51,010 nucleotides of DNA from Actinomycetota bacterium. Its GTDB lineage: Bacteria > Actinomycetota > Humimicrobiia > Humimicrobiales > Humimicrobiaceae. Shown piece after piece: positions 1-51,010 of the stretch; position 1 is the stretch's first letter, and each line of letters starts with the position of its first letter. The DNA is taken from positions 1 through 51,010 of the forward strand of contig JAPLCN010000144.1 in the NCBI GenBank assembly GCA_026392215.1, written 5' to 3'. The notes below the pieces were generated by a model that made no database searches, had not been told where the DNA came from, and was given only the letters and a program-made list of their open reading frames with translations. The position numbers and the translations under genes are program-made.

Positions 1-2
1 TA

Positions 3-1250
3 AACGAAAAAGAAAAAGAAAAAGTTAAAATCGGAGGCGTTGGATCTAAAGTATTGTTTTACTTTAAGTACCTGCCGTTAAAAATATCTTTTAAGAACTC
101 TCCCGTCCCGGGTACAGACATAAATGAAAAAGATGAATACCCTGGGGTAATAAAGGGACTTAACATCAGGGAAAACAAAATTACAAGTGAAGATCCTGAT
201 ACATATGAAGGCAGCCCAGACAGGCAGAATTTGTTTAAGTTCGCAAACAAAAGCTTTAAATATTTAAGCGGGTTTTATGACGCACAAAAGGATGCAGACA
301 GGAACATAACAAGAAAAATAAAAAATGAAGCTCTTGCCGGTGTTCCTGTTGCAGATAAAAATGATGATATCAATCTGGAAATCATGGTTTTATTTATTAA
401 ACCTTCTGCAATCCTTAAAATTTCACTGGAAGATGAAGAGATTATAAGCCTTGCAGGTAATGATTTAAAGTTTAATAGCGTAAATTCTACGGGGGAAAAT
501 ATCAGCAGCAATATTGAAGCTATAGAAAAAGATGCCGGCGATATTGACAGTAAAATAAGTGATAAAAATAATGATAATAAATCAGCAAATGATTTAACAT
601 TTAAGACAATTAACATAAGGATTCCAAAAGAAAAATTCAACTACTGCCAGGATATAGTAAACAGCTGCGGCAGCATGATAAACAAGTCTTTTTATGCGAG
701 GGAAATTGGTTATGAGAGTTTTGATAAAAATACTTCTGACAAACCTGCCGAAGTTTTTGCTTTGCCGGGCTCAAGCTTTATAATAAAAAAAGAGCTTATA
801 GAAGAAGAAGGGCTTTTTGATGAAAAGTTTTTTACTTATTACGAGGATATTGATTTTTTCTGGAGAGTAAGGCTTAAGGGATGGAGATTTTTTACAGAGC
901 CCAAATCGGTTGCAAGACATTTCCATTGCGGATCAGGCGAGGAGTGGTCATATAGTTTCACTTACCATGTTTTAAGAAACAGGCTTTTAATGATATATAA
1001 ATGCAGCTGGTTCTTAGGCTTTTTAAAAAATTATTTAAGTTTTTGCGCTTCTGCATTTATTAATCTTGTTTATTTGGCTGCAGCTAAAATCAGGGGAAGA
1101 AATTCGGATAGAACAGACATTCCAATCAGACTGAAGATATTTTTTGAATTTTTTGTTTTAATGGTTTCATGTCTTGGAAAAAGAATTAAAATAAGAACAG
1201 GTACCCGTATTTCAGATAAAGAAATTAAAACATGGCAGGAAAATTTTTAA
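3..1250 (+). CDS. Family 2 glycosyltransferase, C-terminal part (cut by window edge)
   Basis: The frame is open to the left edge (from base 3), so the track's TTG start at 54 is probably internal and the N-terminal nucleotide-sugar-binding half lies outside the window. The C-terminal half has the family-2 pattern: DIVNSCG, then an acidic loop GLFDEKFFTYYEDIDFFWR and an aromatic/His region (ARHFHCGSG), followed by a hydrophobic stretch near the end. This resembles rhamnosyltransferase-like enzymes that build cell-surface polysaccharides. Between the edge and DIVNSCG lies a long hydrophilic stretch rich in N, K, D and S (about residues 30-200 of the track protein) that does not look like the usual fold and may be an insert. 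It is first in a run of four glycosyltransferases. Donor and acceptor cannot be read from sequence. Confidence 0.8.
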   Translation, partial: NEKEKEKVKIGGVGSKVLFYFKYLPLKISFKNSPVPGTDINEKDEYPGVIKGLNIRENKITSEDPDTYEGSPDRQNLFKFANKSFKYLSGFYDAQKDADRNITRKIKNEALAGVPVADKNDDINLEIMVLFIKPSAILKISLEDEEIISLAGNDLKFNSVNSTGENISSNIEAIEKDAGDIDSKISDKNNDNKSANDLTFKTINIRIPKEKFNYCQDIVNSCGSMINKSFYAREIGYESFDKNTSDKPAEVFALPGSSFIIKKELIEEEGLFDEKFFTYYEDIDFFWRVRLKGWRFFTEPKSVARHFHCGSGEEWSYSFTYHVLRNRLLMIYKCSWFLGFLKNYLSFCASAFINLVYLAAAKIRGRNSDRTDIPIRLKIFFEFFVLMVSCLGKRIKIRTGTRISDKEIKTWQENF

Positions 1251-1394
1251 TGACGCTTTTTTGACGATATACCAGCATTATTTGAAGTATAAAGCATATT
1301 TTAGAATTATTTAGTTTTAAAAAATTTCATTGTTTGTCAGCCGATCTAGCTGATAATTTAATAAAGCGTAAATACTTATTAAAGGAACAAGTTG

Positions 1395-3095
1395 ATGCTT
1401 AAGATAGGCATTTATGACAGGTATTTAAATACACTTGGCGGCGGGGAAAGGTACAGCTGCAAGATGGCAGAAATCCTTTCAAAAAAAATACCGGCAACGG
1501 TTGATCTGATCACAGATATTTACAGCAACCTGGAAGATGTTTCAAAAAGGCTCAATCTTGATTTAAGCAAAGTCAACCTGAAGATCTTTCCCTTTATTTC
1601 TGAAGATTATGCATCAAAGATAACAGGCAGCTATGATATTTTTATAAATGCCACTTATTTGAGCTCGCTTCCTGCAAGCGCCGGATATAATATTTATCTG
1701 TGTTATTTCCCTACATCTTTCAGCTCGGATTTTAAATTCATACACAGGTTTCTCCTACTGTTCTTCAGGCTGCCTGCAATATGGCTTTTTAAAATTGCAG
1801 ACAAAATGATTGAAAGCTCCAGCTTTATGGAAGTAAAAGAAGGCCTATATGACGTAAAAAGATTTATGTTAAAGAGAGGAAGCTGGAGTTCGGGCAGGGT
1901 TATATTTAAAGTAAAAAACTTCAGTTTAAAAAACATTTATTTCGGCAAATTAAATTTAGGCTTTAAGAATCCCCCCAGTTCTCAAATTAAGGAAATGAAC
2001 GTAACAGTAAAAGTCTTTTCAACAGGCAGGGATGGTTTTGACACTCGTGATGAAAGTGCTGATTTTGAAATGGAAAACGAAGGCAATTTATTTTTTGAAA
2101 AAAAATTCCTGCTGAAAAGTGAGGAAAAAATAAACTTTGAAATTCCTTTAACTGCAGAAAACGGCAACATGATTTTAATAACTTCTGATACATTTATCCC
2201 ATCACAGCTAAGTAAAGTTGTGGTGGATTCAAGAGAGCTTGGAGTAGTCGTATATGATAATAACAGATCAAGTGTTTTAAAAAAAATAATTCTTAAAGTG
2301 TTGGGTTTTATTCCATTATTTCTGGTTACATATCCTTCAAAACTTAAGTTTCTAAGTAGTTATCAGAAAGTTCTTTCCATTTCAAATTACTCACAGTACT
2401 GGGTTAAAAAGTTTTGGAGGAGGGAAAGCACGATTTTATTTCCACCCGTTGACATTGGAAGCTTTTACAGTAAAAAAAAGGAAAAAATAATATTAAGCGT
2501 CGGGAGGTTTTTCCCGGAGCATCACAACAAAAAACAACTTGAACTGGCACGGGTATTTATTGAGCTTTGCAGGCAGCATCCTGAAGAAATGAAGGGTTAC
2601 GAACTTGTGCTTGCAGGAGGTCTTGAAAACAGAAAAACGCATCTGGATTATGTTGATAAAATTAATGAAATTTCAAAAGGCTTCCCAATAAGGATAATGG
2701 CAAATATACCATGGAGTGATCTGGTGGAAATGTTTGCAAAGGCAGAAATTTTCTGGCATGGATCAGGCATAGGCGAAGACGAACAGAAACATCCTGAAAA
2801 ATTTGAGCATTTTGGCATAACTACTGTTGAAGCAATGGCGGCAGGCTGCATTCCGATTGTAATAAACAAGGGCGGACAGAAGGAAATTATAAGCGAAGCA
2901 AAAAACGGATATAAATTTGAAAATTTTAACGAACTTAAAGAAAAGACACTGATGGTTATTAAAAATCCCCAAAAGTTAAATGAGATAAGGGAAAATGCTA
3001 AAAAAGATTCAAGATTGTTTTCAAATGAAGTTTTTGAAAAAAACCTTCTTGAAATAATAAAAATTGTGAGTATGGCATTAAATAAAAACGTCTGA
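1395..3095 (+). CDS. Family 4 (group 1) glycosyltransferase
   Basis: GT-B type glycosyltransferase, probably cytoplasmic or at the inner face of the membrane, adding a sugar to a lipid-linked glycan. The N-terminus has the glycine-rich loop NTLGGGERY; the C-terminal half has ILSVGRFF and the donor-binding block FEHFGITTVEAMAAG with the conserved Glu, as in Alg11/mannosyltransferase-like GT4 enzymes. A stretch around residues 170-290 between the two Rossmann halves is longer than usual and rich in K, N and F. The start is taken at ATG 1395, with AAAGGAA upstream; the track uses TTG three bases earlier. It lies between two GT2 genes on the same strand, consistent with a glycan assembly operon. 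Sugar specificity is unknown. Confidence 0.85.
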   Translation: MLKIGIYDRYLNTLGGGERYSCKMAEILSKKIPATVDLITDIYSNLEDVSKRLNLDLSKVNLKIFPFISEDYASKITGSYDIFINATYLSSLPASAGYNIYLCYFPTSFSSDFKFIHRFLLLFFRLPAIWLFKIADKMIESSSFMEVKEGLYDVKRFMLKRGSWSSGRVIFKVKNFSLKNIYFGKLNLGFKNPPSSQIKEMNVTVKVFSTGRDGFDTRDESADFEMENEGNLFFEKKFLLKSEEKINFEIPLTAENGNMILITSDTFIPSQLSKVVVDSRELGVVVYDNNRSSVLKKIILKVLGFIPLFLVTYPSKLKFLSSYQKVLSISNYSQYWVKKFWRRESTILFPPVDIGSFYSKKKEKIILSVGRFFPEHHNKKQLELARVFIELCRQHPEEMKGYELVLAGGLENRKTHLDYVDKINEISKGFPIRIMANIPWSDLVEMFAKAEIFWHGSGIGEDEQKHPEKFEHFGITTVEAMAAGCIPIVINKGGQKEIISEAKNGYKFENFNELKEKTLMVIKNPQKLNEIRENAKKDSRLFSNEVFEKNLLEIIKIVSMALNKNV

Positions 3096-3135
3096 TATAA
3101 AAAAGTAAAAATTATAAAAAATAAATTACAAATAA

Positions 3136-4125
3136 ATGGCTGATGTCAGTTTTATAATTGTTAATTACAACAGTCTGGCTTATATCAAAGACCTGTTAAA
3201 AAGCTTTGAAATTTTCAACACCAGCCGTCAAGCTCCAGATATTTATTCAAAACCTGATTCTTTAAAATCTGATACATTAAAATTTGAAATAATTATTTTT
3301 GACAATGGCTCTATTGACGGCAGCACGCAGTTTATTGAGAAAGAAGCTGAAATAAATAAAAATATTACATTAATAAAATCCAAATCAAATGTAGGGTTTT
3401 GCAGGGGATCAAATGAAGGCGCAAAAAATGCTGGCGGGAAGTATTTAATTTTTTTAAATCCGGATACAAAAATATTAAGCAGTAACCTGGAAAGTCTGAT
3501 TAATTTTTTTAAAGAAAAAGAAAAAAATGGTGAAAAGGTTGGAGTGTTGGGAGCAAAAACCATAAATATTGATGGGACTTTGCAATACAGCTGCAGATCA
3601 TTTCCTACAATTGCCAGGCAGTTTTTTGAGAGCTATTTTCTTTTTAAAATATTTAAAAAATCCAGACTTTTCGGCTCATATTTCATGACATGGTGGGACC
3701 ATGGAAATACCATGGAAGTTGACTGGGTTTCAGGCTCATTTATGTTTATGAAAAAAGAAATTTTTGATTTAACCGGAGGATTTGATGAAGAATATTTCAT
3801 GTACAGTGAGGATACTGATTTATGCTTGAGGTTAAAAAGAAAAGGATTTAAAAATTATTTTTTTACAGACTATAATATAATGCACCTTGACAGTGCCATA
3901 GCTTCAAGAAGTACGTCAACACGCGAGGTTGGAATCTGGAGAAGCAGGAGGCTTTATTTTAAGAAAAACTACAGCGAACTTTTTGCAAGGATCGTAAGTA
4001 CTATTTATTTTTTTGGGATTTTAAACAGATTGTTCTTATTTATTCTTTTATATATATTTACTCTTAATAAAAGTTCAAGAGAGAAAATAAGGTTATACTT
4101 TAATACATTAAACAATTATACTTAA
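3136..4125 (+). CDS. Family 2 glycosyltransferase (rhamnosyltransferase-like)
   Basis: GT-A fold transferase. Visible motifs in order: VSFIIVNYNS at the N-terminus, IIIFDNGSIDGS, FLNPDTKI (DxD-like metal/nucleotide site), VDWVSGSFMFMKKE, and FDEEYFMYSEDTDLCLRLKRKG with the catalytic acidic residues. The C-terminus is hydrophobic and could contact the membrane. The layout matches the enzyme at 12223-13167, so the two may be paralogues acting on the same polymer. A short hydrophilic insert (about residues 30-50) precedes IIIFDNGS. Likely role: transfer of a deoxyhexose such as rhamnose in surface polysaccharide synthesis. That sugar is inferred from the GDP-rhamnose genes nearby, not from the protein itself. 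Confidence 0.85.
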   Translation: MADVSFIIVNYNSLAYIKDLLKSFEIFNTSRQAPDIYSKPDSLKSDTLKFEIIIFDNGSIDGSTQFIEKEAEINKNITLIKSKSNVGFCRGSNEGAKNAGGKYLIFLNPDTKILSSNLESLINFFKEKEKNGEKVGVLGAKTINIDGTLQYSCRSFPTIARQFFESYFLFKIFKKSRLFGSYFMTWWDHGNTMEVDWVSGSFMFMKKEIFDLTGGFDEEYFMYSEDTDLCLRLKRKGFKNYFFTDYNIMHLDSAIASRSTSTREVGIWRSRRLYFKKNYSELFARIVSTIYFFGILNRLFLFILLYIFTLNKSSREKIRLYFNTLNNYT

Positions 4126-4156
4126 AACATAGAAAGATAGTAAAAGGAATTTTAAA

Positions 4157-5320
4157 TTGCTGCTGCAAAGTCCAAAAGAAAAACGATACGGGTTTATAAA
4201 AAATGTCAGCTTCATTTCTACTGTTTTTAATGAAGAAAAAACAATAGCGGGGTTTTTAAAAAGTTTTTTTGAGCAGGGTTATCTTCCGGAAGAAATGATT
4301 TTTGTTGACGGAGGATCAAAGGACAGGACTGCGGATATTTTAAGAGATTTTTTCTTAAATAAAATAAAAAGTGATTTCGGTCTTAAGTCTTCAGAAAATA
4401 GTAACGATAACTTTAAGTTAAATACTGAAAGCAGCGTAAAACTCATCAACAGTTTTGAGGTAAAGTTTTGCGGGGAAAACAACGAAAACAGCTTTAAATT
4501 ATCAGTTAAATTGCTTCAGAAAAATAATACAGGCATTTCAGAGGGAAGAAACATTGCAATAAGAAATGCCAATTGTGAAATAATATGCGCAAGTGATGCC
4601 GGCTGTGTTTTTGATAAAAACTGGGTTTATGAAATTACAAAATTCATACTCTCAAATATAAAAGCAGAAAATAATGAAAACACTGCCATGGTTTATGATG
4701 TTGCCGGCGGCTACAGCCGGCCGATTGCTATCTCCTTTATGGAAAAAATTCTGTCAATGTGCATAATGCCACAGTTAAAAGAAATAAAACCTAAAAAGTT
4801 TATGCCTTCTTCAAGAAATATAAGCTTCAGGAAATCAGCATGGGAGAAAGCCGGATGTTATCCTGAAAACCTGGATTACGGCGAAGATATGAAGTTTAAT
4901 TTTAATTTGAAAAATGAAGGATATAATATCAGGTTTAATCCGGATGCAGTTGTATTCTGGAGAATGCGCGAAAATATTATTCTGGTTTTTAAACAGTTTT
5001 TCAGATATGCAAAAGGAGATGCAAAAGGGGGAATGTATCCTTGCAGGCATCTTATCAGGTTTTTATCAGTTTTTGATTTTGCTGTTGTTCTGGTAATTTC
5101 AATAATTTTCAGCCCATGGTTTCTATTACTTTACGTTCCTTTTTTTGCAGCGTATGTTTTTAAGCCATTTTCAAGGGTAAATATCACCTTTAAGCATCAA
5201 AAAAACAGCATTGACAGATTTTTTGTAAAAATTGCTGCTCTCTTTTTTGCCCCGGCAATGCTTATTTATATAGATATTGCCAAAATGGCAGGCTATATAT
5301 TTGGTCTTGTAAAAAGATAA
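4157..5320 (+). CDS. Family 2 glycosyltransferase with C-terminal membrane segments
   Basis: Opens with a GT2 core (FISTVFNEEKTIAGFLKS, FVDGGSKDRT), continues with GISEGRNIAI, CASDAGCVF and a later acidic site YGEDMKFNFNLK, and ends with two hydrophobic stretches (about residues 310-340 and 360-385) that are probably membrane-spanning. The start is TTG 4157; no strong alternative is seen. A hydrophilic N/S/K-rich insert of about 50 residues separates DRTADIL from GISEGRN. Such enzymes transfer sugars to lipid-linked intermediates at the cytoplasmic membrane. It is the last gene in this rightward glycosyltransferase run; the following 266 bases are very AT-rich and noncoding. Confidence 0.8.
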   Translation: MLLQSPKEKRYGFIKNVSFISTVFNEEKTIAGFLKSFFEQGYLPEEMIFVDGGSKDRTADILRDFFLNKIKSDFGLKSSENSNDNFKLNTESSVKLINSFEVKFCGENNENSFKLSVKLLQKNNTGISEGRNIAIRNANCEIICASDAGCVFDKNWVYEITKFILSNIKAENNENTAMVYDVAGGYSRPIAISFMEKILSMCIMPQLKEIKPKKFMPSSRNISFRKSAWEKAGCYPENLDYGEDMKFNFNLKNEGYNIRFNPDAVVFWRMRENIILVFKQFFRYAKGDAKGGMYPCRHLIRFLSVFDFAVVLVISIIFSPWFLLLYVPFFAAYVFKPFSRVNITFKHQKNSIDRFFVKIAALFFAPAMLIYIDIAKMAGYIFGLVKR

Positions 5321-5586
5321 ATATTGTGTTAAGAATAAAATAAAGTAATATAATAATTGTTTAAATTATTTGCTGCAAATAAATTTTAATATTTACTTAT
5401 ATTATTTGTTGCATTTATTATAAATTAGTATTAATATTTTAGTTAATAAAAATTTTGTTATAATAATAATATATTTTTAAGATTTTTTGTTGTATTGTTT
5501 TATTTCAATATAAAAAATATTATTAAATTTTTATTAATATTTAGTTAACCATTTGTAATTAATATTTATTTTTAAAGGGGGATAAA

Positions 5587-5814
5587 ATGGAAAATAACGA
5601 AAAAATATCTGATATTGTTCTTAGGATAGACACTAATGATTTGAGGATTAATTTAACAAAATATTTAACCGAAAATCTGGGTGATACTATTTATATTACC
5701 AGATATAACAAACTTGTTGCAGAGCTAAGAGTTTATAATGAAGAAATAAAGAGAAAAACTGAACTAAGGCTTGCTAAGAAAATGGTTGAAGATGCTGAAA
5801 GAGAAAAAAAATAA
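5587..5814 (+). CDS. Phd/YefM-like antitoxin, apparently without a toxin
   Basis: A 75-residue protein with a strong ribosome site (AAAGGGGG) before ATG. The segment LRINLTKYLTENLGDTIYITRYNKLVAEL resembles the Phd/YefM pattern in which a short helix-strand unit is followed by 'ITR-x-x-K-x-VA-x-L'; a charged helical tail follows. Such proteins bind DNA at their own operator and neutralise a toxin with the tail. No Doc, YoeB or VapC-type gene lies on either side: the next gene is on the opposite strand. It may be a solitary regulator or the remainder of a broken module. The family call rests on pattern similarity only. Confidence 0.55.
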   Translation: MENNEKISDIVLRIDTNDLRINLTKYLTENLGDTIYITRYNKLVAELRVYNEEIKRKTELRLAKKMVEDAEREKK

Positions 5815-5854
5815 GACATTTATCAGCTTTTTATCGGTGATTTATTATTTATTT

Positions 5855-6787
5855 TTAAATATTTGCACAGCAGGTTTCTTCAAATCTAAATGGTATCTTA
5901 TTTGAAATCACATAATTTATAGACTCGCTTGCAGGAAAAGCAATAACATTGATTCCAACATTTAAGAGGTCAATTTCCAATTGGCCTCTTTTGTTTGTCA
6001 TGGGTTTTGCACATCCGAATGTAATAGGAACGCCCGGCATCAGATTTCTTGCAAATGATATGAGGGTTACTATTTCTTTTTCATAAGTACCTTTGCTTTT
6101 TAAAAAATCAGTTTTCATATCTGCAAGGTTTATTTCTTTTGTGAGTTTTTTTAATACAACAAATACAAGACTGTCCACTCCAATTTTTGAAACCAGGCGA
6201 ACTGCATCATATTCACTTTCAATTTTTCCATGATCAAGCCCTATTATTATATGAGGAGCGATTTTGTTTCCTGCTTTTTTCAGGTTTTCAAGAGTCACGA
6301 AGTAATCCTGGGGAGAAGCATGGGGAAGATTGTAAACCGTTTTAATTGCGTTGCTGCTGGAAATAACATTAGCAAGCACTCCGTCAATGCCGCTATCTTT
6401 TATTTCTGCAGCTTCGGTAAAGTCAACAAAACCGGCATGTGCGTAAATTTTAAGGTAAGGGTAATTGCTTTTTATTTTTTTAAGAGTGCCCAGGTAATCT
6501 CTTAGAGGAAGTTTGCCATTTTTATCAAAGCCCCCGCTGATTAAGAAACCTTTAAGTTTTCCGGTCTTTAACTTACCATATATAAAATTTTCCAGCATGG
6601 CGGAGCTTGTTAAGAAATCCATGCCCTTGAGCAGATGGGTTTTGCAATGAGGACAGTTTAACTCGCACTTTTCCCCTGTAATGCTTATATTAAGGAAGCT
6701 GCCCAATGTATTTTTATAATAATCGCTTATAAAAGTCTTGGAGCCAGGGACTGCAAAAATTATTTCCTTTTTTAAATGCTTTTCCAC
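5855..6787 (-). CDS. Radical SAM protein, LipS-type lipoyl synthase subunit candidate
   Basis: A 310-residue radical SAM enzyme. The 4Fe-4S/SAM site CELNCPHC (Cx3Cx2C, Cys 41/45/48) follows ISITGEK; later GLISGGF-like and IIIGLDHGK segments fit a TIM-barrel. Extra cysteines near the end (TFGCAKP and a C-terminal Cys-Cys) could hold a second cluster. It looks like the 'uncharacterised homolog of biotin synthase' group to which one half of the archaeal/bacterial LipS1/LipS2 lipoyl synthase belongs. In that system two radical SAM proteins insert the two sulfurs into octanoyl-protein. A second radical SAM gene on the same strand, a lipoate ligase and a flavoprotein lie next to it, which supports the assignment. 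GTG start. I cannot say whether this is LipS1 or LipS2. Confidence 0.7.
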   Translation of the reverse strand: MEKHLKKEIIFAVPGSKTFISDYYKNTLGSFLNISITGEKCELNCPHCKTHLLKGMDFLTSSAMLENFIYGKLKTGKLKGFLISGGFDKNGKLPLRDYLGTLKKIKSNYPYLKIYAHAGFVDFTEAAEIKDSGIDGVLANVISSSNAIKTVYNLPHASPQDYFVTLENLKKAGNKIAPHIIIGLDHGKIESEYDAVRLVSKIGVDSLVFVVLKKLTKEINLADMKTDFLKSKGTYEKEIVTLISFARNLMPGVPITFGCAKPMTNKRGQLEIDLLNVGINVIAFPASESINYVISNKIPFRFEETCCANI

Positions 6788-6960
6788 TCTTTTTTATGCT
6801 GGAAGATTTCAGTTTAATATTATTAAAAAATAAAGCCGCTTTTTTTTATTTCTTTCGCACTTTTTAGCAAAACTTTAGATTAAATCCCAATTTTTACGGC
6901 ACTACATTTTGTATTTTTTTATTATACACGGAGTTACTCGTCTTTTAATATCCGGCATTT

Positions 6961-8013
6961 TTAATTCTTTATTTCAAACAACAATTTTATTTGCTGCCTT
7001 ATAAGCTCTTTTTCATCTTCACCTGGCATATACGGATAATTTCTGAATGTTTCCGAAGGCCTTTCATTAGCAAGAGGCCTGTTGCACGCAGCAATATTCT
7101 TATCTTTGCCCATACACCCCGATGTCATAAAGGCAAAACCTTCCTTTATTATTTCCTCAATATCATAATCAAAACCAGAAACGACGTCATTTTCATCAAA
7201 CCTTATTTTATCCATACTTAAATTCTTTTCATTAATCAGATACCGGGCAATCTGAATTTTCCGGTACTTTAAAAGCTCCGGGGGATTTAACTTTTCAAGT
7301 GCGCTGAAAGCTTCAGGATAAAAGGAAAACAAATGTGTTTTTGCTCCACTATGATGGGCTTTATAAATTGTTTCAACCATTTCTTTTTCGGTTTCACCAA
7401 GCCCTGTTATCAGATGGATTCCAACGTTGTATCTTCCGAAAACCTCGACAGCTAAGTCAAGCACCTGCCAGTATTTTTCCCATTTATGCGGGCCTCTGAC
7501 TCCCTCTCCCCTGAATTTTTTAAAAAGTTCTTCAGTTGCAGCATCAATTGCTATTCCTGCCATGTCCGCCCCTGCATTTTTTAATTCTGACAGCTGATCT
7601 TTACTGTATATTAATGTGGGGGTAAGAAGAACGCTTACAGGGTGCGGCAAATTTTCTCTTATTTTTTTTATAATTGTAAGGCAGTCATTAACGGCATTTG
7701 AATTGGTTACCATTGAAACGCAAATGCGCTCAAAACATCCGGCATTTACTACGGTTCTTTTAATAATTTCATCAAGAAGATATATGGGCCATTTAACCCT
7801 GATAAAAGTTCTCACTTTTTTCTTTACGGAGCCATTTGACTGATCCTGCTGGCTTGACAAACCGCAATAAGCACATCTTCCAATGCATTTTTTATCATAA
7901 ACAAGGAGAAGGTTCAGGCCTGTAAGTTTTACTTTTTCCTTAAAACTTCCGGATTCAAGCCCTAAAGTTATTGCTGCTGCAAGGCTTGTCTGAATATATT
8001 TCGGGCTGTTCAT
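6961..8013 (-). CDS. Radical SAM protein, second LipS-type lipoyl synthase subunit candidate
   Basis: A 350-residue radical SAM protein related to biotin synthase-like enzymes. The cluster site is CIGRCAYCGLSS (Cys 43/47/50) after LNLLLVYDKK. Further on come ITGLGETEKEM (SAM-binding region of biotin/lipoyl synthase-like barrels) and a cysteine pair, SGCMGKDKNIAACNRP, near the C-terminus that could ligate an auxiliary cluster, the usual sulfur donor in lipoyl synthases. It is transcribed ahead of the 310-residue radical SAM gene with 173 bases between them and divergently from the lipoate ligase gene. Together these suggest the two-protein LipS1/LipS2 lipoyl synthase. Other sulfur-insertion chemistry is possible. 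ATG start; weak ribosome site. Confidence 0.7.
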   Translation of the reverse strand: MNSPKYIQTSLAAAITLGLESGSFKEKVKLTGLNLLLVYDKKCIGRCAYCGLSSQQDQSNGSVKKKVRTFIRVKWPIYLLDEIIKRTVVNAGCFERICVSMVTNSNAVNDCLTIIKKIRENLPHPVSVLLTPTLIYSKDQLSELKNAGADMAGIAIDAATEELFKKFRGEGVRGPHKWEKYWQVLDLAVEVFGRYNVGIHLITGLGETEKEMVETIYKAHHSGAKTHLFSFYPEAFSALEKLNPPELLKYRKIQIARYLINEKNLSMDKIRFDENDVVSGFDYDIEEIIKEGFAFMTSGCMGKDKNIAACNRPLANERPSETFRNYPYMPGEDEKELIRQQIKLLFEIKN

Positions 8014-8137
8014 ATTTTTATTGTTCTTGATTTAATCAATTTCATTCAATAATATTAGTAATAGAAATAATACATATATTTAAAATCGGCAATAATTATA
8101 ACAAGTCAGGAATTAAAATACTTAAAAATGATAAAAA

Positions 8138-8422
8138 ATGAAAAATCTTTCAGAAATTAAAGAAATATTGTCTGAGCACAAGGCAGATATCAAAATAAAA
8201 TATAATATTAAAGAGATTAGTATATTCGGTTCTTACGTGAAAAAAAAACAAAAAAGGACTAGCGATGTCGATATTTTAGTGGACTTTGAAAAACCGGTTA
8301 GCCTTCTTCAGATTGTTTCGCTTGAGAATTATCTTACTGACATCCTCGGCGTTAAAGCTGATGTTGTTCCAAAAAAGAATATAAGGAAAGAATTAAAAGA
8401 ATCCATTTTAAGGTTTTGTTAG
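8138..8422 (+). CDS. MNT-type minimal nucleotidyltransferase (MntA-like), partner not seen
   Basis: A 94-residue protein with the minimal nucleotidyltransferase signature ISIFGSYVKKKQKRTSDVDI: a Gly-Ser pair followed by Asp-x-Asp, which binds Mg-ATP. It has the full length of the stand-alone MNT family. In MNT-HEPN toxin-antitoxin pairs this protein AMPylates and silences a HEPN RNase encoded next door. No HEPN gene is visible on either side, so it is either an orphan or acts on a distant partner. It sits between the divergent radical SAM and lipoate-ligase genes but has no obvious link to lipoate chemistry. Start ATG 8138; the ribosome site is weak. Confidence 0.75.
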   Translation: MKNLSEIKEILSEHKADIKIKYNIKEISIFGSYVKKKQKRTSDVDILVDFEKPVSLLQIVSLENYLTDILGVKADVVPKKNIRKELKESILRFC

Positions 8423-8605
8423 AAATAGAAAAAAATTTTTTATAATTATTTTTTACAATAGCTTAGTTTAGCGAAATAATTATTCTTAACAAAATTCCAG
8501 TACCGAAAATCCAGGATTACTTATCCTTTGCCAGTTTATTTTTGCTTGTCAAAAATCATGCTGCTTATGATAATAACAGCATTAAATAAAAGGGAATGGG
8601 TAAAT

Positions 8606-10165
8606 TTGGAAAAAGACAGAATTTTTAGAGTGATAGATACCGGAGAGCTTAGTGCTGCAGAGAACATGGCTCTTGACAGCATAATTCTTGAACTACGGGA
8701 AGAAAAGATTGTGCCTAATACTATAAGGTTTTTAAGCTTTAATCCTCATAGTGCACTTATCGGGCAGTTTCAAACTGTTGCAAAGGAGATACGGACTGAT
8801 TTTTGCAGGGAAAACGGAATTGATGTTAATAGAAGAATAACCGGCGGAGGCGCATTATACTGGGATACAAAAGATGTAGGCTGGGAAATTTTTGCAGCAA
8901 GGGAAGGAATTTTTAAAGTTAAAAATATAGAAAATTTTTATAAGATGTTCTGTAATGCAGCTTCAGACGGAATAAACAGGCTTGGAATAAATTCAAGCTT
9001 CAGACCCAGAAATGATATAGAAGTTGGGGGAAGAAAAATTTCCGGTTCAGGTGGAACTTCAATAAGTGAAGCATTCATGTTCCAGGGTACTTTACTGGTT
9101 GATTTAAATATTGAAATGATGCTTAGAGCTTTAAGGATACCGGTTGAAAAATTAAAATACAAGGAAGTCAATTCTTTAAGGGACAGAATCACCTGGCTTT
9201 CAAGAGAACTTGGATACTGCCCTTCAAGGAAAGAAATAATTGAAAAAATGCTGGAAGGATTTGCAGGCTCATTGGGATTTGATTTTTATTGGGGAGAGCT
9301 TTCAGATATTGAAAAGAAAAAGCTTGCAAAAAAACTGCCATATTTCAAGAGCAAGCTTTATGTAAATAAGATTAAGGATAAAAAAAGTTATTATTTTTTA
9401 ACTTCATTTTCCAGATCCCATAAGAAAGTAATAAAGTGCAGCGCCAATATGGATATAAAGAGGAAAGTAATAAGAAGCCTTTATTTCAGCGGTGACTACT
9501 TTCTTTATCCGGGAAGGGTTTTAAATGATATGGAGGCAAGGCTGAAAAATATCCCGGCAGACAAGGATATTTTTAAAAAAGAAATACACAATTTTTTTAA
9601 AAGCTATCCTGTTAAAATTGAAGGAATCAGTGAAAGAGATATTTCTGAAGTCGTAAATATCTGCATTGATAAGATCGGTTTTAAAAAATACAGGATACCC
9701 CTTAAATATTTTAATGATATTTACCTGATAAAAAGTGAATTTTCTGATAAGGACAGGATTGAAGTATTTCTGCTGCCATATTGTTCAAAATTGCCTGAAT
9801 GCAGGTTCAGAAAGAAAAATGGCTGCAGCATTTGCGGAAAGTGCTCAACCGGAAATGCAATAGACATTGCTAAAAAGTATAATATAAAAACCAAAACCAT
9901 ATTAAGTTATGGAAATTTAAAAGATACATTGCGTGAGCTAAAAAAAAGCGGTGTAAAATATTTTGGCGGAAGCTGCTGTGAAGCATTTTATATCAAGCAC
10001 AAGGATGATTTTGACAGGATAGGACTGGGCGGCATATTGTTAAATATTGAAAACAAAACCTGCTATGATCTGGGAAGGGAAGCCGTTGCCCATGAAGGCA
10101 AATTTGAAGGCTTCACTGACCTTAAGCTTGATTTGCTTGAAAGAGTATTTAAAATATTAACCTGA
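8606..10165 (+). CDS. Lipoate-protein ligase (LplA/LplB-type) fused to DUF116
   Basis: The N-terminal catalytic domain has RRITGGGALYWDTKDVGWE and the lysine-bearing GRKISGSGGT loop of lipoate/octanoate-protein ligases. A middle region (about residues 250-350) resembles the LplA C-terminal accessory domain. The last ~170 residues look like DUF116, with a cysteine-rich block (CSKLPECRFRKKNGCSICG, then KCSTGNAI and GGSCCEAF) that could bind a metal cluster. The expected role is attaching octanoate or lipoate to E2/H-type proteins, which the neighbouring LipS-like pair would then thiolate. The track start at 8528 is unlikely: TTG 8606, preceded by AAGGGAATGGG, places the start just before EKDRIFRVIDTG, where ligases normally begin. 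The fused DUF116 is the unusual part. Confidence 0.8.
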   Translation: MEKDRIFRVIDTGELSAAENMALDSIILELREEKIVPNTIRFLSFNPHSALIGQFQTVAKEIRTDFCRENGIDVNRRITGGGALYWDTKDVGWEIFAAREGIFKVKNIENFYKMFCNAASDGINRLGINSSFRPRNDIEVGGRKISGSGGTSISEAFMFQGTLLVDLNIEMMLRALRIPVEKLKYKEVNSLRDRITWLSRELGYCPSRKEIIEKMLEGFAGSLGFDFYWGELSDIEKKKLAKKLPYFKSKLYVNKIKDKKSYYFLTSFSRSHKKVIKCSANMDIKRKVIRSLYFSGDYFLYPGRVLNDMEARLKNIPADKDIFKKEIHNFFKSYPVKIEGISERDISEVVNICIDKIGFKKYRIPLKYFNDIYLIKSEFSDKDRIEVFLLPYCSKLPECRFRKKNGCSICGKCSTGNAIDIAKKYNIKTKTILSYGNLKDTLRELKKSGVKYFGGSCCEAFYIKHKDDFDRIGLGGILLNIENKTCYDLGREAVAHEGKFEGFTDLKLDLLERVFKILT

Positions 10166-10458
10166 AATTAATATACATATAAAGATATAGCTAGCAAACG
10201 TTTATAGCAAATTACTAAACATAACTTTTATACTTAATGCGGCAGATTAATTTGCTATAGTATTTTTGCAGAAACTTAAAATATATAAATAGTTTTTGGT
10301 GAATAATTGATCAAAAAAGCCAAACTTAAGAAAATTATAAGCACAATTTAAGTGAATCATTTGATAAGAATTGAAATTTTCACCAATAACTAAATAGTTT
10401 TATTTATTATTAATAATAATTAACCAGGCTGTTTGGGAAAATAACTAAAATTAAAATA

Positions 10459-11673
10459 ATGGAAGGTAACATTTATGACGTGGCAATAATCGGGGCCGGC
10501 CCTGCCGGGGCAAGCCTTGCTTATTTTTTATCCGGGTTTAATTTAAAAGTCGCCCTTATTGAAAAGAAAAAATATGCTGATACTCCGGTAAGATGCGCTG
10601 AACTTGTTCCGAAAGCAATAACACAGTTATACGGTGATAAAATTGACGGAATTAATAATGAAGTCAGCCAAATGGAAACATATATTGAAGGCAGCCTGGC
10701 AAATATAATAAAATCCCCAGGCTTTATTCTGGACAGGAACATATTTGTTGATTTTCTGATAAAAAGTTTTTTAAAAAAAGGCGGAACATATTTAAACTCA
10801 TCAACTTTTTTAAATGCCTTGCATCTGGATAATAGCAGACAAAAGCATAAAAGTGATTTAAGCGTAAAACTTGCTGAAAATAGCAGCAGAAAATTTTTAT
10901 CTGCAAATATACTGAACGGGATTTCAATAAAAGTTAAGCAAAAAGATAAAATTATAAACTTAAAAACAAAAATTTTAGTTGGAGCAGATGGTCCGAATTC
11001 TGCGGTTGCTAAAATCATGAACTCTTTTTCTGATACTGATAATAAAGTTCAAAAGAAAATTCCATCAGGCAGTTGTTATATTGCAGGTTTTCAGGAAAAC
11101 CTTACAAAAGAAACAAATTATGAAAACAATACAAAAATATTTTTTTATCCGCATCTTACCTGCGGCTACGGATGGCTGTTTCCAAAAAAAAGCAGTATTA
11201 ATATAGGGGTGGCAATAAGCATGGAAGCTGTGAAAAGAGATGGTTTAAAAAATACTTACCAAAGATTTAAAAATGAATTAATAAAAAATAATGCTATCAG
11301 TGGAAATGAAAAACAAAATGGTGTTATTTCCGGCCTGGTTCCAGTCAGTGGTATCAGCCCTGAAGTTGTTAAAGATAATGTTATGCTTATTGGTGATGCT
11401 GCAGGGCTTTGCAACCCGATAACAGGTGCAGGCAATTTTAATGCTGCAGTTTCTGCAAAAATTGCTTCAGAATATATAAAAAAAGCTTTAAGCTCAAGCA
11501 GTCTTAATGTTTTAAAAGAGGCTGACAAGGAGATTAATAACTTTTTTAATGTAAGTCTTTCTCACGGCCGGAGTAAAAGGAAAATGCTTGAAGCAAACTG
11601 GACAACAAATGATTTTGAAGGCCTGATTAAAAAAACATGGATATCTTTTAGAGATTACTGGCACGAAAGATAA
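10459..11673 (+). CDS. Geranylgeranyl-reductase-family FAD oxidoreductase, LipT-like by context
   Basis: A 404-residue flavoprotein. The N-terminus has the FAD dinucleotide fold AIIGAGPAGASLAYFLSG; further on are VGADGPNSAV and the second FAD motif LIGDAAGLCNPITGAGN, in the order typical of geranylgeranyl reductase/GR2-type enzymes. In published LipS1/LipS2 loci a flavin oxidoreductase of this family (called LipT) sits beside the synthase genes and is thought to supply electrons. Its position 293 bases after the ligase gene supports the same role here. The alternative is reduction of isoprenoid chains in membrane lipids. A hydrophilic insert of about 30 residues follows the FAD domain (around residues 110-150). 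ATG start; weak ribosome site. Confidence 0.7.
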   Translation: MEGNIYDVAIIGAGPAGASLAYFLSGFNLKVALIEKKKYADTPVRCAELVPKAITQLYGDKIDGINNEVSQMETYIEGSLANIIKSPGFILDRNIFVDFLIKSFLKKGGTYLNSSTFLNALHLDNSRQKHKSDLSVKLAENSSRKFLSANILNGISIKVKQKDKIINLKTKILVGADGPNSAVAKIMNSFSDTDNKVQKKIPSGSCYIAGFQENLTKETNYENNTKIFFYPHLTCGYGWLFPKKSSINIGVAISMEAVKRDGLKNTYQRFKNELIKNNAISGNEKQNGVISGLVPVSGISPEVVKDNVMLIGDAAGLCNPITGAGNFNAAVSAKIASEYIKKALSSSSLNVLKEADKEINNFFNVSLSHGRSKRKMLEANWTTNDFEGLIKKTWISFRDYWHER

Positions 11674-11726
11674 ATGACTTACAAAAAACTAAATTAATCA
11701 ACAATAACTAATTATCCTAATCGGAA

Positions 11727-12005
11727 TTGACACTCTCTACGGCTAAAGCCAGGAGATTCTTAAGTGGTTAGCGCCCTCTGTCCGTTTCCGTTTCGGGCAA
11801 CCCTTAAGTTTGGGGCTGTGTCAGATAGCCCATCCCGAGAAGGATATACAATCTCGGGCAGCGATGCTGTTACCACATCGCCAGATAGTTTTACTTATAA
11901 GATTTTATGTATTTCAAGATTTGGAAATACAACCTCATATCTTATCAAAGAACTATTTATAGCGTGCGGCATTAAGCCACAGGCTCGGTTGATTGCTCAA
12001 CTATA
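11727..12005 (-). mobile_element. IS200/IS605-type right end with omega-RNA-like scaffold, transposase lost
   Basis: Read on the minus strand, this stretch ends in CTTAAGAATCTCC, a hairpin with GGCTTTAGCC, then GAGAGTGTCA. That resembles the right end of many IS200/IS605 tnpB elements. Upstream of it (same strand) are strong stems, CCCGAGA/TCTCGGG and GGGCT/AGCCC, as expected for the TnpB guide RNA scaffold. A short reading tail ending VEQSTEPVA-stop could be the last codons of a decayed tnpB, but that is weak. No intact tnpA or tnpB and no left end is visible. The local G+C is higher than the surrounding AT-rich DNA. The track ORFs at 11764 and 11993 are shadows in this region. Confidence 0.6.
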
Positions 12006-12096
12006 AAAAGTTTATCAAAAATGAAGAATATTGTCAAAAAAAACTGCCATTCATCTCCATGATTGAAATCGGGAGCTTTCTGGCAAGAAAGAGTGT

Positions 12097-12129
12097 AAGG
12101 AAGCAAGAGAACCGTCCCCTTGCTTCCTT
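12097..12129. repeat. REP-like palindrome, copy 1 of 3
   Basis: Perfect 11-base arms AAGGAAGCAAG / CTTGCTTCCTT flank the centre AGAACCGTCCC. Imperfect versions with the same centre occur at 16513-16548 and, inverted, at 31554-31584. Such 'AACCGTCCC' palindromes are typical of REP elements mobilised by Y1-type (RAYT) transposases; no such transposase gene is in the window. Confidence 0.8.
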
Positions 12130-12222
12130 CTTACATAAATTTTTTAATATGATAAAATATGCACAATTAATAATTTGGATAATTAAATTGCTTAAAGCAA
12201 AACTGCTTTCAGGAGTGATTAT

Positions 12223-13167
12223 TTGCAGGATTTAAAAGAAAATATAAAAGATTTTAGTACTCAAAAACCTGACAGGCAAAAGGTTGTTTCAATTATTATT
12301 GTAAGTTTTAACAGCCTAAAATTTTTAAAAAAATGCATTGATTCAATAATAAAATTCCCGCCCAGGCTTACCGAAGACCAGTATGAGATCATTATTATTG
12401 ACAATAACTCCAGTGATGGTTCAGCAGAGCTTATTGAAAAGAATTACTTCAAATACAGTTTTGTAAAGTTAATAAAAAATAATGCAAATATGGGTTTTTC
12501 CTATGCAAACAACCAGGCAATAAAAAGTACAAATTCCAGGTATTTTCTTTTTATTAACAGCGACACTGAAGTATATGAAAATTCCATAAGCGGATTAATT
12601 GAATTTTTTGAAGAATCCGCCGTGAAAGGAATAAATATCGGGGTTGCAGGTCCTAAAATAATCAATTCTGACGGTTCAATCCAGCTTTCATGCAGGCGGT
12701 TCCCTTCTTTTATCAATGCTGCTTTTTATACCATTCTTGCAGGCATAAAGCCGGATAATAAATTTTCAAGAAGGTATAAACTGGCGGATGCTGACAGAAG
12801 CCAGCCGTTTGAAGTTGACTGGGTATCAGGTTCTGCAATGATGGTTTCAGGAAATGCCATTGGTAAAGCGGGCATGTTTGATGAGAAATATTTTATGTAT
12901 GTTGAAGATGTTGATTTATGCTACAGAATGTGGCAGAAAAAACTTATGGTTTATTACTATCCTTTTGTAAAGGTGCTTCATCACATCGGGGGCAGCGGAG
13001 AAAATAACTTAGTTCTCCCGCAGGTAAGAATGCAAAAAAGTGTAATGTATTTCTATATTAAAACGTATAAAAAAAGCTGGAAAATAATCCTTATCCCTCT
13101 GGTGTATCCTGTTCTGGGTTTTAGAATTCTAATAACTTATTTAAAAAACATTAATAAAAAAAAATAA
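12223..13167 (+). CDS. Family 2 glycosyltransferase (rhamnosyltransferase-like)
   Basis: GT-A transferase with VSIIIVSFNSL, IIIIDNNSSDGS, FLFINSDTEV (metal/nucleotide site), VDWVSGSAMMVSG and FDEKYFMYVEDVDLCYRMW, in the same order as the enzyme at 3136-4125. The C-terminus (ILIPLVYPVLGFRILIT) is hydrophobic. TTG start with AGGAG seven bases upstream. It is followed after 215 noncoding bases by the GDP-deoxysugar genes, so it probably uses the GDP-linked deoxyhexose made by them; that is inference from position. It was separated from the first glycosyltransferase run by the lipoate locus and a mobile remnant. Confidence 0.85.
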   Translation: MQDLKENIKDFSTQKPDRQKVVSIIIVSFNSLKFLKKCIDSIIKFPPRLTEDQYEIIIIDNNSSDGSAELIEKNYFKYSFVKLIKNNANMGFSYANNQAIKSTNSRYFLFINSDTEVYENSISGLIEFFEESAVKGINIGVAGPKIINSDGSIQLSCRRFPSFINAAFYTILAGIKPDNKFSRRYKLADADRSQPFEVDWVSGSAMMVSGNAIGKAGMFDEKYFMYVEDVDLCYRMWQKKLMVYYYPFVKVLHHIGGSGENNLVLPQVRMQKSVMYFYIKTYKKSWKIILIPLVYPVLGFRILITYLKNINKKK

Positions 13168-13382
13168 AGATTTTTTAGTTTAAAGCTGCTATTGTTTTTT
13201 GATTTATAACAAAAATAAATATAGAATATTATTCACAACAAAGACGGTCTGTTTATTAAATTAAAAATTAAGGCAAAGCTTAATAAAATAAGGATAAATA
13301 GCGCAAATTCTGGTATAAATTATGTTATTAATTTCAGGAAAAATATGATACTTGGCATAACGACTAGAAAGGGAATAATTTT

Positions 13383-14345
13383 TTGAGAATTTTAATTACC
13401 GGCATCAATGGTTTTGTAGGTGGTCATCTTGCCAATTTTCTATATAATAAGAATGAAAGCTATGAAATAGTAGGGCTTGATTTAAATACCTCTGATTTTT
13501 TTACACGGTTTCAGGGCAGGATGGGAAAAATAAGGCTTGTAAATATTGACTTGACTGATGCCGTAAAAATTGAGGAGCTTATAAAAGAGTTCAAGCCGGA
13601 GCAGGTTTATCATCTTGCTGCGCAGGCTTCTGTGAGCGAATCATGGAAAAACCCGATTGAGACTTTTAAGGTCAATGTTTTTGGCGGGGTCAATATTCTT
13701 GAAAGTATCAGAAAATTTTATGCCATCTGCAAGTTTCTTTCTGTCTGCACTGCTGAAGAATATGAAATAATGAAAAATAACGGGTGTGCAATTGCCGAGG
13801 ACGCAAAAATTTCTCCATCAAACCCTTATGCGATAAGCAAGTCAGCACTGGACTTTTTTTCCACCACTTATTTTACCGCATACAAAATTCCTGTTTTTGT
13901 AAGCCGTTCCTTTAATCATATAGGTCCAGGGCAATCTGAAAGATTTGTGTGTTCGGATTTTGCAAGGCAGATAGCAGAGATAGAAAAAGGAGTAAGAGAG
14001 CCAAAGATCTATGTCGGCAATCTTGCTGCATACAGGGATTTTCTGGATGTAAGGGATGTCATAAAGGCTTATTATTGCATTATGAACAAGGGCAAAGCCG
14101 GAGAAGTATACAATATATGCTCGGGTGAAAAACAAAGGATTTCTGATTTGCTTGACATACTGCTGTCTTTCAGCAGTAAAAAAAATATAGAAATAAAAAT
14201 AGATAATTCAAAGTTAAGGCCTATTGATAACGAAGTAATATATGGAGATAATTCAAAATTAAAAAAGCACACAGGATGGAATCAGGATTATACAATTAAA
14301 CAAGCTTTAAAAGACACGTTAGAATATTGGAGGCAAAAAGTATGA
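13383..14345 (+). CDS. GDP-4-keto-6-deoxymannose reductase-like SDR (Rmd/Fcl type)
   Basis: Extended short-chain dehydrogenase of 320 residues. NAD(P) is bound at the N-terminal ITGINGFVGGHLA; the catalytic Tyr and Lys are in NPYAISKSALD, with a Thr of CTAEEYE where the active-site Ser/Thr is expected. SFNHIGPGQ matches the substrate-binding region of GDP-mannose dehydratase-related enzymes. With gmd two genes downstream, the best role is reduction of GDP-4-keto-6-deoxy-D-mannose to GDP-D-rhamnose; GDP-L-fucose synthesis is the alternative. TTG start after AAGGGAAT. The stop overlaps the next gene's ATG by four bases (ATGA), implying translational coupling. Confidence 0.75.
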   Translation: MRILITGINGFVGGHLANFLYNKNESYEIVGLDLNTSDFFTRFQGRMGKIRLVNIDLTDAVKIEELIKEFKPEQVYHLAAQASVSESWKNPIETFKVNVFGGVNILESIRKFYAICKFLSVCTAEEYEIMKNNGCAIAEDAKISPSNPYAISKSALDFFSTTYFTAYKIPVFVSRSFNHIGPGQSERFVCSDFARQIAEIEKGVREPKIYVGNLAAYRDFLDVRDVIKAYYCIMNKGKAGEVYNICSGEKQRISDLLDILLSFSSKKNIEIKIDNSKLRPIDNEVIYGDNSKLKKHTGWNQDYTIKQALKDTLEYWRQKV

Positions 14346-15457
14346 AAGCAGTTATACTTGCAGGGGGTTTTGGAACCAGAATCAGGCCGCTTACTTGTTT
14401 AAATCCCAAACCGATGCTGCCGTTAGTAAATAAACCATTCATGCATAATTTTATTTCATGGGTTAAATCACATGGAATCAAGGACATCATTTTGTCAACA
14501 GGCTATCTTCCGGGAGTTTTTGAAGATTATTTCGGGGATGGTAAAAATTTTGGAGTTAAATTAACTTATGTTACTGAAGAAGTTCCGCTGGGGACATGCG
14601 GGGCAGTCAAAAATGTTGAAGGCTATCTGGATAACGAAAGCTTTATGGTTTTTAACGGGGATGTATTATCGGGAATCAATCTGAGCGAAATGATGAAATA
14701 CCATAAGGATAAGAAGTCTGATATAACAATAGCGCTTACTCCGGTTGAAGACCCCACTTCTTACGGGCTGGTTCCTATTGACAAGGACGGCAGAGTTGAA
14801 AAGTTTCTTGAAAAGCCAAGCTGGGATGAAATGACAACCAATTTAATTAATGCAGGGGCATATATCATTGAGCGGAACCTGCTTGATCTGGTGCCGTCTA
14901 AAGAAAACTACTCTTTTGAAAGAGGGCTTTTCCCCAATGCGCTTGAGATAGGCTACAGGATTTACGGGCATGTTTCAAATGCATACTGGCTTGATCTTGG
15001 AACCCCGGCAAAATACCTTCAGGCCCATCAGGATATATTAAACGGGAAGATAAGCTTTAATTTTCAGGGAGAAGAACTTTTTAAAAATATTTACCTGGGA
15101 AAATTTTCCAAATTCCATAAGGAAAGCCTGTTGTCGGGACCTATAGTAATAGGTGAAAACTGTGTTATTGAAAGCGGAGCAGTCATAAATCCCTTGACAG
15201 TAATTGGAAATAACTGCCACATCTTAAGCGATGCACATATAAGCGGAAGCATTATCTTTGACGGCTGCAAGGTTGGAAGAGGCTGCATAATAAAGGATTC
15301 AATATTATCTTATAATGTTCAGGCGGGAGATAAGGTAATCATAGAGGGCAATTCCGTTATCGGAGACAACACAATAATAAGTGACGGCAATATTTTTAAA
15401 AACGGCATCAAGATCAATATAAATTCAAATATTAATCCGGGCGAAATCAGTTTTTAA
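14342..15457 (+). CDS. Mannose-1-phosphate guanylyltransferase-like nucleotidyltransferase
   Basis: The N-terminal nucleotidyltransferase domain has the signature ILAGGFGTRIRPLT, then MVFNGDVLSG (metal-binding Asp) and FLEKPSW. The C-terminal third has hexapeptide repeats (GPIVIGENCVIESGAVINP and on), a left-handed beta-helix. It should make GDP-mannose (or a related NDP-sugar) from the sugar-1-phosphate. ATG 14342 is chosen over the track start because GGAGG lies six bases upstream and the ATG overlaps the previous stop. It feeds gmd, the next gene. A second enzyme of the same architecture is at 21878-23035; which one makes GDP-mannose is not clear. Confidence 0.8.
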   Translation: MKAVILAGGFGTRIRPLTCLNPKPMLPLVNKPFMHNFISWVKSHGIKDIILSTGYLPGVFEDYFGDGKNFGVKLTYVTEEVPLGTCGAVKNVEGYLDNESFMVFNGDVLSGINLSEMMKYHKDKKSDITIALTPVEDPTSYGLVPIDKDGRVEKFLEKPSWDEMTTNLINAGAYIIERNLLDLVPSKENYSFERGLFPNALEIGYRIYGHVSNAYWLDLGTPAKYLQAHQDILNGKISFNFQGEELFKNIYLGKFSKFHKESLLSGPIVIGENCVIESGAVINPLTVIGNNCHILSDAHISGSIIFDGCKVGRGCIIKDSILSYNVQAGDKVIIEGNSVIGDNTIISDGNIFKNGIKININSNINPGEISF

Positions 15458-15542
15458 TTTTTTAAATAGCTTTTAGGTTTTGTAAAATTAAATTAAGGGC
15501 ACATAAAAATTAATATTAATTTAAATATTTAAGGAGGCTTTT

Positions 15543-16505
15543 TTGAAAAAAGCGCTTATTACAGGAATTACAGGCCAGGACGGCTCATATCTTGCAGAGC
15601 TTTTACTTGGTAAAGGCTATGAAGTTTACGGCATGGTAAGACGCTCATCTACAGAAAATTTCGGCAGGATCGAACATATAAGGGAAAAGATAAAATTCCT
15701 GCAGGCAGACTTGCTTGACCAGTTTTCTATAGTAAGTGCGGTTAAGGAAGCAAACCCTGATGAAATATATAATCTTGCAGCACAATCCTTTGTTCCGACT
15801 TCATGGGACCAGCCGGTGCTGACAGGAGAATTTACCGCACTTGGCGTTACGCGCATTCTTGAAGCAATAAGGCACGTAAACAGGGGAATCAAATTTTACC
15901 AGGCATCAAGCTCTGAAATGTTCGGCAAGGTACTGGAAGTTCCGCAAAAAGAAACTACACCTTTTTATCCGAGAAGCCCTTACGGGGTTGCAAAAGTTTA
16001 CGGGCATTATATAACTGTAAATTACAGAGAAAGCTACAATATTTTCGGCTGCTCCGGAATTTTATTTAATCATGAGTCTCCAAGAAGAGGGCTTGAATTT
16101 GTAACAAGAAAAGTGACATATAATGCTGTCAGAATTAAACTTGGCCTTCAGGACTTTATTTCTCTTGGAACCCTTGATGCAAAAAGAGACTGGGGTTTTG
16201 CAGGAGACTACGTTGAATCAATGTGGCTAATGCTTCAGCAGGATAATCCGGATAATTATGTTGTTGCAACAGGCGAAACCCATACTGTCCAGGAATTAAT
16301 AGAGGTTGCTTTTGAATATTTAAACCTGGACTGGAAAAATCATATAAAAATCGATCCTAAATTTATAAGGCCGGCTGAAGTTGAACTTCTGATTGGTGAC
16401 TCAAGCAAGGCAAGAGCTAAACTTGGCTGGAATCCAAAGGTAAGCTTTGAAGGCCTGGTAAAAATGATGGTAGACGCTGATTATAAATTACTTACAGGCA
16501 AGTGA
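15543..16505 (+). CDS. gmd: GDP-mannose 4,6-dehydratase
   Basis: A 320-residue SDR that converts GDP-D-mannose to GDP-4-keto-6-deoxy-D-mannose in the cytoplasm. Characteristic Gmd features: [55 protein letters not shown] (catalytic Tyr/Lys), FNHESPRRG, and [16 protein letters not shown] start with a perfect AAGGAGG upstream. It lies between the guanylyltransferase and phosphohexomutase genes, so substrate supply and use are encoded together. A REP palindrome fills the gap to the next gene. Confidence 0.95.
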
Positions 16506-16512
16506 CGAAAGC

Positions 16513-16548
16513 AAAAGGAAACAAGAGAACCGTCCCTTTGCTTCTTTT
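16513..16548. repeat. REP-like palindrome, copy 2 of 3, in the gmd-phosphohexomutase gap
   Basis: Centre AGAACCGTCCC with imperfect arms AAAAGGAAACAAG / TTTGCTTCTTTT. It lies between the gmd stop and the ribosome site of the next gene. The track ORF starting at 16502 reads through it, producing the spurious leader KGNKRTVPLLLL. Confidence 0.75.
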
Positions 16549-16567
16549 AAGGGAGAGGGAAAATAAT

Positions 16568-18031
16568 TTGGAAAAAATAAAAAATAAAACAATAAAATTT
16601 GGAACAGACGGCTGGCGCAGCATTATCGCCAGGGATTTTACATTTGAAAAAGTCCAGCTTATTTCACAGGGGATAAGCGATTATTTAAAAAATAAAAAAA
16701 GCCCCAAGGGCAAAAATCCCAAAGTAGTCATTGGGTATGATACAAGGTTTTTGTCAGACTTGTTTGCAAAAAGCGCAGGTGAAATATTTGCTGCCAATGA
16801 AATTGAAACTGTATTTTCAGAAACATTTATCCCAACTCCTGTTCTTTCAAATGCTGTTGTTTCAAGGAGTGCCGATCTTGGAATAATGATAACTGCCAGC
16901 CACAATCCTTACATGTATAATGGCTATAAAATCAAGGGCCCTTACGGCGGGTCTGCCACAATGGATATAATTAATGATATTGAGGATTTTGTTAACAGCG
17001 GTATAAATAACGGGTCTTACCTTGAAAAGGTAAGAATAATAAGTAACAATAATAACTTTGCTGCTTGTTTTAAAACAGACAATTTTATGGCTGACTATAA
17101 AAAGCAGATCTTAGGACTGATTGATACAAAGCTTTTAAGAGAAATTGATTTTGATGTTTTAATTGATCCTATGTATGGTGCAGGTCAGGGCATTTACTTC
17201 TCAATTTTAAAAGAATTAGGCCTTAAAAATATACACGAGATCCACAATGTCTTTAATCCGTCGTTCGGAGGAATCAATCCGGAACCGATAGGAGACAATA
17301 TTGCCGAAGCTGTTAACTATGTTAAACAAAACAAAATGAGGGTAGGAATTTGTGTTGACGGTGATGCCGACAGGATTGGCGCCATAGGCGAGGATGGCAA
17401 TTTTATCAGCTCTCATCATATATTTGCAATAGTTCTTGCTGACTTGATTAAGAATAAAAAAACGAAAGGCAGAGTTATTAAAACTGTTACAACTTCTTCA
17501 ATTATTGACAGGATGGCAAAGAAAAACAACCTTGAATTATTTCAGACTCCTGTAGGTTTTAAATATATCGCAGAGGAAATAATGAAAGGCGATGTAATTA
17601 TGGGCGGAGAAGAAAGCGGAGGGCTCTGGATAAACGGCAATATCCCTGAAAGAGACGGAATGCTGATGGGGCTAAAGCTTTTGGAAATAATGTCAAAGGA
17701 AAATAAAACGTTAAATAGCATACTGGAAGAGCTTTACAGGGAATATGGCTATTTTGTTTACGAGCGCAACGATTATGAAATTGAAATAAGTGAAAGAGAC
17801 GAGCTTAAATTGATGCTTAAATTAAAAGTGCCGCTGCTTATTGAGAAAGAGAAGGTAAAAGAAGTCATTGCAATTGATGGCTTTAAATATATTCTTGAAG
17901 ACGGCAGCTGGCTTATGATAAGGCCAAGCGGAACAGAAGCAGTAGTCAGAGTTTACGGCGAAAGCTCAAATGAAGACAGGCTTAAAGATTTACTGAGAAT
18001 TGGAAAAAAAGTTATAGAAGGGAAAAATTAA
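16568..18031 (+). CDS. Phosphomannomutase/phosphoglucomutase (alpha-D-phosphohexomutase)
   Basis: Interconverts hexose-6-phosphate and hexose-1-phosphate, here probably Man-6-P to Man-1-P for GDP-mannose. All four family regions are visible: the phosphoserine loop ITASHNPYMYNG, the metal loop DGDADRIGAI, the sugar-binding GGEESGGLW and the phosphate-binding RPSGTEAVVRVY. The track start at 16502 is rejected because its first 22 codons lie in the REP element. TTG 16568, nine bases after AAGGGAGAGGG, gives a leader MEKIKNKTIKFGTDGWRS in the family-typical position (487 residues). It is followed with no gap by the isomerase gene, indicating one operon. Confidence 0.9.
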   Translation: MEKIKNKTIKFGTDGWRSIIARDFTFEKVQLISQGISDYLKNKKSPKGKNPKVVIGYDTRFLSDLFAKSAGEIFAANEIETVFSETFIPTPVLSNAVVSRSADLGIMITASHNPYMYNGYKIKGPYGGSATMDIINDIEDFVNSGINNGSYLEKVRIISNNNNFAACFKTDNFMADYKKQILGLIDTKLLREIDFDVLIDPMYGAGQGIYFSILKELGLKNIHEIHNVFNPSFGGINPEPIGDNIAEAVNYVKQNKMRVGICVDGDADRIGAIGEDGNFISSHHIFAIVLADLIKNKKTKGRVIKTVTTSSIIDRMAKKNNLELFQTPVGFKYIAEEIMKGDVIMGGEESGGLWINGNIPERDGMLMGLKLLEIMSKENKTLNSILEELYREYGYFVYERNDYEIEISERDELKLMLKLKVPLLIEKEKVKEVIAIDGFKYILEDGSWLMIRPSGTEAVVRVYGESSNEDRLKDLLRIGKKVIEGKN

Positions 18032-19102
18032 ATGAATATTTTAGACGATCTTGAGAAGATCAAAGCTTTAGATCCTGAAGATATGCTTGGGATAGAAGAA
18101 AATTTTTACAATCAGTTAAGCCAGGCAAAAATAATAGGTGAAAAGACAGACATATCAAAAATCAGAAGCAGGGATTTTGCAGGGCTGGCATTCCTGGGCA
18201 TGGGTGGTTCCGGATTTACCGGAGATATATTAAAAAGCCTGGTTAAATATGATATTTCAATTCCGGTAGAAACAGTTAAGGGATATAAGCTTCCTGCCTT
18301 TATAAACAAAAACTGGCTGGTAATAGCTGTAAGCTATTCGGGAGGAACTGAAGAAACTGTTGCTGCTGCCAGTGAAGCAATAAAGAGAGGCTGTGAAGTT
18401 ATATTTTCAACGTCAGGCGGCAAAATGGAAAAACTTGCGCGTGAAAATGATAAATGCCTTGTAAAAGTTCCGCAGGGTTACCAGCCAAGGGCTGCTTCCG
18501 GATATTTATTTCTACCTTTATATATATTGCTAGCAAGAATCGAGCTTATTGATGTGGATATGAAAATTATTGATAAAGCTATCTTAAATATTAAGGGAAA
18601 ATCAGAACTGTATAATAGAAATGTCTCTTCTGAAAATAATTTTGCAAAAAAATTAGCCATTGAAATCGGCACGAACCTGCCGGTTGTTTACGGGGTTGAA
18701 GGCATTATGTCACCAGTGGCATTCAGATGGAAATGTGAGATTAATGAAAATTCAAAATGCCCAGCTTTCTGGAATGAATTTCCCGAACTAAACCATAATG
18801 AGACTGTAGGGTGGGAAAGGCTTAAGGAAATAACAAAAAATTTTGTGCTGATAATTTTTAACGATAAAAGCCAGTCCCAAAGGATAAAAACAAGAATTGA
18901 AACCACTGTAGGATTAGTAAAAGATAATTTTAACAAAATTATTGAAATTGAAGTTGAAGGCGGCTCTGACTTTGAGAAAGCAATGAACACAATGTATCTT
19001 GGAGGGATATCCAGCGTTTATCTTGCGCTTTTGAACAATATAAACCCGACACCGGTTGAGAAGATAGGTGTCTTAAAGTCTGAACTTGCAAAAATTAATT
19101 AA
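18032..19102 (+). CDS. Bifunctional phosphoglucose/phosphomannose isomerase
   Basis: SIS-domain isomerase of 356 residues. The N-terminal SIS domain has GMGGSGFTGDIL and VSYSGGTEETV; the C-terminal part carries ELNHNETVGW with the catalytic Glu/His region typical of the bifunctional PGI/PMI family found in archaea and Actinobacteria. It makes fructose-6-phosphate, glucose-6-phosphate and mannose-6-phosphate interconvertible and so starts the route to GDP-mannose. ATG immediately follows the previous stop codon; GAAGGG at the end of that gene is its ribosome site. 252 AT-rich bases follow before ahcY. Confidence 0.9.
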   Translation: MNILDDLEKIKALDPEDMLGIEENFYNQLSQAKIIGEKTDISKIRSRDFAGLAFLGMGGSGFTGDILKSLVKYDISIPVETVKGYKLPAFINKNWLVIAVSYSGGTEETVAAASEAIKRGCEVIFSTSGGKMEKLARENDKCLVKVPQGYQPRAASGYLFLPLYILLARIELIDVDMKIIDKAILNIKGKSELYNRNVSSENNFAKKLAIEIGTNLPVVYGVEGIMSPVAFRWKCEINENSKCPAFWNEFPELNHNETVGWERLKEITKNFVLIIFNDKSQSQRIKTRIETTVGLVKDNFNKIIEIEVEGGSDFEKAMNTMYLGGISSVYLALLNNINPTPVEKIGVLKSELAKIN

Positions 19103-19354
19103 TACCTGATACATGGCCTGATGGAATCTAAATTTATTGAAATTTTTAAGACTTTAAAAACTAAAAGAATTTATAAAAAATTAAATTTATTACCTATGAA
19201 CTAATTAACTGTAACTTTCGTCTGGTATTTACTGATATTAAATAAATATTAAATAGAACCAAAAAATAATTTATAACTTTAAGGCAGTAAAAAAACTTTC
19301 AGGTTTACACTATAATAAATGTTAAAAAGTTTAAAATAAAAGAAGGGGTTTACA

Positions 19355-20620
19355 ATGGAATTTGATGTAAAAGATAAAAATTTATCCGGCCTTGGCAAAG
19401 ACAGGATTGAATGGGCTGAAGCAGATATGCCTGTTTTAAGAAGCATAAAAAAAGAATTCAGCAAAACCAAACCTTTGAAAGGCATAAGAATTGCTGCTTG
19501 CCTTCATGTGACAACAGAAACTGCAAATCTTATGATTACTTTAAAGGAAGGTGGAGCTGATGTATATTTATGTGCATCAAATCCATTAAGCACCCAGGAT
19601 GATGCTGCTGCCGCTCTTGTATCTGAATACGGCATATCCACGTTTGCTATAAAAGGCGAAGATAATGACACTTATTACAAGCATATAAACAGCGTGCTTG
19701 ACTTTAAACCGAATATAACAATGGATGATGGAGCCGACCTTGTTTCTATTTTGCACAGCAAAAGACTTGATCTTATTAAGAACATTGTTGCAGGAACTGA
19801 AGAAACCACAACAGGTGTTATAAGGCTTAAAAGCATGGAGGAGAATGGCGTGCTTCTTTATCCGATCATTGCCGTAAATGAAGCAAAAACAAAGCACTTT
19901 TTTGACAACAGATATGGAACAGGCCAAAGCACTCTTGACGGTATCATGAGAGCTACAAACGTGCTGCTTGCAGGGAGAAGATTTGTTGTGGTCGGCTACG
20001 GATGGTGCGGAAGAGGAGTTGCAATGAGGGCAAAGGGAATGGGCGCCGACGTAATTATACTTGAAATAAACCCGCTTAAAGCTCTTGAAGCAAGGATGGA
20101 CGGATTCCAGGTAATGAAAAATACAGAGGCTGCTTTAATAGGAGACATATTCCTGTCAGTTACAGGCAATAAGAATGTAATCGGCGAGCCCATACTTTCA
20201 AAATGCAAGGACAGGACCATAGTTGCAAACTCCGGCCATTTTGATGCTGAAATTGATTTAAATTATTTAAAGAAAAATTCCAGATCCGTCAGAAAAGTAA
20301 AGCCGATGGTTGAAGAATATTTAATGAATGACGGAAGAAGGATTTACGTGCTTGCAGAAGGCAGACTGGTAAATCTTGGAGCGGCAGAAGGGCATCCGGC
20401 AAGCGTAATGGATATGAGTTTTGCAAATCAGGCTTTCAGTGTTGAATATATTGCAAAACTTAAAAAAGAAGGCAGGAGCCTGGAGAAAAAAGTTTATACT
20501 GTTCCTGAAGATATCGATAAGAATATTGCAAAGCTTAAACTTGCCAGCATGGGAATTGAAATAGATAAGCTGACAAAAGAGCAGGAAGAATATCTTTCTT
20601 CATGGACGTCAGGAACCTAA
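19355..20620 (+). CDS. ahcY: Adenosylhomocysteinase (S-adenosylhomocysteine hydrolase)
   Basis: Cytoplasmic NAD-dependent enzyme that splits S-adenosylhomocysteine into adenosine and homocysteine. Its 421 residues match the shorter archaeal/Thermotoga-like form. Visible: [56 protein letters not shown] (catalytic Lys/Asp), the NAD loop [13 protein letters not shown] and [14 protein letters not shown] with AAGGGG upstream. It recycles the by-product of SAM-dependent methylation; homocysteine could pass to the CBS/CGL enzymes at 41294-43791. No SAH or SAM riboswitch is obvious in the 252-base leader. Confidence 0.95.
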
Positions 20621-20735
20621 AGTAAGTTTGAACTCAAATTATTTTTAAATTTAAATATTTATTTTTTAAAATTTACTTGTGATTTTAAAATAATTTTATC
20701 AACACAATATTTTTCTTAAAGGAAGCTGTTTTTAA

Positions 20736-21791
20736 GTGGAAACTGACAGTAAAGTTCAGACTTTAATATGGGATGGCAGAAGCTTAATGCTTATTGACCA
20801 GCGCAAACTTCCTTTTATAAAGGAATACGTAATATGCGATACTTATGAAAAAGTCGCTGTTGCAATAAAGGATATGGTTGTAAGAGGAGCTCCGGCAATC
20901 GGAGTCAGTGCAGCTTACGGCGCTGCAATTGCAGGCATGCAATATGAAGGCGTATCAAAAAAAGATTTTACCCGATTTTTTGAGAAGGCAGTCTCGTTTT
21001 TAGCTGCTTCAAGGCCTACTGCAGTAAACCTGTCCTGGGCATTAAAAAAAATGAAGGAAGTCTTTATTAAGTATGAACATCTGGGAATTGAAGCCATCAA
21101 AAAGAAATTAATTGATGAAGCTAAACTGATGGAATCTGAAGATATCAGCATTAATAAAAAAATCGGGGAAAACGGAACTCATGCTTTTAAGAATTTTAAA
21201 GGAAAAGTTAAGATTTTAACCCATTGCAATGCAGGAGCGCTTGCAACGGCCGGCTACGGCACAGCACTCGGAGTAATCAGAAGCCTTGCCTTAATTGATA
21301 AAATCAAGCATGTTGTGGTTGATGAAACGAGACCTTATCTTCAGGGCGCAAGGCTTACAGCCTGGGAGCTCTATCAGGAGAAGATTCCGTTTTTTATTAT
21401 TACGGATAATATGGCAGCTTATATGATGTCAAAGGGAGAAGTTGACGGTGTTGTTGTTGGGGCAGACAGGATAGCTTCAAATGGCGACAGTGCAAACAAG
21501 ATAGGCACACTTGGACTTTCGATTTTAGCTTCTTACTACAGGATTCCTTTTTTTATAGCAGCTCCCATATCTACAATTGATATGAATATAGAAAGCGGCA
21601 CAGAAATTCCAATTGAAGAAAGGGATGGCAGGGAAGTAAGAGAAGTGATGGGTAAAAAGATAATAAGTGATGAAATGCCTGTAAGAAATCCTTCTTTTGA
21701 TGTATCTCCCGCGGAAAATATTACAGCAATTATTACAGAAAAAAAAGTTATTCTTCCGCCGTTTAAGGAAAATATCAGGAAATTATTTTAA
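20736..21791 (+). CDS. mtnA: S-methyl-5-thioribose-1-phosphate isomerase
   Basis: A 351-residue enzyme of the eIF2B-like family that isomerises methylthioribose-1-phosphate to methylthioribulose-1-phosphate in methionine/MTA salvage. Key parts: VVRGAPAIGVSAAYG (substrate loop), LTHCNAGALATAG (catalytic Cys), DETRPYLQGARLTAWEL, and GADRIASNGDSANKIGT (catalytic Asp). GTG start with AAAGGAAG upstream. It sits directly after ahcY on the same strand. No other mtn genes are in the window, so the rest of the pathway, or an alternative ribose-1-phosphate isomerase role, cannot be judged. Confidence 0.93.
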   Translation: METDSKVQTLIWDGRSLMLIDQRKLPFIKEYVICDTYEKVAVAIKDMVVRGAPAIGVSAAYGAAIAGMQYEGVSKKDFTRFFEKAVSFLAASRPTAVNLSWALKKMKEVFIKYEHLGIEAIKKKLIDEAKLMESEDISINKKIGENGTHAFKNFKGKVKILTHCNAGALATAGYGTALGVIRSLALIDKIKHVVVDETRPYLQGARLTAWELYQEKIPFFIITDNMAAYMMSKGEVDGVVVGADRIASNGDSANKIGTLGLSILASYYRIPFFIAAPISTIDMNIESGTEIPIEERDGREVREVMGKKIISDEMPVRNPSFDVSPAENITAIITEKKVILPPFKENIRKLF

Positions 21792-21877
21792 GATATAATA
21801 TTGTTTAAAATTATTTTTATTTGACAGATGAAAATTTTATAAATTTCTGTTCTTAAAAAGATTTTCAGGAGACAAAT

Positions 21878-23035
21878 ATGACTTCAAAAAATAAAGCAAT
21901 GGTTTTGGCAGCAGGCCTTGGAACAAGGTTAAGGCCTCTTACGGACTTAATTTCAAAACCAATGACCCCAATTGTAAACAAACCGGTAATGGAGCATATC
22001 ATTGAACTTCTGGTGGAACATGGTTTTGATGAGGTTGTGTGCAACCTTCACTGGTATCCTGAAGCAATTAAAGATTATTTTGGAGACGGCTCAAAATACA
22101 ATATAAAAATTACATATTCTTATGAACCGGAACTACTCGGGACAGCCGGTGGGGTAAAAAAAGTTGAAGCTTTTTTTGAAGGGCAGACTTTCCTGATTTT
22201 AAGCGGTGATGCATTAACTGATATAGATCTGACGGAGCTTATGGACTTTCACAGAAAAAAAGGGGGAATCTGCACGCTTGTCCTGACAGAAGTTGATGAC
22301 CCCTCGCAATATGGAGTTGTAATCACCGATGATGAGAGCAGGATTACAGGCTTTCAGGAAAAACCGCTTATGGGTGAAGCAAAAAGCAGCCTGGCTAACA
22401 GCGGCATCTATGTATTTGAACCTGATATTTTTAGTCACATACCTTACGGCTCTTTTTATGATTTCGGAAGAGATCTGTATCCGAAATTGCTGAAGGCCGG
22501 AATTGCCTATTACGGCTACAAGCATGACCGGTACTGGAATGATGTGGGAAGTCTTGACCAATACCAGCAGGGGAATTTTGATGCGCTTGAAGGAAAGGTA
22601 AAATTAAATATCCCCGGAATGCAGATTAATGAGGGGATATGGCTTGGAAAGAATTGCAGGATTGAAGAAGATGTGGTAATGATACCGCCTCTTGTGATCG
22701 GAAACAATTGTACAATAAAAAAGGGCGCAAAATTATATGGGCCAATCATTATAGGTGACAATACAATAATTGACGAAAGGGCCATAATGTATAGGGGAAT
22801 AAAATGGGGCAGTGGTTATATAGGTAAGGATGCTTCACTGATTGGTGCAATTATAGGCTATGATACAAAAATTAAAAGGGGGGCTTCAATACTTGAAAAA
22901 GCAGTTATAGGATCAAAAAGTGTTATTGAAGATGGAATTATAATTCATCCCAGTGTAAAAATAATGTCAAATGTTATAATAGAAAATGACAGAATGTCCA
23001 GTGATGACCAGTCGGGAGGAGAAACAAAGATATAA
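21878..23035 (+). CDS. Sugar-phosphate nucleotidyltransferase with hexapeptide C-terminus
   Basis: Same architecture as 14342-15457: nucleotidyltransferase domain (VLAAGLGTRLRPLT, LILSGDALTD, GFQEKP, YWNDVGSLDQYQQGNFDAL) followed by a left-handed beta-helix of hexapeptides (IPPLVIGNNCTIKKGAKLYGP). Probably mannose-1-phosphate guanylyltransferase, as commonly annotated for this family in Gram-positives; glucose-1-phosphate as substrate cannot be excluded. ATG start after CAGGAG. Its last bases overlap the probable beginning of comF. Two enzymes of this class in one window suggest separate substrates or separate regulation. Confidence 0.8.
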   Translation: MTSKNKAMVLAAGLGTRLRPLTDLISKPMTPIVNKPVMEHIIELLVEHGFDEVVCNLHWYPEAIKDYFGDGSKYNIKITYSYEPELLGTAGGVKKVEAFFEGQTFLILSGDALTDIDLTELMDFHRKKGGICTLVLTEVDDPSQYGVVITDDESRITGFQEKPLMGEAKSSLANSGIYVFEPDIFSHIPYGSFYDFGRDLYPKLLKAGIAYYGYKHDRYWNDVGSLDQYQQGNFDALEGKVKLNIPGMQINEGIWLGKNCRIEEDVVMIPPLVIGNNCTIKKGAKLYGPIIIGDNTIIDERAIMYRGIKWGSGYIGKDASLIGAIIGYDTKIKRGASILEKAVIGSKSVIEDGIIIHPSVKIMSNVIIENDRMSSDDQSGGETKI

Positions 23036-23898
23036 TAAAAAAGCAAGTCAGGCCAGCTTCAAATAATATTTTAAAAGAACTATTTAAAAATATTTTTATC
23101 CCCGATATCTGTTCTTCCTGCGGAGAGATAAATAATGGATTTCTATGTGAAAAATGCAGGCAGGATATAGCTGAAATAAAAGGTTTGATTTGCAATTTTT
23201 GCGGCGCGCCCCTCTTTATAGAAAAACTGCCATACGCAGCCAGTTTAATAAGCTCAGCTTATCAGCCAGGGAAAAGGTTTTTTGAAGAGCAGGTAGAAGA
23301 AAAAAATATCACTACCTTGGAAATGCACTTAAAAACAAATAATGGCTGGGGATGCTCAATATGCAGGAACTCTGAATTTAGTTTTTACAGGCTAAGAAGT
23401 TTTGGTATTTACAGCAAAGTTTTAAAAAAATTAATTATCAAGTTTAAATATAACAAAATCTACTTGCTTGCTCCTGTTTTATGCAGTTTTTTAAAAGAAG
23501 CTTATCTTGCCTATTACAGGGAAGAAAAAATTGATTTTATTGAAACTGTTCCGGATTTTACTTCCGGCAAAACGGTTTCAGGGAACTCTTTATATAACAC
23601 GGAAAATCACATGCAACTACTTGCAAGGCTGTTTTCAAAGGAAGTCAAATTGCCTTACACTGACAATATAATTAAAATAAGAAAAACTTTAAGGCAGCAG
23701 AATCTTGGAATGTATGAAAGAAAAGTTAATCTTGAAGGCGCGTTCAAAGCAGGCAACTTATTTAACGTGCTCCACAAAAACATATTGCTTCTTGATGATG
23801 TCTGGACCACAGGCAATACGCTTAATGAAATTTCAAAAACATTAAAAAGATGCGGAGCAGACAAAATTTATTTGCTGACTATTGCCAGGGCAATATGA
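23032..23898 (+). CDS. comF: ComF-family phosphoribosyltransferase-like protein; no standard start codon
   Basis: The C-terminal PRTase fold carries the PRPP motif ILLLDDVWTTGNTL, and a second Cys pair precedes it (GCSICRNSEFSF). The track starts at TTG 23185, but in-frame codons upstream encode IPDICSSCGE, FLCEKCRQDI and ICNFCGAPLF, the normal N-terminal zinc finger of ComF. So the real protein begins before 23185. In this frame no ATG, GTG or TTG exists between the stop at 23005 and 23185. The best-placed start is ATA 23032, which overlaps the previous gene's TAA and follows GGGAGGAG. ComF proteins act in DNA uptake or nucleotide salvage; exact function is unclear. Confidence 0.75.
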   Translation: MIKKQVRPASNNILKELFKNIFIPDICSSCGEINNGFLCEKCRQDIAEIKGLICNFCGAPLFIEKLPYAASLISSAYQPGKRFFEEQVEEKNITTLEMHLKTNNGWGCSICRNSEFSFYRLRSFGIYSKVLKKLIIKFKYNKIYLLAPVLCSFLKEAYLAYYREEKIDFIETVPDFTSGKTVSGNSLYNTENHMQLLARLFSKEVKLPYTDNIIKIRKTLRQQNLGMYERKVNLEGAFKAGNLFNVLHKNILLLDDVWTTGNTLNEISKTLKRCGADKIYLLTIARAI

Positions 23899-24073
23899 TA
23901 AAGTTTAAATTATAATATAGAGTATAATTATAAAAATTTATTTATCATTTAATGTTTTATAAGCCAGGAATTAATTTAAGACTTAAGGCGTTAATTTTTT
24001 AATAGCAGCTATTTAAAAAAAAGCAGGACAGAAGAAAATAATTTAATATTTTCAGGAAAAAGGAGGGCTAAAA

Positions 24074-24619
24074 ATGGATTACATCTTAAAAAGCAGAAAT
24101 GTTGAATTAAATGATGAGATAAAGGAATATGTTGAAAGGAAAATCAAGTCCAAAATTGAAAAGTTTGATGGTAAAATCATTAAGGTTGAAATAGAATTTT
24201 CTCTTGAAAAAAATCCGAGTATTAATTTAAATAACAAAATTGTGGTGACAATATTTACTCCAAGGGCAGTCGTAAGAGCTACCGAATTTGGCGTAGACTT
24301 TTTTGAAGCAATAGACAGGGTAAATCATAAGATTGAAGAGCAAGTAAAAAAATACAAGAATAAGATGATTCAGAAAGGGAGAAAAGGACCGGAAGCAAAG
24401 GTTGAAGCCCAAGAGCCCCAGGAAAGTTTTGAGGATTTAAAAAAGATAGTAAAAACTAAAAAATTTGAAATAAAGCCGATGACACCTGACGAGGCTTCTC
24501 TTCAGATGGAGCTTATCGGGCATGATTTTTTTCTGTTTGTCAATGCAGAAACCGGCAAGACTGCTGTTTTGTATAAAAGAAGAGATGAAGATTATGGCCT
24601 GATAGAACCTCAAAATTAA
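24074..24619 (+). CDS. hpf: Ribosome hibernation promoting factor, long form
   Basis: A 181-residue protein. The N-terminal S30AE/RaiA domain (about residues 1-100) binds the ribosomal decoding region: YILKSRNVELNDEIKEYVERKI and FFEAIDRVNHKIEEQVKKYK. After a flexible linker, a C-terminal domain with KPMTPDEASLQMELIGHDFFLF drives 100S dimer formation, as in long HPF of Gram-positives. Very good ribosome site AAAGGAGG. It lies between comF and secA, a common bacterial arrangement. It should be induced when growth slows. Confidence 0.93.
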   Translation: MDYILKSRNVELNDEIKEYVERKIKSKIEKFDGKIIKVEIEFSLEKNPSINLNNKIVVTIFTPRAVVRATEFGVDFFEAIDRVNHKIEEQVKKYKNKMIQKGRKGPEAKVEAQEPQESFEDLKKIVKTKKFEIKPMTPDEASLQMELIGHDFFLFVNAETGKTAVLYKRRDEDYGLIEPQN

Positions 24620-24743
24620 TTTAGTTTTGATTAAATCAATATACTCTATTAGAATACTTAAATTATTATTAACAATAAATTTTAATATTCTGGTTTAAAT
24701 ATTTTTTGTTTTAAACCCCTAAATAAAAATTCTGGTGATACAT

Positions 24744-27284
24744 ATGTTTAAATTTGGAAATATCTTAAAAGCAGGACAAGGCAAGATTCAAAAAAAATAT
24801 GACACTATTATTACTCAAATAAACGCAATTGAGCAAACCGTCAGTGAGATGAGCGATGAAGAGCTAAGGTTAAAAACGCCCGAGTTCAAGTCAAGATTTG
24901 AAAAGGGCGAAAGCCTGGAAGATCTGATGGCTGAAGCTTTTGCTGTTGTAAGGGAAGCTGCAAAAAGAACGCTTAACATGAGGCATTTTGATGTCCAGCT
25001 TTATGGAGGGATAGTATTATTTGAAGGTAAAATTGCAGAAATGAAAACCGGTGAAGGAAAAACGCTTGCTGCTACCCTGCCGGCTTATCTGTATTCAATT
25101 TCAGGCAAGAGTACACATATAGTTACAGTAAACGACTATCTTGCTAAAAGAGACAGCATCTGGATGGGCAATATATATAATTTTCTTGGAGTAAAAGTCG
25201 GGCTTCTTCAAAATAACCAGGAATACTCTGAAAAAAAGGAAGCTTACTCAAACAGCATAATTTACGGAACAAATAATGAATTCGGATTTGACTACTTGAG
25301 AGATAACATGGTTGCCTCAAAGGAAGCAATGGCTCAGGACGGGCATTATTATGCAATTGTTGATGAAGTTGACAGCATCTTAATTGATGAAGCCAGAACT
25401 CCCCTTATTATTTCAGGGGTTCCTTACCAGTCAACGGAGCTTTACAAAAAAATGTCAAAAGTTGTTCCAAAATTAACAGCAGAAGTTGATTTTGAAATTG
25501 ATGAAAAGCAAAAAACTGCAGCAATTACTGAAGAAGGCGTGGAAAAGGTTGAAAAAATAATAGGGATGGGTAACTTATATGATCCCAGCAACTATCTTTA
25601 TATTCATGCTTTAAACCAGGCGCTTAAAGCACATCATTTGTTTAAGAAAGATGTTGATTATATTGTAAAAGACGGGGAAGTGTTAATTGTTGACGAATTC
25701 ACAGGGAGAATTCTGCAGGGCAGAAGATACAGTGAAGGCTTGCATCAGGCAATTGAAGCAAAAGAAAATGTTAAGATAATGGAAGAAAACCAGACTCTTG
25801 CAACTATTACCATTCAAAATTATTTCAGGATGTATGAAAAACTTTCCGGCATGACAGGAACCGCGCTAACTGAATCTGAAGAATTCCGGCATATTTACAA
25901 GCTTGAAACTGTTGTCATCCCCACAAACAAGCCGATGATCAGGAACGACATGCCTGATCTGATTTATAAATCAGAAAAAACAAAATTTGAAGCAGTAGTA
26001 AAGGATATTAAAGAGAGATATGAGAAAGAACAGCCAGTTCTGGTTGGAACGATTTCAATTGAGAAATCCGAAACTTTAAGCAGGATGCTGCAAATGGAAG
26101 GTATTCCGCATCAGGTTTTAAATGCAAGATACCACGAAAAAGAAGCAGAGATAATTGCAAATGCAGGTCAGAAAAAAACTGTAACAATTTCTACCAACAT
26201 GGCCGGCAGAGGAACAGACATTGTTCTTGGTGAAGGTGTTATAGGGCTTGGAGGCCTTCATGTTTTAGGAACTGAAAGGCACGAAGCAAGAAGAATTGAC
26301 AACCAGCTTAGAGGAAGAAGCGGAAGGCAGGGAGATCCGGGTTCAAGCCAGTTTTATTTAAGTTTGCAGGATGACCTGCTTAGACTATTTGGTTCAGACA
26401 GGATAGGGGGCATAATGGAAAGGATGAATTTTCCTGACGATCTTCCCATAGCCCATCCTATCATAAACCGTTCAATTGAAAATGCGCAAAGGCAGGTTGA
26501 GTCAAGAAACTTTGAAATCAGAAAACATGTCCTTGATTATGATGATGTCATGAATAAGCAAAGGGAAGTAATTTATGCAAGAAGAAAGAAAGCATTGTTT
26601 GAAGAAAACTTAAAAGATGTTTCTTTTGAGATGATAGAAAATCTGATAGATTTAAGTTTTGATACGCACCTTAATGCCAATACTTACCCTGAAGAGTGGG
26701 ATATTGAAGAGTATAAGAATTACCTGATTTCCATGTTTGGAAAGGACATTTCAAAGGGTATTATTGAAAAAGACAGTCTTTCATCTGCAAGAGCAGACAG
26801 GATAGAATTGAAAGAAAAAATTCTGGAGCAGGTATTAAAAGCATACGAAGAAAGAGAAGCTGATTTTGGAGAAGAGATAATGCGTCAGCTTGAAAAAATT
26901 GTAGCATTAAATGTAATTGACAACAGATGGCGGGATCACCTGCTTGAGATGGATTATTTGAAGGAAGGTATAGGGCTGCGTTCATACGGGCAGCATGATC
27001 CCCTTGTTGAATACAAACACGAATCTTTTCATTTGTTTAAGGATATGATTGAAGAAGTTAAAAATGACACTGTGAGGCTTCTTTATAATGCAAGGATTTA
27101 TACAGGAGAAGAACAGGCAAGACAGCATGAAAAACAATATAAAAATGTTTCAACCAGCGGTCCGGGTGATGAGACTACGCCCAAAAAGGCACCTGTTGTA
27201 AACAAGGACAGGGTTGGAAGAAACGATCCGTGTCCATGCGGCAGCGGAAAAAAATATAAAAAATGCTGCGGCAAAGATCTCTGA
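24744..27284 (+). CDS. secA: Protein translocase ATPase SecA
   Basis: ATP-driven motor of the Sec pathway, acting at the cytoplasmic face of the SecYEG channel. In order: Walker A region [34 protein letters not shown], Walker [19 protein letters not shown], the preprotein-crosslinking/linker region, [38 protein letters not shown], and the C-terminal zinc tail [21 protein letters not shown] 24744 is chosen because GGTGAT lies about seven bases before it; the track's GTG 24735 would add three residues. Length (846) is normal for a single essential SecA. A terminator-like hairpin begins at its stop. Confidence 0.97.
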
Positions 27285-27312
27285 AATCTTTAACGAAGAT
27301 TTTTGTTTTTTA
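27284..27312 (+). terminator. Probable rho-independent terminator after secA
   Basis: The stem AAATCTT / AAGATTT with loop TAACG is followed by TTGTTTTTT. The stem begins at the last base of secA. Confidence 0.55.
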
Positions 27313-27406
27313 AATAGGAAAGCGGCAAATATTAAAAATAGTTTTGCATCATAATATTAATTTTAAAAAGTAATTTAAAAAAAATAAGCAAAAAGGCAGT
27401 GATAAA

Positions 27407-28508
27407 ATGTTTGAAGAATATAATGATTTTATACATGAGCTTACAGAAAAATTCAATTATCTAAGGAGCTGTCTTTGAAATAGACAGCAAAAAAGAAGAG
27501 CTTAAATCTCTGGCTGAATTGACCTATAAAGAAAACTTCTGGGATAATTACCAGGAAGCTCAGAAGGTAATGCAAAAAATTGAAAAAACCAGAAACGTTA
27601 TTGAGCTGTTTGATGATATCAATAGCAAGATAGAAAATGCAAAAGTTGCACTTGAAATCCTGATGCAGGAATCTGATAAAAGCATCGTTTCCGAACTGGA
27701 TAATAATGTTAAAGATATCCGAAAGCTCCTTGATGATGTTGAGGAAAAAACACTTTTAAGTGGGCCATATGATTCTAACCCTGCAATATTAAATATCCAT
27801 CCTGGCGCCGGCGGAACGGAATCGCACGATTGGGTTGACATGCTTCTCCGAATGTATATAAGGTGGATTGATAATAAAAAGTTCAAGTACAGAATTACAG
27901 ACTACCTTCCGGGAGAAGAAGCCGGAATTAAGAATGTCACATTAACAGTGCATGGGCTGAATGCTTACGGGTTGCTTAAGTCCGAAAAAGGTATTCACAG
28001 GCTTGTCAGGATAAGCCCCTTTGATTCTTCAAAAAGAAGGCACACCTCCTTTGCTGCAGTAGACGTAATCCCCTTGTTTGAAGAAGATGTTGAACTGGAA
28101 ATAAATAAGGAAGATTTAAGGATAGATACTTACAGGTCATCAGGAGCTGGAGGGCAGCATGTCAATGTAACCGATTCTGCTGTAAGGATTACCCATATTC
28201 CTACAGGAATTGTAGTTGCATGTCAGGATGAACGTTCGCAAATAATGAACCGGGAGACAGCAATGAAAATTCTGAAATCAAGGCTTTATGAAATGGAGCT
28301 TAAAAAGAAAATGGAGAAGCTGGACAACATCAGAGGCGAAAAAAAGGATATCGGGTGGGGAAGTCAAATCAGAAGCTATGTTCTGCAGCCTTATCAGATG
28401 ATTAAAGACCACAGGACTGATGCAGAGGTAGGAGATGTCAATTCTGTCCTTAACGGTGGAATTGATGTTTTTATAAAGGCTTATCTGAAAAGCACCGTAA
28501 AAAAATAA
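27407..28508 (+). CDS. prfB: Peptide chain release factor 2, with programmed +1 frameshift
   Basis: RF2 releases peptides at UAA and UGA. The zero-frame part starts at ATG 27407 and runs 23 codons to an in-frame TGA at 27476; a +1 shift at CTT-T joins it to the frame 27477-28508, giving 366 residues. The main part has the GGQ loop SSGAGGQHVNVTDSAV and the RF2 stop-recognition tripeptide in RISPFDSSKRRH. The track begins only at an internal TTG (27519). The coding join is 27407-27475 with 27477-28508. It sits after secA, as in many Gram-positive genomes. The product lowers its own synthesis by terminating at the internal UGA when abundant. Confidence 0.95.
27464..27478 (+). promoter_or_regulatory. 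RF2 programmed frameshift site
   Basis: An internal Shine-Dalgarno-like AGGAG (27464-27468) precedes CTT TGA (27473-27478), the same arrangement as in E. coli prfB. Slow termination at UGA, when RF2 is scarce, allows a +1 slip on CUU-U and translation of the full protein. Confidence 0.93.
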
Positions 28509-28780
28509 TTAAAATAAGGGACTTAAGGTTTGTTTTTTGTTTTACGCAAAATTTTAAAATGCTAATATATTATAATTTGAAGGCAGATGATATTTTTGGG
28601 CAAATGGCTTTAACGAAGCATAATTATATGGACTATATAAATTCGTTATGCTAATATCCATTTAGTATTTTTTAAAGACCGAAAGTAAAAAATCAAAAAA
28701 ATAAAAATATTATAAAAATATAAAAATTAATCAGAAATTTAAAGTAAGTTTAAGATATACAAGAACAAGGTTTTAATAAG

Positions 28781-29467
28781 ATGAACATAATTGAATTCAG
28801 AGATGTCAGCAAAATTTATGAAAATGGTACAGCTGCATTAAAAGATATAAACCTTGTCATAAAAAAAGGGGAATTTGTTTTTCTTGTCGGCCCCAGCGGC
28901 TCCGGGAAATCCACATTCGTCAAATTGATGATCAAAGAAACTCCTGTAACGAGCGGAACTATTTTTGTTGCAGGAAGAAATATCTGCATCCTTAAATCCA
29001 GCAAAATACCGCAGCTTAGAAGAAATATCGGCTGTATTTTTCAGGATTACAAGCTTCTTTCAGACAGAACTATTTTTGAAAATATCGCTTTTGCGCTTGA
29101 AGTTATCGGCAAGCCTAATTACATAATCAAAGCTCAAGTTCCGCAGGTCTTAAAACTCGTAGGCTTATATAGCAAAATGGATTCATACCCTCATCAGCTA
29201 TCAGGAGGAGAACAGCAGAGAATATGCATAGCAAGGGCATTTGTAAACAGGCCGCCTATTTTGCTTGCTGATGAACCTACGGGAAATCTGGACCCAGCAA
29301 CTTCGGAAAGCATCATGAAGCTGCTTTCAAGGATTAACCTGATTGGAACAACTGTTGTCATGGCAACACACGAAAAATCCATAGTTAATGCCATGAGAAG
29401 AAGAGTTGTAGAGATGGAAGAAGGATTGATAATCCGGGATCAGAAGAGAGGAGTATACGGATCTTGA
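28781..29467 (+). CDS. ftsE: Cell division ABC-type ATPase FtsE
   Basis: A 228-residue ATPase that partners FtsX at the division site and controls cell-wall hydrolase activation. Walker A GPSGSGKSTFV, ABC signature LSGGEQQRICIARAF, Walker B PPILLADEPTGNLDP, and the H-loop MATHEKS are all intact. It overlaps ftsX by four bases (TTGA), so the two are translationally coupled. A 272-base AT-rich leader precedes it, containing an AGCATAA...TTATGCT inverted repeat of unknown function. Confidence 0.96.
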   Translation: MNIIEFRDVSKIYENGTAALKDINLVIKKGEFVFLVGPSGSGKSTFVKLMIKETPVTSGTIFVAGRNICILKSSKIPQLRRNIGCIFQDYKLLSDRTIFENIAFALEVIGKPNYIIKAQVPQVLKLVGLYSKMDSYPHQLSGGEQQRICIARAFVNRPPILLADEPTGNLDPATSESIMKLLSRINLIGTTVVMATHEKSIVNAMRRRVVEMEEGLIIRDQKRGVYGS

Positions 29468-30381
29468 GTTTGATATTAAGACCAAAACATATTTTTGGGG
29501 AAACTTTTTTAAGCTTTAGGAGAAACTTTTTAATGGGGTTTACTGCAATCACTACTGTAGCCATAACATTATTTATTGTCGGAGTTTTTTCTGTCATTCT
29601 TTTTGATGTGCAAGGCGTACTAAATTCCATTGAGGGGCAGGTTGAAATTGCTGTTTACCTTAAAGACAATGTTTCAAATGATCTTAAAGTATATCTTGAA
29701 AATGAAATAAAAAAATGGCCTGAAGTAGACAGCATAGCTTATGTGTCCAAAGAACAGGCGCTGGAAAAGTTTAAAGTCCAAAATGAGGGCAGCGACATAT
29801 TAAAGGAGATCCAGGGCAATCCGCTTCCGGCATCTTTTGAGATAAAATTAAAAGATGCCCAGAAAGTTGAACAGGTTGCGCTGCGCTTTGTAGATAAGGA
29901 CGGCAAGAGCATTGACGGCGTTGATGAAGTAATATACGGCAAAAGTTATATCAGAAAGCTTTTTTCAATAACTGCTATAGCAGGAACAATAGCCCTGCTT
30001 ATAATAATTATTTTAATTCTTGCTACAATGGTATTAATTTATAACACAATCAGGCTTTCAATTTACGCAAGAAGGAAGGAAATTGAAGTAATGAAGCTGG
30101 TTGGTGCAACCAACGGGTATGTCAGAGCTCCATTTTTGTTTGAAGGTTTTTTTGAAGGCTTTCTAGGTGGAGGCATTGCAGTAGTGCTGCTTTATTTACT
30201 TAATAAATTTTTGCTCATCAAGGGTGAAACTGTTATTGTTGAGACCATGCATATCAAGAATCTGGCGATACTTGGTTCAAGCAATATTATTTTAATTGCA
30301 TACTTTGGAATCATAATAATTGGCGGCCTTATCGGAATTCTAAGCAGCGGATTTGCTTTAAGGCGATATTTAAAGGTATAA
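29464..30381 (+). CDS. ftsX: Cell division protein FtsX
   Basis: Integral membrane partner of FtsE. One N-terminal membrane segment (about residues 22-45, MGFTAITTVAITLFIVGVF) is followed by an extracellular domain (residues ~50-165) and three C-terminal segments (from about residue 170, 220 and 270), the standard FtsX topology. TTG start overlapping the ftsE stop, with GAGGAG upstream. The cytoplasmic loop YARRKEIEVMKLVGAT is typical. It probably transmits ATP hydrolysis by FtsE to the M23 peptidase encoded next. Confidence 0.95.
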   Translation: MSLILRPKHIFGETFLSFRRNFLMGFTAITTVAITLFIVGVFSVILFDVQGVLNSIEGQVEIAVYLKDNVSNDLKVYLENEIKKWPEVDSIAYVSKEQALEKFKVQNEGSDILKEIQGNPLPASFEIKLKDAQKVEQVALRFVDKDGKSIDGVDEVIYGKSYIRKLFSITAIAGTIALLIIIILILATMVLIYNTIRLSIYARRKEIEVMKLVGATNGYVRAPFLFEGFFEGFLGGGIAVVLLYLLNKFLLIKGETVIVETMHIKNLAILGSSNIILIAYFGIIIIGGLIGILSSGFALRRYLKV

Positions 30382-30392
30382 TCACATTAATT

Positions 30393-31553
30393 ATGAAAAA
30401 AAGAAGCAATTTATTCGTAGCAATATCAATATTTATTATTTTTATTCTGTTCTTTATTCCCAATGCTTCTATTTTTGCTTCATCTCTTGAGGAACAGCTT
30501 GATCAGATAAAAAAGGAGAAGGCGCAAACAGAAAAGAAGATTGAGGATGCAAAGAAAAAAGAGAAGGACTATCTGAATCAGGTTAATCAGGTAGAGACCC
30601 AGCTTCTTTCGAGTCTGGACCAGTTAAATACATTAAATAAAAATTTTGCTGACGTAAAAAGTGAAATTGACAAGACAAATATTGAACTGGCAGTAAAAGA
30701 AAATGATTTAGCTGTAATTAACAAGGATCTGGATGAGAAAGAAGGGATTTTAAGCAACAGAATTGCCTCGCTTTATAAAAACAGAAGTTCAAGTTTTTTT
30801 GAAGTTTTGTTTAAATCTAAAAGCTTCATTGAATTACTTTCCAAGTTAAAACTCATGAACCTGCTTGCTGCGCAGGATACCAGCATCATTGAAGACATTA
30901 AAAGTAAAAAAAGCGCTACTTTAAGTGTTAAACAAAGCATTTTGGAGTTGAAAAAAAAGCAGGATGATCAACGCAGTAATCTTGAAAAACTTGTAACTCA
31001 GTCAGAACAAAAAAATACGGAAATTTCCGGAATTCTTGACGACAAGAAAGTCCTGCTCTCAAGTGCAAAGGCAGACAAAAATGCCTTGATTAAAATGGCA
31101 GCACAGCAAACTGCAAAGGAAAATGAAATCCAGAGAGTACTTGAATCTTTAAAATATGGAAGCGCACCTAATGGTAGATTAATGTGGCCTGTTGTTGGAA
31201 GACTGATGTCAGGATTTGGCAGCAGAATGCACCCCATACTTGGATATGTAAGATTTCACTCGGGCATAGATCTGGCAGCACCAAGAGGAACTCCCATTGT
31301 TGCTGCAGATGGCGGTCAGGTAATTGAGGCAAGTTATGACGGCGGTTACGGAAATTCAATTTTAATATACCATGGCGGCGGTTTTGCTACATTTTATGCT
31401 CATATGTCAGGTTTTGCCGTAAGTCAGGGTCAGATGGTCAAAAGAGGTCAGATTATAGGTTATGTCGGGTCCACCGGCTTGGCTACCGGACCACACTGTC
31501 ATTTTGAAGTCAGGATAAACGGCGCGGCTCAAAATCCTCTCGGATATCTATGA
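30393..31553 (+). CDS. Secreted coiled-coil M23 peptidase (EnvC/CwlO-like FtsEX effector)
   Basis: An N-terminal signal sequence or anchor (residues 1-30) leads into a long coiled coil (about 30-250; LDQIKKEKAQTEKKIEDAKK) and a C-terminal M23 domain (about 270-386). The zinc ligands appear intact: GFGSRMHPILGYVRFHSGIDLA and the His-x-His in GPHCHFEV. So unlike E. coli EnvC, which is catalytically dead and activates amidases, this protein may itself cut peptide cross-links. It lies 11 bases after ftsX, matching the known pairing of FtsEX with a coiled-coil hydrolase. Right after the stop is a REP element. Confidence 0.88.
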   Translation: MKKRSNLFVAISIFIIFILFFIPNASIFASSLEEQLDQIKKEKAQTEKKIEDAKKKEKDYLNQVNQVETQLLSSLDQLNTLNKNFADVKSEIDKTNIELAVKENDLAVINKDLDEKEGILSNRIASLYKNRSSSFFEVLFKSKSFIELLSKLKLMNLLAAQDTSIIEDIKSKKSATLSVKQSILELKKKQDDQRSNLEKLVTQSEQKNTEISGILDDKKVLLSSAKADKNALIKMAAQQTAKENEIQRVLESLKYGSAPNGRLMWPVVGRLMSGFGSRMHPILGYVRFHSGIDLAAPRGTPIVAADGGQVIEASYDGGYGNSILIYHGGGFATFYAHMSGFAVSQGQMVKRGQIIGYVGSTGLATGPHCHFEVRINGAAQNPLGYL

Positions 31554-31584
31554 AGAAACATAGGGACGGTTCTCTTGTTTCCTT
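31554..31584. repeat. REP-like palindrome, copy 3 of 3 (inverted orientation)
   Basis: GGGACGGTTCT is the reverse complement of the centre in the other two copies, flanked by AAGAAACA and CTTGTTTCCTT arms. It begins at the stop codon of the M23 peptidase gene. Confidence 0.75.
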
Positions 31585-31991
31585 GCTTACGATCAGGATA
31601 ATTAGTTATTGGTGATTAATTTAGTTTTTTGTAATTTTTTCAGCTATAAAAGCTTAAAATTTTTATAATATTTATTTAACTGCAAATTTATTTTCAAATA
31701 TTTTTAGTATAAGCACAGTATCCGGTGATATTATTAATCCGGTTTGCAAAGTTATCCTTTTAACTCCAGCGCAAATAACAGAAAATATATTTTTCTACGA
31801 AAAAATATTCTTTACTTTTTTCTTAAATTTCAAAATAAAATTTGTTTAAAACATAAGATATAAATATCTTGCCATAATATGTATAATTAAATTTTTATAA
31901 AATTTGAATTTGTGGTAAACATTATTACTGAAATAAATTATTATAATTAAAATTATTAAAACAGAAAATAAAAGAGAGCTGACTTAAAAAT
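31554..31991. other. 438-base noncoding region between M23 peptidase and ctpA
   Basis: After the REP copy the sequence is strongly AT-rich, with no reading frame of note and no clear promoter boxes; a purine-rich AAAGAGAG precedes the ctpA ATG. I see nothing else in it. Confidence 0.6.
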
Positions 31992-33239
31992 ATGAAAAAG
32001 TTTAAGGCATTAAAAATTACAGGTGTGATTATAGGCGTAATTTTGATATTTACAGCAGGATTTTGGCTTGGGCTGGATTTTACGTATAAATTTAATATAA
32101 ATCTTCCAAAATTTGATCAGATATTTTCAAAAGCCGGCAGCGGTGATTCATCGTCAACAGGCAACAGTAAAAATGAAAGCGAGTTAAGTGTTAAAGCTTT
32201 GGAGCAGACAATAGATTCTGTATCAAAGGAAGCTCTTACGCCAAAGACAAAAGAAGAACTGGTAGTTGCAGCTATTAATGGAATACTTGATAGTCTGGGG
32301 GATAAGCATTCAGAATATTTTACAAGAAATCAATATACTAAAATAATGGAGTCTTATCAGGGAATAATGAGCGGCGGTATAGGCGTTGTTGTAACAATGA
32401 ACGACAATAAAGAAGCGGAAGTGGTAAAGGTAATAAAGGGCAGCCCTTCTTCAAAACTTGATATCAAACAGGGAGATTTGATTAAAAAGGTGGATGGAGC
32501 TGATATTTCAGGCCTTTCACTGGAAGAAGTAGTATCAAAAATCAAGGGTCCGGTGGATACAGAAGTAAATCTTACATTTTTCAGACCGGAAGGCAAAAAA
32601 ACTTTTGACCTTAAAATAAAAAGAGGAACTTTTGCTGTCCCGAATTTTGATGCAGAAATAATTGAAGGAAACATAGCATATGTCCAGTATTATGACTTTC
32701 AGGAAGGCGGAGCGCAGCAGCTGGAGAAAGAGCTTGATGGTTTGATAGCCCAGGGTGCCAAAGGTATTATCCTGGATTTAAGAGATAACCTTGGAGGAGT
32801 ACTCGATGATGCTGTTTATTTATGTGACTTGTTTTTAGATAATGGGACCATAGTTACCGTAAAAGGCAGAAACAACGGCAAGGACAGTTTTGAGGAATTC
32901 AAGGCAAAAGAAGGAAAATATCTGGATATTCCTCTTGTAGTATTAATAAATGGATATTCAGCAAGCGCATCCGAATTAACTGCAGGCGCCTTAAGAGACA
33001 GCAAGAGGGCGCTTCTTATTGGTGAAAAAAGCTATGGGAAGGGAACTGTTCAGGCTCTTCATATATTATCAGACGGTTCCGGAATCAAATTTACAACTGC
33101 AAAATATTTTCTTCCTTCCGGAGAGTCAATAGATGGAACGGGAATAATTCCGGATATTACCGTAAAATTAGATGCGCAGTCAAAGTCTGATGTTCAAAAA
33201 GAAAGAGCAATTGAAGAAATTAAAAAATTAATCAAGTAA
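31992..33239 (+). CDS. S41-family carboxyl-terminal processing protease
   Basis: A 415-residue CtpA-like serine protease outside the membrane. One N-terminal membrane segment (about residues 7-28) anchors it. A PDZ domain (about 110-190; SGGIGVVVTMNDNKEAEVVKV) precedes the catalytic domain with Ser in INGYSASASELTAGAL and Lys in GEKSYGKGTVQ, the S41 Ser-Lys dyad. Such enzymes trim extracytoplasmic proteins, often cell-wall hydrolases, and it is encoded near the M23 hydrolase it might process; that link is inference. ATG start. Confidence 0.93.
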   Translation: MKKFKALKITGVIIGVILIFTAGFWLGLDFTYKFNINLPKFDQIFSKAGSGDSSSTGNSKNESELSVKALEQTIDSVSKEALTPKTKEELVVAAINGILDSLGDKHSEYFTRNQYTKIMESYQGIMSGGIGVVVTMNDNKEAEVVKVIKGSPSSKLDIKQGDLIKKVDGADISGLSLEEVVSKIKGPVDTEVNLTFFRPEGKKTFDLKIKRGTFAVPNFDAEIIEGNIAYVQYYDFQEGGAQQLEKELDGLIAQGAKGIILDLRDNLGGVLDDAVYLCDLFLDNGTIVTVKGRNNGKDSFEEFKAKEGKYLDIPLVVLINGYSASASELTAGALRDSKRALLIGEKSYGKGTVQALHILSDGSGIKFTTAKYFLPSGESIDGTGIIPDITVKLDAQSKSDVQKERAIEEIKKLIK

Positions 33240-33332
33240 TATAGTGGATAATAATTCAAATTTAGTTAAATGTTTTTTAATAATTTTTTTGTTGGTTTTT
33301 ATTTTTAAAGTATATATACAGGAATTAAAGTC

Positions 33333-33806
33333 ATGGGGAAGCAAAAAGAGGAAAGCAAGGTAATTGCTGCTCAAAACAAAAAAGCGTTTCACGATTTTCT
33401 TATAATTGATAAGTTTGAAGCGGGGATTATCCTGCGCGGGAATGAGGTTAAATCTATAAGGGAGCATAAGGTTAATCTTACAGACAGCTATGCCAGGATT
33501 AAAAACGGAGAGCTGTTCTTATATAACATGCATGTTTCTCCCTACAGCAAGGCAAGGATTGAAGAAACCAATCCGCTAAGAATTAAGAAATTATTAATGC
33601 ACAGACAGCAGATCCAGAAAATAAATGGCAAATTAAATGATAAAAGCTTAACCCTTGTTCCTTTAAGTGTTTATTTTGTTAATAATTTTGCAAAAGTTGA
33701 GCTTGGGCTGGCAAAAGCAAAATTAAAACAGGACAGGCGGCAGGAGCTGGAGAAAAAGGCAACAGAAAGAGAAATCCAGAGAACACTAAAAAATTTCAGC
33801 CGGTAA
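33333..33806 (+). CDS. smpB: SsrA-binding protein SmpB
   Basis: A 157-residue partner of tmRNA in rescue of stalled ribosomes. KKAFHDFLIIDKFEAGIILRGNEVKSIRE, VNLTDSYARIKNGELFLYNMHV and the C-terminal basic tail KLKQDRRQELEKKATEREIQRTLKNFSR, which enters the empty mRNA channel, are all present. The tmRNA gene itself follows after 281 bases, the common smpB-ssrA arrangement. A GCCTGAT/ATCAGGC hairpin lies between them (33851-33884). Confidence 0.96.
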   Translation: MGKQKEESKVIAAQNKKAFHDFLIIDKFEAGIILRGNEVKSIREHKVNLTDSYARIKNGELFLYNMHVSPYSKARIEETNPLRIKKLLMHRQQIQKINGKLNDKSLTLVPLSVYFVNNFAKVELGLAKAKLKQDRRQELEKKATEREIQRTLKNFSR

Positions 33807-34087
33807 TATGTTTTATTATGGCATTCGGCATTTTATATGAGAATTTATCAGCCTGATATACCTGTATTAAATATTAAATCAGGCAAAAGCCATAATCTAT
33901 TTAATTAGTAAACAATAAGAGGGTTGCCCTTAAAAACAATACAGGCTACACACTTTAAACCTGCTGAAAATTTTAAGCTAAAGAAAAATATTTTTCTTCA
34001 CCCATCTAAACCAGGTAAATTTAATTTACATTTTACTTGCATTTATGTGATAAAATATATTATGGATTTCAAAACCAATAATTTATT

Positions 34088-34440
34088 GGGGGCGTTTTGG
34101 ATTCGACAGGGGTAGATTGAGCTTAGATGGCAAACCGAGTACCAGAGACTCGTAAAACGCTGGAACAAAAATAAACGCAAACAAAAGCGAATTAGCTTTA
34201 GCTGCCTAAACGCAGCTAACGTCCTTTAAGAGTTTCCTTCACTTTTAAAAGGGCGCCGTTAGAAGGATACCTTTTTAAGGAGCGGCCGTTTCCTTAAAAG
34301 AAGGGAAAATTAAAACAGCATAGCAATGAAAGATACTGTTCATGTGATTTTTCAAAGCGAAAATTAGACATGAACTATGTTTGTAGAAGTTTAAGTGCCA
34401 TTGTCTTTGGACGCGGGTTCGACTCCCGCCGCCTCCACCA
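34088..34440 (+). ncRNA. ssrA: Transfer-messenger RNA (tmRNA)
   Basis: The acceptor GGGGGCG pairs with CGCCTCC before an encoded ACCA end; GGGTTCGACTCCC forms the T-arm. The 5' part has the expected TTTGGATTCGACAGGGGTAG. The tag reading frame begins GCA AAC AAA AGC and encodes ANKSELALAA before TAA, ending in the usual hydrophobic AA degron. A one-piece tmRNA of about 353 bases. It trans-translates stalled ribosomes with SmpB. Its 3' end is a frequent integration site, and accessory genes follow here. Confidence 0.96.
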
Positions 34441-34568
34441 TGAACTGATTGCATTTGGATATAAGATCTATCATGCCTGAGCGTCAACTTCTATGGTTTG
34501 TCTGCCCTTAATGTCACGGATTTGTCACGGATTAACTTAAGGTTATAAGAGAGAGGTAAGGAAAATAA

Positions 34569-34901
34569 ATGAAAGTTAAAAACATTATTTTAAGAGGATT
34601 ATATCAATCACTTGGCCTTGCAACTTATTGTATTCTTGTTGTAGTTATTATGAGCAATCTGCCTAAACTATTTACTTCTAATCCAGGTGTAACAAATAAT
34701 CTATTACAGGGCTTTATGTTTTTGATTATCTTTCTTGTAAGTGCATTAATCACAGGCTCAATTGCCTTGGCGTATCCTATATCTTTAGCTTTTAGGAAAA
34801 ATATAAAGGAAGCTGCATTTATTGTTTTATCTACTGTATTATGGTCAATTTTATTTTTAATAATTGCTTTGGTTACAGCTATTATTATATATAAACCTTA
34901 A
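34569..34901 (+). CDS. Small membrane protein, unknown function
   Basis: A 110-residue protein with about three predicted membrane helices (LATYCILVVVIMSNL, GFMFLIIFLVSALITGSIAL, FIVLSTVLWSILFLIIALV). I do not recognise a family. A ribosome site GAGAGGTAAGGA precedes the ATG. It is the first gene after the tmRNA 3' end and is followed by repeat copy A, consistent with an accessory segment. Confidence 0.6.
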   Translation: MKVKNIILRGLYQSLGLATYCILVVVIMSNLPKLFTSNPGVTNNLLQGFMFLIIFLVSALITGSIALAYPISLAFRKNIKEAAFIVLSTVLWSILFLIIALVTAIIIYKP

Positions 34902-35247
34902 CTTTCATTTGGCTGCCCCAAGGTGTGAAATTTCGAACCAAATTTTAAGAGAATTAATTGATTTAAAAGATCTGTTCAGTAATTAAATAATATAAATGTC
35001 CGCTTTGGCTGGTCACCATACGCAATGTCAGAAACAAATTTTTGTTATTAAGTGAAGATATCTTTATACCCGAATTGAGTTTTTAAAGTTTTTACTTCAT
35101 TGTTTGAATTTGAAATATTCTTTTATCATTTAAAAAAATAATCTAAAACTAAAACTTCCCAAAAATATTTACATTAAAATCTTATTTATATAAAAAACGT
35201 CTAATAGATTGCGATAATTAGTAAAAATAAATTGAATGAGATAGCAA
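34902..35247. other. 346-base gene-free stretch with repeat copy A
   Basis: Contains the 81-base repeat (35006-35086) and otherwise AT-rich sequence with scattered stops in all frames. No gene is supported. Confidence 0.6.
35006..35086 (+). repeat. ~81-base dispersed repeat, copy A
   Basis: Begins TGGCTGG and ends GAATTGAGTTTTTAA. Shares order and spacing with copies B (38274) and C (39216). One frame reads W-S-P-Y-A-M-S-E, and copy C reads W-P-Q-Y-A-M-L-E in the same frame, so the repeat may derive from the end of a gene; both then hit stops. Confidence 0.7.
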
Positions 35248-35685
35248 ATGGAAGATAAGAAAAACAAAATCTATATATTCACTCTTGTTATTTTCTGGAT
35301 TATATTTGCGTTCTTTATTTTAAATGTATCCAGTATGTATCTACCCTTTATTCCATTTATAGGATTTATAGGCCTACCTTTTAATGCTGCAATATCCTTA
35401 TTGGGAATAGCACTTATTGTTTTAGTGGTAAGAGCAAAGATTACAAAGATTTCAAGGGCTTTCTTTATACTAACAGGGTCATCTGCAGTAGGTATTGGTT
35501 TTGGAGCTTATTTACACAATCTTGTATTTGCTCTTTTTATAAAACTATTTGGGGAAAGTTTCTGGGCAGGTATGGGAGATGAACCAGTATTTTTTATTTT
35601 AGCAACAATAGTGTGCCCAATAGCATTACTGGTTGGTGCAATCGGTAGTATGGTTTTTATAGCAAAGAAAAAAGTTATAGCATAA
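35248..35685 (+). CDS. Integral membrane protein, unknown function
   Basis: A 145-residue protein with about four hydrophobic helices (residues ~8-28, 30-60, 65-90 and 118-140). A small GDEPVFF segment lies between helices 3 and 4. I do not recognise the family. It stands alone between repeat copy A and the GC-richer radical SAM pair; composition is AT-rich like the host. Confidence 0.6.
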   Translation: MEDKKNKIYIFTLVIFWIIFAFFILNVSSMYLPFIPFIGFIGLPFNAAISLLGIALIVLVVRAKITKISRAFFILTGSSAVGIGFGAYLHNLVFALFIKLFGESFWAGMGDEPVFFILATIVCPIALLVGAIGSMVFIAKKKVIA

Positions 35686-35860
35686 AAAAAGCTATATATA
35701 AATTTATTGATAAATAGAAAATATGAAAAGTAGTTTAAATTAAGTTTTAACAATTGTTAGTAATAATTTAATAAAAATTACAAAGGAGATAGTTTTAAAT
35801 ATTTACAATCCTTATTAAATGATAACAGTCGTAAGAACCTGGTATAAAGTGAGGTAGCAA

Positions 35861-36841
35861 GTGCCAATAGGACAGAAATCAACCTTCAGTAGTGATGTTC
35901 GGGAAGCTGGAAATCGACCCTTGAGCAGCAAAAATATTCATATCGGGTTTAGAGAAGCCAAATGGGAAAGGGTTCGATTTTACACCCTATTTGCTTGGCG
36001 CTTTATTGTACTGCGACGTCTGGAACCGCTCTTCTACGGTATTGCGGTGACGGATCGTTGCAACCTTGGATGCCGTGGTTGTAAAGTTTCAAATACCGGT
36101 CGTCCTGACATGACGTGGGACCAGCTTATCAATACGATGCAGAACGCATGGAGACGTGGATTCCGTGAGTTGTACTTTAGCGGCGGAGAACCGATGCTGT
36201 GGTGTGATGGAGTACGTACTCTGGAGGATGCAGTTGTTGAGGCAAGGCGGATAGGTTTTTTCCATGTACACGTTTATACAAACGGTACACTCGGACTCGA
36301 TATCCCGGCTGACCTTGTTTGGGTTAGTATGGACGGGCTTCCTGGTACTTTCGAGATGAGACGAGGTAATCATTTCAATCAAGTCGAACATGCAGTCCGC
36401 AAGAATCAGAACCGGAAGATTGCAGTCATATATGTCATTGATAGCAACACCAACAATGGTGTTGAACCATTTTTACAATGGGTGAGTGAAACAAAGTTTC
36501 CTATTATTGGTGTAATGTTCTATTTTCATACACCATATTATGGACTCGATGAGCTGTTCCTTACAGCTGAAGAGCGTGCACCGATAATCGACCGTCTTCT
36601 TGGTTATAAACGAGCGGGGCTGCCAATAATCAACTCGAGAGCTGGACTTCTAGCACTAAAGTCCGGCAACTGGCCGAGGCGTTTATCTGTTACCTATGTA
36701 GCGGATATCGATGGTGAGTATGTCTGCTGTCGTGCGTCAGATGACATATGTGTGAACTGCGGTTACGCCGCCTGCACCGAGATTACGGAGTTTCGACGTC
36801 TACGACCAAGTGCTATACTAGGCATGAGGAGATATTTGTGA
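35861..36841 (+). CDS. Radical SAM protein, function unknown (coupled to HemN-like gene)
   Basis: A 326-residue radical SAM enzyme. The SAM/4Fe-4S site is VTDRCNLGCRGCKVSN (Cys 67/71/74), followed by LYFSGGEPM, the glycine/acidic motif that contacts SAM. Cysteines near the end (VCCRASDDICVNCGYAAC) could hold an auxiliary cluster in a SPASM-like way. The overall look is of the MoaA/PqqE/HpnH superfamily; substrate unknown. GTG start after GTGAGG. Its stop overlaps the next gene's GTG by four bases (GTGA), so both proteins are probably made together. Base composition is visibly richer in G+C than the neighbours, and codon use differs, suggesting transfer. Confidence 0.8.
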   Translation: MPIGQKSTFSSDVREAGNRPLSSKNIHIGFREAKWERVRFYTLFAWRFIVLRRLEPLFYGIAVTDRCNLGCRGCKVSNTGRPDMTWDQLINTMQNAWRRGFRELYFSGGEPMLWCDGVRTLEDAVVEARRIGFFHVHVYTNGTLGLDIPADLVWVSMDGLPGTFEMRRGNHFNQVEHAVRKNQNRKIAVIYVIDSNTNNGVEPFLQWVSETKFPIIGVMFYFHTPYYGLDELFLTAEERAPIIDRLLGYKRAGLPIINSRAGLLALKSGNWPRRLSVTYVADIDGEYVCCRASDDICVNCGYAACTEITEFRRLRPSAILGMRRYL

Positions 36842-38133
36842 GTAAGTGCGGCAACATATTATCGCAAATTGTAACGCGCGCCATACGCCGCTGCCTCGTT
36901 GGCCCTAATCAACAATGGCGCTTTGATCCGCCCCCGCAGGACTGGACACCTCCGCCTGTAAAACAAACCTCGCTGTATCTGCATGTACCCTTCTGCCGTA
37001 ACTGCTGTCCATACTGCCCTTATACCAAAGTAACTTATGATGAAATGTTGGTAGGCCCCTATACGCAGGCTGCTCTTGCAGAGGTCAACTGGTGGGCTGA
37101 TAAAATTGGGCATGCTGAAATAACGAGTATTTATATCGGCGGTGGCACTCCAACGCTTGCGTTGGACAGTGTAGCAAGAATACTAACACTAATACGTAAA
37201 AAATTCCGCCTGACGGGTGATATATGTATTGAGACAAATCCCTCTGACGTGGATGATATTACGATACAGAAATTACATGATTCAAATGTCTCACTTGTTT
37301 CACTTGGTGTGCAATCATTTCGTTCCGAGAACCTTAAGGTTATAGGACGCAATTATGAATCAACCGTTGCAGAGCACGCACTTACCCTGCTCGTCAATGG
37401 CGGCTTTGCCTCGGTTAACGTGGATCTTATGTTCGCTTTGCCTGGCCAGACAGTTGGCGATGTGATTAAAGATCTTGCCAAAGCTACCAAGCTTGGAGCA
37501 AGTCAGATCACTACATACCCGCTCTTCACATTTCCTTATACATCGATAGGTAGATACCTAAACCTGACATCAGTGCGTATGCCGGACCTGCGAGTTCGTA
37601 GGTCGCACTACCGGGCAATTACCGAGTGGTGTGTGGAACATGATTTCAAACGAGTGTCTGTGTGGGGGTTCAAACGTGGTGCCGTTCCTCGTTACTCTTC
37701 AGTTACAAGGGATAGCTATATCGGTATTGGTCCTGGTGCTGGTTCGCACCTGCCAGATGAATTTGTGATAAACACATTCGATCTCAATAGCTGGATACAC
37801 GTAATGTGTGAAGGACGTACAGCAATCGCTCTGCGAATGCCGTTTACTGTTGAGATGTCTAATTGGTGGTGGTTGTACTGGCGCTTTTATGATACACGAA
37901 TACCAATGGACTGCTTCAAAGCGTACTTCGGTAAAGAAACCCGCAAAGCTCACCGCTTATTTAGAGTCATGGAGCTGATCGGATTCGCGGTACATAACGA
38001 GGGATATCTTGAACTCACAGAGCCGGGTGCGTTTTGGCTTCACCTTGTGCAAAATCACTTCGCGCTAAGTTACATCAACACATTGTGGACCCAAGCACGA
38101 CGTGTCCCGTGGCCGCAGACGGTTGTTATCTAA
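36838..38133 (+). CDS. HemN/HemW-like radical SAM protein (possible class C methyltransferase or related)
   Basis: About 431 residues. The SAM site LYLHVPFCRNCCPYCPY (Cys 53/57/60, plus an extra Cys 56) is of the HemN/HemW type, with YIGGGTPT, CIETNPSD, SLGVQSFRSENLKVIGR and DLMFALPGQT following in family order, and a C-terminal helical domain. True coproporphyrinogen oxidase or the HemW haem chaperone is possible, but this family also contains class C radical SAM methyltransferases and cyclopropanases of natural-product pathways. Coupling to a second radical SAM gene in a GC-rich transferred segment favours a specialised role. The start is moved from the track's 36748 to GTG 36838, which has GAGGAG upstream and overlaps the previous stop. 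Confidence 0.8.
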   Translation: MSKCGNILSQIVTRAIRRCLVGPNQQWRFDPPPQDWTPPPVKQTSLYLHVPFCRNCCPYCPYTKVTYDEMLVGPYTQAALAEVNWWADKIGHAEITSIYIGGGTPTLALDSVARILTLIRKKFRLTGDICIETNPSDVDDITIQKLHDSNVSLVSLGVQSFRSENLKVIGRNYESTVAEHALTLLVNGGFASVNVDLMFALPGQTVGDVIKDLAKATKLGASQITTYPLFTFPYTSIGRYLNLTSVRMPDLRVRRSHYRAITEWCVEHDFKRVSVWGFKRGAVPRYSSVTRDSYIGIGPGAGSHLPDEFVINTFDLNSWIHVMCEGRTAIALRMPFTVEMSNWWWLYWRFYDTRIPMDCFKAYFGKETRKAHRLFRVMELIGFAVHNEGYLELTEPGAFWLHLVQNHFALSYINTLWTQARRVPWPQTVVI

Positions 38134-38273
38134 GAATACCATTCAGGATAACTTGGGTAGGTTTTCTGTTAAATCATCAAAAGCAAAAAATATTTTCTAT
38201 GAGATTGTTCTAGTAAATTGACAAGCAAACTATTCCTTTTTTGGGTTAGATATCCTTGACAAATGTGTCTTAC

Positions 38274-38354
38274 TGGCTGGGGATAGTGGACAATGTTAGA
38301 ACTGCAATATTGAGCTTAAATGAGGATATTTTTATACCAGAATTGAGTTTTTAA
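38274..38354 (+). repeat. ~81-base dispersed repeat, copy B
   Basis: TGGCTGG at the start, ACAATGTTAGAAC near the middle, GAATTGAGTTTTTAAC at the end; same orientation as copies A and C. It lies 140 bases after the HemN-like gene, so copies A and B bracket the membrane protein and the radical SAM pair. Confidence 0.7.
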
Positions 38355-38399
38355 CTATTAAACTAAACTTTTTCCAAATGATGAGATTCATATCAAATT

Positions 38400-38672
38400 T
38401 CATTCAAGAAAATTTAAAAGCTGTTTTATTTCCAGGTCATTTCCTGTCGTAATTGTTGTAACCATTACAGCACGACTTGTTTCCCTTACTTTCTTATATG
38501 CCTTAAATATTATGCTGTATAGCTTATCTTCATTGTCAGACCAGGCTATGGTACTGAGGGGCGTTATTTTAAAATCAATATTTTCATTTTTCAGAATATC
38601 CCAGAAAACTTTTAATTTACTTTCAATATCTTTTTCACCAATAGGATAAAGGCTTACTTGGATTGCAATCAT
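38400..38672 (-). CDS. Thiamine-binding/YkoF-like small protein (UPF0045 family)
   Basis: A 90-residue protein with the characteristic start MIAIQVSLYPIGEKDIE, the central PLSTIAWSDNEDKLY and the end VMVTTITTGNDLE of the MTH1187/YkoF-like ferredoxin-fold family, some of which bind thiamine or its pyrimidine part. Cytoplasmic and probably oligomeric. It is the only minus-strand gene in this accessory segment. AAAGGT precedes the ATG on the minus strand. A long hairpin lies just upstream (38717-38756) and might regulate it; I do not see a canonical TPP riboswitch. Confidence 0.8.
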   Translation of the reverse strand: MIAIQVSLYPIGEKDIESKLKVFWDILKNENIDFKITPLSTIAWSDNEDKLYSIIFKAYKKVRETSRAVMVTTITTGNDLEIKQLLNFLE

Positions 38673-38973
38673 TTTTTTAATTTACCTTTCACTTAAAATT
38701 ATTCTTGCTCTCATAACTGATGAGACCTTCCTTTCTCTTTTTTAGGTCCTCATCAGCTTATTTTAACTTAAGTTATTTTAGTATACAATGTGTCCAAGGG
38801 AGTGGGTTCACTCCAGGGGTTGATGAAGATGGACCTTTAAAAAATTAAGTAGTCTATAGTAGCAAACGTATGATGAGGTTAAATGGAGTATTCCGCTCCG
38901 CATGGGTGCAGATCTATCAAATATTTATTATGTTATAATTTATACCTATTATTATTTGTTTTTGGAAAAAAAT
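38673..38973. other. Structured noncoding region between two divergent small genes
   Basis: Holds three potential hairpins: CTGATGAGACCT / AGGTCCTCATCAG (38717-38756, one bulge); GTCCA / TGGAC around GGAGTG / CACTCC (38792-38834); and GGAG / CTCC (38885-38899). No gene is supported before ATG 38974. The structures could be leader RNAs for either flanking gene; I cannot match them to a known riboswitch. Confidence 0.5.
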
Positions 38974-39204
38974 ATGAATGAAAAAAAAGAATTTTTATAT
39001 TTTATTGAAGTAAAAGAAAAGAATGGTAATAGAGCCAAATATCCTGTTTATAAAGATAATGAAAAATACTATATTAATGATCACCCTGTTAAGATCGGTA
39101 AAGGCATAGAAGATGAGATTAAAGATTTTTTTGAAGCAGAAGTGATTGGACCGATATTGGAAAAATCTGTTCATCAGGATTTGAAGTTTAAAGATATAAA
39201 ATAA
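38974..39204 (+). CDS. Small hypothetical protein
   Basis: A 76-residue charged soluble protein (MNEKKEFLYFIEVKEKNGNR...), no recognised family. The track start at 38902 would add a hydrophobic leader from a region with hairpins; ATG 38974 is preferred although its ribosome site (TTGGA) is weak. Repeat copy C begins 11 bases after its stop. Confidence 0.5.
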   Translation: MNEKKEFLYFIEVKEKNGNRAKYPVYKDNEKYYINDHPVKIGKGIEDEIKDFFEAEVIGPILEKSVHQDLKFKDIK

Positions 39205-39215
39205 TCAAGGTTATA

Positions 39216-39297
39216 TGGCTGGCCACAGTACGCAATGTTAGAACCAGAATATTTAGATTAAATGAAGATCTTTTTATCCCTGAATTGAGTTTTTAAC
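39216..39297 (+). repeat. ~82-base dispersed repeat, copy C
   Basis: ATGGCTGGCCACAGTACGC at the start and GAATTGAGTTTTTAACTAA at the end; closest in layout to copies A and B. It follows the small ORF at 38974 and precedes the nitroreductase gene. Confidence 0.7.
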
Positions 39298-39389
39298 TAA
39301 TCCCTATTATGCTTTACTAAATATATATAATTTCAATATTGAAATTTTTTTACATATTTAATAATAAATTAGAGATTAAAGGATTTATA

Positions 39390-39890
39390 GTGAAAGAAAT
39401 ATTTGAAAGGCGAAGCATAAGAAAATATTCAAAATTACCTATACCTGATGATTACATTGAAAAACTACTTAGAGCTGCAATGGCTGCTCCTTCAGCAGGA
39501 AATCAGCAACCCTGGGAATTTATACTCATCAAAGATAAAAACATTCTAACTGATATAACAAAGGTGCATCCTTACTCTCAAATGTTAAAAGAGGCTGCAT
39601 TGGCGATAGTGATTTGTGCTGATTTAGACAAAGAAAAACACGGTGGTTGTTGGGTACAAGACTGTTCGGCTGCGACAGAGAATATTCTAATTGAAGCACA
39701 GCATTTAGGGCTTGGTTCAGTATGGCTTGGTGTTTATCCAAGAGAAGATAGAGTTAAAGGATTAAAAGAATTGTTTAACCTTCCTGAAAGAGTAGTGCCA
39801 TTATCAATTGTCTCATTAGGATATCCAGCGGAAAAAAAAGATCCTTCTAATAGGTATGATAAATTAAGAGTTCACATAAATAAATGGTAA
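39390..39890 (+). CDS. Nitroreductase-family FMN oxidoreductase
   Basis: A 166-residue single-domain flavoprotein. FMN-binding pattern: FERRSIRKYSKLPIP at the start, AAMAAPSAGNQQPWEF, then IEAQHLGLGSVWLGVYP and VSLGYPAEKK. The family reduces nitro groups, quinones or flavins with NAD(P)H; the physiological substrate is unknown. The track start (39339) is moved to GTG 39390, seven bases after AAAGGAT, where most family members begin. It precedes the Rrf2/transsulfuration block on the same strand; no link is proven. Confidence 0.85.
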   Translation: MKEIFERRSIRKYSKLPIPDDYIEKLLRAAMAAPSAGNQQPWEFILIKDKNILTDITKVHPYSQMLKEAALAIVICADLDKEKHGGCWVQDCSAATENILIEAQHLGLGSVWLGVYPREDRVKGLKELFNLPERVVPLSIVSLGYPAEKKDPSNRYDKLRVHINKW

Positions 39891-39964
39891 ATTTATGATG
39901 GGTTTGTTTGGCGTAGTATTTGTATTAATTTTCAATATCCTAAATTATTAAAACCAGAGGAAAA

Positions 39965-40013
39965 TTGACTTAATTTAAAGTGTTATATATTATTTATACT
40001 AAACATATAGGAT
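39965..40013 (+). promoter_or_regulatory. Candidate promoter and operator for the first rrf2 gene
   Basis: -35 TTGACT (39965-39970), 17 bases, -10 TATTAT (39988-39993), then TATAGGAT (40006-40013) near the likely transcription start. TATAGGAT recurs at 40553 before the second rrf2 gene and as TATAGGAA at 41113 before the CBS gene. Confidence 0.5.
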
Positions 40014-40041
40014 AACTGATGTTCTTGTGAGGTAATAACAG

Positions 40042-40488
40042 ATGAAAATTTCCACAAAGGGAAGATATGGATTAAGAGCTTTATTAGACCTTGCAACAAA
40101 TTATAATGGTCAATATATAGCATTAAAAACCATCGCAAAAAGACTGGAAGTTTCGGAAGATTATCTTGAGCAGGTATTTTCAATACTTAGAAAGGCCAAT
40201 CTTGTAAAAAGTATTAAAGGTTCTCAAGGTGGATATACCCTAACTAATGATCCTTCAAAAATGACAATTGGTTCTATTCTACGGACGCTGGAAGGTGATT
40301 TATCAGTTGTAAATAATACAATTGATGAAAAAAAATATGACAATGCTGTAGATTATTGCCTTAAAATAAATGTATGGGATAAAATTAACAAAAATGTCAA
40401 TAGGCTTATTGAATCAATGACTTTGGAGGATCTTGTCAATAAATATAAAATTATAAATCATGATAACTCACCTATGTTTTATATTTAA
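40042..40488 (+). CDS. Rrf2-family regulator without Fe-S cysteines (CymR-like)
   Basis: A 148-residue winged-helix regulator. The N-terminal KISTKGRYGLRALLDLA, ISEDYLEQ-like VSEDYLEQVFSILRKANLV and GSQGGYTL are typical. In place of the three cysteines of IscR there is only one Cys (VDYCLKINVW), as in CymR, the cysteine-metabolism repressor that senses O-acetylserine through CysK. Lying upstream of CBS and cystathionine lyase genes, it could control sulfur amino acid conversion; this is inference from position. It probably regulates itself through the TATAGGAT site in its promoter. Confidence 0.85.
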   Translation: MKISTKGRYGLRALLDLATNYNGQYIALKTIAKRLEVSEDYLEQVFSILRKANLVKSIKGSQGGYTLTNDPSKMTIGSILRTLEGDLSVVNNTIDEKKYDNAVDYCLKINVWDKINKNVNRLIESMTLEDLVNKYKIINHDNSPMFYI

Positions 40489-40634
40489 TTTACTCAAGAG
40501 ATTTTGGAATAATATAAGTCTATTCTAATAACATTTTTCAATCTAATTAAAGTATAGGATTTAGACAGTTAACCTGTTTTTTTAAATTATTAAAAATAAA
40601 AATTAATATACCTGTAATTGGCAGGTGAATAATA

Positions 40635-41084
40635 ATGAAATTATCTACAAAAGGAACTTATGGAATGAAAGCGATTCTTGATCTTGCATTACATTCTGAT
40701 GGAAATCCTGTTGCAATTAAAAGTATCGCTGAAAGGCAGAATATCTCTGAAAATTATCTAGAACAACTATTTGCAATACTTAGAAAATCAGGGTTACTCC
40801 AAAGCATTAGAGGTGCTCAAGGAGGATATATCCTGGCAAAAAATCCTGGAAAAATAACTGCTGGTTTGATATTAAGAATTTTAGAAGGTTCGCTGGCACC
40901 TGTCCATTGTGTGGAAGAAAATAAACCGGCAGCCTGTAATAGATCCGAAAATTGCATTACAAAGTATGTTTGGGCAGAAATAAGAGACAAAATTTATGAT
41001 GTGGTTGACTCCATAACCTTAGCAGATCTTGTCGAAGAATATAATAAACAAGAATCTGATAAAGACTTCATGTATCATATTTAA
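40635..41084 (+). CDS. Rrf2-family regulator with Fe-S-type cysteines (IscR-like)
   Basis: A 149-residue paralogue of the preceding protein (KLSTKGTYGMKAILDLA, ISENYLEQLFAILRKSGLL, GAQGGYIL), but with three cysteines in HCVEENKPAACNRSENC (Cx8Cx5C), the place where IscR-type proteins bind a 2Fe-2S cluster. So the pair may couple Fe-S or redox state (this protein) and cysteine supply (its neighbour). ATG start; GGCAGGTG nearby as ribosome site. A TATAGGAT motif lies 75 bases before the ATG. Confidence 0.88.
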   Translation: MKLSTKGTYGMKAILDLALHSDGNPVAIKSIAERQNISENYLEQLFAILRKSGLLQSIRGAQGGYILAKNPGKITAGLILRILEGSLAPVHCVEENKPAACNRSENCITKYVWAEIRDKIYDVVDSITLADLVEEYNKQESDKDFMYHI

Positions 41085-41112
41085 TTTTTTTAATTATATA
41101 TACAACTATACC

Positions 41113-41194
41113 TATAGGAAAAATAATTTTTTTTAAAATAATGTTGACATCCCCTATCTATAATAATAAAATAAAATACAACTAAAATGATAGG
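41113..41194 (+). promoter_or_regulatory. Candidate promoter/operator of the transsulfuration operon
   Basis: -35 TTGACA (41144-41149), 17 bases, -10 TAAAAT (41167-41172). Around it: CCTATAGG (41111-41118) upstream, CCTATC within the spacer and GATAGG (41189-41194) downstream, an inverted pair of half-sites. The same TATAGG core occurs before both rrf2 genes. Confidence 0.5.
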
Positions 41195-41293
41195 TATTAT
41201 TATATATAAAATATAAGTAAATAATATTGAAGCGTAAACTGCAAAAATAATTAGGCTAGGGATATTTATTTTTCAGAAAGGAAAGACCGGATT

Positions 41294-42658
41294 ATGGGTA
41301 TCGCATATAATAACATACTTGAAACTATCGGAAGAACTCCTTTAGTAAAATTAAATAATATTACAAAAAATATAAAATCAAAAATATATGTCAAGGTAGA
41401 ATATTTTAATCCAGGTGGAAGTGTTAAAGACAGAGTTGGCATATCAATGATTGAAGCGGCAGAAAAAGAAGGTCTTTTAAAACTCGGGGGCACTATAATT
41501 GAAGCCACGGCAGGAAATACCGGTGTTGGTATTGCAATAGCTGCTTCTATAAAGAAATACAGGACAATTTTTATACTTCCTGACAAAATGAGTGAAGATA
41601 AGATTGCATTATTAAAAGCTTACGGAGCAGAAGTTATAATAACTCCCACATCTGTTCCGCCGGATTCACCTGAAAGTTATAATGGAGTAGCAGAAAGGCT
41701 TTCTAAAGAAATCAAAGGAGCATTCAGGCCAAATCAATTCATGAATAAATATAATCCTATTGCTCACTATTTAACAACTGGACCTGAAATATGGGAAGAT
41801 ACTGAAGGTAAAATAGATGTTTTTGTAGCAGGGATTGGAACTGGCGGCACTATTTCAGGAATCGGTAAATATTTAAAAGAAAAAAATCCAAATATAATAA
41901 TTATAGGGGCTGATCCGGAAGGTTCAATATTATCCGGAGATTCTCCAAAACCTTTTAAAGTTGAAGGTATTGGTGAAGATTTTATTCCAAAAACATTTAA
42001 TAACCAGATAGTTGATGAAATGATCAGAATAAGCGATAAGGAATCATTTAATACGGCCAGAGAACTGGCAAGGCTGGAAGGTTTACTTGTGGGTGGTTCA
42101 TCTGGCACAGCAGTAGCTGCTGCTATAAAATTTGCCCGCAGACTTGATGTTTCAAAATATATAGTAGCTCTTTTACCTGATACAGGCAGAAATTATATGA
42201 ATAAAATATTTTCAGATAAATGGATGCTGGAAAATGGTTTTTTCGAAAAAAATGTATCAAAAACAAAGAAAATCAAAAATATACTTGAAAGTAAAATAGA
42301 TTTTCCAAAAATTATTTCAATCAGCTCCACAGAACCATTAGTAAATGCAATCAATATAATAAAGAAGTATAGCATTTCGCAACTACCTGTTATTGATGAT
42401 AAAAAACTTGTCGGAAGTTTAAATGAAGCTTCAATCATGAAGATAGTTAAAGATAATTCAAATTATCCAGGTCAAAAAATTGCGTCAGTAATGGGTAAAC
42501 CATTGCCAAAGCTGGATGAAGACCTGGATGTCTTAGAAGCATATAGAATTCTTTTAACAGATGCTTCAGGCATAGTAGTTACAAGAGAAAATATACCGGT
42601 TAGCGTAATAACCAGAACAGATCTAATTAATTTTTGGCTCATAGAAGGTGAAAAATGA
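41294..42658 (+). CDS. Cystathionine beta-synthase (PLP domain plus CBS pair)
   Basis: A 454-residue PLP enzyme. The N-terminal fold-type II domain has NPGGSVKDRVG (PLP lysine), EATAGNTGVGIAIA, QFMNKYNPIAHY, AGIGTGGTISGIGKYL and VGGSSGTAVAAA. The C-terminal third has two CBS motifs (SSTEPLVNAINIIKKYSISQLPVID and later VITRTDLINFW). This is the layout of cystathionine beta-synthase, joining homocysteine and serine; an O-acetylserine sulfhydrylase would lack the CBS pair. ATG with AGAAAGGAAAG upstream. The stop overlaps the next ATG (ATGA), so the enzyme is co-translated with the gamma-enzyme. The CBS pair may bind adenosyl ligands. Confidence 0.88.
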   Translation: MGIAYNNILETIGRTPLVKLNNITKNIKSKIYVKVEYFNPGGSVKDRVGISMIEAAEKEGLLKLGGTIIEATAGNTGVGIAIAASIKKYRTIFILPDKMSEDKIALLKAYGAEVIITPTSVPPDSPESYNGVAERLSKEIKGAFRPNQFMNKYNPIAHYLTTGPEIWEDTEGKIDVFVAGIGTGGTISGIGKYLKEKNPNIIIIGADPEGSILSGDSPKPFKVEGIGEDFIPKTFNNQIVDEMIRISDKESFNTARELARLEGLLVGGSSGTAVAAAIKFARRLDVSKYIVALLPDTGRNYMNKIFSDKWMLENGFFEKNVSKTKKIKNILESKIDFPKIISISSTEPLVNAINIIKKYSISQLPVIDDKKLVGSLNEASIMKIVKDNSNYPGQKIASVMGKPLPKLDEDLDVLEAYRILLTDASGIVVTRENIPVSVITRTDLINFWLIEGEK

Positions 42659-43791
42659 AATTTGAAACAAAAGCTATTCACTTTGGTCAAAAACCAGATT
42701 TTGCGACTGGAGCTGTAACAGTTCCGGTTTATCAAACTTCAACTTATGAACAGGAAGCTATTGGAAAGCATAAAGGTTATGAATATTCAAGAACAGATAA
42801 TCCAACAAGGAAAGTCCTGGAAACCGTTGTTGCTGTGTTGGAAAACGGGGAATATGGCGTTGCTTTTGCATCAGGTCTGGCTGCTGAAACTGCAGTGTTT
42901 CAACTTCTGAAGAATGGCGATCATGTAATAGCAGGAGCAGATATATACGGCGGAACTTACAGGTTGCTGGAAAAAGTATTTAAACCATGGGGGTTAGAGG
43001 TAAGCTTTGTAGATGTTGATGATATTAATAATTTTAAACAGGCTATTAAAAAAAATACCAGACTTATCTGGATTGAAACTCCAACCAATCCTCTTTTAAA
43101 AATAATAAGCATTAAAAAGTTATCAGAAATATCAAAAAACAATAAAATAATTTTTGCTGTTGATAATACGTTTGCAAGTCCTTATTTCCAAAGGCCATTA
43201 AATTTTGGAGCAGATATTGTTGTTCACAGTACAACCAAATATATCTCCGGACACAGTGATATAATTGGCGGAGCTGTAGTAACTTCCAGCAAACAAATCT
43301 ATGAAAATATAAAATTTTACCAAAATGCTGCCGGAGCTGTTCCTGGTCCATGGGATTGCTGGCTAATATTGCGCGGTATAAAAACATTGGCAATAAGAAT
43401 GAAAGAACATGGGAAAAATGCGCTGTATTTAGCGAAACATCTGGAAAAGCATCCTGAAGTTGAAAGAGTATACTACCCGGGTTTGGAAAACAATGATGGT
43501 TATGGAATTGCTAAAGGACAAATGAAAGGTTTCGGCGGTATGGTTAGTTTTGAAATAAAAGGTGGATTTGAAGATACCCAAAAATTTATTTCAAAACTTA
43601 AAATATTTACTTTGGGAGAAAGTCTGGGAGGCGTTGAATCACTTGTGAGCTGCCCTTCAAAAATGACCCATTCCTCAATTCCTTTAAAAGAAAGAGAAAG
43701 GTTAGGGATTAAAGATAATTTAATCAGGCTTTCAATTGGAATTGAAAATAAAAAAGATTTACTTGAGGATTTACTGCAAGCTTTAGAATAA
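42655..43791 (+). CDS. Cystathionine gamma-lyase/gamma-synthase family enzyme
   Basis: A 378-residue fold-type I PLP enzyme: YEYSRTDNPTRKVLE, FASGLAAETAVFQLL, DNTFASPYFQRPL, and HSTTKYISGHSDIIGG with the PLP lysine, then GGVESLVSCPSKMTH. Lyase and synthase cannot be separated reliably by eye. Coupling with a cystathionine beta-synthase favours gamma-lyase, giving cysteine from cystathionine. Together with ahcY at 19355 this makes a SAH-to-cysteine route. ATG start overlapping the previous stop by four bases. The following 264 bases are AT-rich and empty. Confidence 0.88.
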   Translation: MKFETKAIHFGQKPDFATGAVTVPVYQTSTYEQEAIGKHKGYEYSRTDNPTRKVLETVVAVLENGEYGVAFASGLAAETAVFQLLKNGDHVIAGADIYGGTYRLLEKVFKPWGLEVSFVDVDDINNFKQAIKKNTRLIWIETPTNPLLKIISIKKLSEISKNNKIIFAVDNTFASPYFQRPLNFGADIVVHSTTKYISGHSDIIGGAVVTSSKQIYENIKFYQNAAGAVPGPWDCWLILRGIKTLAIRMKEHGKNALYLAKHLEKHPEVERVYYPGLENNDGYGIAKGQMKGFGGMVSFEIKGGFEDTQKFISKLKIFTLGESLGGVESLVSCPSKMTHSSIPLKERERLGIKDNLIRLSIGIENKKDLLEDLLQALE

Positions 43792-44055
43792 TAAATATAT
43801 AAATTTATTAAGTAACTTTGTCAGATTATTTCTTGTCATTAAATTCATTCGCAATATAATAATTATAGAATTATACGAATTTTTAAAATATACAGAAAGG
43901 CAACTCCTGAAGTAATAAATAAAGCCTGTAATTTTGAATTTGCTATTTTTGCTCTGGTACAATAAAAAACTAGCTTCCCACTTAAAAAAATCAAAAATAT
44001 CTGTTATAGTTTTAGAATTTATTTTTTTAATAATTACTTACAAATTTATTTCATA

Positions 44056-44880
44056 ATGGATCAGAAAAAAATTTATAATCATGCAAAGATTTCAAAAGAT
44101 TACGCCCGGCGTGATTATCTTGATAAAGCAGAGCAACAGATAATTGAAGAATTAAAGAACGTGCTGCCAAAATTTAATATGCTTGATATGGGCGTGGGCG
44201 GCGGCAGGACTACAGGATATTTTCTGGCTCTTGTTAACAGTTATATAGGCGCTGATTATGCTCCCAATATGATAGCAGAGTGCAAAAAAAAGTTTAAAAA
44301 CAAGAAAGTCTTTGAAGTGCTGGACGTTCGCAACATGTCAAAATTCAGCGACAACATGTTTGATTTCATACTGTTTAGCTATAACGGAATTGACAGTTTT
44401 GGATTAAAAGACAGAGAAACAGCGCTAAAGGAAATAAAGAGAGTTTTAAAAAATGGCGGCTATTACTCTTTTTCATCCCATAACATAAACTGGAAAGGCT
44501 TGTATAATCTTTTTACATTCAGAAATATTTATACAAAATTAGTTAATAAAGCAGATAATGGAAAGAATTTATTATCAAAATTCATTATATTTTTAGAAGC
44601 AGTTTTTATAAACATATGGCTTAATTTCCAAAATAAAAGCTTCAATATTAAATTTCATATTGACCGCTTAAGAAAAGAAGGACAGGGAAATTTAACAGAT
44701 AATTCATTAAATGGAAAAGCAAAAATATTTTATACATCTTACAAATCTCAAATTCTGCAATTAACAAAATCCGGATTTAAAAATATTTCTGCTTATTCAA
44801 TAAACGGCATAAAAACTCGAGATGAAAATGAACTTAACCAGGGCGGATGGATTTATTATTTATGCCAGATCGAAAAATAA
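44056..44880 (+). CDS. Class I SAM-dependent methyltransferase
   Basis: A 274-residue protein with SAM-binding motif I in NMLDMGVGGGRTTGYF, the acidic end of strand 2 (IGADYAPNMI), and the ISKFSDNMFDFILFSYNG region of post-motif type, then EIKRVLKNGGYYSFSSHN. A general small-molecule methyltransferase (UbiE/methyltransferase 11 type); the substrate is unknown. No ribosome site is obvious before ATG 44056. It stands alone between the transsulfuration and murI genes. Confidence 0.8.
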   Translation: MDQKKIYNHAKISKDYARRDYLDKAEQQIIEELKNVLPKFNMLDMGVGGGRTTGYFLALVNSYIGADYAPNMIAECKKKFKNKKVFEVLDVRNMSKFSDNMFDFILFSYNGIDSFGLKDRETALKEIKRVLKNGGYYSFSSHNINWKGLYNLFTFRNIYTKLVNKADNGKNLLSKFIIFLEAVFINIWLNFQNKSFNIKFHIDRLRKEGQGNLTDNSLNGKAKIFYTSYKSQILQLTKSGFKNISAYSINGIKTRDENELNQGGWIYYLCQIEK

Positions 44881-45002
44881 ATTTTATTTTGTATTCTGCC
44901 ACAACCGATATTAAATGCCTTTTAATTGATAAATATCGCTATTAAATTATAATTATTAACTAAAGTCGTTATTTTAATAATAAATTTTTAAGAAAGTATA
45001 AA

Positions 45003-45746
45003 TTGGACAACAGACCTATCGGCATTTTTGATTCAGGGCTTGGCGGGCTTACTGTATTAAGAGAAATAATCAAAGAAGTTCCAAATGAAAATATTATTTT
45101 TTTTGGAGATACAGCAAGATTTCCTTACGGTCCCAGGGAACTGGGTGAAGTTAAGATATTTGCACTTAGAATTGCAGATTTTTTGTATGAGCAAAACGTT
45201 AAGCTTCTTGTTATTGCATGCAATACAGCAACCGCTTCCGCACTTTCTGATATCAAGGCAAAATTTAACATACCTGTGATAGGAGTAATCGAACCCGGGG
45301 CAAGAACAGCAGCAGCAGCTACTGTTTCAAAAAGAGTTGGCGTTATTGCTACCAGAGGCACTGTTGGAAGCAAGGCATATGATAATGCAATTAACAAAAT
45401 AGACAGTGAAATAAAACTATTTTCCAATGCCGCGACTTTGCTGGTTGAATATGTTGAGGAAGGGATTTTGGAAGGCAGCATGCTTGACAAGGCAATATGC
45501 GGTTATCTAAAGCCTTTATTTAAGGAAGATATTGACGTCCTGATTTTAGGTTGCACGCACTTTCCTTTAATTGAGGGCAGCATAAAGAACTGCTGCGATG
45601 GCAGTGTTAAGGTTATAAGCTCGGCAATTGAGACTTCAAGGGATGTAAAAAATACCCTTGAAAAATTTAATATTGAAAATGACGGGGAAATAAAGCCCCA
45701 AAGAATATTTTATGAAACTGGGAATACAAGCAAAAATATTTTATGA
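45003..45746 (+). CDS. murI: Glutamate racemase, C-terminus altered by frameshift
   Basis: Makes D-glutamate for peptidoglycan. IGIFDSGLGGLTVLREI, FFGDTARFPYGPR, VIACNTATASAL (first catalytic Cys) and LILGCTHFPLIEG (second catalytic Cys) are intact. TTG start. Near the end a 31-base unit is duplicated, so the frame hits TGA at 45744 after TSKNIL. The second unit's frame continues TSKFFSVSKMFLGEKIKEVIKVDLKM to TAA 45837, which is the usual MurI tail. The last ~25 residues are therefore replaced by a short wrong end. Both active-site cysteines remain, so activity may persist. Confidence 0.9.
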   Translation: MDNRPIGIFDSGLGGLTVLREIIKEVPNENIIFFGDTARFPYGPRELGEVKIFALRIADFLYEQNVKLLVIACNTATASALSDIKAKFNIPVIGVIEPGARTAAAATVSKRVGVIATRGTVGSKAYDNAINKIDSEIKLFSNAATLLVEYVEEGILEGSMLDKAICGYLKPLFKEDIDVLILGCTHFPLIEGSIKNCCDGSVKVISSAIETSRDVKNTLEKFNIENDGEIKPQRIFYETGNTSKNIL

Positions 45747-45766
45747 AACTGGAAATACAAGCAAAT
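45705..45766 (+). repeat. 31-base tandem duplication inside murI
   Basis: ATATTTTATGAAACTGGGAA... is repeated 31 bases later with at least one substitution (GGGAAT versus GGAAAT). 31 is not a multiple of three, so the copy number sets the reading frame of the murI tail. Confidence 0.9.
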
Positions 45767-45992
45767 TTTTCAGTGTAAGCAAGATGTTTCTAGGGGAAAA
45801 AATTAAAGAAGTAATAAAAGTTGATTTAAAAATGTAAATTATTATTTTAGAAAGCAAATTTTTTAAAAATACTGATTTTATCAATCGTTTTTTAAATATT
45901 TACACAACAGCTTCAATTGGCAGAATGCAGATAAATAATATTTATTAATTCTAATTTTTGTTTTTATAGTTTTAGCGAAAGGCAGTTTAAAT

Positions 45993-46718
45993 ATGAGCAC
46001 AAGAATTGATGGCAGATCAAATGATGAATTAAGGCAGGTCAAAGTAACAAGAAACTACATATCCCATGCTGAAGGTTCCGCCTTCATAGAAGTTGGAAAG
46101 ACCAGAGTTATATGCACGGCTACTGTAGAAGAAAAAGTCCCACCGTTCCAAAGAGGCAAGGGTATCGGATGGGTTACTGCAGAATATGACATGATTCCAA
46201 GATCAGCGCAGGTGAGAATAATCAGGCCTCAAACAACGGGCAAAATCAAAGGAAGGACTCATGAGATTCAGAGGTTGATAGGGAGGTCGCTGCGTGGTGT
46301 TGTTGATTTCCAAAAACTTGGCGAGCGGACTATCTGGATAGACTGTGATGTTATTGAGGCAGACGGAGGCACAAGATGCGCTTCTATTACCGGCGGCTAT
46401 ATTGCTTTATTTGACTGCTGCAGATATCTGGTTGAACAAAAAATAATTACAGAAATGCCTGTGAGCGATTTTCTGGCAGCAATTAGTGTAGGCATAGTCA
46501 ATGGAGAGATCATGGCTGATTTATGTTTTGCTGAAGACAGCACTGCAGAAGTTGACATGAATGTTGTAATGAATTCAAAAGGCAATCTGATTGAAGTTCA
46601 GTCTACTGCTGAAAATAAAGCCTTCTCAAGAGAAGATTTTAACAAGCTGCTTGATCTTTCAATGGTTTCCATAGAAAAACTTTTCTTAATTCAAAAAAAA
46701 GTATTGCTTGAACAATAG
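45993..46718 (+). CDS. rph: Ribonuclease PH
   Basis: A 241-residue phosphorolytic 3'-exonuclease that trims tRNA 3' ends. Typical: [90 protein letters not shown], and [19 protein letters not shown] start. It lies between murI and rdgB, a conserved bacterial order. It is relevant to the tRNA-linked elements further right, whose RNAs would carry tRNA-like 3' ends. Confidence 0.96.
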
Positions 46719-46839
46719 TATTGGAAGATATCTGCCGGTTATCTTGCATGGATAACCTTTAGGTTCTACTGAATGTTTTTACAATTGTGACAAATAATTA
46801 ATAAAATTTTTATAATTTAAGAGTACTGTTTAAAATAAC

Positions 46840-47457
46840 ATGGAAAATGAAACTTCAATAATAATTGCTACAAAAAATAAAGGAAAAGTTAAGGAAATAT
46901 GGCATTTTTTAAAGGATTTAAACATAAATCTTTTGTCTCTTAATGATTTTGAAAATTTATCCGAAATCATTGAAGATGGCAAAAATTTTAAAGAAAATTC
47001 CATAAAAAAAGCAAAAATAATTGCCGAAACTTTTCAGAAATTAACTCTTGCTGATGATTCAGGGCTGGAAGTTGACTTTCTTAATGGCAATCCTGGTGTT
47101 TATTCATCAAGATACAGTGGTGAAAATGCAACAGATAAATCCAACAGAGACAAGCTCTTATCAGGACTTGCAGAGATAAAGGATTTAAATGAAAGAACGG
47201 CAAGGTTTGTATGCCACCTTGTTTTATGGGATCCGCAAAGGGGACTTTTATTCGAAACTGACGGGTTTTGTGAAGGGTGGATAGGTTTTGAAGAAACCGG
47301 AAGCGGCGGATTCGGATATGACTGCATCTTTATTCCAAAAGGATTTAATAAAACTATGGCGCAGCTTAGCAAGGATGAAAAGAATGAAATCAGCCACAGG
47401 GGCAAAGCTTTAAAAGATTTTACTGGTTTTATTAACAAAAATAAGTTTCTTTTTTAG
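46840..47457 (+). CDS. rdgB: XTP/dITP diphosphatase (RdgB/HAM1)
   Basis: House-cleaning nucleotidase of 205 residues that hydrolyses non-canonical purine triphosphates. IIATKNKGKVKEIWHFL, LTLADDSGLEVDFLNG, GVYSSRYSGENATD and GSGGFGYDCIFIPKG match the HAM1 family from end to end. ATG start. It closes the murI-rph-rdgB group; a possible terminator follows at 47488. Confidence 0.93.
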   Translation: MENETSIIIATKNKGKVKEIWHFLKDLNINLLSLNDFENLSEIIEDGKNFKENSIKKAKIIAETFQKLTLADDSGLEVDFLNGNPGVYSSRYSGENATDKSNRDKLLSGLAEIKDLNERTARFVCHLVLWDPQRGLLFETDGFCEGWIGFEETGSGGFGYDCIFIPKGFNKTMAQLSKDEKNEISHRGKALKDFTGFINKNKFLF

Positions 47458-47487
47458 CTTGTTTGAATTAAAATAATAAATTAGCCG

Positions 47488-47526
47488 AAAGCCCCTTATT
47501 TCAATGATGGGGATGAAGGCTTTTTA
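47488..47526 (+). terminator. Possible terminator after rdgB
   Basis: AAAGCC / GGCTTT arms, with CCCC / GGGG inside, followed by TTTTTAT. The stem is interrupted. Confidence 0.4.
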
Positions 47527-47641
47527 TAAAAACGTCTTGAAACGGGCGTTATACTATCGTTAATGGATTGAAATGGAATCTTTGATAGTGAAAATCTTAG
47601 AGAAACCAATTGGTCGTTATAAGTTTTGGCTTATATCGAAA

Positions 47642-47696
47642 GCTGGTCAGTATCTAAGAACCAGCCGACTTTAGTCGTGTAAGAATTTCAGTTCTT
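47642..47696 (+). other. Hairpin cluster, possibly an IS605-like end
   Basis: GCTGGT / ACCAGC with AAGA in the loop, directly followed by CGACTTTAGTCG (a CTTTAG-type hairpin as in IS200/IS605 right ends) and AAGAA / TTCTT. No transposase is near. It could equally be a structured leader before the tRNA-Pro gene. Confidence 0.3.
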
Positions 47697-47707
47697 GTCT
47701 GTAATAT

Positions 47708-47787
47708 CGGGGTGTAGCGCAGCCTTGGTTTAGCGCACCTGCTTTGGGAGCAGGGGGTCGGAGGTTCAAATCCTCTCACCCCGACCA
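47708..47787 (+). tRNA. tRNA-Pro (anticodon TGG)
   Basis: The acceptor CGGGGTG pairs with CACCCCG; encoded CCA; anticodon loop CTTTGGGAG gives TGG; T-arm GGAGGTTCAAATCCTCT. The D-loop is longer than usual (80 bases in total). Immediately followed, without a T-run, by the tRNA-linked element described next. Confidence 0.95.
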
Positions 47788-48014
47788 GTACTTTGAAAGT
47801 AAAAGTTAGCTTTGATTGGAGTTTAAATACGCCGGTGGCATATTTAAACAAAAGGATTTGAATGGACGGACTGAAGGCGGCAGCCGAAGGAGTCCGCGGC
47901 TCTGCAGCGAGCGATAGCGAGACGAAAGACCAAATCCTCTCACCCCGACCAGTACTTTGAAAGTAAAAGTTAGCTTTGGTTGGAGTTTAAATACGCCTGT
48001 GGCATATTTAAACA
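47788..48014 (+). mobile_element. tRNA 3'-end-linked element at tRNA-Pro
   Basis: Structure: spacer with hairpin GTTTAAATA-c-GCC-GGT-GGC-a-TATTTAAAC (47821-47849); GGATTTG (47854-47860), complementary to CAAATCC of tRNA-Pro; a GC-rich core with GGACT / AGTCC and GCGAGCGATAGCGAGAC (47861-47930); an exact copy of the last 21 bases of tRNA-Pro (47931-47951); then a second copy of the spacer (47952-48014). The 84-base block starting in the T-loop is thus present twice, 164 bases apart. No ORF; the track lines here are shadows. Confidence 0.85.
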
Positions 48015-48117
48015 CTAAGCCCTTTAGTTAATTCCCCTTTTTAAGTTTTTTATATTATTTGTATCAATAATAATTACCATAAAATATACCATAAAAAAAT
48101 ATTGATATTTAGCAATA

Positions 48118-48363
48118 GTGACAATACTGCCGATTACATCATTAAAACCTGGAAGAAAAATATATCCCAATGAAGTTTTAATTGAAAAAGATGAGAATAA
48201 AAATACCGGTCTTTCAATTGATTCCATTATTATGGCTCACCAGATTAGAACTGTTTTTAGAACTGTTTCAAAAAATAGACTAAAAAGAAATATCGGAAGT
48301 ATTGATGGTATGGAAATCATGGAAGAAGTCAATGAAGCTTTAAGGATTCATTTGAATTTATAA
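48118..48363 (+). pseudogene. MazF/PemK-type toxin, N-terminally truncated remnant
   Basis: The 81 codons match the C-terminal two thirds of MazF: ILPITSLKPGRKIYPNEVLI, GLSIDSIIMAHQIRTV and RNIGSIDGMEIMEEVNEAL. The N-terminal RGDIW..DP..G.E..K.RP part expected before it is absent; an in-frame TGA lies five codons upstream of GTG 48118. No MazE partner is seen. Probably inactive. It starts 104 bases after the second spacer of the tRNA-Pro element. Confidence 0.7.
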
Positions 48364-48599
48364 GAATTTCTGTTTTATGTAATTTATATGATTTTTTTAC
48401 CTCCCAAATTATTTTAATAGCAGGACTTGAAGTTTCCAGGTTTTTTGTATCCAAGCTATTAAAGAATTGATTGGCTATTGATTATTTTTAATTTTTATAT
48501 AAAATTTATTATGCAAATTAGATGGATAACTGTTAAAATAACTTGCTACTCTGTATGCAAGCTTTAAAGGGCTATTATTTGCAGGCATTTTGTATTCAA

Positions 48600-48676
48600 G
48601 CGGGAATAGCTCAGCTGGCTAGAGCGAAAGCCTTCCAAGCTTTAGGTCGCGGGTTCGAATCCCGTTTCCCGCTCCA
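48600..48676 (+). tRNA. tRNA-Gly (anticodon TCC)
   Basis: GCGGGAA pairs with TTCCCGC; encoded CCA; anticodon loop CTTCCAA; T-arm GCGGGTTCGAATCCCGT. CCA is directly followed by TTTTTTT, and no tRNA-linked element is present. Confidence 0.97.
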
Positions 48677-48756
48677 TTTTTTTAAAATGATTCATTTTTT
48701 ATGCTGATTATTCTGGTTTATTAAAAAAATTATTAAAATTTCAGGAGAAAGATAAA

Positions 48757-49953
48757 ATGAGTAGAAAAATAAGATTATTAATAATTTTTACTGTTATTTT
48801 ATGTTTGTCTTTTACTTTTATTCCTAACAATATATATGCAGCTACAAAAACCCAGGCGACTGATTTTGTAACAAGATTTTATACACATATTCTGGAAAGA
48901 AATCCTGATGCTGCAGGCCTTGATAGCCATGTAAAACAAATATTAAAAAAACAGATTACCGGGGCTCAACTTGCATATAATTTTGTGTTCAGTGCAGAGT
49001 TTTCTGCAAAAAATAAGAGTAATGAAGATTATTTAAAGATTCTTTTCAGGGCTTGCTTTAACAGGGAAGCTGATTCTGCCTCTTATGGCAACTGGCTGAA
49101 TTTATTAAACAAGGGCTATTCCCGCCAGTATGTGCTGGCAGGTTTTGTAAATGCGGATGAATTTAAAAACCTTTGCGGCAGCTATGGCGTAAAGGCAGGA
49201 AGCCTTGACGGGGGATCGATTCCTCAAATAACCGCAACTCAAATACCTATAATAGAATTGCACGGGATTGAAAATAGTCCAATGGGAAGATATGAAATTA
49301 GTGCCGGAGCTTTTGATTATATGTGCGGCACTTTAAAAAATATGGGATATGAAACAATCACACTCATTGATTTATATAATCATTTTGCAAAAGGCACAAA
49401 ACTGCCTGCTAAACCGGTTATTATTACAGCTGATGATGGTTATCAAAGCATGTATACTACTGCATTCCCAATCCTTAAAAAATATAAATACAAAATGACT
49501 GTTTTTTTAATTACAAGCTTTATTGGTGATAATGAAAAAACAAGAAGATTAAATGATTTTGACAGCGGTATGGAAAATATACCGCAAAGGGCGATGCTGA
49601 CATGGCCGGAAATCGGACAGATGAGTAAGTATGGCTTGGAATTTCAATCTCATTCATGGGGCCACACTATAATGAGCAATATTCCTATAGACAGGGCAAA
49701 ATTTGAACTTATTCAGTCAAAGCATGATATAGAACTGCATACTGGGAAGCCTGTTATATTTATTGCATGGCCTCACGGGGCAAGTTCAGATGAAGTAATT
49801 TCATTATTGCCACAAGTCGGTTATGTCGGGGCATTAAATGCATCTGGCGGCGTTCAAAGTCTGACGTCAATTGATTTAACCAGATTAAACAGAGTTGAGA
49901 TTGTTTCAGGGATTCCTCCCCAGGCTTATGCAGAAGTTTTAAATCTGCACTAA
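48757..49953 (+). CDS. Secreted DUF4214-polysaccharide deacetylase
   Basis: A 398-residue protein with signal peptide (residues 1-28, cleavage near IYAATK). Residues ~33-140 form a DUF4214 domain (FVTRFYTHILERNPDAAGLD, repeated as LFRACFNREADSASYGNWL). Residues ~190-398 form a NodB-type polysaccharide deacetylase: ITADDGYQSM (catalytic/metal Asp), FQSHSWGHTIM (metal His pair) and WPHGASSDEV. It probably removes acetyl groups from extracellular or cell-wall glycans; DUF4214 may bind the substrate or S-layer. Clear ribosome site CAGGAGAAAG. It stands alone between tRNA genes. Confidence 0.88.
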   Translation: MSRKIRLLIIFTVILCLSFTFIPNNIYAATKTQATDFVTRFYTHILERNPDAAGLDSHVKQILKKQITGAQLAYNFVFSAEFSAKNKSNEDYLKILFRACFNREADSASYGNWLNLLNKGYSRQYVLAGFVNADEFKNLCGSYGVKAGSLDGGSIPQITATQIPIIELHGIENSPMGRYEISAGAFDYMCGTLKNMGYETITLIDLYNHFAKGTKLPAKPVIITADDGYQSMYTTAFPILKKYKYKMTVFLITSFIGDNEKTRRLNDFDSGMENIPQRAMLTWPEIGQMSKYGLEFQSHSWGHTIMSNIPIDRAKFELIQSKHDIELHTGKPVIFIAWPHGASSDEVISLLPQVGYVGALNASGGVQSLTSIDLTRLNRVEIVSGIPPQAYAEVLNLH

Positions 49954-50129
49954 ATTAAATGATATCGTTTTTTTAAATTCTTTTTCTAAATTCTTATTGA
50001 CTTGCATATTAATATTTTTTAAAGTATTATTTCGTTGCAATTAATTCAGAATAGTTGTCGGATGCTGTTAATTTTTTTATACACTGATTTTGTTATAATG
50101 AGTTAATTTGAATAGTATTAAATTAATAT

Positions 50130-50206
50130 GCGCTTGTAGCTCAGCTGGATAGAGCTACGGACTTCTAATCCGTAGGTCGGGGGTTCGAATCCCTCCAAGC
50201 GCACCA
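50130..50206 (+). tRNA. tRNA-Arg (anticodon TCT)
   Basis: GCGCTTG pairs with CAAGCGC; encoded CCA; anticodon stem ACGGA / TCCGT with loop CTTCTAA; T-arm GGGGGTTCGAATCCCTC. No T-run follows; two tRNA-linked elements do. Confidence 0.97.
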
Positions 50207-50375
50207 TTGAACTTTGATAATTTATTTGCAACTTTAGATAAGAGTTTAAATCTGCCGGTGGCTGATTTAAACAAAGGGATTCGAATGGACGGAGCGAAGG
50301 CGACAGCCGAGTGAGTCCGCGGCTACGTAAGCGAGCGATAGCGAGACGAAAGACCGAATCCCTCCAAGCGCACCA
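50207..50375 (+). mobile_element. tRNA 3'-end-linked element at tRNA-Arg(TCT), long copy
   Basis: Spacer with hairpin GTTTAAATC-t-GCC-GGT-GGC-t-GATTTAAAC (50244-50272), the inverted T-arm piece GGGATTCG (50276-50283), core GGACGGAGCGAAGGC...GCGAGACGAAAGAC, and an exact copy of the last 21 bases of this tRNA (50355-50375). Distance between tRNA 3' ends: 169 bases. Confidence 0.85.
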
Positions 50376-50497
50376 TGATACTTTGGTTTTAAGTTTTAAA
50401 ACTTTGAATGGACGGAGCGAAGGCGACAGCCGAGTGAGTCCGCGGCTCTGCAGCGAGCGATAGCGAGACGAAAGACCGAATCCCTCCAAGCGCACCA
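50376..50497 (+). mobile_element. Short second element in tandem at tRNA-Arg(TCT)
   Basis: A 122-base unit with a different spacer (palindrome AAGTTTTAAAACTT in place of the long hairpin), no full inverted T-arm (only TTTGAATGG), the same core, and again the exact 21-base tRNA-Arg(TCT) end (50477-50497). A further near-copy of the same spacer (AGATACTTTGG...) follows. The 381-base minus ORF in the track (50118-50498) is a shadow of these repeats. Confidence 0.85.
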
Positions 50498-50565
50498 AGA
50501 TACTTTGGTTTTAAGTTTCAAAACTTTTTGCTAAGCCGTTAGAATACTAATGGCAAAGGAATTTT

Positions 50566-50642
50566 GGTGAGAATAGCTCAGTTGGTAGAGCGCAGGTCTG
50601 TGGCACCTGATGTCGCGGGTTCGAGCCCCGTTTCTCACCCCA
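50566..50642 (+). tRNA. tRNA-His (anticodon GTG)
   Basis: GTGAGAA pairs with TTCTCAC; an encoded extra G at -1 faces C73, as required for tRNA-His; encoded CCA; anticodon loop CTGTGGC. CCA is followed by TTTTTTT, and there is no element. Confidence 0.97.
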
Positions 50643-50739
50643 TTTTTTTATTATTATCTTGTTTTTAATGATAAGGATTTAAAATATTAAATCTTATTTA
50701 ACAAATAAATGTTTACTCTTTGTAGTAGAAAAACAACTT

Positions 50740-50816
50740 GCGCCTGTAGCTCAGCTGGATAGAGCGACGGACTTCGAATCCGAAGGCCGGGGGTTCGAAT
50801 CCCTCCAGGCGTGCCA
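50740..50816 (+). tRNA. tRNA-Arg (anticodon TCG)
   Basis: Acceptor GCGCCTG / CAGGCGT with a G1-U72 wobble; encoded CCA; anticodon loop CTTCGAA; anticodon stem ACGGA / TCCGA, with an A27-A43 mismatch at its base. T-arm GGGGGTTCGAATCCCTC. Followed by a tRNA-linked element. The two weak pairs may be tolerated or may mark early decay. Confidence 0.93.
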
Positions 50817-51010
50817 AACACTTTAAAGTTTAAAGAATAACTTTTGATTAGAGTTTAAATATGCCTGTGGCTTATTTAAACAAAGGGATTCGAAAGGACG
50901 GAGTGAAGCGAAGCGTAATGAGTCCGCGTCTCTGCAGCGAACGATAGTGAGACGAAAGAACGAATCCCTCCAGGCGTGCCAAACACTTTAAAGTTTAAAG
51001 AATAACTTTT
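50817..51010 (+). mobile_element. tRNA 3'-end-linked element at tRNA-Arg(TCG), continues to window edge
   Basis: Spacer with hairpin GTTTAAATA-TGCC-TGT-GGCT-TATTTAAAC (50853-50881), inverted T-arm GGGATTCG (50885-50892), a more diverged core (GGACGGAGTGAAGCGAAGC, GTCTC / GAGAC), an exact copy of this tRNA's last 21 bases including its T72 (50961-50981), and the start of another spacer copy (50982-51010). A further unit may follow outside the window. Confidence 0.85.

Follow-up and report, generated by a model that had tools for sequence, protein, structure and literature searches.

The trailers that follow three tRNA genes in the window (the whole stretch of 51,010 nucleotides analyzed here) are probably copies of an RtT-type structured RNA unit, which exists in many copies and spreads among tRNA 3′ ends. 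Established in this analysis are the layout of the unit, its host-matched tail, the covariation of its arm with the host T-arm, compensatory changes in its inner stems, its tandem copies, its presence or absence as a block, and the exchange of its core. The three genes, tRNA-Pro(TGG), tRNA-Arg(TCT), and tRNA-Arg(TCG), all lie within the final 3.4 kb of the window and are followed by the same type of trailer, in which a unit comprises a spacer, a hairpin, an inverted arm, a core, and a tail of 21 nt identical to the 3′ end of its own tRNA; one unit was found at Pro(TGG), two at Arg(TCT), and one at Arg(TCG), as listed below with the supporting analysis in parentheses.

47708..47787, plus strand: tRNA-Pro(TGG), host (ARAGORN; Rfam tRNA)
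47767..47787, plus strand: own 3′ end of tRNA-Pro, copy 1, 21 nt from T-loop to CCA (repeat comparison)
47821..47849, plus strand: AT-rich spacer hairpin GTTTAAATACGCC/GGCATATTTAAAC of the Pro unit (inverted-repeat search)
47853..47862, plus strand: inverted arm AGGATTTGAA of the Pro unit, 10/10 complementary to the host T-arm (arm/host comparison)
47863..47930, plus strand: GA-rich structured core of the Pro unit (R1/R2 model matches; covariation)
47931..47951, plus strand: tRNA-Pro 3′ end, copy 2, exact (repeat comparison)
47952..48014, plus strand: beginning of a second Pro unit, spacer and hairpin only (repeat comparison)
50130..50206, plus strand: tRNA-Arg(TCT), host (ARAGORN; Rfam tRNA)
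50244..50272, plus strand: spacer hairpin of the first Arg(TCT) unit (sequence; alignment)
50276..50285, plus strand: inverted arm GGGATTCGAA of the first Arg(TCT) unit, 10/10 (arm/host comparison)
50286..50354, plus strand: core of the first Arg(TCT) unit (model matches)
50355..50375, plus strand: exact copy of the tRNA-Arg(TCT) 3′ end (tail/host comparison)
50376..50497, plus strand: second tandem Arg(TCT) unit, 122 nt, lacking the spacer hairpin and with a degenerate arm (5/10)
50477..50497, plus strand: exact tail of the second Arg(TCT) unit
50740..50816, plus strand: tRNA-Arg(TCG), host (ARAGORN; Rfam tRNA)
50853..50881, plus strand: spacer hairpin of the Arg(TCG) unit (sequence)
50885..50894, plus strand: inverted arm GGGATTCGAA of the Arg(TCG) unit, 10/10 (arm/host comparison)
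50895..50960, plus strand: core of the Arg(TCG) unit (model matches)
50961..50981, plus strand: exact copy of the tRNA-Arg(TCG) 3′ end (tail/host comparison)
50982..51010, plus strand: beginning of a further Arg(TCG) unit, the contig stopping inside the array

At tRNA-Pro(TGG), the CCA is followed in order by a 33-nt AT-rich spacer, the hairpin, the inverted T-arm, the GA-rich core, and the 21-nt tail copy. The block starting in the T-loop recurs 164 bases downstream, as an earlier note on this DNA had claimed, and belongs to a 99-nt ungapped repeat family with 91% identity; the exact second tRNA-Pro 3′ end described there was also confirmed, the 21 nt CAAATCC...CCA being identical at 47767–47787 and 47931–47951. 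Indeed, the same core does follow two other tRNA genes, Arg(TCT) and Arg(TCG), each time with that tRNA's own 3′ end: the core string GCGAGCGATAGCGAGAC is exact at 47907, 50331, and 50453 and carries two mismatches at 50937, far above the number expected by chance (mean, 0.01 in 100 shuffles). About 145 nt separate the 21-nt repeats, with no room for a coding sequence. A 126-aa open reading frame lying antisense to tRNA-Arg(TCT) and both of its units (50118–50498, minus strand) is very likely a spurious frame that an annotation pipeline might list as a protein. In the window's genome, contig C42 opens with a further Arg(TCG) copy ending in the same tail. No unit was found at the tRNA-Gly, tRNA-His, and tmRNA genes of the window; the window's tmRNA gene lies at 34088–34440, and in several relatives the tmRNA gene bears one to three units.

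Among the 43 tRNA genes examined in the window's genome, 10 carry a unit. Beyond the window, units follow Tyr (two), Arg(ACG), Pro(CGG), and Ser(GCT), and units cut short ahead of the tail copy follow Asn, Leu(TAG), and one Pro(GGG). The tRNA-Asp gene is followed by spacer, hairpin, and partial arm with the core absent, and at tRNA-Ser(CGA) the contig ends within the spacer. The arm of the Ser(GCT) unit departs by one base from the T-arm of its host and is identical to the arm predicted for Leu(TAG) in this genome, which hints at a donor.

The distribution of the unit was analyzed with a covariance model built from ten copies (R1) and a second model (R2). The earlier note had proposed such a search with a list of the tRNA genes carrying the core; R1 matched 24 of the 35 genomes of the window's own family (to judge from the matching records, Actinomycetota, Ca. 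Humimicrobiia, Ca. Humimicrobiaceae), with 23 kinds of host, and a scan of the phylum with R1 gave matches in 23 of 396 genomes, every one in the same family. A scan for the layout, made independently of the core and covering one T-arm consensus, found 10 of the 396 phylum genomes, all again in this family, with none in the control. A pattern scan of named genomes yielded 82 stretches, in Actinomycetota records (some titled only 'bacterium'), including Ca. Humimicrobium oleiphilum and Ca. Hydromicrobium americanum, and in one Burkholderiales record, which fits the 21-base search pattern, not model R2, and was taken as a chance match. Neither the core pattern nor either of two layout patterns matched any viral contig, and the Pro unit had no match in phage and plasmid records. 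Rfam assigned no family to the window's unit, either at the gathering threshold or at E values up to 10. Literature searches found no paper on this Humimicrobiaceae unit, and our claim of novelty is limited to these searches.

In total, 151 copies were tabulated from the 35 family genomes, and a recognized host lies beside 127 of them on the same strand, namely, 22 kinds of tRNA and tmRNA. The 24 remaining copies, assigned by reading, include 16 at contig ends inside arrays and three adjoining a masked, odd, or intron-separated tRNA; only five (L067, L100, L130, L149, and L152) have no adjoining host, and their tails are tRNA- or tmRNA-like or decayed forms. Thus, with 5 of the 151 copies away from a recognizable host, the core does not occur at arbitrary sites, and the proposed link to tRNA genes holds. 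The arm of a single or first unit mostly begins 61–75 nt past the CCA, exceptions being 127 nt (L070) and 295 nt (L121). Tandem arrays hold two units at Arg(TCT) and likewise at Tyr, at least two at Arg(TCG), and three at each of three loci of genome G023.

The tails match their own hosts. All 21 nt agree in 99 of the 123 readable tails, and 112 tails show three or fewer mismatches. For these 112 complete copies, selected for three or fewer mismatches in 21 (the unselected figure being the 99 of 123 exact tails), the last 13 nt of the tail showed a mean mismatch of 0.11 against the own host, compared with 4.5 against hosts shuffled within genomes (2000 runs; minimum, 3.5). The arm was also found to follow the host, pairing with the own T-arm at 10 of 10 positions in 85 and 9 of 10 in 21 of the 112 copies. 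The mean fit was 9.66 for the own host and 8.73 for hosts permuted within genomes (maximum of 2000, 8.98), with a slight bias toward the own host arising from the reading of the arm at the offset, within a few nucleotides, that fits it best. Locus L136 (G033 contig C57, minus strand, about 1310–1600 in the reversed orientation) was omitted from the host tables because the end of its odd tRNA, which has a long variable arm and a CGC anticodon, is decayed; by eye, 7 bases of the 5′ acceptor (GGCGGTA) are matched by the distal tail copy (TACCGCC) and not by the adjacent tail.

In the predicted fold, the arm pairs with the tail copy and encloses a GGAC/GUCC stem, with an inner stem and loop, and a third stem. 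The covariation among 120 distinct copies, in an alignment fitted to the model's own structure, included changes on both sides in 13 of 24 pairs; cells changed on both sides numbered 237, compared with 77.5 in shuffled alignments, and none of 500 shuffles reached the observed value. This alignment (A4) omits 11 loci with weak, cut, or displaced copies as well as L042 and L049 of the window's own genome, and drops matches weaker than E 1e-8. Paired cells amounted to 95.9%, compared with 88.4% in the shuffles, and to at most 43.5% when the partner was slid by 1–3 columns. In the inner stems, G-U combinations (142) far exceed A-C combinations (15), indicating that the tRNA-sense strand is the folding strand. 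Single sequences folded little better than shuffled ones (z from −2.35 to −0.04), and the support for the structure is therefore comparative. Of the two options raised by the earlier note, that of a tRNA-linked noncoding RNA is thus borne out in part, in that the stems covary on the tRNA-sense strand.

This layout is already familiar from RtT (Rfam RF00391), which is treated in PMC4986893 and PMC8092127. PMC4986893 reports the E. coli RtT as a stable RNA released from the tRNA transcript. In E. coli tyrT, tRNA-Tyr is followed by a spacer, the inverted arm GGGGAAGGAT, a GA-rich core, and the copy AATCCTTCCCCCACCACCA, with the repeats at 178 nt; the annotated RttR RNA starts 7 nt past the tRNA and ends with the CCA of the tail copy. 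In Salmonella, a tRNA-Pro(CGG) gene is followed by two RtT units, both with the arm GAGGAT and both closing with the tail of that tRNA, ATCCTCTATCACCGACCA; they sit behind a terminator-like hairpin with a T-run, so that steady read-through is not assured for the class. Both RtT and the Humimicrobiaceae unit immediately follow a tRNA gene in the same orientation, consist of spacer, inverted arm, GA-rich core, and the own tRNA 3′ end through CCA (a tail copy of 18–19 nt in E. coli and Salmonella and 21 nt in Humimicrobiaceae), have an arm whose pairing with the tail copy encloses a structured core, as in the RtT consensus structure, and are iterated in tandem. They differ in that the Humimicrobiaceae arm extends into the T-loop, and in that the Humimicrobiaceae unit is found in another phylum behind 22 kinds of tRNA and tmRNA, whereas the RtT records examined concern tRNA-Tyr and one tRNA-Pro only. 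Membership in RtT was rejected by covariance models in both directions: the RtT model (gathering threshold, 45 bits) had no match in the window, nor in six family genomes at E values up to 1, with the E. coli control matched, and R1 gave no credible match on five RtT loci. The unit had previously been called undescribed, which is correct insofar as the RtT model fails to match it, but its layout is that of RtT. Judged by the models, the Humimicrobiaceae unit is not a member of RtT, but it shares the construction of RtT and probably also its way of working.

The way in which the units change was seen from filled and empty sites at four tRNAs. At Ser(TGA), the unit of G033 lies between the CCA and CGCTCTGCGCC, whereas in G032 the CCA adjoins CGCTCTGCGCC directly; at Ala(GGC), G013 and G011 are filled and G017 is empty; at Lys(TTT), G014 and G017 are filled and G030 is empty; and at Trp, G023 is filled and the window's genome is empty. 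The insert at the filled sites comprises spacer, hairpin, arm, and core, with the 21-nt tail duplicated, and in the Trp case (G023) the initial 19 nt of the spacer are repeated past the second tail. Precise loss between the 21-nt repeats would give the same picture, so that these comparisons do not prove the direction, gain or loss. The spacer with its hairpin was 0.78 identical among tRNAs of the same kind in one genus and 0.64 among different tRNAs in one genome, whereas the nearest neighbor of the core was the unit of another tRNA kind in 84 of 101 cases; for Lys(TTT) of G012 and G014, the spacer is 99% shared and the core 81%. These results show that spacers track the kind of tRNA and cores track the genome, and hence that cores have been exchanged between loci, by conversion or by moving. 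Where the tails of orthologues have diverged, both copies have changed (Asp of G012/G017, Arg(ACG) of G008/G010, and Trp of G024/G023).

A block that is present or absent together with a duplication of the 21-nt host 3′ end agrees with part of the other option in the earlier note, an integrative element. In its full form, this explanation would make the unit a selfish, non-autonomous DNA element, inserted at the T-arms of tRNA and tmRNA genes by an enzyme acting in trans with a 21-nt target duplication, and folding in single-stranded DNA rather than in a functional RNA. The patchy presence in 24 of the 35 genomes, the empty sites for the whole unit with its duplication, the cores common to several loci of one genome, and the range of hosts (tmRNA and 22 kinds of tRNA) would all be expected of such an element. 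We nevertheless regard it as unlikely, since spacers remain with their tRNA across species, and since a site-specific integrase would carry the donor's tail rather than copy that of the host. Integrative elements of the tyrosine recombinase type habitually use tRNA and tmRNA genes as targets, and the unit resembles them in its hosts and in a duplicated block that extends from T-loop to CCA and leaves the tRNA whole. It differs from them in having only about 145 nt between the repeats and no recombinase gene, and in combining one core with 23 kinds of host, each copy with the tail of its host. Neither a site-specific recombinase nor any other integrase or transposase lies between the repeats, and no site-specific recombinase was found at the window loci. 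In locus L149 (G013 contig C80, about 1455–1800, minus strand), the upstream side of a unit with a tmRNA tail has given way to antisense sequence resembling, by eye, a tyrosine recombinase (F-H-G-L-R-H), a picture that would fit the integration of an island at the tmRNA gene.

The unit also shares with miniature transposable elements (MITEs) its short length, multiple copies, lack of coding sequence, and direct duplication at the flanks. However, it has no terminal inverted repeats at its ends, the only inverted repeats being the spacer hairpin and the arm/tail pair, and its sites are restricted to tRNA and tmRNA 3′ ends. No related transposase was found, the family examined being Y1, and Y1 transposases were rejected as the mobilizer because they are not commoner in carriers (10 of 24) than in non-carriers (4 of 11). 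Reverse transcriptases were found in 12 of the 24 carriers but in none of the 11 non-carriers (P 0.005, a value that does not come from independent observations because the family genomes are related), and this association possibly reflects shared descent alone. As a mobilizer, reverse transcriptase was also rejected: three of the four loci examined are group II introns, two of which follow terminator-like hairpins (by eye), the fourth was read as an open reading frame only, and none explains the tail copy. The unit itself was not identified as a group II intron, since no Rfam intron family was found in the window and RF02001 and RF01998 were confined to the separate loci L270–L272. At L272 (G028 contig C126, 609–2730), a group II intron (RF02001, RF01998, and reverse transcriptase) lies within a tRNA-Pro(CGG) unit, between the spacer hairpin and the core, and splits the inverted arm.

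Another explanation would dispense with movement altogether, namely, static local tandem duplications of the tRNA trailer, with gene conversion evening out the cores and the stem being selected for 3′ processing or termination. It would account for the tandem arrays at Arg(TCT), Tyr, and G023, the inheritance of spacers along with their tRNA, and the changes shared by both tail copies. It does not explain the same core behind 23 kinds of host, which implies that some unit travelled at least once per host kind, and each of Ser(TGA), Ala, Lys, and Trp has a relative that lacks the unit entirely, spacer included, although precise loss between the 21-nt repeats would look alike; we consider this explanation improbable. 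An artefact of assembly or binning has next to no probability and is refuted in the main, since 24 family genomes carry host-specific tails, many inside long contigs, and named records from unrelated projects bear the unit, although at 21 of 76 loci (4.0 expected) a contig does stop no more than 200 nt from a unit, an excess showing that arrays have been collapsed or broken.

For the RtT-type RNA unit favored here, the following course seems most likely. Read-through from the tRNA promoter would give an RNA spanning the tRNA and the unit, in which the arm would pair with the tail copy and enclose the core. As in E. coli, the tRNA 3′ machinery would presumably cleave at each CCA, yielding the tRNA and one RNA per unit. 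New hosts would most simply be invaded via the T-arm sequence that most tRNAs share, by recombination or template switching, leaving the 21-nt duplication, and tandem turnover may then maintain copies identical to the host. The earlier note had argued for read-through from the lack, at the carriers, of the T-run that directly follows the CCA of tRNA-Gly and tRNA-His; these two T-runs are present in the window, but across the 43 tRNA genes of the genome a run of five or more T within 40 nt downstream was found at 2 of the 10 carriers, as against 15 of the 33 genes without a unit, a difference that is not significant (Fisher P = 0.27), and the argument for read-through from missing T-runs is weak. 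By analogy with RtT, for which such a role is reported, one might guess that the freed RNA couples tRNA supply to starvation responses. More tentatively, and without calling it likely, we suggest that RtT repeats are one case of a wider, unnamed class of bacterial mobile RNA units, which would invade tRNA and tmRNA genes, copy the host 3′ end, mimic the T-arm, have their RNA freed by host processing, and swap cores like cassettes.

Until now, RtT has been regarded as an oddity of tRNA operons in enterobacteria, and its role is obscure. With some 150 copies behind 23 kinds of host, and with empty sites and orthologues, the family now provides comparative material beyond a single locus and demonstrates that such units spread, match the 3′ end of each host, and keep their stems on the tRNA-sense strand. 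Caution is due with identity blocks at tRNA 3′ ends, the usual sign of an island, as these can also stem from RtT-like repeats. Collectively, the spread and the role of such repeats are now open to testing.

What the first reader, a model, noticed from the sequence alone, without database searches (positions are those of the whole stretch)
47854..47951. Core termini pair with, and covary with, the host tRNA T-arm
In the three long copies the core is enclosed by an inverted pair: GGATTTG...CAAATCC at tRNA-Pro and GGGATTCG...CGAATCCC at both tRNA-Arg loci. The right member is the tRNA's own 3' T-arm; the left member has changed to match it. So either the element copied the tRNA end in both orientations when it inserted (hairpin-primed or strand-switching synthesis), or selection keeps a closed stem with a tRNA 3' tail. 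Both would be unusual.
Basis: partly seen in the sequence, partly recalled or inferred. Interest (0 to 1): 0.75.

Follow-up and report, generated by a model that had tools for sequence, protein, structure and literature searches.

The report
Gene-free folded cassettes in tRNA genes
A short gene-free DNA element sits at the ends of many tRNA and tmRNA genes of one uncultivated bacterial family, and one of its arms nearly always matches the particular tRNA it sits in, as if a closed stem is kept by selection while the elements move and swap parts.

Summary
About 140 copies from 24 genomes of one GTDB family (Humimicrobium relatives, Actinomycetota) share one plan: gene end (nt 56-76), spacer, hairpin P0, left arm, core, then a second copy of nt 56-76. 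Hosts are tRNAs for 13 amino acids plus tmRNA. Over 97 gene-by-genome loci the left arm complements host nt 56-63 in 746 of 776 bases (shuffled mean 628, maximum 655), and it follows the T-arm allele where one gene has different alleles in different species. Complementarity is 8 nt long; beyond it, chance. The other helices covary too. So the stem closes a conserved fold and is not a copying scar: cores spread between loci, and some still carry a donor's left arm and a mismatched stem. The displaced gene end, an empty site at tmRNA and a whole-unit replacement at tRNA-Trp mark integrated mini-islands of about 160 bp with the junction at T-loop 55/56. Wobble pairs are rare and mostly without strand bias, which favours folded DNA over RNA. 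No dedicated recombinase was found. Best reading: non-autonomous integrative cassettes with a folded, attC-like attachment site; enzyme unknown.

The parts
47708..47787 (+). host tRNA-Pro(TGG); nt 56-76 (47767-47787) is the element-borne gene end in the integration reading
   Evidence: ARAGORN; empty-site and replacement logic
47788..47820 (+). A-rich spacer of the unit (33 nt here, 32-49 elsewhere)
   Evidence: spacer+P0 tracks host gene across species
47821..47849 (+). P0, 29-nt hairpin GTTTAAATACGCCGGTGGCATATTTAAAC
   Evidence: paired changes in 11 of 13 pairs; 1339 Watson-Crick, 12 GT, 19 AC pairs over 122 hairpins
47853..47860 (+). left arm (P1 5' strand) AGGATTTG, reverse complement of tRNA nt 56-63
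47861..47930 (+). core with helices P2, P3, P4, P5
47931..47938 (+). right arm (P1 3' strand) CAAATCCT, second copy of tRNA nt 56-63
47939..47951 (+). second copy of tRNA nt 64-76 (displaced gene end)
   Evidence: identical to the host tRNA here and in 82 of 89 loci
47952..48013 (+). second spacer and P0, probably the remnant of a truncated tandem unit
   Evidence: the repeat finder D7
50130..50206 (+). host tRNA-Arg(TCT)
50244..50272 (+). P0 of the tRNA-Arg(TCT) unit
50276..50283 (+). left arm GGGATTCG of the tRNA-Arg(TCT) unit
50284..50354 (+). core of the tRNA-Arg(TCT) unit
50355..50375 (+). second copy of tRNA-Arg(TCT) nt 56-76
50376..50497 (+). second tandem unit at tRNA-Arg(TCT): shorter spacer, left arm lost (ACTTTG), core, third copy of nt 56-76 (50477-50497)
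50740..50816 (+). host tRNA-Arg(TCG)
50853..50881 (+). P0 of the tRNA-Arg(TCG) unit
50885..50892 (+). left arm GGGATTCG of the tRNA-Arg(TCG) unit
50893..50960 (+). core of the tRNA-Arg(TCG) unit
50961..50981 (+). second copy of tRNA-Arg(TCG) nt 56-76; the array runs on to the contig end
   Evidence: contig C42 ends in another copy of the same unit (L010)

Best explanation
These are very small (about 150-220 bp), gene-free integrative elements. They are inserted in the T-loop of tRNA and tmRNA genes between nt 55 and 56. Each carries a copy of nt 56-76 that restores the gene and pushes the original end downstream. The left arm is the inverse of the element's own nt 56-63. In the free element, or in single-stranded DNA, left arm and gene end close stem P1 of a conserved branched fold (P1 with P2/P3 and P4/P5, next to hairpin P0). 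Shown: the anatomy, the displaced gene end, an empty site, a whole-unit replacement at one site, the covariation, core exchange between loci, and mismatched stems as the exception. Inferred: that selection keeps P1 because the folded DNA is the recombination site, as in integron attC sites, and that the recombinase acts in trans, possibly host XerC/XerD or an enzyme not identified.
For: Covariation of P1 with the host. Whole fold: 94.7% of cells paired against 83.2% shuffled, 277 against 71 cells changed on both sides, 0 of 500 shuffles, slid structures 30-46%. Unguided mutual information ranks P5, P3, P1, P4 and P2 pairs on top. Match is 8 nt long. Right gene end identical to host nt 64-76 in 82 of 89 loci. 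Empty tmRNA site in G027 against a filled one in G022 with the same downstream gene; spacer not present in the empty site. Trp locus: same native flank in G022, G032, G034 and G033, but G033 has a different unit with its own T-arm allele CGAGTCCC and left arm GGGACTCG, while the displaced copy keeps CGAATCCC. Perfect tandem arrays. Spacer+P0 follows the host gene (40 of 61 nearest neighbours), core does not (14 of 61). Transferred cores bring the donor's left arm. Wobble not RNA-like: P1 4 GT, 12 AC; P0 12 GT, 19 AC.
Against: No recombinase is tied to the elements: genomes with only two tyrosine recombinases carry them, no integron integrase passes the cut-off, and reverse transcriptases, serine recombinases and Y1 transposases do not track them. 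No free circle or excision was seen; no read data were available. No element with cargo genes was found. P3 shows strongly top-strand GT pairs (62 against 3), unlike the other helices. The G033 Trp replacement is a single case.
Confidence: 0.55

Rival explanations
1. Structured RNA read together with the tRNA. The fold acts in the 3' trailer of the tRNA transcript, for example in processing or stability, and the arm pairs with a tRNA 3' end as part of that RNA.
For: All copies are in sense with the tRNA; a branched fold with strong covariation; P3 favours top-strand GT pairs.
Against: GT pairs are almost absent and not more common than AC pairs in P0 and P1, unlike typical RNA helices. The right gene end beyond P1 is conserved although it is outside the fold. 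Copies are missing from the same gene in close relatives. Tandem arrays and whole-unit replacement fit DNA mobility better.
Confidence: 0.2
2. Relics only. Deletion derivatives of an old phage or island family with a T-loop attachment site, now immobile and kept similar by gene conversion.
For: Many truncated units; a truncated integrase gene abuts the unit at the G022 tmRNA; no recombinase found in trans.
Against: Covariation in all helices, intact displaced gene ends and perfect tandem copies suggest current function or recent activity.
Confidence: 0.15
3. Mutational maintenance. P1 and P0 stay complementary mainly because template switching in replication turns imperfect inverted repeats into perfect ones, without selection for a stem.
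For: Almost no wobble intermediates and no strand bias in P0 and P1; template switching can create and maintain hairpins (PMC8794818).
Against: It does not explain the fixed 8-nt length, the conserved core motifs, the short covarying helices P2, P4, P5, or why the right arm stays identical to the gene while the left arm changes.
Confidence: 0.07
4. One reading: insertion by hairpin-primed or strand-switching synthesis that lays down the tRNA end in both orientations.
For: The left arm is an inverted copy of nt 56-63 at every gene type.
Against: The copied length does not vary; transferred cores carry the donor's arm and stay mismatched; at G033 Trp the arm matches the incoming gene end, not the target.
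Confidence: 0.03

Closest known systems
tRNA/tmRNA-targeted integrative islands (Islander, PMC4383910)
   Same: Target gene restored by the element, displaced 3' fragment marks the far end, tandem arrays, tRNA and tmRNA targets
   Different: About 160 bp, no integrase or any gene, present at many tRNA types per genome, conserved folded core with an arm matched to the host T-arm
Integron cassette attC sites (PMC2727003)
   Same: Inverse core box complementary to the core box at the crossover, 7-8 nt, closing a folded site; arrays of units
   Different: No integron integrase, no cassette genes, arm sequence varies with the host tRNA, branched fold instead of one long hairpin, strand use not established
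Filamentous-phage type elements integrated by XerC/XerD (IMEX; PMC4246890, abstract)
   Same: Element without its own integrase; carriers here include genomes with only two tyrosine recombinases
   Different: Target is the tRNA T-loop, not dif; no phage genes
Mycobacteriophage Ms6 attachment site (PMC1762012, abstract)
   Same: attB in the T-loop of a tRNA gene
   Different: Full phage with its own integrase, one tRNA type
Cis-mobilizable elements (CIMEs; own knowledge, the term is used in PMC5704250)
   Same: att-flanked DNA without recombinase genes
   Different: CIMEs carry cargo and derive from an ICE; no parent element was found here

Membership tests
tRNA/tmRNA-targeted integrative island | gene restored plus displaced 3' fragment | tested here: met
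   nt 56-76 present twice; right copy in native flank
tRNA/tmRNA-targeted integrative island | integrase gene inside the element | tested here: not met
   units of about 150-220 bp without room for a gene; carriers with only two tyrosine recombinases
tRNA/tmRNA-targeted integrative island | excised circular form | not testable with these tools
   assemblies only
Integron attC/cassette | inverse core box complementary to core box at the crossover | tested here: met
   8-bp P1, 90 of 97 loci perfect over inner 7
Integron attC/cassette | integron integrase IntI in the genome | tested here: not met
   TIGR02249: 0 of 35 genomes over the cut-off
Integron attC/cassette | bottom-strand folding with extrahelical bases | tested here: inconclusive
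   one unpaired base in P4; GT/AC counts give no clear strand
Integron attC/cassette | cassette carries an ORF | tested here: not met
   complete units are too short for one
Xer-dependent element (IMEX) | integration at dif by XerC/XerD | tested here: not met
   sites are tRNA or tmRNA genes; whether Xer enzymes act on them is untested
REP/RAYT or IS200-type element | Y1 transposase in genomes that carry it | tested here: not met
   PF01797 not found in G001, G003, G010, G016, G018, G029 and other carriers
Known structured RNA family | match to an Rfam model | tested here: not met
   only tRNA and tmRNA in the window

The most novel reading that the evidence does not exclude
An integron-like system that uses ordinary tRNA and tmRNA T-loops as insertion sites: free single-stranded cassettes fold so that the element's own gene end and its inverse arm form the half-site, and a host recombinase inserts them without any integron integrase.
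Probability: 0.3. Interest if true: 0.9.

Novelty: new variant of a known kind. Interest (0 to 1): 0.74.

Why it matters
It gives a natural, replicated test of how a mobile DNA end is tied to its target: the same fold is remade at many tRNA genes and follows the target allele. If the folded DNA is the recombination substrate, it extends structure-guided recombination beyond integrons and filamentous phages to tRNA genes, with very small elements of about 160 bp. Many copies lie at contig ends, so they probably also break assemblies of these genomes; the covariance models made here would let them be annotated.

Tried and rejected
Hammerhead or other ribozyme reading of the core: no Rfam match and the motifs do not fit by eye. 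Group I or II intron in the tRNA: ends and size do not fit, and the upstream gene copy is the intact one. RNA splicing of the unit: loci with a lost right copy keep an intact first copy, so splicing is not needed. Long target-site duplication: in the tmRNA empty site the spacer is absent, so it came with the element. Elements on phages, plasmids or viral contigs: none found. Wider spread in the phylum: no match in 373 of 396 Actinomycetota genomes; all 23 carriers are in the window's family. Enzyme by co-occurrence: RT, serine recombinases, Y1 transposases and IntI all fail. A first regular expression for the left arm misread many loci and was replaced by the model alignment. One literature search failed on syntax; no paper describing these elements was found.

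Full report
What was checked. The finding names an inverted pair around the core at 47854-47951 and the same at two tRNA-Arg genes. All three are in the sequence. The right member is nt 56-63 of a second copy of the tRNA 3' end (nt 56-76); the left member is its exact reverse complement over 8 nt in each of the three.

How general it is. The core was found 12 times in the window's own genome, just 3' of tRNA genes wherever the contig allows a check. A covariance model built with the arms left unpaired found copies in 24 of the 35 genomes of the window's GTDB family and in none of 26 genomes outside it. A later model with the arms paired matched 23 of 396 Actinomycetota genomes, all in that family. 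Named records of the family are Actinomycetota MAGs and Candidatus Humimicrobium oleiphilum. Hosts are tRNAs for 13 amino acids and tmRNA.

Covariation with the host. Over 97 gene-by-genome loci, 746 of 776 arm bases are complementary; the mean after shuffling left arms is 628 and the largest of 10,000 shuffles is 655. Loci perfect over the inner seven bases: 90, against 26 shuffled, or 43 when shuffled only within a genome. Twelve host genes have different T-arm alleles in different species, and the left arm follows: tRNA-Asp CGAATCCC/CAAATCCC, tRNA-Trp CGAATCCC/CGAGTCCC, tRNA-Arg(ACG) three alleles, tmRNA CGATTCCC/CGACTCCC and others.

The stem is one of several. With the proposed helices P0 to P5, 94.7% of cells pair against 83.2% in shuffles; 277 cells are changed on both sides against 71; no shuffle of 500 reaches any measure; sliding the partner by one to three columns gives 30-46%. 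Mutual information computed without any structure puts pairs of P5, P3, P1, P4 and P2 at the top. One control is limited: relatedness inflates shuffle tests, so the allele-following cases are the cleaner evidence.

Copying or selection. The complementary stretch is 8 nt (7 in some loci, where the outermost pair fails); the next bases outwards match at the rate expected from composition (0.26, 0.22, 0.14 against 0.28, 0.23, 0.09). In many species P0 directly abuts the arm. Cores are exchanged between loci while spacer and P0 stay with the host gene; in G004 tRNA-Arg(TCT) and tRNA-Pro(TGG) share an identical long core but have different P0 and arms. In G026 and G032, and less clearly G022, a moved core still has its donor's left arm and so a mismatched stem. 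Template switching may speed this up (PMC8794818).

What the unit is. The right gene copy lies in the native flank. At tmRNA, G027 has an empty site and G022 a unit, with the same downstream gene. At tRNA-Trp four species of one genus share the native flank; three have one group of units and G033 has another, with its own T-arm allele and matching arm, next to a displaced copy with the old allele. This is the signature of integration into tRNA genes, where the element restores the gene and leaves a displaced fragment (PMC4383910). The second gene end is intact over nt 64-76 in 82 of 89 loci, although it is not needed for the tRNA; truncated units lose it. Recent or continuing turnover is the simplest reason (inference).

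DNA or RNA. In RNA helices GT (GU) pairs should be common and AC pairs rare. P1 has 4 GT and 12 AC; P0 has 1339 Watson-Crick, 12 GT and 19 AC. Only P3 shows many top-strand GT pairs, and its alignment is the least certain. I take this as moderate evidence for folded or cruciform DNA.

Mechanism, as far as it goes. An inverse box complementary to the box that holds the crossover, closing a folded site, is the anatomy of integron attC sites (PMC2727003). Here the arm must follow the host gene because nt 56-63 of that gene are the other half. No integron integrase passes its cut-off in any of 35 genomes. Several carriers of good completeness have only two tyrosine recombinases, most likely XerC and XerD (the assignment is inference), and XerC/XerD integrate vibriophage genomes that lack an integrase (PMC4246890). 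The enzyme therefore remains open. A group II intron sits inside one left arm, just after P0, a placement that fits introns which target DNA hairpins (own knowledge of group IIC introns).

Verdict. Observation confirmed and strengthened. Explanation: gene-free integrative cassettes with a conserved fold; stem kept by selection. The confidence that P1 is a selected stem is about 0.85; the confidence of the full model, with folded DNA as the recombination site, is about 0.55. I found no description of these elements in the held literature, which is not complete.

Noticed in passing
L176 (G009:C126:3500-9000), about 522-2400: A group II intron with a reverse transcriptase gene is inserted inside the left arm (AGGATT|TG) of the tRNA-Pro element, right after hairpin P0.
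   Followed up: partly
L172 (G022:C80:4000-7600), about 900-2250: At the G022 tmRNA about 1.4 kb of other DNA, with a truncated tyrosine integrase gene, lies between the tmRNA and the element; the first 100 or so bases after the tmRNA resemble those after the window's own tmRNA (34441 on), which may be the end of another tmRNA-targeted island.
   Followed up: partly
G001:C109 and C51, G004:C258, G007:C85, G022:C166, G028:C303 and C325: Clusters of three or more tandem tyrosine recombinase genes that look like recombinase-in-trio (RIT) elements.
   Followed up: no
G002 tmRNA (L153), G018 tmRNA (L154): Spacer and P0 hairpin present after the tmRNA but no left arm or core; either a decayed unit or an earlier state.
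   Followed up: partly
L089, L090, L103, L112 (genome G005, genus g2): P5 in some copies is a perfect hairpin with loop AGCA (for example CAAATCC AGCA GGATTTG) in place of the usual GA-rich form.
   Followed up: no
L114, L131, L036: Copies of the core with no tRNA gene close upstream; L114 and L131 share a similar upstream sequence in two species.
   Followed up: no
window 35861-38133: Two radical SAM protein genes in a stretch of clearly higher G+C (47% against about 34%).
   Followed up: partly
window 48757-49953: Gene with DUF4214 domains and a polysaccharide deacetylase domain between tRNA-Gly and tRNA-Arg.
   Followed up: partly
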